From a virus: a DNA stretch of 27,522 nt. The notes under the pieces are model-generated. The model was not told the DNA's origin, did no database searches, and was given only the letters and a program-made list of their open reading frames with translations. Below are positions 1 through 27,522 of this stretch, piece by piece. The stretch's first letter is position 1. The number at the start of each line of letters is the position of its first letter. The stretch lies in IMG/VR virus record IMGVR_UViG_3300043395_000840, positions 1 through 27,522 of that record; one strand, given 5' to 3'. A program made the translations under genes and the position numbers.

Positions 1-226
1 TTGTAACGGTCTTTGGTTCGTTCACGTAGTACGTTTCACCTTGCTCATTTTGATAAGGTGTGTTTTTATACTCAATAGCTGTAATCGTGTCAATCGTGTA
101 CATGAATACATCGAAAGTTACAGTTTGCGCTTCCTTTGATTCTCTACGGTTGCACGCTTCCAAATATACCACCGCGCTTTCACGGTTCATCGCATCTACC
201 ACCTGCGGTTGTTTAGTTCTTATCAT
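1..226 (-). CDS. Hypothetical protein, 3' end cut by window edge
   Basis: A minus-strand reading frame starts at ATG 224-226 and stays open to the left edge of the window (75 codons seen, no stop). It begins MIRTKQPQVVDAMNRESA and later contains FDVFMYTIDTITAIEYKN. It starts 9 bases after the stop of the fibre-like gene and is in the same direction, so it is probably the next gene of the late operon. No domain, signal peptide or membrane segment is recognisable in the visible part. Being next to the fibre and connector genes suggests a small virion or tail-associated protein, but that is inference only. A plus-strand frame overlapping it (60-320) is considered a shadow. Confidence 0.6.
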   Translation of the reverse strand, partial: MIRTKQPQVVDAMNRESAVVYLEACNRRESKEAQTVTFDVFMYTIDTITAIEYKNTPYQNEQGETYYVNEPKTVT

Positions 227-235
227 GATTGTAAA

Positions 236-1297
236 TTATTCAATTAGTAAATATCCCGCAAAGGTAGTCGATGCGGGTGCGTTAACCCACGCGGGATTAA
301 TCATTTTTATTTCTACATAGTCACCCGATACAACAGGTATGTTTATGTTTGAGTTAGTCCAAATACGCTCGTTTGCAGATACGCCAACAGTTTGTATAAG
401 GTAGTCCGTTGTGTCATTTAAACGCACGTACAATGACCAGTTGTCTGCATCTCCCGCAGTAGTTGAACGTGAATAGATTTCAGCTATACGGATAACACCC
501 GGACGTCTTACATACATTTTTCGCGATGCCCCTGTATTGTTGGGTTGCAATGCCAAATTACCAAAAAAGCGCGTAGTACTTGCAGCGGGGTTGAATTGTG
601 CCGCTTGCACGTTAACACTATATGCTTCGCCTTGCCAATATGTACCGTTGTAAAACTCTTTACGGTTTGTTGTTGTGTTGTAAATTTCCAAGCCCGTAGC
701 AGGTGAGGCAATCGCATTTCGTTGCGTTGTGGTCATGCGGGGAACTAGAAAACCGCGTGTCGTAGACTGAACCTCCATAAGTGAAGATGCAGCCTGTACA
801 CCACCACCACCATATTCCTGAACTAATGTTTTTCCATCCATGCGAGCAGCCCACCCCGTAGATGATGCCGAAGCATTCAAACCAAATCCCGTTGCAGTTG
901 TTCCGTAAAGACCGATTGAACCCGAACTATTCCCCCAAATAGCAACGTTTGAGTTGTCAGTACCTAGAACAGCAACCAATCCCGAACTTTCGACAGTTAA
1001 CCCGCGCTTGCTTTCGCCTGTTCCGTTTACCTCCATTAAGTATGGCGAACCCATTGTGTTACCAATCACAAACTGTCCATTGTCAATCTGCAGAATGTTC
1101 GCGCCCATGTTGACAGTGCGGTTTCCTGTCAACGTACCATCTGTGTTATATATGTTTGTGTCAGTGCCAAAATCGCTAATTGGTAGTGTACCCGTTAAAA
1201 GGTTGCCTAGTCCATCATCTTGAACTACGGGAACAATCTCGCTCCCGTTCTTGGTAAGTGCGTCTAACTGACTTATTTTTTTTGCTCCTGTTGGCAT
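236..1297 (-). CDS. Tail fibre / appendage-like virion protein
   Basis: This 353-residue protein looks like a phage fibre or receptor-binding accessory protein. Residues 1-60 (MPTGAKKISQLDAL start, then repeated T/G/N-rich strands) resemble the N-terminal attachment region of Bacteroidota phage fibres. Residues 100-160 are Gly/Ser/Asn-rich, as in beta-helical or trimeric shafts. The motif RGFLVPRMTTTQR (181-193) followed by GLEIYNTTTNR (202-212) and YNGTYW (216-221) is a signature I know from many Bacteroidota phage and surface fibre proteins. The C-terminal 120 residues look like a compact beta domain and may bind the receptor. It lies just downstream of the connector gene in the same direction. 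The exact role (fibre, spike or decoration) is inferred. Confidence 0.75.
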   Translation of the reverse strand: MPTGAKKISQLDALTKNGSEIVPVVQDDGLGNLLTGTLPISDFGTDTNIYNTDGTLTGNRTVNMGANILQIDNGQFVIGNTMGSPYLMEVNGTGESKRGLTVESSGLVAVLGTDNSNVAIWGNSSGSIGLYGTTATGFGLNASASSTGWAARMDGKTLVQEYGGGGVQAASSLMEVQSTTRGFLVPRMTTTQRNAIASPATGLEIYNTTTNRKEFYNGTYWQGEAYSVNVQAAQFNPAASTTRFFGNLALQPNNTGASRKMYVRRPGVIRIAEIYSRSTTAGDADNWSLYVRLNDTTDYLIQTVGVSANERIWTNSNINIPVVSGDYVEIKMINPAWVNAPASTTFAGYLLIE

Positions 1298-1303
1298 ATA
1301 CTA

Positions 1304-1813
1304 TCAGATTATTGTGAAGAAATCATTGTAACCACTATCCTCTACATTAGTCGGTTTAATATCGCTGTCGGTGTTTAGCGTACTTGTGAACTCAGGATAA
1401 AGGTCTTTGTTAGCTTTGAGCCATTCAATCACTCTACGCTCATAGAACTCAGCTTTTTGTGAGTAGTGATTCTGAATGTGCGCGATTTCTTGGAATGTAA
1501 CAGGCTGAGAGTAGTCTCCGCTTTGTTGTTGGATTCCTTTGTTTTTTAAGGCGTATGAAATACCCAAAACGCAATCTTCAACCGCACGCCAAGCAATCGC
1601 AAACTGCATCTTTTCCACAAGCGTTTCCTCATCCGCTGTTAACGTTTGGTTGTTGTACGCAGTTAGTAGATGCTTATAGAAGTACGTGCCAAGAATCGGC
1701 TGAATTCTCATGTCTGACTGCGACTGAACAAACGGAAATATTTTAACCGCATCGATGTTCGCGGTTACAGGTGTGTTCGTCTTTAGCCAAGTTTCTGTGA
1801 CAAAGTAAATCAT
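1304..1813 (-). CDS. Head-tail connector-like protein
   Basis: This is a 169-residue, mostly helical protein with no signal peptide. It contains a run of the type FVQSQSDMRIQPILGTYFYK (residues about 28-47), then a helical hairpin and a tail rich in acidic and Asn residues. I recognise this pattern from small proteins found beside the portal in Bacteroidota phages (DUF6712-like), generally thought to be head-tail connector or adaptor proteins. Its ATG overlaps the portal gene end by 4 bases (ATGA), so translation is probably coupled to the portal. The fibre-like gene follows after 6 bases. The family role is only moderately certain; a neck protein is the main alternative. Confidence 0.6.
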   Translation of the reverse strand: MIYFVTETWLKTNTPVTANIDAVKIFPFVQSQSDMRIQPILGTYFYKHLLTAYNNQTLTADEETLVEKMQFAIAWRAVEDCVLGISYALKNKGIQQQSGDYSQPVTFQEIAHIQNHYSQKAEFYERRVIEWLKANKDLYPEFTSTLNTDSDIKPTNVEDSGYNDFFTII

Positions 1814-3084
1814 TTCAAAAAGTTTTTAAGTTCCTCAATAGTGAAATTGTCTGCAATCTTTTGTTGAATAACTTGCGGTAACGTATTGAATTTGTCAAGC
1901 ATTTGTTGTTGTTCTACGTCAATTTGAACCACTTTATCTTCAATGATTTGGAACTCGTTCACAACTAATTTACCTTTAGCCTTTGCAATCTTCAATAGGT
2001 CGTTGAATACTTGCTCTAATTCAGCGCGTAAAGGCATGATAACATTTTTCTCAAAGATTGTGTACGCCTGTTTGATATCTGAACCGCTGCCAAGTTTGCC
2101 ACTCACACGAACACCCATAAGGATTGGATCGATTGTATGAGCTTGGCATATCTTTGAATCAATGCTTTCAGTTGTTGCTTGGAATGCGTTATCTAAGTTG
2201 CTCACAGGTATTGTGTCAATCTTTGGTAAGTCCTCTGCACCACGACCAAAGAAAGTCCAAATCTTACCAGCACCGCCTGAACCGCGTTGACCTTGAATAG
2301 TTCTTTTTAACTCCTCTTTTTCCTCTACTGTCTGCGGTTTCTTAGGGAATGATATTGCGTAACTTGGGAAGATTCCGTTAACGATGTACTCCTTTTGTAG
2401 TGTTGACATTTCACCATCCAAGAAAATCCAATTCATCGCACTTGTGTAGGATGGAATCGGGTACACATCTTGCCCCGCACTTTTATCTTCCCACACATAC
2501 AACATTTTACGGCATTTCTTAGCGATGTTCTTGCGGTTGTACGGTTCGATTTTTTCAATCTCAAACACACCGCGCGACCAATCGTTGTTAATGTAGTAGC
2601 AATCCTTTTCCTTTGATGCTCGCACCTTATCCGCGCTCACGTACTCAGCACGCAAAAAGTCACCATCTTCATCAAATAAAACTTTGAAGTAAACTCTACG
2701 GTGCAATATTTGATCGGTAAGTACAAGCGGTGAATTTTGTTCAATGCGTAAACGGATATTCATTGAACGTAAATAAACGTCATCCTTTAAAGTTGCGCCC
2801 GAATCTTTTACCAATTCATATCCTCCACCAAGCACCGCGTTCTTTTTGAAGTTTATTATTGATGAATGCATTGGCGATGTGTAGTACATCTGCGTAATGA
2901 TTTGCGGATATAGGTTGTCAGCACCAAACCAAACGTAATTGTTTACTACGCGGGAAGTATCAACGAAAGGTAATGCCAAATTTCCGTTGCCAATCTTACC
3001 GAATGGTGTCGAAAATGATTGATAGCTTTCTTTCGGTTGCGTTGGTTGTTGTGGCGCATTATCCGTGAATTTAAATAGTTTCAT
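1810..3084 (-). CDS. Portal protein
   Basis: This 424-residue protein is a phage portal subunit, the dodecameric ring at the capsid vertex through which DNA is packaged. The N-terminal region has an Asn-Tyr-Val-Trp-Phe-Gly-Ala-Asp-Asn-Leu-Tyr-Pro motif (49-60), then MHSSIINFKKNAVLGGGY (72-89), matching the portal pattern where Asn/Tyr-Pro precedes a helix. The segment IDPILMGVRVSGKLGSGSDI (318-337) is the conserved 'clip/stem' region where HK97/PBSX-type portals carry P..hG......sn. The C-terminus is a long helix rich in Gln/Glu (wing/crown). Length fits the 400-480 residue class. It overlaps the next gene (1810-1813) and the preceding small gene (3081-3084) by 4 bases each, implying coupled translation. 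Confidence 0.85.
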   Translation of the reverse strand: MKLFKFTDNAPQQPTQPKESYQSFSTPFGKIGNGNLALPFVDTSRVVNNYVWFGADNLYPQIITQMYYTSPMHSSIINFKKNAVLGGGYELVKDSGATLKDDVYLRSMNIRLRIEQNSPLVLTDQILHRRVYFKVLFDEDGDFLRAEYVSADKVRASKEKDCYYINNDWSRGVFEIEKIEPYNRKNIAKKCRKMLYVWEDKSAGQDVYPIPSYTSAMNWIFLDGEMSTLQKEYIVNGIFPSYAISFPKKPQTVEEKEELKRTIQGQRGSGGAGKIWTFFGRGAEDLPKIDTIPVSNLDNAFQATTESIDSKICQAHTIDPILMGVRVSGKLGSGSDIKQAYTIFEKNVIMPLRAELEQVFNDLLKIAKAKGKLVVNEFQIIEDKVVQIDVEQQQMLDKFNTLPQVIQQKIADNFTIEELKNFLK

Positions 3085-3407
3085 ACGTAAATACTATTAG
3101 TGTCTGTTTCTACGATTACAAAAATACCTGTTGCAATCTTTGTTAATCCTGTTTCATCTGTCGGGTTTGGTTGTGTTCCATCGAACTCAAATACTTCGTA
3201 TCTGTATTGCCCCGCTTTGATATTTGGAGTCCAAGCCATTTGAGTGAATCGTTCATTCTCACCTGATACCACAGGAACAAAATAAGTAACCGCCTCAGAC
3301 GAATAAGATGATGTCAACTTAAACAGATAGCCGTGATTCGCATAACTTGTCAATTCCAATAGTGGAAGAGCGAACGCGGATGCTATGTTTTTCTGCGTGT
3401 AAATCAT
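3081..3407 (-). CDS. Small hypothetical virion-associated protein
   Basis: This 108-residue protein is predicted to be largely beta-strand (for example FKLTSSYSSEAVTYFVPVV, about 29-47) with no signal peptide or membrane segment. I do not recognise the family. The pattern of alternating hydrophobic residues, with QYRYEVFEFDG near residue 70, resembles small beta-sandwich proteins found between tail tube and portal genes in Bacteroidota phages. Its ATG (3405-3407) is preceded within two bases by the recurrent ACATTATA-type element, and it starts just after a strong terminator, so it probably begins its own transcript together with portal, connector and fibre genes. Confidence 0.7.
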   Translation of the reverse strand: MIYTQKNIASAFALPLLELTSYANHGYLFKLTSSYSSEAVTYFVPVVSGENERFTQMAWTPNIKAGQYRYEVFEFDGTQPNPTDETGLTKIATGIFVIVETDTNSIYV

Positions 3408-3421
3408 AACATATAATGTAC
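3408..3421 (-). promoter_or_regulatory. Recurrent late-gene leader element (copy 1)
   Basis: Read on the minus strand, TACATTATATGTT lies directly before the ATG at 3405-3407. Near-identical elements precede the ATGs at 6361, 10653 and 14835, and a weaker one precedes 3981. The ACAT/ATGT halves form a short dyad with a 3-base centre. It is too close to the ATG to be an ordinary promoter, so a translational or operator role is inferred. Confidence 0.45.
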
Positions 3422-3427
3422 TGAAAA

Positions 3428-3453
3428 TGAAAAGGGGGACTAAATGTCCCCCA
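3428..3453 (-). terminator. Rho-independent terminator after the tail tube gene
   Basis: On the minus strand a perfect 7-bp stem GGGGGAC/GTCCCCC (3446-3452 with 3434-3440, loop of 5) is followed by TTTTCATTTTC. It lies 25 bases downstream of the tail tube stop codon, in the right orientation to end that transcript. Confidence 0.9.
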
Positions 3454-3477
3454 CTTCAAACGAATCTATGGAAAAGA

Positions 3478-3981
3478 TTACAAGGATTCATAAAGAACAG
3501 GGTCAACTTCGTACGCTTTAGTCAATGACTCAGAGCGGAAAGTAATCTCGTAATTTGAACCATCTGCTTTAGCAGTTCCAGAGCCTCCTGTGTCAGTTGC
3601 CAATTGTGAGTAAGGAAAATCCCAACATGAACCATCAGCACATTTAACCATCACAGATAAATCGCGTTGACCTTCAGCGGCAATTTGGATGCTCTTAGAT
3701 TTCGATGCCTCACGTTTAAACAGTTTAAGCATGACGTTACGCAACCAAAAGGTTGAACCGTTTTCCATGTTGATTTGAGCCTCTTCTGTGTAGTTACCTA
3801 CGTTACGTCTAAACTCAAATTTAACGTATGGTGTTGACACTACACGCGCAGTTACTTCATGCGTGGTAGTGTTGATTGTCTCGGATGTGATGTTGGACAT
3901 ATCATTGATTTTAACCTCAGTGATTCCCCCAACGTTGTTGTCGCATCCGTTCAAAATTTCGACTAATGTTGTACAAGCCAT
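3478..3981 (-). CDS. Probable major tail tube protein
   Basis: This 167-residue protein begins MACTTLVEILNGCDNNVGGI and is predominantly beta-strand, with a C-terminal segment NYEITFRSESLTKAYEVDP. The N-terminal 'CDNN.GGI' pattern and length match a group of Bacteroidota phage proteins that follow the capsid gene and are thought to be the major tail protein. Supporting context: it sits immediately downstream of the major capsid gene and is bracketed by two strong terminators (3995-4026 upstream, 3428-3453 downstream), making a separate transcript, as expected for an abundant virion subunit. No catalytic motif is seen. The alternative is a head decoration protein; I rate tail tube as more likely. 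Confidence 0.65.
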   Translation of the reverse strand: MACTTLVEILNGCDNNVGGITEVKINDMSNITSETINTTTHEVTARVVSTPYVKFEFRRNVGNYTEEAQINMENGSTFWLRNVMLKLFKREASKSKSIQIAAEGQRDLSVMVKCADGSCWDFPYSQLATDTGGSGTAKADGSNYEITFRSESLTKAYEVDPVLYESL

Positions 3982-3995
3982 AATATAAAGTATTA
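3982..3995 (-). promoter_or_regulatory. Recurrent late-gene leader element (weak copy)
   Basis: The minus strand reads ATACTTTATATT directly before the ATG of the tail tube gene (3979-3981). It resembles the ACATTATA-type elements before other late genes but departs from the consensus at several positions. It also lies next to the T-run of the upstream terminator. Confidence 0.3.
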
Positions 3996-4026
3996 AAAAA
4001 GGGAGGGAGAAATTAACCGCCCTCCC
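3995..4026 (-). terminator. Rho-independent terminator after the major capsid gene
   Basis: On the minus strand the stem GGGAGGG (revcomp of 4020-4026) pairs with CCCTCCC (revcomp of 4001-4007) across a 12-base loop and is followed by TTTTTTAA. It lies in the gap between the capsid gene stop (4050) and the tail tube ATG (3981) and would release most capsid transcripts before the tail tube gene. Confidence 0.92.
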
Positions 4027-4049
4027 CTCTTGGTAAATTAATCAGTTAA

Positions 4050-4982
4050 TTAAGGAGCATTCCAATAGAATACAATCTCACCTCCGTTTGTATGGAAGTA
4101 ACCTTCTTTTTGGTTTGCACGTGTACGGATGTACGGCTCTGCAACTGTATCAGAAAGGTTAACAGCTTTCAACTCTTCACCATCTTTCTTACCATCGAAC
4201 GCGTAGATCAAGTTGTCTTTCAACGTGAACACCATTGTATTAGATGGCAACGCTGCATCTTCGATAACTTTAATACCCAAGAACGTTAAACCAAGCTGAG
4301 CCGTTACATTGTTCACAGTGTTTTGTGAAGCAGTAGCGATTTTATAGTTACCTGCGATGTCAGATGAAACGAACCAACGTAAGTCTGAAACTTTAGCACG
4401 AACCTCTGCTGGCATTGCTTGATAAACCGAAGTCATTGCAGCGATTACGTTTGCAGTAGTAGAAGCAACCCCTCCGTTATCTACATCGATTACCGTTGCA
4501 TCCGCTTTCAATTTCTTCAAGTGACCATCAACCAAAGCCAGGTTAGGGTCTCCCGAAGCAGTGTCACCTTGCCAACGACGAAGTGCGCGCTCTTCACGTG
4601 CTTTGTTCGCCAACTCTTGCCAGTAGTAGTTCATGAACGATTGTACTGTAAAGTCACCGTTTGAACCTTTAGCCATTTGCAATGCTAAGAATGATTGCTC
4701 AACATCAAACTGACAGATTTGCGCCATGATTGAAGTTGGTGTTACATCGATGTCGATTGCATCCAATGCCTCAGTAGGTGCTGTAAAGTTACAAGTACTT
4801 GCCTTTGTTACTTGACCAAAAGTAACGTTTGCCAATTTAGTCGCTGCTTTGATTCCTGGCAACGTACGGAAATTATCAACGATTTGTTCGTCGATGTAAG
4901 AACGGGAGTAGAACTCCTGTGGATTAGGACAAAGTAATGCGTTTGTCTCAATCGTTAATGAGAATTTTAAATCTCTTTGCAT
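4050..4982 (-). CDS. Major capsid protein
   Basis: This 310-residue protein is the most likely major capsid subunit (HK97-fold). It follows the prohead protease/scaffold gene with only 2 bases between stop and start, the usual order for protease-scaffold then capsid. The sequence has a helical N-terminal segment, a central 'spine helix'-like region around FMNYYWQELANKAREERALRRW (residues about 117-139), and a C-terminal beta-rich part ending GEIVFYWNAP, typical of the A-domain of Bacteroidota phage capsids. No signal peptide is present. A strong terminator follows it, as expected for a very highly expressed gene. A decoration or scaffold protein would not show this length and fold pattern. 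Confidence 0.88.
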   Translation of the reverse strand: MQRDLKFSLTIETNALLCPNPQEFYSRSYIDEQIVDNFRTLPGIKAATKLANVTFGQVTKASTCNFTAPTEALDAIDIDVTPTSIMAQICQFDVEQSFLALQMAKGSNGDFTVQSFMNYYWQELANKAREERALRRWQGDTASGDPNLALVDGHLKKLKADATVIDVDNGGVASTTANVIAAMTSVYQAMPAEVRAKVSDLRWFVSSDIAGNYKIATASQNTVNNVTAQLGLTFLGIKVIEDAALPSNTMVFTLKDNLIYAFDGKKDGEELKAVNLSDTVAEPYIRTRANQKEGYFHTNGGEIVFYWNAP

Positions 4983-4984
4983 GA

Positions 4985-6361
4985 TTATTGTTTTTTAAAT
5001 GATGCTGAAAACTTTGCAAGTCTTTCATGCGCTGACAATTGAACAGGCGCTTGCTCTTCCTCTTCAACTGCTTCTTCTTGTTTTGCTTCTTCGATTGCGG
5101 CTTTTAGTTCTGCTAACATGTTCAAGACTTCACCCATTCGCTCTTCAATCATTGAGGCAACTTTCTCCTCTGTGATTGATTCTGCGGGTGCTTCCTCTGT
5201 CGGCATTTCTTCAGCCATTTCAGTAGTAGCTTCCTCTGTCGTTTCCTCCGTTGTAGTCTCTTCTGTTGTTTCTTCCGCTGCCATTTCTGTTTCGGTTTCT
5301 TCAACAGGAGTTTCTGTTTCAGGATTCTCAGACAAAGCAACCTCTACCTCGACAAGTTTCCCATCTTTAAACAGGTATTGCTTGCCTTCGCTTAGTTGCA
5401 CTTCCATTGTATTTGTATTTAATTGTTTGCTGAACTTTATAGATTCTTTAGCATTAATAGCTACCTCTTTGAATCTGCTATTTTGAGATAATATAACATC
5501 AATAGAATCCAACTCATCAACTTCAAAGAATCCAAAGTCTTGATGTTCTTTTGATATTGAAACATCACCATCATAAACACATTTAAAATAGTGTGTTATT
5601 GAACCATCTTGATTTTTAAATTTAGTAACAAAAGAAACTCCACTTTCAATTCCGCTTTCTTCTTTCATTTCTCTGATAGCAGCTAAATCTGGCGATTCTC
5701 CCTCCTCAATCTTACCACCTACAAACCCCCATTTATTAGCTTCAAAATTATCGTCAACATTTCTTTTTAATAGTAAAACCTTTCTATTACTATTAAATAC
5801 AATGACATCTGAATATGATTGCTGTTTGCTTAGTTTAAGACCGAACGAACCCCCGATTGAATAACCAACCTGACCATTTGCAACAATGTTATCGTAGAAT
5901 TTACGATCTGTGATTTGTGTGGTCAACATCAAAGTGCCTTTTGGCACGTCAATTCCGTATGTGGTTTTAGCCTTGTCAGTTTCTGGATTGTCAACTATCC
6001 AAGCCTCTAAAATGTAAGCGGGTACTTTCTGTGACTTGTCATGCTCAAAGTTAAAAAGGCTTTCACCCTTCGATACTAATTGCATTATCTCTGTGTGGAT
6101 TAGTTCAATCTGTTCGGCTGTAAATTCGACGTTAAACTCTTCGCCATCCTGATTTCGGTAGATTTCCATTGGAATCATTGCTGGCGCAACTATACGCATC
6201 TTCGGTTCGTCTTTAAAGACCAACTTCTTTTGTGCGTTGAATGCCATACCTTTCACGATGATAGCTGGGTCGGATGTAAACGCGATTTCATCGAGTCCAG
6301 TGAACTCTTCGCCAGTCTCTAAATCCTTTTTTAGTATCTTATAAGTTACCAAATCATCCAT
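4985..6361 (-). CDS. Prohead protease-scaffold polyprotein with inserted Nudix hydrolase domain
   Basis: This head maturation protease/scaffold has three parts (numbered from ATG 6361, 458 residues). Residues 1-180 look like an XkdF/S78-type serine protease: a His in FNFEHDK (His107) and Ser168 in GYSIGGSF are the likely catalytic pair, and AWIVDNPETDK is a family motif. Residues about 181-309 form a complete Nudix domain; the box G216x5Ex7REUxEExGU is perfect (G..E..REMKEESGI). Residues 320-458 are the acidic scaffold: an EETT-rich stretch, then a coiled coil EEKVASMIEERMGEVLNMLA and a basic tail. A TTG start at 6370 is also open, but ATG 6361 is preferred because the recurrent leader element ends just before it. 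Lengths without the Nudix part would match the family. Such a fusion is rare to my knowledge. Confidence 0.85.
   Translation of the reverse strand: MDDLVTYKILKKDLETGEEFTGLDEIAFTSDPAIIVKGMAFNAQKKLVFKDEPKMRIVAPAMIPMEIYRNQDGEEFNVEFTAEQIELIHTEIMQLVSKGESLFNFEHDKSQKVPAYILEAWIVDNPETDKAKTTYGIDVPKGTLMLTTQITDRKFYDNIVANGQVGYSIGGSFGLKLSKQQSYSDVIVFNSNRKVLLLKRNVDDNFEANKWGFVGGKIEEGESPDLAAIREMKEESGIESGVSFVTKFKNQDGSITHYFKCVYDGDVSISKEHQDFGFFEVDELDSIDVILSQNSRFKEVAINAKESIKFSKQLNTNTMEVQLSEGKQYLFKDGKLVEVEVALSENPETETPVEETETEMAAEETTEETTTEETTEEATTEMAEEMPTEEAPAESITEEKVASMIEERMGEVLNMLAELKAAIEEAKQEEAVEEEEQAPVQLSAHERLAKFSASFKKQ
5424..5830 (-). repeat. 8-bp direct repeats flanking the inserted Nudix segment
   Basis: AGCAAACA (minus strand) occurs at 5823-5830 and again at 5424-5431. 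The two copies are 399 bp apart, exactly 133 codons, and encode the same in-frame Ser-Lys-Gln at both junctions (KLSKQ and KFSKQ). The enclosed DNA codes for the Nudix domain. Two enclosed 60-base lines counted by hand are 30% and 22% G+C, against 40% in a line of the protease part. Confidence 0.55.
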
Positions 6362-6375
6362 AACGTACAATGTAA
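6362..6375 (-). promoter_or_regulatory. Recurrent late-gene leader element (copy before protease)
   Basis: The minus strand reads TTACATTGTACGTT directly before ATG 6359-6361. It matches the ACAT-NNN-A(C/T)GT dyad seen before the 108-aa, tape measure and 468-aa tail genes. Its placement supports ATG 6361 rather than TTG 6370 as the start of the protease gene. Confidence 0.45.
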
Positions 6376-6402
6376 CAAGCTGAAAAAGTGGATATTTTTA
6401 CT

Positions 6403-6417
6403 TATGTTTGTACAAAC
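6403..6417 (+). promoter_or_regulatory. Candidate promoter -7 box overlapped by a 12-bp palindrome
   Basis: TATGTTTG (6403-6410) matches the Bacteroidota -7 consensus TAnnTTTG and is oriented toward the plus-strand island. GTTTGTACAAAC (6406-6417) is a perfect 12-bp palindrome covering it, a plausible repressor operator. No clear -33 TTTG is seen upstream. The start ATG at 6426 would leave a leader of about 10 bases. Confidence 0.5.
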
Positions 6418-6425
6418 GAATTGAT

Positions 6426-6974
6426 ATGATACAGATTAATGGGAAAGAGTACCCTACAACGGTGCAAGAAATGACACTGCAACAATGGGTAGATGTGAGC
6501 GATGCGGTGCGCACGTATGAAAAAGAACCTTTGCTGCAATTTGAAGCGGTTCTAAAAGCAATTGGAGTACCTGACAAAGAAATCGATAACGTACCGCTGT
6601 CGTTTAGTACAGAGTTATTCGATGCGATGGATTCAAACGGTGATAATTTAGAATTGATTGAGGAAGTGGAAGGATATAAAATAAGCCTTGACCGCGTTTT
6701 CACCGTGAAGATGGGTAAGATGATTGATAGACTTTACGACATCGGGAATCCTACGCTTGCACTTATCGCTTTCTTCTACCAAGATTCAAAGCTGACAGAT
6801 AACGAACACTTCGACAAGGCGCACATCAAACACAAAATTTCCAAACTGAAAGATTTACCCGCATCAAATTTCGTTGTTGCCGTGGCTAAAATCATGGAGT
6901 ACTTAACAGACAGTGCAAACGTTCTAATGAAAGAGGCGAAAGATGAAAGTGCGCGATCTGATTCAGATAAATAA
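6426..6974 (+). CDS. Tail assembly chaperone-like protein (first ORF)
   Basis: This 182-residue protein is on the plus strand, opposite to the surrounding structural genes. ATG 6426 is preferred over TTG 6408. The N-terminus IQINGKEYPTTVQEMTLQQWVD has the short 'ordered beta then helix' start typical of tail assembly chaperones (lambda gpG-like), and the rest is helical with an acidic tail ending SARSDSDK. It overlaps the next gene by 32 bases in another frame, the classic arrangement of the chaperone pair, and lies next to the tape measure region, where chaperones are expected. No motif proves the function, so it remains an inference from context and fold pattern. Confidence 0.55.
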   Translation: MIQINGKEYPTTVQEMTLQQWVDVSDAVRTYEKEPLLQFEAVLKAIGVPDKEIDNVPLSFSTELFDAMDSNGDNLELIEEVEGYKISLDRVFTVKMGKMIDRLYDIGNPTLALIAFFYQDSKLTDNEHFDKAHIKHKISKLKDLPASNFVVAVAKIMEYLTDSANVLMKEAKDESARSDSDK

Positions 6975-7635
6975 AATCAAGAAAGCAGAATTTGAAAGCG
7001 AGTTTGACAGGAATGTTGAACTCGTTTCTGTTTACTTAGATGTTGATACGGATGAAGTCGAAAACATGACAGTATCAGAACTGAACAAACATCTGCATGA
7101 CCTTAACAGAATCCTAAACAAGAACTACAAACCGAAAGATGTCGTGCCAAATAGCGCGATTAGCCTTGCTAACTTCATCGACCTTGAAAGGTACTTACAA
7201 AACCCTGACAACTTTGGAAAGGTGTGCGCTATCCTTCATCGTGGCAAACGTCAAAACGAGTGGGGGCATTGGGAATATGAGCCTGTAAACTTTGACATCG
7301 AACAACGTGCAAAGCATTATGAAGATGCTGAGATTAATGATGTCGTTGGTGGGGTAAATGCGTACCTTAAATTTCGCGATTCAATACACTCTACGTATAA
7401 AACGATATTCTCAATTGATGAACCCGAACCGATTGAAACGGATGGATTGAGTGAAGCGGAAATACGCGATTTAGAAAGAGAACTTGAAAAACAAAAACAA
7501 GTTGCACAATATACTTGGGAGATTTTTGTATATTGGCTTGCTGATAACAAGTTGACGGACGTTGAAAAGGTACTCGAATTTCCTGTAATCTATGCGCTTA
7601 ACTTGGCATCAATGAAGAAATTAATAAACGAATGA
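6943..7635 (+). CDS. Tail assembly chaperone-like protein (second ORF)
   Basis: This 230-residue protein starts at ATG 6943, preceded by AAAGAGGCGAAAG (a possible SD-like AGAGG), and overlaps the first ORF by 32 bases. It is highly charged and helical, with a coiled-coil-like stretch EAEIRDLERELEKQKQ (about 174-189) and an Asp/Glu-rich N-terminal half. In the frame of this ORF, the sequence is open from 6931. The frame offset from the first ORF is +1 (equivalent to -2), so a frameshift fusion like that of the lambda G-GT or Mu chaperone pair is possible but not shown; independent initiation is equally likely. The lipoprotein gene follows with an ATGA overlap. Confidence 0.55.
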   Translation: MKVRDLIQINKIKKAEFESEFDRNVELVSVYLDVDTDEVENMTVSELNKHLHDLNRILNKNYKPKDVVPNSAISLANFIDLERYLQNPDNFGKVCAILHRGKRQNEWGHWEYEPVNFDIEQRAKHYEDAEINDVVGGVNAYLKFRDSIHSTYKTIFSIDEPEPIETDGLSEAEIRDLERELEKQKQVAQYTWEIFVYWLADNKLTDVEKVLEFPVIYALNLASMKKLINE

Positions 7636-7895
7636 TTATGAAAAAGACTATCATGCTATTTGCGGTTATCGCTTTGACCGCTTGCAAAAAAGAAACTCCA
7701 CAACCAACACCCGTACCAACTCCGCAAGGTTGCCAATGTGATGAAGTGCAATACTCACGAATCGACATGAATAACGCATGGACAATTGATTTCACCGTTC
7801 CTGCTTACGATGTAACGTGCGACAGTGTGCCAATGATTGAGGGAAGTTTTTATACTCCCGATTCATTGACCGTTCATATCGTTGACTGTTGGTAA
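7632..7895 (+). CDS. Phage-encoded lipoprotein
   Basis: This is an 87-residue protein with an N-terminal lipoprotein signal: MKKTIMLFAVIALTAC, a basic start, a hydrophobic core and the lipobox LTAC with the acylated Cys at about residue 18. The mature part begins KKETPQPTPVPTPQG, a proline/threonine-rich spacer, then a short beta-rich domain with two Cys pairs (C-Q-C near residue 33-36, others at about 62 and 86). ATG 7632 overlaps the previous stop as ATGA; ATG 7638 (MKKT) is the alternative start and gives a cleaner signal peptide. Phage lipoproteins often act in superinfection exclusion; a Rz1-like outer spanin is another option, although no Rz or holin neighbour is seen. Function is inferred. 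Confidence 0.75.
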   Translation: MIMKKTIMLFAVIALTACKKETPQPTPVPTPQGCQCDEVQYSRIDMNNAWTIDFTVPAYDVTCDSVPMIEGSFYTPDSLTVHIVDCW

Positions 7896-8315
7896 TTATC
7901 TCAGTGAATAAGGCGCGGTTGGTAGACCATACGGGTCATCAATCCATTTAAAGAATATGTTCACTTTCGGGTTGTTCAAAATCTTTGCGTAATCCAAAAG
8001 CGGGTATTCTTTTAACTGCCATTGCATAAACTCCTTTACGATTTCTGCGATTACTTCGCGAGTGTCTGAACGGCTTAACCATTGGTCGGTAATATCGAAT
8101 GCAGGCATATTGACTGTACCATCATCTAAGAAGAAATAGTAGTACACCGCATTGATTGTAATGTCAATCTTGTTTAACTCCAATGAACTGACAGCGGCAA
8201 CGCGTATCGAATCGCGCAAAGTGTAGGTGTCATATAAACCCAACTGCATGATTTGACGTTGCAGCGTTTTCGCTAACTTGTTACGTGTCGCATATTTGAC
8301 TTTGAACGTTCCCAT
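7896..8315 (-). CDS. HK97 gp10-like neck/tail completion protein
   Basis: This 139-residue protein is alpha/beta, with a run YYYFFLDDGT (residues about 58-67) that resembles the 'Y..fvE.G' motif of HK97-gp10-like head-tail joining proteins, and a Trp/Lys-rich helical tail. It is downstream of the tail terminator gene, which it touches by one base (8315). Its stop abuts the stop of the plus-strand lipoprotein (7893-7895 against 7896-7898) with no gap, so the two transcripts converge here and no terminator hairpin is visible. The role is inferred from size and place in the cluster. Confidence 0.55.
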   Translation of the reverse strand: MGTFKVKYATRNKLAKTLQRQIMQLGLYDTYTLRDSIRVAAVSSLELNKIDITINAVYYYFFLDDGTVNMPAFDITDQWLSRSDTREVIAEIVKEFMQWQLKEYPLLDYAKILNNPKVNIFFKWIDDPYGLPTAPYSLR

Positions 8316-8752
8316 CAGTCTCCAAAGTTAGTGTAATTCATGCAAATTTGCGGCAACTCAAAAGTGATTTGCGCAGACCATCCACCAACGTAATCCAAAT
8401 CAAAGTTATTTAAAGGCTCTGATGCCACTAAGGCAATCACATCAATAACGGGGTGATTTGTTTGGAAATGTAAATAAATGTCATTCATTAATAGCTGCAT
8501 CTCACTTACCACGTCGACAATGTTTGAACGGTCATCTGAAATACGATCTAAACAGTAAACCGTGAATGTGTGCGCAACTACATTCGTATAACTTTCCGAA
8601 CCTCTAAAAGCAAAGAAAACAAGCGGGTACGCTTCATCCTTAGTCGCTAGGTTTGGCATCTGTTCAGTAAACTCAAAGAATACTTTAGGATTTGTGGGAT
8701 GCGATGAAAGCCAAGTTTCAAGTTCGTTCTTTAGATATTTAATGCTTGTCAT
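8315..8752 (-). CDS. Tail terminator-like protein
   Basis: This 145-residue protein begins MTSIKYLKNELETWLSSHP and carries VFFAFRGSESYTN (about 46-58) and a C-terminal NFDLDYVGGWSAQITFELP (residues about 116-134). The D....G.....F.i..P ending is typical of tail terminator / tail completion proteins in siphoviruses, including Bacteroidota phages. It lies directly downstream of the tape measure gene with a 4-base overlap (8749-8752). It would cap the tail tube and join it to the neck. No catalytic residues are expected. A neck protein of the same size is the alternative. Confidence 0.55.
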   Translation of the reverse strand: MTSIKYLKNELETWLSSHPTNPKVFFEFTEQMPNLATKDEAYPLVFFAFRGSESYTNVVAHTFTVYCLDRISDDRSNIVDVVSEMQLLMNDIYLHFQTNHPVIDVIALVASEPLNNFDLDYVGGWSAQITFELPQICMNYTNFGD

Positions 8753-10653
8753 AATTTCGCTGAATTTTCGTATTTACTAACTTGATTCTGTGTGCTTGTA
8801 ACCTCGCTTTCACTTACAACCGCTTTGACTGTAATCATAGACAGGTCATTCTGTGAGTTAACGTTGTTCGCTTGGTTTCCGCTACCTTGGAAATTGAATG
8901 TCGGTTGCATTGCCGTAGGTGTAGCCGTTGCACTTGATGCTGTTGATGTTGGTGTAGCACCTCCGCCCTCGAACTCTGTTGCTTTAATCTTTGCGATGTT
9001 CGCCAAACCATTAGCAACTACGATTGCAGCCATAACCGCTCCGAGTATTGGATTGCCCGCTGTGGCAAATGCAGCCGTTGCACCTTTGTAGGTATCGATA
9101 GTAGCTGTTGCAATATTCATCGCCTTGTTGATTTTGAACGCTTTCTTTTGACGTTCTTTATCTTTACCCGCCCAAGCCTCGGCAACGTTTCCAATTGCGG
9201 CTAATCCATCTTTTGCAATTTGCAGATTTCGTTCACGTGCTGCTTTCTCTTTAGCCTCGTCATCATCTCGCTGCTTTTTCTTCTCAGCGTAGTAACGTTG
9301 CATCTCGTTCAACAGCACGTCGTTCTTTTCCTTTTCAGCGTTTAGCGTTTCAGGTGTTTGAAGTTTTCGCTGCTTTAATAATTCACTAAATGCTTCATTG
9401 TCTAAGCGTAGAAGTTCACGTCTTCGCTCATCCTCTAGCAATGCTATGATGCGCAGCCTTTCATCCGCTGTGTACTTTTCATTGCGTTTAATATCTTCAA
9501 TAGAACGCTTGTACTTTTCATCCGTTGCAGTACGTTCACGCGCTTCATCATCTTGGATTGCGTTTATGATTAAATCTTGAATTTCGCGTTCAATAGCGAT
9601 TCTATCGTCTCGGTATTTCTTAGCAGCCTCGGCTCTTCGCTTGGCTTCATCTTGTGCGTTCTTAACGGATGCATCGCTCGTTTTCTTCTCTTCGTCTTGA
9701 CGTTCTTTCGCATCCTTTTTTCGGATGTATGCAGCATCATCTTTCGTTTGCTGAATGATATCCAACTGCTCCTTTCGCTGCTCGCCAAGTTTTTTCAGTT
9801 CTTCCTTATCGACATCGCCTGAGATTAACATCTCTTTGATTCGAGCCTCAATTGCTTTTGCTCGCTCTTTAGCGGTCTGTCTAATTAGGAATTGCTTCTT
9901 TAACTCTAACTCGGTAGTGTTCTTACCATCCAACTCATCCATTCGGATTTGCTGATTGATAACCTTTGTACGGGATTCACCAAACTTCTCCCAAGCATCA
10001 GCACGCTTTTCGGCTGCCTCTGCTGCTGCTGCGGCTGCATCTTGTTCGGCATAGTTTGTAAGTTCTAGCCAATCCAAGAAATCCTTTATCTTTTGAATTA
10101 CCCAATCGATAGCCTCGCCAATAGCGCGGAATACATCGCCAATAGCATTTAGTATCGGTTTAAGTAGTCCGAGTTTATTGAGTAGTACACCAACGGCTGC
10201 AATGATTGCTGCAACGGCTGCGGCAATTAGGAATATAGGATTCATTAAGATAGTAGCACCCATCGAAATAAACGCCTTACCCAAGTTTCCGACAACCGAA
10301 ACCAATCCTTTGATTTGAGTGCCAAACTCTGCGGGGTTGATTGCTTTTATACGGTTTGCAAATAACGCAGCAGACTCCCCCGCACCCTCAAAGTCTAAGG
10401 ACGCAAGTTGACCGCGCATCAATCCAATAGCGTTACCCGCTTGCTCAAACTTTGAACCACTCGCAAATACGTTCGCTTTCTCGTTAGCATCCTTTAACTT
10501 GTCGGATAACTGACCGATATTATCGGATAAACGCGCTACCTCTGTCGGGTCAGTCGCATTAATCAACTCACCTCGTAATTGTTTTATCTGTTGCCGTACC
10601 TCGCGGACACCTCCGAGGGTTATTGGTACTTCGATTCCTCCTGCTACTGCCAT
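8749..10653 (-). CDS. Tape measure protein
   Basis: This 634-residue protein fits a tail tape measure. Residues 1-65 are helical and charged, residues 115-180 contain a hydrophobic region (TILMNPIFLIAAAVAAIIAA at about 134-153) like the membrane-inserting part of tape measures, residues 205-480 are a long, Lys/Glu/Ala/Gln-rich coiled-coil region, and residues about 520-560 form a second hydrophobic stretch near AVMAAIVVANG. By the usual rule of about 0.15 nm per residue, this predicts a tail near 95 nm. The recurrent ACATTATA-type element lies directly before the ATG. It is followed by the tail terminator-like gene. Confidence 0.93.
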   Translation of the reverse strand: MAVAGGIEVPITLGGVREVRQQIKQLRGELINATDPTEVARLSDNIGQLSDKLKDANEKANVFASGSKFEQAGNAIGLMRGQLASLDFEGAGESAALFANRIKAINPAEFGTQIKGLVSVVGNLGKAFISMGATILMNPIFLIAAAVAAIIAAVGVLLNKLGLLKPILNAIGDVFRAIGEAIDWVIQKIKDFLDWLELTNYAEQDAAAAAAEAAEKRADAWEKFGESRTKVINQQIRMDELDGKNTTELELKKQFLIRQTAKERAKAIEARIKEMLISGDVDKEELKKLGEQRKEQLDIIQQTKDDAAYIRKKDAKERQDEEKKTSDASVKNAQDEAKRRAEAAKKYRDDRIAIEREIQDLIINAIQDDEARERTATDEKYKRSIEDIKRNEKYTADERLRIIALLEDERRRELLRLDNEAFSELLKQRKLQTPETLNAEKEKNDVLLNEMQRYYAEKKKQRDDDEAKEKAARERNLQIAKDGLAAIGNVAEAWAGKDKERQKKAFKINKAMNIATATIDTYKGATAAFATAGNPILGAVMAAIVVANGLANIAKIKATEFEGGGATPTSTASSATATPTAMQPTFNFQGSGNQANNVNSQNDLSMITVKAVVSESEVTSTQNQVSKYENSAKL

Positions 10654-10667
10654 ACTTTATAATGTTA
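10654..10667 (-). promoter_or_regulatory. Recurrent late-gene leader element (tape measure copy)
   Basis: The minus strand reads TAACATTATAAAGT directly before the ATG at 10651-10653, in the 11-base gap after the upstream stop codon. It matches the ACATTATA core of the elements before genes starting at 3407 and 14835. Confidence 0.45.
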
Positions 10668-13436
10668 TTTATCCCAGAAAGTTAATGTCATCACCCACGG
10701 GATGTCAGTAGGTAGCACATCGTTTGACAACACACCGCCCGAATAAGTGTATAAATACAAGTCAGTACCTTGAATTGAAAAGCGCGCCGTGTTACCATCT
10801 GGTAAGTTACCATTGTGGAACGCTTCTAAGATTGTAGAACCTAGCAACTCAGTGTCACCATTTTCATCCATTAGGTATTCATCATCCTCAGTCAGTAACC
10901 AATCGTTATCCTCTGTCGTAAAGTACGTGTCGATTTGCGTGGTGACGAAGTTGGTGAACTTGTAAGTTCCTGTCGATACATAATCAGGACTCAATACGAC
11001 TTCATAGTCGTTTCGTAAAATCTGCTCAATCTCAGGTGCGTTTGTGGATGACTGAGAAACCAATGCTTTGTAAACGCGGTCACTCTTTTGCTCCACTCCG
11101 TTGATGTATTGAACTTTGATGTTACCCGCTACAATCTCGCCACTCTTTACAACGATTCCCGTTTGACCTGTCACATCTCCACCTTCTTCGACTACGTTGT
11201 TGATTTCGTAGAAACGCTTGGTTATATTATTTCTAATTGGCAAAGAATCCAAGAACACAGACGGTCTTGTTGGTCTGATTTTGAATGGTGCTAAACGAAT
11301 ACCCTCATCAATAGAAATTAGTTCAACTTTGGTGAGCGTTGACTTATTAGCGTTGTAATCAATAACGCGGTTGATATTCCACCATGCGCCCTCACAGTAT
11401 ATTTTATCGTTTAGTTTTAAAGATTGAATATCCGCTTCATTCAAATCGAAGTAAGCAGTGAGCATCTTACCGCTATTCAATTGTGCCATTGTTCTGCGCC
11501 AATACAAGTTGTAAAGGTTGTTTCCTGTTACAACTCCAATCGAATACAGGTAGTAATCACAAACACCGAAATTAATATCAAACGATGGGTTTGAAGGATT
11601 CTCAAAGTGCGATGCTTGCGAGTATGTAGATGAACTGACCGAACTACCCGCGTAATTTTCAACGATGATAGGTGTAGTCAATGACTCCGTGCCGTTATCG
11701 ATTAAGATTCGGATATTCGTCTTTGGTGAACTACCCAAAAGCATTGGAACAGTAGCACCGTATGAAGTCACCGCACTCGGAGTTGGTGAGAATACAATCT
11801 CTTTGCGATCAATGTCACGCACGTACTCATTGTCAAGCGTATACTCAACTTGTCCAAACGTCTCATTTGTAAATGACTTGTAAGCCTTGTTCACTTCGTC
11901 GGTGTCATCCTTGTACGAAAGTTGCACCTTCTTCTTTGTGATGTCTGGCAGGAACGCGATTACCTTATCACGGTCGTTCGCTAACTTTCTGCTCCAATCC
12001 TTTTCAGTGCCACTGTCGTAGTATTCGTCACGGTGTAGGAAAATGATGTTATCAGGTTGTAACTCATCAGGAACGGCAACCAAGTTGTACATGGTTAATA
12101 TTGACTTTACAAAGTCCGACTGCTTAACCTGTCGCGGGATAAATGAATTGACATCCACCGTGCCAAATAGACCGATGTTATTATCTGATGGGGTAATCGA
12201 ATAAGAACCGTTTAACGAAACAGAGTATAAAACATTTACAGTCGCATTCGTGTTGACGTTTCGCCACTGACCTTGCACTGATGCGTTGTTAACTATCAAT
12301 GCAAATGTGATAGTATCCCCTTGATTCAATCCAGTTACAGGAACATTTACCGTTGTTGAGTCGTTTAAGATAGTGTTTGCACCCGATACAATAGGATTCG
12401 ATACCAATTCATCCATGATTGGCGTGGTGCTTACAGGTAATCCGTTACGAAACACCCTTAAAGATGCGCGGTATCTTGCTTGACCATTTAAGAACGCACC
12501 TTGAAATTGATATTTCACCCTTGCATTTGTGGCAATCGGATTCGTAAGTGTAAGCAAACGTGCTACACTCAAACTGATATTAATGCTTTCACCCGTTGAA
12601 ACGTAGAACGGTGTACTGTATTGTCCCGTAGTTGGGTTGAATATTGATGCAGGATCGTTCGTTTCAGTAACGCTAGTTGCTTGCTGCGTGTTATTGATAT
12701 TGATAACCCCGTTGGTATGCGTTCCTGATGTGGTATTAGTTTTGTTAAACGCTACCCTATACGCATCAACGTTGATTTTTGTACCATCACCGTTATAAGG
12801 AATTACCAATTTATCAAACCGAGCATCTTGCAATCCTGACCACGTGTAAGATTTACCCGCCTTTGCGAAGATTCGGTCAAGGTAAGTCTTTGCATATATC
12901 CACGGCTTGAACTCCTTAACAGGAATGGTGTTGCTCGGTGTGTAGCAAGGGAAGTATTTGTAGCCGTTGTTCACATCATTCGTGAATGAGTTAACAATAT
13001 TTGCCGCGCTCAGTGTGTGGTTAAGGTCGGATAAATCAACCTCGTTCAGATATCGGTTGTTAATCGTTGTGAACAAATCCGCAGCCGTATCTTTTACAGC
13101 AACCGTGAAAGTTACCTTTTCGTGATTGACAGTAGAAGGTTCTTGCTTGTTGATTGATAGCAGTTGCAAGTATGCGCGCTCAACAATAGTAATACCGTTC
13201 TGAATAACGCTACACTCAGTCAGTGTATTTATGTTAAACGTGGCATCTTCAATGTTAACTTCGTACAAATGACCAAGCAACTCCAAGTTATTGAGTGAGC
13301 CTGTCAATTCAATCGACTTACTAAACGCACCACTCTTTGCGCTAATATCTCGGATGTCTTGAACACTGAAATTTAAGGGGATGTTTGTACCCTCAACAGG
13401 TTCTAAGTACCCTCCTGCTATTTGAATCTTAACCAT
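10665..13436 (-). CDS. Large distal tail / baseplate protein
   Basis: This 923-residue protein is a large structural tail protein. The N-terminal part (for example KSGAFSKSIELTGS, about 35-48) resembles the start of tail tip or baseplate-hub proteins from Bacteroidota siphoviruses, in which a beta-rich N-terminal domain attaches to the tail tube. The rest is beta-rich with many Thr/Asn/Val runs and no catalytic motif that I can recognise; a central segment DRDKVIAFLPDITKKKVQL looks like a folded domain, and the C-terminal 150 residues may form the host-contacting tip. It overlaps the 468-aa tail gene by 8 bases and precedes the tape measure, in the position of Dit/Tal genes. The precise name is not determined. 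Confidence 0.75.
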   Translation of the reverse strand: MVKIQIAGGYLEPVEGTNIPLNFSVQDIRDISAKSGAFSKSIELTGSLNNLELLGHLYEVNIEDATFNINTLTECSVIQNGITIVERAYLQLLSINKQEPSTVNHEKVTFTVAVKDTAADLFTTINNRYLNEVDLSDLNHTLSAANIVNSFTNDVNNGYKYFPCYTPSNTIPVKEFKPWIYAKTYLDRIFAKAGKSYTWSGLQDARFDKLVIPYNGDGTKINVDAYRVAFNKTNTTSGTHTNGVININNTQQATSVTETNDPASIFNPTTGQYSTPFYVSTGESINISLSVARLLTLTNPIATNARVKYQFQGAFLNGQARYRASLRVFRNGLPVSTTPIMDELVSNPIVSGANTILNDSTTVNVPVTGLNQGDTITFALIVNNASVQGQWRNVNTNATVNVLYSVSLNGSYSITPSDNNIGLFGTVDVNSFIPRQVKQSDFVKSILTMYNLVAVPDELQPDNIIFLHRDEYYDSGTEKDWSRKLANDRDKVIAFLPDITKKKVQLSYKDDTDEVNKAYKSFTNETFGQVEYTLDNEYVRDIDRKEIVFSPTPSAVTSYGATVPMLLGSSPKTNIRILIDNGTESLTTPIIVENYAGSSVSSSTYSQASHFENPSNPSFDINFGVCDYYLYSIGVVTGNNLYNLYWRRTMAQLNSGKMLTAYFDLNEADIQSLKLNDKIYCEGAWWNINRVIDYNANKSTLTKVELISIDEGIRLAPFKIRPTRPSVFLDSLPIRNNITKRFYEINNVVEEGGDVTGQTGIVVKSGEIVAGNIKVQYINGVEQKSDRVYKALVSQSSTNAPEIEQILRNDYEVVLSPDYVSTGTYKFTNFVTTQIDTYFTTEDNDWLLTEDDEYLMDENGDTELLGSTILEAFHNGNLPDGNTARFSIQGTDLYLYTYSGGVLSNDVLPTDIPWVMTLTFWDK

Positions 13437-14835
13437 TTACCGCTTCGTTATTTGAGTACTTAGCACTCAATGTGTACATGAATAGTTTAGCGTTCTGTGT
13501 GCGCTTAAATTCGGCGTTCGTTACATCTAACACAACAGGGTAAAAAGAGCCATCATCGAACAGAACTTTTTGAGGGGATTCAATCATCTGAAAGAATAGT
13601 TCTTGCATCTCTTTGTTTAAGTATTGCGTATTCAACTCAACCGACCTTTCAAGGTTGCTATTTACTTGAACCATCGCGCCTTCATTCGCTTTAGGAATCC
13701 ATTTAGTACCAGTCACAACACCTGTCAAATCGCGTGTGTACATTTCGCGTGTTACGTTTGTTCGTAGTGTACTCTTTAGTGTTACAGGAATCGATAGGAT
13801 TGAGCCGTACTTATCAATGAATAAGATTGATTTTTCCTCAATCGCGCATTGTTGACTGATATTTATACGATAAGATTTAGACTTTTGCCCACCATCATAC
13901 CAATACACATCGTAGTACTGTGTTGTAGGTTTAACGAGTGGCGCAGTACCCGATACCAAAGTCAGAGATGGTAGGTTATAAGTACCCACATTTGCCATTG
14001 TTATTTCGTCCGTTGCAACCATCGGTAAACTAAATACATCGCCCCCATCGTTTTCATAGCGCAATTCACCCGAACCGCTTGACTGTGTGCGGATGTTTAA
14101 AAGCAAAGGCGAGTTCTTAGATATGGTTATCTCACTCATTGGTGTGAGTAGTTGCTTAGTGTTACCCGTAAGCGTAAACCATGCGCCATCGTATGCGATT
14201 TCTTGTGCCGTATTGAATACGCCATTGAAAACGATTTGATTCGTGTAAGTGAGTATGTTCGTTGTTACAGTTCTTCGGTTGTCAGCGTATGTAATTGAAC
14301 CGTTAATCGTCGCATCTGTAACCGTACTCCAAAGCGTTCCAATAACAAAGAAACCTACACCCACTGAGGTGATAGTTTGATAGCCTTCAACTTGTGGGTT
14401 TGCTGCGCCTCCATCATCCTGAGTGATGTAAATTTGATCGCCCGCAACGTAACTATTTGTTACATTCACCTGAACGTACCCGCCTGAGTTAGTCAGTGAC
14501 GATGTGTAAGGAACTGAATCAATGTAACTTTCACCAACCTTCACATCAAACTTGTAAAATGAGTTAGTCGCGTTGAAAAATGATGTGGCATTCGCATTCT
14601 CAATTTCACCCGCAAGTTTTGACTGCAACAGTTTTGAGATGTCGGCATATCCGTAACCATCCCCAAAGCGCGGTTTTGGTTGGTATCGTGCGATGATGTT
14701 TGCCGTTCCCGCCTCGTAAACATCGAAGATGTAGTTGAACGCTTGCTTATTCTTATTGGTACTATCCACAATGTACGGCATCTTGTTAAATGCTGGATAG
14801 AACGTGTTCGGTTTTGCTATGAGTGTCTGAGCCAT
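13429..14835 (-). CDS. Distal tail protein
   Basis: This 468-residue protein is beta-rich with no signal peptide. The N-terminal segment MAQTLIAKPNTFYPAFNKM and the motif RYQPKPRFGDGYGYADISK (residues about 50-68) are features I associate with Bacteroidota phage tail proteins located between the terminase and the tape measure. It is probably part of the tail tip or baseplate, adjacent to the 923-aa protein, with which it overlaps by 8 bases (13429-13436). The recurrent leader element lies before its ATG (14833-14835), in the 14-base gap after the terminase stop. The role (Dit-like) is inferred. Confidence 0.65.
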   Translation of the reverse strand: MAQTLIAKPNTFYPAFNKMPYIVDSTNKNKQAFNYIFDVYEAGTANIIARYQPKPRFGDGYGYADISKLLQSKLAGEIENANATSFFNATNSFYKFDVKVGESYIDSVPYTSSLTNSGGYVQVNVTNSYVAGDQIYITQDDGGAANPQVEGYQTITSVGVGFFVIGTLWSTVTDATINGSITYADNRRTVTTNILTYTNQIVFNGVFNTAQEIAYDGAWFTLTGNTKQLLTPMSEITISKNSPLLLNIRTQSSGSGELRYENDGGDVFSLPMVATDEITMANVGTYNLPSLTLVSGTAPLVKPTTQYYDVYWYDGGQKSKSYRINISQQCAIEEKSILFIDKYGSILSIPVTLKSTLRTNVTREMYTRDLTGVVTGTKWIPKANEGAMVQVNSNLERSVELNTQYLNKEMQELFFQMIESPQKVLFDDGSFYPVVLDVTNAEFKRTQNAKLFMYTLSAKYSNNEAVNG

Positions 14836-14849
14836 AACTTATAATGTGT
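14836..14849 (-). promoter_or_regulatory. Recurrent late-gene leader element (copy before 468-aa tail gene)
   Basis: The minus strand reads ACACATTATAAGTT directly before ATG 14833-14835 and occupies the whole gap to the terminase stop. It is one of the best matches to the shared ACATTATA core. Confidence 0.45.
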
Positions 14850-16031
14850 TTAGAATGATTCGTAAACTGAACCTCCGTAGTTCGATGCTTTTATTTCCAT
14901 TGCTGCGTACCTTGCGGCATCCATTGCATCGTCGTTCTTCTTGTCGATTTGCTCGGATATAATACCGTTCATTACCTTTCGCTTATACAGTCTGTTTTCA
15001 CGTTGGATATTGATTGAGTCAGCATGTACATAGACTTTCATTTGGTTCATGAAGTTGATCCCAGCCTCCACGCTTTTATCAGCTTTCAGAACATAGAACC
15101 CAGCGTTATCTAAATCTGAAATCATTTCTGGTCGTGCGTGGTCACACATAATTTCGACCTCGCGAGAAACATCTTTTTTGCGCATTTCTTCAATGAGTGC
15201 GCTGGATGTTAACCCAGATTTATAAATGACTTCCTCTAAGAACAATTCATCCTCCCAAAACCACACCTTAACAAGTGCGGTAGGGTGTTGGAAACCAAAG
15301 TCAAGACCATAAACAAAGCGCGTGAATCGTTCGGGCTTTTCGGGTAGAACTTCCCAACGTGGATAAACCGCTTCCTGTAACATACCGACCTCGCCAAGTC
15401 CGTAAACTTGCCACCAATTCCACCAATATCCCTTAGTACCGTTTCGCTCCTCCGCTTCCGCTTTCGCTTTACGTTGCATCAAGTTATTTAGAACTGCATC
15501 TGGTATACCTTCATTATCTAGGTAGGTTAGTTTTAAGAACTCCGCATCGGGTTGGGTAAGGATTTCAGTGTGCGCCCAAAACTCCATATCCGCGTTAAAG
15601 TCCATCCACACTTCATTAGAACGGATGATAAGCGCATCCGCTATACCGTAGTCTATGTGATTTGCCTCGTTAAGAAATAGGATGTCACGCTTTCCAGCCG
15701 CTTTTGCCTTACCGACTGAATCGAATGATTTAAACTGCATGGTCGAACCGTTCAAGGCTTTGTAGACCATGTCAGTGCCGTTCCACTGTGCATCGTTCCA
15801 CCGCCCCTCATCCATCATGAAGTTTTTAAAGATGTCGATACATCCATCTTTCAAAGCTGGCAACGTTTCAGCCACGACCGTTATTTTGGTGCGTGGCTTA
15901 CTAAGTGCTTTGTCGTAAAGTATTGGTATAATGCCGTAAGTCTTTCCTGACGATGTACTCCCTTGAATGACTTTTTTGTTTCCTGTCATTCGGAGCATCT
16001 TCTTAACGGCTGTTGTTAATTGGAATGGCAT
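14850..16031 (-). CDS. Terminase large subunit
   Basis: This 393-residue protein is the DNA packaging motor. The Walker A loop is GSTSSGKT (24-31) and Walker B is ILFLNEAN (117-124), with Glu122 as the likely catalytic carboxylate. The C-terminal RNase H-like nuclease has YGLDFGFQHPTAL (Asp244), MCDHARPEM (Asp297) and NDDAMDAARYA (Asp367/368 and Asp371), the three acidic clusters expected of a headful or cos nuclease. It is somewhat shorter than many (400-450) but all motifs are present. Its ATG overlaps the small-subunit stop by one base (TAATG), so the two are translationally coupled. Confidence 0.96.
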   Translation of the reverse strand: MPFQLTTAVKKMLRMTGNKKVIQGSTSSGKTYGIIPILYDKALSKPRTKITVVAETLPALKDGCIDIFKNFMMDEGRWNDAQWNGTDMVYKALNGSTMQFKSFDSVGKAKAAGKRDILFLNEANHIDYGIADALIIRSNEVWMDFNADMEFWAHTEILTQPDAEFLKLTYLDNEGIPDAVLNNLMQRKAKAEAEERNGTKGYWWNWWQVYGLGEVGMLQEAVYPRWEVLPEKPERFTRFVYGLDFGFQHPTALVKVWFWEDELFLEEVIYKSGLTSSALIEEMRKKDVSREVEIMCDHARPEMISDLDNAGFYVLKADKSVEAGINFMNQMKVYVHADSINIQRENRLYKRKVMNGIISEQIDKKNDDAMDAARYAAMEIKASNYGGSVYESF

Positions 16032-16483
16032 TAATCATCCAATTTAAAGATTCTGGGTTCTTGTTGGATAGTGTGTTCCTGTCGGTCTGTGTAGCCATCG
16101 AAACGAGAAATCAACCCCTCTTTGAACTGACCAACCGCAGCACCATCGAAACGGTCTTGCTTTGCTTCCTTTCTCATGTGTGTGACAATCCCCCCAAAGT
16201 CATCATACAAACCATCCTTATTCTCAATGTAATTATCCATCGTACCTACTCCCCAACCCTTTTGGTTGACAGTCCAAATGATAAACGCATCGAGTGTCAA
16301 TGGTGGGTAGTGAACCATGTAGACTACCTCACCCGTTTTTTGGTTAAGAGTTGGGACGCTTCTTCCTTGTTTTTTTCGCCACTGCTTGTGTTCTTCCCAC
16401 ATTTGAAGTAGCTCCTCCGCTGTTTTCAGTTTCCGTGTTGGATGTATGTTCCCGTTTCTCTTCTTCTCGTTTTCCATCTTCAA
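16031..16483 (-). CDS. Terminase small subunit
   Basis: This 150-residue protein recognises phage DNA for packaging. Residues 18-40 (KLKTAEELLQMWEEHKQWRK) and the later PLTLDAFIIWTVNQKGWGV (about 61-79) fit the helical small-terminase family common in Bacteroidota phages, in which 'TAEEL..mw..Y..w' is followed by 'PLTl.gF..yl'. Its position directly before the large subunit, overlapping one base, supports it. The ATG could be 16483 or 16477 (MENEKK). The first 140 bases overlap the upstream 93-aa frame (16344-16625), an unusually long overlap; the domain core starts inside that overlap, so both frames appear to be used. Confidence 0.85.
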   Translation of the reverse strand: MKMENEKKRNGNIHPTRKLKTAEELLQMWEEHKQWRKKQGRSVPTLNQKTGEVVYMVHYPPLTLDAFIIWTVNQKGWGVGTMDNYIENKDGLYDDFGGIVTHMRKEAKQDRFDGAAVGQFKEGLISRFDGYTDRQEHTIQQEPRIFKLDD

Positions 16484-16625
16484 AAATTTCAGTTAATCCC
16501 ATTTGAAAAAGTCTACCATACTGCGCTGGCTTTACCTTGTCGATTTCAATTGTTAGTTTCGTCCATCCCAAATCTTTTGTGACAGTCTTGCCCGCTAACT
16601 CAGCTTTGATTTTTAGATTTTGCAT
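16344..16625 (-). CDS. Small hypothetical protein overlapping the terminase small subunit
   Basis: This 93-residue protein has an alpha/beta-looking N-terminal half (MQNLKIKAELAGKTVTK, then WTKLTIEIDKVKPAQYG) and a low-complexity basic tail from about residue 53, rich in Lys/Arg/Glu/Thr, which is the part overlapping the terminase small-subunit frame. Its ATG (16623-16625) overlaps the upstream regulator stop by 13 bases, in the same direction, the normal spacing in this operon. The N-terminal half has no other gene on either strand, which supports it as real. It has no recognisable domain; the basic tail could bind nucleic acid, but this is speculation. The end may be artefactual if the true stop differs by a frameshift. 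Confidence 0.6.
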   Translation of the reverse strand: MQNLKIKAELAGKTVTKDLGWTKLTIEIDKVKPAQYGRLFQMGLTEIFEDGKREEEKREHTSNTETENSGGATSNVGRTQAVAKKTRKKRPNS

Positions 16626-17098
16626 CTTATCTTCCTTTTTAATTGTTGCAATTTTTTACGGCAATAGGTTTTGTCTATCCCGTATAGTTCAGCAAGTTGG
16701 TAGTCTTTCTTCCCTTGCTTTTTTTGTTCCATCCACTTTTCAAAGAATTTCCGATCTATGAAATTCCACTCTTTGACCTCTTCTTCTATAATGTAGTGAA
16801 AGTCGATATGTTCTATTGGTTCATCAATTTCTTGGTGTAGTGATATGAAGTCGATTGCGGTTATGTTCTCTTTGTGTGTGTTGGTCTGGGTGTATAGCAA
16901 CTCACATTTAATGTAGTGTAGTAGGATAGCTTTCGCTTCATCTTCGGTTTTAGGTGTGTGCTTTTGCGCGTGGATGTATGCGTTTGATATTGCCGTGAGT
17001 ACATTGCGCCCTTTGTTTGACACGTCGTTGATGAAGTGAGCGTACTTTTCCAATTCGGAGTACTTACTTTCTATGACTGCATTGTAGAGTTGTACCAT
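16613..17098 (-). CDS. Sigma factor / HTH-like regulator
   Basis: This 161-residue protein is helical. Residues 131-157 (DYQLAELYGIDKTYCRKKL and following basic residues) form a convincing helix-turn-helix, like sigma-70 region 4 or a transposase/resolvase HTH. The N-terminal half (residues about 30-110) is helical with pattern AYIHAQKHT...HYIKCELLYTQT, which could be a sigma region 2-like helical core but lacks diagnostic motifs. It lies at the head of the late operon, just upstream of the terminase genes, a position typical of late transcription regulators. It could direct late transcription, but DNA-binding terminase accessory or anti-sigma roles are not excluded. Confidence 0.6.
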   Translation of the reverse strand: MVQLYNAVIESKYSELEKYAHFINDVSNKGRNVLTAISNAYIHAQKHTPKTEDEAKAILLHYIKCELLYTQTNTHKENITAIDFISLHQEIDEPIEHIDFHYIIEEEVKEWNFIDRKFFEKWMEQKKQGKKDYQLAELYGIDKTYCRKKLQQLKRKIRCKI

Positions 17099-17289
17099 TC
17101 CATGAACTGATTAAAGAATATTTTTCGCTCGGATGAACAGCATGACTTTTGCTCAATCTTTTCACCTGTGTAACGCTCATATATTTCAACGAGTCTACGG
17201 TTGACAGTTGAGCCGTATTTCACAAGGTCGCGTAGGTTTTGAACACCTTCTACATACGTGATGTCATCTTGACTAAGAGTAGTGTGCAT
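17071..17289 (-). CDS. Small hypothetical protein
   Basis: This is a 72-residue protein starting at ATG 17287-17289; a longer version up to 17355 is open but its extension overlaps the membrane gene and has no better start. The sequence has DDITYVEGVQNLRDLVKYG near the N-terminus and a helical C-terminal part FFNQFMEWYNSTMQS. It overlaps the regulator gene by 28 bases at its 3' end and the membrane protein gene by 40 bases at its 5' end. No domain recognised. Confidence 0.6.
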   Translation of the reverse strand: MHTTLSQDDITYVEGVQNLRDLVKYGSTVNRRLVEIYERYTGEKIEQKSCCSSERKIFFNQFMEWYNSTMQS

Positions 17290-17489
17290 ATTGCTGATGT
17301 TATTGCAAAGTAAATATTTCCTGTCATTGCGAGCGCAAGCCAAAATCCTACGCACTTAGGACATTGGATGTGGTCGATAATCAATTGAACAATCACAAAA
17401 TCGCTCTGAATTTTCTCTGAAAGCCAAGTAATTGGTGAGAATGAACACCAAAGCCAAGATATAAGTATTGCGTGAATCGTTGTAATCAT
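17250..17489 (-). CDS. Small membrane protein with a CPxC motif
   Basis: This is a 79-residue protein starting at ATG 17487-17489 with two or three membrane segments (about residues 6-22 and 50-75) and CPKCVGFW at residues 43-50 between them. Similar 'C..C.gfW' small membrane proteins occur in Bacteroidota phages (DUF1360-like). A longer frame to 17531 would read across the terminator at 17513-17542, so I reject that extension. It is the first gene of the late unit after the terminator. The function is not known; a holin-like role cannot be excluded, but nothing specifically supports it. Confidence 0.65.
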   Translation of the reverse strand: MITTIHAILISWLWCSFSPITWLSEKIQSDFVIVQLIIDHIQCPKCVGFWLALAMTGNIYFAITSAICTLLLVKMTSRM

Positions 17490-17512
17490 TCCGCTAATAT
17501 ACAACTTTTTAT

Positions 17513-17542
17513 GAAAAACAAAGCCCCACATTACGCAGGGCT
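17513..17542 (-). terminator. Rho-independent terminator between early and late blocks
   Basis: On the minus strand AGCCC pairs with GGGCT (17538-17542 with 17522-17526, loop of 11) followed by TTGTTTTTC. It lies between the last early gene (stop at 17597) and the first late gene (ATG 17489). Confidence 0.8.
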
Positions 17543-17596
17543 ATGTCACAGTGTTCATCTATGGTGCATTTTACACATCAAATATACTCATTTTTC

Positions 17597-17854
17597 TCAA
17601 TCCACAAACTTGTATTCGATTTTTCGGATGTGTTCCCAAGAGCCTCCGTTGGCTCTTTTGTATGGGTATTCTCCCTGCTTTATTTTTGCTAAGGTGTCTA
17701 CGCAAAAATTTCCATTTTCAAAATCATTTTCACTACTCGCAAACGCGTACACCTCGCCAATCTTGTATTCGGGTTCTTTCACGAACTCCGCCCATTTTCC
17801 GTTGTCGAATACCATTCCTTTATTAGTCCAAAAACGCTTTTTGTCCGTACTCAA
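17597..17854 (-). CDS. Small conserved phage protein
   Basis: This 85-residue protein begins at a TTG (17852-17854), five bases after the stop of the upstream gene; ATG 17815 (MVFDNGKW) is the alternative start and might be correct. The segment YKIGEVYAFASSEND and the ending GGSWEHIRKIEYKFVD resemble the 'VGKWYKG...GSW' domain in the neighbouring 129-aa protein, suggesting the two are distant paralogues. Such small proteins are common in Bacteroidota phage early regions. The function is unknown. It is the last gene before the terminator at 17513-17542. Confidence 0.6.
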   Translation of the reverse strand: MSTDKKRFWTNKGMVFDNGKWAEFVKEPEYKIGEVYAFASSENDFENGNFCVDTLAKIKQGEYPYKRANGGSWEHIRKIEYKFVD

Positions 17855-17859
17855 CGTTG

Positions 17860-18249
17860 TTAGTGTAGTGTTTTGTTCAATTCTCCACTATACAAACACA
17901 CAAACGGCTTATCGTAGTACCCGCGCTTTTTAGCTTCTTCTTTGAAGCGTTGCTCTACTTCTTCGTGCGTGGCTTCGGTGTACCCTAATGCGAACACAGT
18001 TCTCCACGGTATTTCACTATCCTTTTCCCAACTTCCATCTTTGCCCCATCCGTATCCAAGTGGTTGTCCTGAATCGTTTAGTCTTGTACATCTAAACAAG
18101 TGATATTTTCCCTTATACCACTTCCCTACCTCGTATTTCGGTTTCAATTCTGGGTACGTCTGCAAAGCGAGTTCTTTCAACTCCTTGTCATTCCCATTGT
18201 ACCATCTTTCCGCTGTTTCGCGGGTAATCTTAATTTCGCGTGTTTCCAT
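17860..18249 (-). CDS. Conserved phage protein with a KWYKG-type domain
   Basis: This 129-residue protein begins METREIKITRETAERWYNG and contains YEVGKWYKGKYHLFRCTR (about 39-56) and GYGWGKDGSWEKD (66-78). I recognise this type from Bacteroidota phage early regions, where it is annotated only as hypothetical. The N-terminal part resembles a short helix-helix unit (TAERWYNGNDKELKELALQ); the middle is a beta-rich small domain. No catalytic motif. It is followed by the 85-aa paralogue after 5 bases and preceded by a 102-base gap containing the hairpin at 18287-18340. The function is unknown. Confidence 0.75.
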   Translation of the reverse strand: METREIKITRETAERWYNGNDKELKELALQTYPELKPKYEVGKWYKGKYHLFRCTRLNDSGQPLGYGWGKDGSWEKDSEIPWRTVFALGYTEATHEEVEQRFKEEAKKRGYYDKPFVCLYSGELNKTLH

Positions 18250-18286
18250 TTTATTTCACATTAAGTAAATACTGTTTTCAACTCAT

Positions 18287-18340
18287 CGCTAACAAAGTGC
18301 AAGCGGCATTAAAACGACCGCCTGCACGACTGTTAGTAGC
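18287..18340. other. Large imperfect hairpin in an intergenic gap
   Basis: CTAACA (18289-18294) pairs with TGTTAG (18331-18336); inside, GTGCA (18297-18301) pairs with TGCAC (18323-18327), then GCGG (18303-18306) with CCGC (18318-18321) around an 11-base loop. It has an internal bulge of 2 versus 3 bases and one A-C mismatch. There is no T-run on either strand, so it is not an ordinary terminator. The gap 18250-18351 holds no ORF. Its overall shape recalls attC-type recombination sites, but the R boxes do not match well. Confidence 0.5.
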
Positions 18341-18351
18341 AATTAAGCGAC

Positions 18352-18552
18352 TTAAGGCTTTATCCATTTAGCGTGTGGGGAATACGGGTCAAGTTCTCCT
18401 CTTTTAATTTGGTCTTGTAGAGAATCGCTTAACTGTTCGCTTCGCCCACTAACACTAAATAAAAGCAATATTTTCTTTACTGCTATATGAATGCTTTGTT
18501 GGTTACTAATAACCAATGTTTCTCGAATTGCTTTTTCTATTTCTTTTTCCAT
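18352..18552 (-). CDS. Small hypothetical protein
   Basis: This 66-residue protein starts MEKEIEKAIRETLVISNQQ and is mostly helical in its first 50 residues, ending YSPHAKWIKP. It has no membrane segment and no recognised domain. The ATG (18550-18552) is 20 bases downstream of the stop of the preceding gene. It belongs to the same early unit. Confidence 0.55.
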   Translation of the reverse strand: MEKEIEKAIRETLVISNQQSIHIAVKKILLLFSVSGRSEQLSDSLQDQIKRGELDPYSPHAKWIKP

Positions 18553-18572
18553 ACTGCTTTTATTATTTTACG

Positions 18573-18830
18573 TTATAAGCAATTCTTGCCCCACCATTCT
18601 TCATCTGGTAATCCGCAAATATTACAACAATCTATTTTTACTGTTCCCGTCTTGTCCTCTTCATGGCAAGAACATCTTATAACAGTAGGTTGGTGCAATT
18701 TACTTAGTTCGTCATTCAGATAATTAACAAGTATTGGTGCAATATCTTTACACGATCTTCTGTCATACCCCTTAGACTTCATCCATTGATACGCTTCAAC
18801 TTCTTTTAATGCCTTTTCTTCTTTATTCAT
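18573..18830 (-). CDS. Small Cys-rich, possible zinc-binding protein
   Basis: The start at ATG 18828-18830 (MNKEEKAL) is chosen because AAAAAAGGAAGAACG gives a rare clear Shine-Dalgarno (GGAAG) before it; the frame is open further up to 18863. The 85-residue protein has a helical N-terminal half with KEVEAYQWMKSKGYDRRSC and a Cys-rich C-terminal part with CSC, CC, C (residues 53, 55, 68, 69, 72, and 84), suggesting a zinc knuckle. It follows the nuclease gene by 44 bases. No function can be assigned. Confidence 0.6.
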   Translation of the reverse strand: MNKEEKALKEVEAYQWMKSKGYDRRSCKDIAPILVNYLNDELSKLHQPTVIRCSCHEEDKTGTVKIDCCNICGLPDEEWWGKNCL

Positions 18831-18874
18831 CGTTCTTCCTTTTTTATCCGTAAACTTCACCAACCTACATCCCG

Positions 18875-19759
18875 TTAGCGTACATACCCAATCATCAACT
18901 CATCAAAGTAATTCCGCGCGAGTGTTACGTGTTCCTTTACCTTTTCGCGGTCAATTTCTGTAAGGTCAACTCTGAACGTCTTAACTCGCGCCCAATCTGG
19001 TATATGGTCAAAGTTGTGCATTTCGCGCACTTGTTCAATGAATGATTCGTCGGGTTGCCCTTCATTCGCGCCTTCTTTCCACAACGACCAAGCGTGTGAC
19101 ATGATTACGGATTCTGGGCTGTTCTCTAGCGAAAAACAAACGTACCAATGGTCAAACCCTGCCATCATTGCGTATCGCTTTGCCTGCCATTCGTAACGCT
19201 GAAACGATGTCTTTGCCGCCTCTTTCAAATCCTTTGCGAATAGTGGGAATGTGTCATCTGAAAAGCTGCATTTTGCATCGAATCCGAAACCTAGTTTTTC
19301 ATACATAGCGTCTGGATGACCGTAGCCGTATTCGTCTTTCAGCTCAATGCCTAACTTATTCGCGTTTAGCGGTGGTGGAAATCCGTTCACCTTTGCAATT
19401 CGTGCCAAAGCCATGTTTTCAAGTTGCTTACCTTTCTCTACGTACTTGTTTGATAGGTGCATCTTTGACGTATTACGCACCAATGAATTAAAGTAATCCT
19501 TTACAAGTGTTTTAGCCGTGTCGGATAGTTCGGGAAGTGCATCGCGTTTCTCAATTAATCTGTCACGTTCCTTTGCTTGGTTTTCGGTCAGCTTAATCTT
19601 ACTCATGTAGTCGCGCAAAGTTATCTCCTGCTTTTCTGTGAGGCTATTCTTTGTCAACGAACCCATCAAATCCCCGAAATTGTAGGTGCGAAACATTAAG
19701 TCCACACCTTTGATGTTAGTGTTGTGTGTCATCCTATCCAAATTTAAGTAGTTGCTCAT
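18875..19759 (-). CDS. YqaJ/RecE-type PD-(D/E)XK exonuclease
   Basis: This 294-residue protein carries a PD-(D/E)XK core: an early Glu (E107-E114 region), GHPDA (147-151) and GFDAKCS (160-165; Asp161, Lys163), then YEWQAKRYAMM (189-199), the Q..(K/R)Y motif of YqaJ-family viral recombinases. It would degrade one strand of dsDNA ends to expose ssDNA for its partner RecT, encoded directly upstream. Start at 19759 overlaps RecT by 26 bases; the alternative ATG at 19732 (MTHNTN) begins 1 base after the RecT stop, and is attractive for coupled translation. The helical N-terminal 80 residues are unfamiliar. Recombination-mediated replication or repair is the likely role. Confidence 0.88.
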   Translation of the reverse strand: MSNYLNLDRMTHNTNIKGVDLMFRTYNFGDLMGSLTKNSLTEKQEITLRDYMSKIKLTENQAKERDRLIEKRDALPELSDTAKTLVKDYFNSLVRNTSKMHLSNKYVEKGKQLENMALARIAKVNGFPPPLNANKLGIELKDEYGYGHPDAMYEKLGFGFDAKCSFSDDTFPLFAKDLKEAAKTSFQRYEWQAKRYAMMAGFDHWYVCFSLENSPESVIMSHAWSLWKEGANEGQPDESFIEQVREMHNFDHIPDWARVKTFRVDLTEIDREKVKEHVTLARNYFDELMIGYVR

Positions 19760-20555
19760 CCGTTACCGTGTACGTCGTTTGAATCTGTGCGAGCGTTGCG
19801 CCTTGTTCGATTAATGCAGCTACTTGTTCATCCGTAATTGTTGGCAACTGTTCTGCGTTCGGCTCACTTGCATCAATGTACTCAACATCTAGTGTTTCAG
19901 CATCTTTGATAATCGCTTGGTCTGCAATAGTCGCAGTCTGCATCTCGATTGACAAGATACCCCACTTTGACAACGTGTTCTTTAGTACGGTCTTTTTTGC
20001 CATTGCATCGAAGTCTGATTTCCAAACACCACCACCGTAAGTTTTGCTGAATCTCTTTGCGTGTTTCTCAACGTCTGCAACTGACCAATAGGAAGTCTTT
20101 TCAAAGCCGTTCAATAGTTTGAAGTAAGCAACGTAGCCAACGATTTTACCACTTGGTTCTTGCGTGAAGTCCGCATCCAATTCCTCGGTCAATCGGTTGA
20201 ATGACTTAAATTGATTTTCGTAAACCTCCACAACGTTAATAGCTTTGTATTGTCCTGTACGATTCGCAAGTTGTACCAAGCCCTTCCATCCAATCTGAAA
20301 CTGCGCCTGTCCTCCGTAAGGAACTATCCACGCAAAACCTAGTGAATTGTTAATAGGAAGGTCTAACGTTGCAGCAACCGCTGCGCAATTATACACGCTT
20401 TCGGGAGTTGCTTTCTGTAATAAGTTGTTGTTATTCACAACTTGCAAAACGGACGTAACAAACCCGTTTGCTTTCTTCCCAAGCAGTTCTTCGAACTTGC
20501 TTTTTACCGCATCCTTCGCAAAGAATTGCTTTACTGTAATTTGATTTTGACTCAT
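19734..20555 (-). CDS. recT: RecT-family ssDNA-annealing recombinase
   Basis: This 273-residue protein belongs to the RecT family (lambda Bet-like, ssDNA annealing). The N-terminal part ANGFVTSVLQVVNNNNLLQKATPESV (29-54) and the central block AATLDLPINNSLGFAWIVPYGGQAQFQIGWKGLVQLANRTGQY are the classic RecT motif with NSLGFA..VPYG..AQFQIGWKG. The C-terminal 50 residues are acidic and less conserved. It is transcribed before the YqaJ-type nuclease and overlaps it by 26 bases, the usual pairing. It follows the pentapeptide protein by two bases. Function: annealing of complementary strands during phage recombination. Confidence 0.93.
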   Translation of the reverse strand: MSQNQITVKQFFAKDAVKSKFEELLGKKANGFVTSVLQVVNNNNLLQKATPESVYNCAAVAATLDLPINNSLGFAWIVPYGGQAQFQIGWKGLVQLANRTGQYKAINVVEVYENQFKSFNRLTEELDADFTQEPSGKIVGYVAYFKLLNGFEKTSYWSVADVEKHAKRFSKTYGGGVWKSDFDAMAKKTVLKNTLSKWGILSIEMQTATIADQAIIKDAETLDVEYIDASEPNAEQLPTITDEQVAALIEQGATLAQIQTTYTVTDEQLLKFG

Positions 20556-20557
20556 AG

Positions 20558-21337
20558 TTATTTGTTTAAAGTTTGTAAATACGCTTTGTAAGCGTTGTAA
20601 ACCGCTTCAATCTGTTTGAACTTTGGTGTGTTTCGAGGTGTTGAAATAACATCATCCGAAGCAAAGAAAATATCCCAATCTTCTATTGTGCGTTTTTCAC
20701 AACCAATGTGGATTAAATTTCCGCTTGTAATGCCGTGCATCCATTTGCAGTAGATAGGCATTTTAATAACGTCACTCAAATTCGCGTCACTCAAATTCGC
20801 GCCACTCAAATTCGCGTCACTCAAATTCGCGCCACTCAAATTCGCGTTTCTCAAATCCGCGCCTCTCAAATACGCGTTTCTCAAATACGCGTTTCTCAAA
20901 TTCGCGTCACTCAAATACGCGTTTCTCAAATTCGCGTTTCTCAAATCCGCGTCACTCAAATACGCGCCTCTCAAATCCGCGTATCTCAAATCCGCGTCAC
21001 TCAAATACGCGTTTCTCAAATTCGCGTCACTCAAATTCGCGTCACTCAAATACGCGCCTCTCAAATCCGCGTATCTCAAATCCGCGTCACTCAAATTCGC
21101 GTATCTCAAATCCGCACCACTCAAATCCGCACCACTCAAATCCGCGCCTCTCAAATACGCGTATCTCAAATCCGCACCACTCAAATCCGCACCACTCAAA
21201 TACGCGCCACTCAAATCCGCGTATCTCAAATCCGCGTTTTCTTTTAACGCTTGTAAAACCGCATCTTTTACTGTTGCGTTTTCTTTTCCGTAGGTGAATA
21301 ACACCGTACCAAATCTTGACTTAATTTCAATTTTCAT
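20558..21337 (-). CDS. Pentapeptide repeat protein
   Basis: This 259-residue protein is built from about 31 tandem A(D/N/Y)L(R/S)x pentapeptides (residues about 33-190), which fold into a right-handed quadrilateral beta-helix, preceded by a 30-residue cap MKIEIKSRFGTVLFTYG and followed by a globular C-terminal part with WMHGI, HIGC and IEDWDIFF (about 198-225). That C-terminal module is also seen in other pentapeptide proteins from Bacteroidota phages. Pentapeptide proteins can mimic DNA and some protect gyrase, but this is not shown here. It is the first gene after the 21364-21413 promoter region, so it is probably transcribed with recT. Confidence 0.93.
   Translation of the reverse strand: MKIEIKSRFGTVLFTYGKENATVKDAVLQALKENADLRYADLSGAYLSGADLSGADLRYAYLRGADLSGADLSGADLRYANLSDADLRYADLRGAYLSDANLSDANLRNAYLSDADLRYADLRGAYLSDADLRNANLRNAYLSDANLRNAYLRNAYLRGADLRNANLSGANLSDANLSGANLSDANLSDVIKMPIYCKWMHGITSGNLIHIGCEKRTIEDWDIFFASDDVISTPRNTPKFKQIEAVYNAYKAYLQTLNK
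20771..21239 (-). repeat. 15-bp tandem repeat array encoding pentapeptides
   Basis: About 31 near-identical 15-bp units of the type TCAAATnCGCGnnnC run without interruption. They encode the pentapeptide repeats of the gene at 20558-21337. Very low divergence between units suggests recent expansion or homogenisation. Confidence 0.95.
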
Positions 21338-21363
21338 AGTTCTGTTTTTTTTTTTTATTTCCT

Positions 21364-21413
21364 CAAAGTTACGATTTACCCACGTTCACCGCGATTTATT
21401 GTGATGAACGGTT
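21364..21413 (-). promoter_or_regulatory. Early promoter region 1 with shared upstream element
   Basis: The minus strand has TAACTTTG (21364-21371), a perfect match to the Bacteroidota -7 consensus TAnnTTTG, 26 bases before the ATG at 21337. AACCGTTCATCA (21402-21413) lies 30 bases further upstream. No -33 TTTG is seen. Both elements occur with identical spacing at 25143-25192. Confidence 0.7.
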
Positions 21414-21431
21414 GATAGGTCGGATGAGTGG

Positions 21432-22217
21432 TTAATCTTTTATTAAATAATATCCATCCAAGCCGCGCTTTAAGGCTCTACGGATTATCTCATCGCAGAA
21501 CAAATGCCGTGCAGATATTGGCAACGTTGCATCTATCACGTTCGCGGCTTCGATTCTCATGCGTTCGGCTTGTATCTGGCACTCACTCCACAGTTCATCC
21601 TTTTCCTCACGTGTAAAAAGTTCCTTAAAGTTGTCCGCAAACGATGCCGCTTGAAACGGTGTGCCACACCACTCTTTTTTGTTGTTTAGACAGTCCAAAT
21701 ACAATGCATAACTTTCATCTTTGAATCGTTGCTTTTCCTGTTGCTCGGATTCCTTTTGCTCAAACTTTCGCTTTTCCTGTTCGGAGATAGACATTATCAA
21801 TCCTTTTTTACGTGTCATATCTTCGATTGGTTGCATTATCTCGTCACGTGTAAGGGAAATACCTTGCTTCTTTTCAATCGTGCGTTCAGAGTAGCTTAAA
21901 TTCAATTCTTCAAAAGTTAGGCTTGGATGACGTTGCACAATCGTTTGAATCGTAACGCGGATTAAATCGGCATCAAGGTTGTCTACATTCAGTCCGTAAT
22001 AAACTCGAATGATGTAACCGATTGCTTTTGTTAGCCGTGTTAAATCATCCTTGCAAAGTTCTTTGCTTTCATTCAGACAAGCTCCAATCAGCTTCTTCGA
22101 TACCGCTCCCGCTGCTGGTAGTGCCTGTACTTTGTTCTGGATTGATTCCAAAAACTCGTGCTGTAAGGTCGTTGACTTGATCGTCAAGTGTCCTTCTTGG
22201 TTGTTGTGTAGTTCCAT
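21432..22217 (-). CDS. Putative replication accessory protein
   Basis: This 261-residue protein follows the replication initiator, which it overlaps by 149 bases, an unusually long overlap. It is helical; residues about 140-185 are a charged stretch KKGLIMSISEQEKRKFEQKESEQQEKQRF that may be coiled coil. Its N-terminal part (NKVQALPAAGAVSKKL) is not recognisable. In lambda-like layouts the gene after the initiator encodes a helicase loader, so that is the best guess, but no ATPase motif (Walker A) is visible, arguing against a DnaC-type loader. Possibly a replisome organiser partner. The function remains unknown. Confidence 0.6.
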   Translation of the reverse strand: MELHNNQEGHLTIKSTTLQHEFLESIQNKVQALPAAGAVSKKLIGACLNESKELCKDDLTRLTKAIGYIIRVYYGLNVDNLDADLIRVTIQTIVQRHPSLTFEELNLSYSERTIEKKQGISLTRDEIMQPIEDMTRKKGLIMSISEQEKRKFEQKESEQQEKQRFKDESYALYLDCLNNKKEWCGTPFQAASFADNFKELFTREEKDELWSECQIQAERMRIEAANVIDATLPISARHLFCDEIIRRALKRGLDGYYLIKD

Positions 22218-22875
22218 TGTTAAAGTTGTTTTGTTGTTTATTAATCCATTCAGCTTTAAATCCTGACCATGAACGCATCACACATTCTGAAATACAGTCA
22301 TTCGCGCTTAGATTCGTTTTATTGATTTCTTTGGTAATTAGGTTAAAAGCTGTTTCACTGTTCACGGCTTTCTTTGATTTCCTAATTTTCATCCAATCCT
22401 CAACGATTGACTTTTGAATACCTAAAGACAAAAGAGATTTTTTAAAATCGAATTTATTATTTTCTTCTTTACTCTTATCTTCTTTCATCTCTTCTTCTCT
22501 TCTCTTATCTTCTCTTATAGCATTGCTTTTGCTTTGCACTTGCAATGCATTTGCATTGTTCCATCGCTTTTCCGCAGCATTCTTGCGTTTTTCAGATACA
22601 GAATTGAACTCTTCAAGCTGTAAATCTAGAAATCTGATACGGATATTGTCACCTTCTAGGTCGATTATTCCGTTATCAATTAGCTCTTGCAATATACTTG
22701 CATCACGCCTGCAATACTTTTGCAATGCAAATGCATAGCTAATGCATCCAAGTTTAAGCCAATACCCATCCCGAAGATTTGTGAAGCAAACAATAGCAGC
22801 ATCCGAGCATACCTGAATTTCGCCCTCAAGCCATTCCGATGGTTCGTGCTTGTAGTATGGTAGTTCCTTTGCCAT
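22069..22875 (-). CDS. Replication initiator protein
   Basis: The start ATG 22873-22875 (MAKELPYYKHEPSEW) lies two bases after the stop of the ParB-like gene. The 268-residue protein has an N-terminal winged-helix-like region (residues 1-95, with LPYYKHEPSEWLEGEI and ILQELIDNGII), a Lys/Glu-rich linker (about 95-150) and a C-terminal region rich in Trp and Lys (for example SKKAVNSETAFNLITKE). I recognise the N-terminal pattern from Bacteroidota phage replication proteins (related to DnaD/DUF4373 types). Iteron-like repeats lie inside the linker-coding DNA, as in lambda O. The C-terminal part may recruit host DnaB or the next gene product. Confidence 0.7.
   Translation of the reverse strand: MAKELPYYKHEPSEWLEGEIQVCSDAAIVCFTNLRDGYWLKLGCISYAFALQKYCRRDASILQELIDNGIIDLEGDNIRIRFLDLQLEEFNSVSEKRKNAAEKRWNNANALQVQSKSNAIREDKRREEEMKEDKSKEENNKFDFKKSLLSLGIQKSIVEDWMKIRKSKKAVNSETAFNLITKEINKTNLSANDCISECVMRSWSGFKAEWINKQQNNFNNGTTQQPRRTLDDQVNDLTARVFGINPEQSTGTTSSGSGIEEADWSLSE
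22430..22749. other. Candidate replication origin with iteron-like repeats
   Basis: Two clusters of TTGCAATGCA-type repeats lie inside the initiator gene: 22520-22560 and 22685-22749. The 10-mer TTGCAATGCA occurs at 22540-22549 and 22720-22729, followed by nnTGCAT in both, 180 bp apart. Several further TTGCAA and ATGCAA copies lie around them. The stretch 22430-22520 beside the first cluster is purine/AT-rich (minus strand AAG-rich), like a DNA-unwinding region. This layout resembles lambda ori inside O. Confidence 0.5.
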
Positions 22876-22877
22876 GA

Positions 22878-23537
22878 CTAATCTATTGAATCGGTATACT
22901 CCTCCTGTTCTGGCTCCCATCCTTCGGAAAATTCTTTGTTTTGGAACAGTTCAATCAATCCTGAAATTTGACTTAATCTCAAAACTTCATCCCTATCCAT
23001 TCCAAGTTCTTTTGCAATCTTTGCATCGCTCCAATTTCTACGCTTTAAATCAACGACAATATCTGACATTGATTCAACCTTATGTTTACCTCTTGCTCGG
23101 TTGTGTCTTATTGTCGATGCGATTCGATCATTTTTACCAGTTTGACTTTCGCGAATTGTAACAACAGGCAAATAACCTTTAACGCGCTCCTGAATATCAG
23201 AACACTCCTTTCCAACTCTATTACGGTGGAATCCATCAATTACTTCGCGCGTTCCATCGTTGTTATCCATTGAAACAATCGGTTGCGTATAACCATCGTT
23301 TGAAATTGAAAGTCGCAATAATTCCATTTCAGGAGGAGCAACGCTGTTTGGGTTGTAATCGTTTGCATGAACAGTACTATTTTTAACCCATATTACACAA
23401 TCAACAGGCTCGCTATTAAACGGTGATATTTCGTGCATAGCCATTTTGAATTGATTTAGAATATCAACTTTTGAATCTAGGTCAAGTTGTTTAACATCCT
23501 GTAAAAGTTCATTGAATTTAGTTTTTAGTGCTTCCAT
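22878..23537 (-). CDS. ParB-like protein of the IbrB type
   Basis: This 219-residue protein has a ParB/Srx-type domain: residues 50-130 contain NPNSVAPPEMELLRLSI, then REVIDGFHRNRVGKE (97-111), where GFHRNR corresponds to the ParB 'G-x-R-R' box II loop, and TIRHNRARGKH (142-152). A helix-turn-helix (about 168-188, DAKIAKELGMDRDEVLRL) follows. In this family the domain binds and hydrolyses a nucleotide or senses DNA. It directly follows a PAPS-reductase-like gene, overlapping it by 20 bases. The IbrA/IbrB pair in E. coli prophages has the same two-gene order. It lies upstream of the replication initiator by 2 bases. Confidence 0.82.
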   Translation of the reverse strand: MEALKTKFNELLQDVKQLDLDSKVDILNQFKMAMHEISPFNSEPVDCVIWVKNSTVHANDYNPNSVAPPEMELLRLSISNDGYTQPIVSMDNNDGTREVIDGFHRNRVGKECSDIQERVKGYLPVVTIRESQTGKNDRIASTIRHNRARGKHKVESMSDIVVDLKRRNWSDAKIAKELGMDRDEVLRLSQISGLIELFQNKEFSEGWEPEQEEYTDSID

Positions 23538-24750
23538 CTTTTATTAGTTTTGATTGTTCTCTTTGTCTTTTTTTTAGGTCTAAATACTTTTGATACGCTT
23601 CTGTTTTATGCTGAGTGAATCCTAGTCCTTTACACCAGAAATCGTTTCTTAAAAGTGATTTACAAACACGCCTCCAAGAAGGAGCAAGTTTCTTTGATTC
23701 AAGAATATATGGCGCTTCGTCTGGTATTCCGTTATCATATCCCCTTTCTTGCCACCACTTTTCAAAAGTAAATATCTTATTCAAATAATGTTCCTTTGTT
23801 TTTTCTGGAATTGAGTTTAGAAATAGTTCCGCAAATGATTTCCATGTGTGGTTTTTAGGCTTTGATATATTGTTATAACCTGTTATCGAACCACTTTCAT
23901 TAATGTATAACGCACCTGAATTAGCACCATTTACACGCGTCACAACTTTTGCCCACGTTTCAGGTTCAATCAAATGAAATAACCATAAACCTCGCCTTTG
24001 ATCGTCACCGTATGGCTGGCAAATTCGTTGTTGATGAATAGACAAACCAGCCTTAAACATTAACTCGTAAAGTTCATTATATCTTTTGTCTTGGTTTTTA
24101 GCGTGGTAAATCCAAATATCTTCCGTTCTCCAATCGTAAATAGGGTAAACGTTAAATACATTATCAGTTACTTTTGTAGTGTAAACCTTGTCCTGAAATT
24201 TCACCTTTGTTTTAGAGCTAATTGTTCTGTATCGGTTTAGTGATTCGTCAGAACGGATTCCAACCAAACAGGCTGTTGTTTTGCCCTGCGAATACCATTC
24301 ACCAAATTCAGGCACAAATTCTTCAAACTCCATTCCATCACGAAAAAATGGGAAGTAATTTAAATCGCTTATTGATTGCTGTGGCAATTCTCTAATCCAT
24401 TCAGACTGTTGTTCAGTGTCCCAACATTTCCAAAATGGTTCATAAACTGAAACGGCATTTCTTAAATGTATAGGTAAACAAACCCAATACAAATCAATCC
24501 ATTGATTATACTCACTTGTCATTGCATAAATATGGTCAATGGTAAGTTTGTATTGCCCTTCAAGATCAACGATTAGAACACCAATTTTCACGTTCCTTTT
24601 CTTTGCTTCATCCATTACTAGGTGCAGCATTACAGTTGAATCTTTACCAGCTGAAAAAGAAAGGTAGATTCTTTCAAAGTTATCAAACGTAAACTCAATA
24701 CGCTCGATAGCACATTCAAGAACATTTTTATTTAATCCAAATTTAGGCAT
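23518..24750 (-). CDS. PAPS-reductase-like ATP pyrophosphatase of the IbrA type
   Basis: This 410-residue protein has a PP-loop at SFSAGKDST (31-39; SxGKDS signature), then LVGIRSDESLNR (about 163-174) and RICQPYGDDQR further on, all typical of the IbrA/DUF3440 branch of adenylyl-transfer pyrophosphatases related to PAPS reductase, DndC and SspD. The enzyme would activate a substrate with ATP, releasing pyrophosphate. It overlaps the companion gene at its 5' end by 19 bases and the ParB-like gene at its 3' end by 20 bases, so the three are one translational unit. Its phage role is unknown; a DNA-modification or anti-defence role is conceivable because DndC-like enzymes put sulphur into DNA, but that is inference. 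Confidence 0.85.
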   Translation of the reverse strand: MPKFGLNKNVLECAIERIEFTFDNFERIYLSFSAGKDSTVMLHLVMDEAKKRNVKIGVLIVDLEGQYKLTIDHIYAMTSEYNQWIDLYWVCLPIHLRNAVSVYEPFWKCWDTEQQSEWIRELPQQSISDLNYFPFFRDGMEFEEFVPEFGEWYSQGKTTACLVGIRSDESLNRYRTISSKTKVKFQDKVYTTKVTDNVFNVYPIYDWRTEDIWIYHAKNQDKRYNELYELMFKAGLSIHQQRICQPYGDDQRRGLWLFHLIEPETWAKVVTRVNGANSGALYINESGSITGYNNISKPKNHTWKSFAELFLNSIPEKTKEHYLNKIFTFEKWWQERGYDNGIPDEAPYILESKKLAPSWRRVCKSLLRNDFWCKGLGFTQHKTEAYQKYLDLKKRQREQSKLIKDGSTKN

Positions 24751-25124
24751 AGCTGAATGATTTTATTGTTTTGTTTCCAACGCTCAATAGCTTCTAAGGC
24801 AATACTGTCAGCAATCTTTTGCACGTCTGGTGTAAGCATATTCCAAACCTCCATTGTAACGGTTGAAGGGCAGCCTGAATAATTACAGCAAGCAGCTTGA
24901 CCAATGTACGCGATTTGATTAATAGAAGGATTTGTAAGGTTGTGTTCACATGAGTACTTCCAATTATCAACGATGTAAAACATATTTTCTTTTGTAAGCC
25001 TTTTTGAATTAAACATTTCAATAGACTTTTGAATGAATAAATCTTTCTTTTCGCCTGAACAATTGTCGTAAAAACCAGCCTTGAAATCCTCCCATAACCA
25101 ATAAGGATGATAGATTCTTTTCAT
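24732..25124 (-). CDS. Small companion of the IbrA/IbrB-like pair
   Basis: This 130-residue protein starts at ATG 25122-25124 (MKRIYHPYWLWEDF); a TTG at 25145 is open but is not preferred, because the conserved leader AAAACTATG directly precedes the ATG. It contains HPYWLWEDFKAGFYDN (5-20), a helical middle with CEHNLTNPSINQIAYIGQAACCNYSGC (about 58-84, five Cys including a CC pair) and a helical C-terminus. I have seen proteins with this start beside PAPS-reductase-like genes in phages. It may be a third subunit or Cys-based cofactor of the pair. It is the first gene after early promoter region 2. Confidence 0.75.
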   Translation of the reverse strand: MKRIYHPYWLWEDFKAGFYDNCSGEKKDLFIQKSIEMFNSKRLTKENMFYIVDNWKYSCEHNLTNPSINQIAYIGQAACCNYSGCPSTVTMEVWNMLTPDVQKIADSIALEAIERWKQNNKIIQLCLNLD

Positions 25125-25142
25125 AGTTTTATTTTTTTTTGT

Positions 25143-25192
25143 CAAAGTTAGTGCAACGTTTTGTTACTGGTTATTAATTATGATGAACGGTT
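25143..25192 (-). promoter_or_regulatory. Early promoter region 2 with shared upstream element
   Basis: The minus strand has TAACTTTG (25143-25150) 18 bases before the ATG at 25124, and AACCGTTCATCA (25181-25192) 30 bases further upstream. The two elements and their spacing are identical to 21364-21413, although the sequence between them differs. Next to it, GATGAAC (25182-25188) and GTTCATC (25202-25208) form a 7-bp inverted repeat around 13 bases. Confidence 0.7.
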
Positions 25193-25193
25193 T

Positions 25194-25424
25194 TTATTCC
25201 TGTTCATCGGTTTGTTCTGTGAAGTTTTCATTTAGCCACTGCCTAAACGATCTTTGAATATCAATCTGTTGCTCAATCATTGTCATGTCAGCGCCTTTCC
25301 AAAACCACTCATCAAATGAACGTATTTCCGCGATGATTCTGTTTGCTCGTTTCTTTGCTTCAAAGCGCAGTTCGCTATCTTCTAAGAAGTCAGCAACCAC
25401 GGGCGCAAGTGCCACGGCTGCCAA
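25194..25424 (-). CDS. Small hypothetical protein with an uncertain start
   Basis: This 76-residue protein carries ADFLEDSELRFEAKKRANRI (11-30) and IRSFDEWFWKGADM (34-47), patterns I associate with small conserved phage proteins, and it is entirely helical. No ATG is available: the first start is TTG 25422-25424, and the frame is open upstream to 25475 without ATG or GTG. This could mean a TTG start, a rarer start codon or a small sequencing error. It lies 20 bases downstream of the next gene's stop. Its end, at 25194, lies next to the promoter element of the following operon. Confidence 0.55.
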   Translation of the reverse strand: MAAVALAPVVADFLEDSELRFEAKKRANRIIAEIRSFDEWFWKGADMTMIEQQIDIQRSFRQWLNENFTEQTDEQE

Positions 25425-25444
25425 AAGTTTACCGTTGTTTGTTA

Positions 25445-25627
25445 TTAGAATAGTTTTAGTTGATAATCGACATTTTCAAGCGAGAAAGGGAGTTGTGCGT
25501 TCTTTACAATGTCTATGTGATGACAGCAAATAGTCGCTTCAAATCGCTTGCCTTTATCCTCGCATAGTACGTCCATCATTGGGAAATCAAAGACGTAGTA
25601 CACCTCGCTTATTATCTCGATTATCAT
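25445..25627 (-). CDS. Small hypothetical protein
   Basis: This is a 60-residue protein beginning MIIEIISEVYYVFDFPMMDV, with a short hydrophobic N-terminal part that is not a clear signal peptide. A CC pair lies at about residues 34-35. ATG 25625-25627 overlaps the preceding stop as ATGA, so translation is coupled to the HTH gene. No domain recognised. Confidence 0.6.
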   Translation of the reverse strand: MIIEIISEVYYVFDFPMMDVLCEDKGKRFEATICCHHIDIVKNAQLPFSLENVDYQLKLF

Positions 25628-25884
25628 AGTTTTGATTTATACACCTCGCAGAAATTCCCGTTAATGAAGTCCACGCGGTGTGTGTAGTTTGCTAAATGGA
25701 GAACTTCGTTGATGTGCTTTAAATCAATTCCGCTCTGATTCATTGCGCGTGAATACAAGTTATTGTAATCCACGTTATGCACCCGCGCCAATTCTGCGAA
25801 GTCTATTCCCTTTCTTGACAGCATTATAAGCAAGTAGTTTCGCACTCTACGCTTCAACGATTCGTCTGTTATTTTGCCTTGCAT
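25624..25884 (-). CDS. HTH protein, paralogue of the 66-aa protein downstream of YopX
   Basis: This 86-residue protein has a helix-turn-helix-like core at about residues 28-60 (ELARVHNVDYNNLYSRAM, then IDLKHINEVLHLAN). It resembles the HTH of the 66-aa protein at 26286-26486 at matched positions (H-x-V/M-x-YN..Y, then I-D/N-x-x-x-N), so the two are probably paralogues. It could be a Cro/repressor-like regulator of the early operon. The stop overlaps the next gene's ATG (ATGA). Confidence 0.65.
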   Translation of the reverse strand: MQGKITDESLKRRVRNYLLIMLSRKGIDFAELARVHNVDYNNLYSRAMNQSGIDLKHINEVLHLANYTHRVDFINGNFCEVYKSKL

Positions 25885-25893
25885 ACTTTGGTT

Positions 25894-26289
25894 TTAGTCG
25901 TGAATGTTTCCGATTATTTCAGGTTCTTGGTTGAATATCCAATTTTTTGTCAATGGCTTTCTAAATCTTCCGTTTCCAATTCTGAAACCGCAATAAGTAC
26001 CACCTGTGAATAAATCAACTACATTTTCAAATGTTTGACCTTTTTTTAATGAATCTACTTTTACAGTATGTCTTAAAATATCTCCTTCAAAAATCTTGTT
26101 TCCGTTCTTGTCTGTTAAGCCTGTGAATTGGCAAACGGTGTTGGGGTTTGCGTGTTGAAACTTAAGACCTTTTAATGATGAGTCTTTTTGCGCAATTCTT
26201 GGCATATCAATTGCGTCATATACTAGTTGACCGAAAACCCACTCTCCGTTATCGGCTCTTTTCGCCTTAAATAAAATCTCTCTTTTCAT
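25894..26289 (-). CDS. YopX family protein
   Basis: This 131-residue protein belongs to the YopX family: MKREILFKAKRADNGEWVFG at the start, CQFTGLTDKNGNKIFEGDIL (53-72) and a C-terminal EPEIIGNIHD. These are the two hallmark blocks (QFTGL.DKNG..I.EGD and EiIGNi.d). YopX proteins are small beta-rich phage proteins of unknown function, common in Bacteroidota and Firmicutes phages. It overlaps the upstream HTH gene by 4 bases and lies 9 bases before the next gene. Confidence 0.92.
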   Translation of the reverse strand: MKREILFKAKRADNGEWVFGQLVYDAIDMPRIAQKDSSLKGLKFQHANPNTVCQFTGLTDKNGNKIFEGDILRHTVKVDSLKKGQTFENVVDLFTGGTYCGFRIGNGRFRKPLTKNWIFNQEPEIIGNIHD

Positions 26290-26486
26290 TGTATCGTAAT
26301 TTTTAGTCGTTTGTTTTCGTCTACCAATGCTATCAGGTCATTCATCTCGTCAATGTTAATATTGTACCGTGACAGCTTTTGATAGATCGTGTTATAGTTC
26401 ATATCATGTTTCGCGCAAAAGTCTTTGAGATTCGTTCCGTTGTCGTTCAGCAACCGCATGAACTCGCGCAGTAGTTCTTTTTTCAT
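26286..26486 (-). CDS. Small HTH protein
   Basis: This 66-residue protein has a helix-turn-helix at about residues 20-52 (LKDFCAKHDMNYNTIYQKLSR, then NINIDEMNDLIALV), closely resembling the 86-aa protein at 25624-25884. It is probably a DNA-binding regulator of the early genes. The ATG overlaps the preceding stop by 4 bases and the following ATG by 4 bases, so it sits in a tightly coupled run. Confidence 0.68.
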   Translation of the reverse strand: MKKELLREFMRLLNDNGTNLKDFCAKHDMNYNTIYQKLSRYNINIDEMNDLIALVDENKRLKITIQ

Positions 26487-26806
26487 GATTCCAATTCTTT
26501 TATTCGTTGCTTTAGCATTTTATTTTCAGCAATCAATTTAGCCATTTTAATTTCACCTTCCCACATCATTCGAGGTACATAGCACTCAACAGAAAAACTG
26601 TTTTCGTTATTCATTTTCAATTCATAATCGTTTGGGCTTGCTGTATAAACTGTAAAGCATCCAAGTTCAGCCATTCTTTTCAAGTCTTGAAGAACGCTAA
26701 TTTCAAACTGTAAATTTTGCTCATGTATTACTCGTTGTATTTGCTCTTCAATTATTTTATTAAATAACTCAAGTTCATTTCCACTGAACATTACATCTTT
26801 TTTCAT
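26483..26806 (-). CDS. Hypothetical protein with C-terminal coiled coil
   Basis: This 107-residue protein has a helical N-terminal part MKKDVMFSGNELELFNKIIEEQ, a small beta-rich middle (CFTVYTASPNDYELKM, about 50-65) and a C-terminal coiled coil KMAKLIAENKMLKQRIKELES (86-107). No domain recognised. The ATG overlaps the preceding stop by 4 bases. Confidence 0.6.
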   Translation of the reverse strand: MKKDVMFSGNELELFNKIIEEQIQRVIHEQNLQFEISVLQDLKRMAELGCFTVYTASPNDYELKMNNENSFSVECYVPRMMWEGEIKMAKLIAENKMLKQRIKELES

Positions 26807-27039
26807 TTGCTAAGTATTAAAAACGTTGGCACTTCTTTTCGCAGTCCGACAGCGTGGATAACGTTGCCGATTTGCTTTACTTTGATAATCTCGTCGAATA
26901 TGTCAACCGAAACATTCTTATTCGTTCCAACACCGTTTTTGGGGGTGTACTTTACTTTCGTGTATTCGCTTAGCCAATTTGGAGAAAACACCGTTGGTTT
27001 GATTCCACGGCTTGCGTTTAGTTTATCAATTGTTCTCAT
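26803..27039 (-). CDS. Small hypothetical protein
   Basis: This 78-residue basic protein begins MRTIDKLNASRGIKPTVFSP and contains KVKYTPKNGVGTNKN (27-41), a Lys/Asn-rich stretch, then a beta-rich C-terminus. No domain recognised. It overlaps the upstream gene by 14 bases and the downstream one by 4. Confidence 0.55.
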   Translation of the reverse strand: MRTIDKLNASRGIKPTVFSPNWLSEYTKVKYTPKNGVGTNKNVSVDIFDEIIKVKQIGNVIHAVGLRKEVPTFLILSK

Positions 27040-27256
27040 GCTCTTTTTTAAATTCGTTCCACTCTTCTTCTGTTAACTCTATTCGCATAGGCACATAAGT
27101 ATAAGCCTTGTTTGTTGGTGAACCGTGATAATGAATAGTTGAATTACCGAAAATTTCCGCGCCTCTATCAATATTCATATTCACCAAATAAGTTAATTCT
27201 GATTCATAACAATGGCTTACGGTGAAAAAATGATAATACTTTTTATTTGCTTTCAT
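27026..27256 (-). CDS. Small hypothetical protein
   Basis: The start is taken at ATG 27254-27256 (MKANKKYYHFF); a TTG at 27268 is open but less likely. The 76-residue protein contains TVSHCYESELTYLVNMNIDR and ends in a Glu/Lys-rich helix TEEEWNEFKKEHENN. No domain recognised. It overlaps the membrane protein gene by 14 bases. Confidence 0.55.
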   Translation of the reverse strand: MKANKKYYHFFTVSHCYESELTYLVNMNIDRGAEIFGNSTIHYHGSPTNKAYTYVPMRIELTEEEWNEFKKEHENN

Positions 27257-27449
27257 TTCGCTTTTCAATTAATCGTTCAACATCGTGGATGGATTCGGGA
27301 ATTAGGTTTTCGTAAATGATGCTATCGCGCATCGTTTCGACACCTATGTTGAATCCTAAATCGTAGCCGTTATTGTGTCCTGCCACGTAGAACATACCAC
27401 ACGCACCAATCATTGCGAAGATGTAAATTAGTTGCTTAAATCGTTTCAT
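27243..27449 (-). CDS. Small inner-membrane protein
   Basis: This 68-residue protein has a hydrophobic segment IYIFAMIGACGMFYVAG (8-24) after a basic start MKRFKQL, then a Gly/Asn-rich stretch NNGYDLGFNIGVETM and a helical charged tail. It is probably anchored in the inner membrane with the C-terminus in the periplasm. It is the first visible gene of the right-most unit; an early membrane role is possible but unproven. Confidence 0.6.
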   Translation of the reverse strand: MKRFKQLIYIFAMIGACGMFYVAGHNNGYDLGFNIGVETMRDSIIYENLIPESIHDVERLIEKRNESK

Positions 27450-27522
27450 TGTTTCTGTTTTATTTGTTTAAGTTCAAATATTACTGTTTCAATTATTACA
27501 CCGTTATGGGATAAAAACGGCT
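27450..27522 (-). promoter_or_regulatory. Right-edge upstream region with an inverted repeat
   Basis: This region before the 68-aa gene has CCGTT...AACGG (about 27502-27520) as a short inverted repeat. AATATTTG (27474-27481, minus strand) is a one-mismatch -7 box. The window ends here, so completeness is unknown. Confidence 0.3.

Follow-up and report, generated by a model that had tools for sequence, protein, structure and literature searches.

Evidence for recent in-frame gain of a MutT-like Nudix domain at the predicted protease/scaffold junction of a phage head gene

Nudix domains and phage head proteins

Fusions of Nudix domains to phage head proteins have been reported previously. Iyer et al. 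2022 describe MuF, portal and capsid-processing serine peptidase proteins to which T4 NudE-like Nudix domains are fused, and their passages on these fusions propose packaging and injection (PMC9503650). The gene described here, carried by a viral fragment in IMG/VR (27,522 nt, record IMGVR_UViG_3300043395_000840; the whole stretch analysed is called the window), resembles them in that a Nudix domain is joined to a head protein. Nevertheless, the published fusions are assigned to the NudE clade and ADPr/NAD chemistry, whereas the window domain looks MutT-like, and the same passages describe no empty site or insertion event for them (PMC9503650).

Further associations were found in records of cultured phages. 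Pantoea phage PdC23 (gp04) and Yersinia phage vB_YenM_29.18 carry an N-terminal Nudix domain on a DUF2213 head maturation protease (PHROG 6216; also PHROG 3778). As in the window, Nudix and head protease share one polypeptide encoded in the head gene cluster, but there the Nudix domain is N-terminal and the protease is DUF2213 rather than PF14550; their fusion is an established PHROG family, whereas that of the window appears to be a single new insertion. The vB_YenM_29.18 protein (L263 2983-4614) is annotated as a glycosyl transferase in its record. In Bcep781-like phages the Nudix domain is likewise attached to a head protein, at the C-terminus of the portal (Bcep1 gp18; PHROG 15528), but the head protease of Bcep1 is a separate gene with no Nudix match. 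Chryseobacterium phage MA9V-3 has a separate Nudix gene (L259 2498-3205) directly upstream of the head maturation protease gene (3212-4810; phrog_1028), both annotated as hypothetical. Because protease families and Nudix positions differ, Nudix domains have probably joined head proteins repeatedly, and this convergence is the main argument for a functional location in the head. As a type, such a fusion is not new to the literature; the window differs in protease family, in the position of the domain and in having a near-contemporary empty site.

The insert, its ends and the empty sites

The window gene (Table 1) carries a PF14550 domain (E 1.3e-6, 28.9 bits against a gathering cut-off of 24 in the Pfam search) that is also matched in an insert-free homologue (L006, 27.8 bits), and the homologue alignment of this XkdF-type protease contains invariant His and Ser positions. 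The C-terminal region is Glu-rich, and the position and composition of this acidic tail suggest a scaffold role. The adjoining virion structural gene, judged by its phrog_1623 match and position, probably encodes the major capsid protein, and a protease/scaffold gene is usually found just before the capsid gene. As the closest cultured match of the putative capsid protein is from Nonlabens phage P12024, at 27% identity, a Bacteroidota host can be offered as a guess only. The full-length AF2 model of the window protein had a pLDDT of 37. The protease part is also matched by PHROG 1530 (positions 236-348 of 379), a family named DNA methyltransferase that may contain a protease joined to some further domain, or may be misnamed.

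Table 1. Positions of the features of the protease-Nudix-scaffold gene and of the gene that follows it in the window
Feature	Position	Strand	Details and basis
Protease-Nudix-scaffold gene	4985..6361	(-)	458 aa from ATG; ORF and Pfam
Alternative TTG start of this gene	6370	(-)	ORF 4985-6370, 461 aa
XkdF-type protease domain PF14550	5849..6226	(-)	Residues 49-174; Pfam
Upstream 8-bp direct repeat AGCAAACA	5823..5830	(-)	Window compared with empty sites
Unique inserted DNA encoding Nudix	5432..5822	(-)	391 bp, 30.2% GC; comparison with empty sites
Pfam NUDIX PF00293	5510..5809	(-)	Residues 188-287
Nudix box GKIEEGESPDLAAIREMKEESGI	5648..5716	(-)	Residues 219-241; sequence
Downstream copy of AGCAAACA	5424..5431	(-)	Also opens the conserved block as its first 8 nt
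Probable signal for internal translation start, conserved block AGCAAACAATTAAATACAAATACAATG	5405..5431	(-)	Synonymous constraint; Met 105/105
Probable nested scaffold gene	4985..5407	(-)	140 aa, acidic, C-terminal helix; internal ATG and composition
Next gene, virion structural protein	4050..4982	(-)	phrog_1623, E 5.7e-18

A preliminary description of the stretch had placed a complete Nudix domain between protease and scaffold parts, and the PF14550 and PF00293 positions bear this out. The AGCAAACA repeats that it reported were recovered at the same places, 399 bp apart and both in frame, bracketing the unique DNA; among 27,112 window positions they are the sole pair of identical 8-mers at that distance. 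The inserted codons correspond to residues 181-313 from the TTG (178-310 from the ATG), a minor correction to the earlier extent of about 181-309. The AT-richness noted earlier was also found: the GC content of the insert, against 40.5% for the whole window, is the lowest of the 391-bp windows taken at 20-base steps. The GC3 of the insert is 0.18, compared with 0.28-0.50 in the tabulated window genes.

No inverted repeats were seen when the insert ends were compared by eye, and the insert holds no mobility gene, the Nudix frame alone being open throughout. The lack of terminal inverted repeats and of any other open frame argues against a mobile element, and a hidden homing endonuclease was ruled out since the other frames are closed. 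The homing insertion of phage ShiLan is similarly an in-frame extra segment within a phage gene, but there an HNH endonuclease is hidden in another frame (PMC11855218).

Comparison with homologues, which the preliminary description had suggested, identified nine close relatives (74-99% protein identity), all lacking exactly the Nudix DNA. Each empty site holds a single repeat copy, AGCAAACA in eight relatives and AGTAAACA in L010, and the net length difference between the window and the empty sites is exactly 399 bp. The closest relative (L002/L177) is insert-free at 99% protein identity. For about 6.8 kb contig L177 and the window align colinearly, with an identity of 95.8% over 5,434 columns and then 91.7% over 1,371, and there is no large indel other than the insert. 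Whereas enzyme-head protein fusions are usually seen only long after their formation, the insert-free sister allows the join, the frame and the exact ends to be read here, and the effect of gaining the domain could be read from a comparison of a pair of almost identical genes.

The insert is known from one record in the collections searched, and a strict degenerate 27-nt pattern identified no second contig with the Nudix/scaffold junction. A single record would be expected of a contig chimera created by metagenome assembly or amplification, but such an artefact would have had to make two joins, in frame, around a whole domain and with an exact 8-bp duplication, in a window otherwise colinear with L177. 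We consider a chimera highly improbable.

Wider searches of viral contigs gave 568 and 558 candidates, of which the best 80 of each by similarity were kept; the sequences read comprised 168 loci (104 distinct) down to about 45% identity. The reading frames of the 104 distinct homologues are 299-370 aa long, and none in this sample contains a Nudix box. From conserved Leu180 to conserved Met322 the intervening stretch is 8, 10 or 12 residues in these homologues and 141 in the window. PF00293 was also absent from 46 related contigs scanned whole. In a maximum-likelihood tree calculated with the insert left out, the window has L002 as its sister (100/98 support) and is nested among insert-free sequences.

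Deletion between short direct repeats would yield exactly the observed empty site, and an ancestral Nudix domain that the relatives lost when the 8-bp repeats recombined was weighed for that reason. Nevertheless, the domain is missing from all 104 distinct homologues, the window lies inside the insert-free sequences and the GC3 of the insert is foreign. Ancient presence followed by losses is rejected on the 104 empty homologues and the insert-free sister, and hardly any weight is left to it. As judged from tree and empty sites, a single recent gain would be far simpler than many losses. The recent in-frame acquisition proposed in the preliminary description is thus strongly supported by the empty homologues, the insert-free sister, the 8-bp duplication and the foreign composition. 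As a separate matter, phrog_24921 was rejected as an older protease-Nudix family, because the protease part by itself matches it, and so does an insert-free homologue.

The 8-bp sequence, single in empty sites and double in the window, would be expected if a staggered break had been filled in around foreign DNA. Joining at short homology could leave the same mark as a target-site duplication, and template switching or annealing where short homologies meet is a plausible alternative. Annealing is plausible because the phage has an exonuclease (phrog_5715) and a RecT annealase (PF03837), encoded as a pair at 18875-20555 (-). No donor of the Nudix DNA was found in viral contigs, phage DNA, phage proteins or one genome each of 84,980 species, and the best matches of useful length have about 29-39% amino acid identity. 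The best match among phage records, at 36.8% identity, is the Nudix domain of Flavobacterium phage MaF61. It is internal (residues 332-439) to a 924-aa protein (L258 1535-4309), the rest of which has no clear family.

Nature of the Nudix domain

PF00293 matches the window gene with E 2.5e-18 and 66.8 bits, against a cut-off of 21.1. The Nudix box GKIEEGESPDLAAIREMKEESGI fits GX5EX7REUXEEXGU exactly, as stated in the preliminary description, with all box residues present, and these residues are invariant across 33 relatives. Structure prediction, also proposed there, gave a confident Nudix fold (AF2 with 33 sequences, pLDDT 91.1, pTM 0.85). Compared by Foldseek with solved Nudix enzymes, the domain model had a best E of 1.6e-11 and a TM of about 0.8; its neighbours were MutT, ApnA hydrolases, NTP pyrophosphatases and RNA pyrophosphohydrolases. 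In the model the first strand begins just past the upstream repeat and the last helix stops a few residues short of the downstream repeat. As the edges of the fold match the repeat positions, the insert is one whole domain.

Comparisons by phmmer and with NCBIfam also indicate MutT-like enzymes. Every NCBIfam score of the domain was below cut-off, including those for MutT 8-oxo-dGTP diphosphatase (NF008044, 47.5 against 148 bits; TIGR00586, 44.1 against 97.9 bits), and from its sequence the domain appears MutT-like yet not assignable as MutT. ADP-ribose pyrophosphatases carry a signature proline about 15-17 residues after the Nudix box. The segment following the box, ESGVSFVTKFKNQDGSI, has no proline 15-17 residues on and lacks this signature. 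As predicted substrate class, ADP-ribose is less likely than MutT-like chemistry on (d)NTPs or RNA 5' ends. The role against ADP-ribose-type host defence that the preliminary description had raised finds no support in the sequence, the domain being closest to MutT-like enzymes and without the signature proline.

A probable internal scaffold start and the role of the domain

The insertion lies 19 nt upstream of an in-frame internal ATG (5405-5407), which is within 27 nt of the insert. The encoded residue, Met322, is Met in 105/105 sequences (the 104 homologues and the window). Other Met residues (58, 65, 96 and 148) are invariant too, so that this alone proves little. In the nine codons before Met322 the same-codon fraction was 0.89 in the near set, compared with a mean of 0.65 and a maximum of 0.86 for the other windows (n=272); in a second set, made up of 28 distant sequences, it was 0.81, compared with a mean of 0.59 and a maximum of 0.77 (n=266). 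None of the other nine-codon windows of the gene interior was as constrained (0/272 and 0/266), and the codons preceding the other four invariant Met residues, with fractions of 0.48-0.61, showed no such constraint. The remaining peaks of the full synonymous-constraint profile fall at the two gene ends, the sites of the start signals of the window gene and of the next gene.

This pattern of conservation makes AGCAAACAATTAAATACAAATACAATG very probably the internal start signal of a separately made 140-aa scaffold. The lambda C and Nu3 protease/scaffold genes are reportedly nested (Shaw and Murialdo 1980, cited in PMC8508860). The arrangement is alike in that a scaffold is made from an internal in-frame start of the protease gene, the start in the window being deduced from conservation alone; it differs in that lambda C is an S49-family peptidase and the window protease is XkdF-type (PF14550).

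What is new here is the insertion just upstream of this very probable start. The insertion leaves AGCAAACAATTAAATACAAATACAATG intact because the downstream AGCAAACA copy is its first 8 nt. As the insertion is upstream of the internal start, a scaffold made from that start would be unchanged and the Nudix domain would be confined to the long protease form. The internal start, if true, would explain why the site accepted a domain, and it makes a clear prediction as to which protein form carries it.

The same features are consistent with an insertion that is neutral or short-lived, tolerated because it sits in a linker that precedes the nested scaffold start, and without a selected function. The occurrence in a single record, the recent date implied by an insert-free sister at 99% protein identity and a site that keeps the scaffold start intact all agree with this. 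Nevertheless, a fragment taken at random would seldom amount to a single complete in-frame domain with a perfect catalytic box, and a neutral insertion is regarded as unlikely.

The explanation put forward here, with middling confidence, is that a MutT-like Nudix domain was inserted once and recently and serves as a head-internal, possibly injected nucleotide pyrophosphatase. A complete domain with an intact box entered the junction between XkdF-type protease and scaffold in one recent event, leaving the 8-bp direct duplication and keeping the reading frame. With the scaffold probably also made alone from the internal start just downstream, as its conservation strongly indicates, the phage would produce unchanged scaffold together with a protease-Nudix-scaffold polypeptide. 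The scaffold part would bring the Nudix domain into the prohead, and cleavage by the protease there could release it; once freed, it would act inside the head and might be injected. These last steps draw on protease-scaffold biology and on the independent Nudix-head protein fusions. By analogy with these, a head-associated nucleotide pyrophosphatase, possibly packaged, is the best functional guess. That the domain might be released into the capsid, packaged there or delivered from it, as raised in the preliminary description, is plausible and matches the proposal made for such fusions in the passages of Iyer et al. cited above (PMC9503650).

The domain might instead work inside the host cell at a late stage, either within the long protein ahead of assembly or once autoproteolysis has occurred, and clean or reshape the nucleotide pool or RNA 5' ends, its place in a head gene providing only late expression. 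Its MutT-like affinity is consistent with this, as is the finding of free-standing MutT-like Nudix genes in phages. However, timing alone explains less well why Nudix domains are repeatedly joined to, or found beside, head genes in unrelated phages, and such a role is taken as possible but on the doubtful side. A structural or regulatory part in head assembly, for example nucleotide or metal sensing to time the protease, would suit a domain that directly follows the protease. It is very unlikely, with the catalytic box fully intact and 104 distinct relatives assembling heads without Nudix.

A broader form of the proposed capture can be raised speculatively, and we think it rather improbable as a general route: phages might acquire enzymes for delivery with the head through the insertion of entire domains at the protease/scaffold junction, which would be tolerant as the nested start lies just downstream and the long protease form alone is altered, with exonuclease and RecT joining short homologies and the window showing a recent capture.

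Other genes of the window were also noted. Beside RecT, at 20558-21337 (-), is a gene for a 259-aa pentapeptide-repeat protein (PF00805, E 2.5e-87), seemingly itself a window-specific insertion, since the flanking alignments abut there in L173 and L175. A ParB-like protein (phrog_2159, E 6e-72) is encoded at 22878-23537 (-), and the PAPS reductase/DUF3440 gene at 23518-24750 (-) is the most AT-rich of the tabulated genes, with a GC of 0.35.
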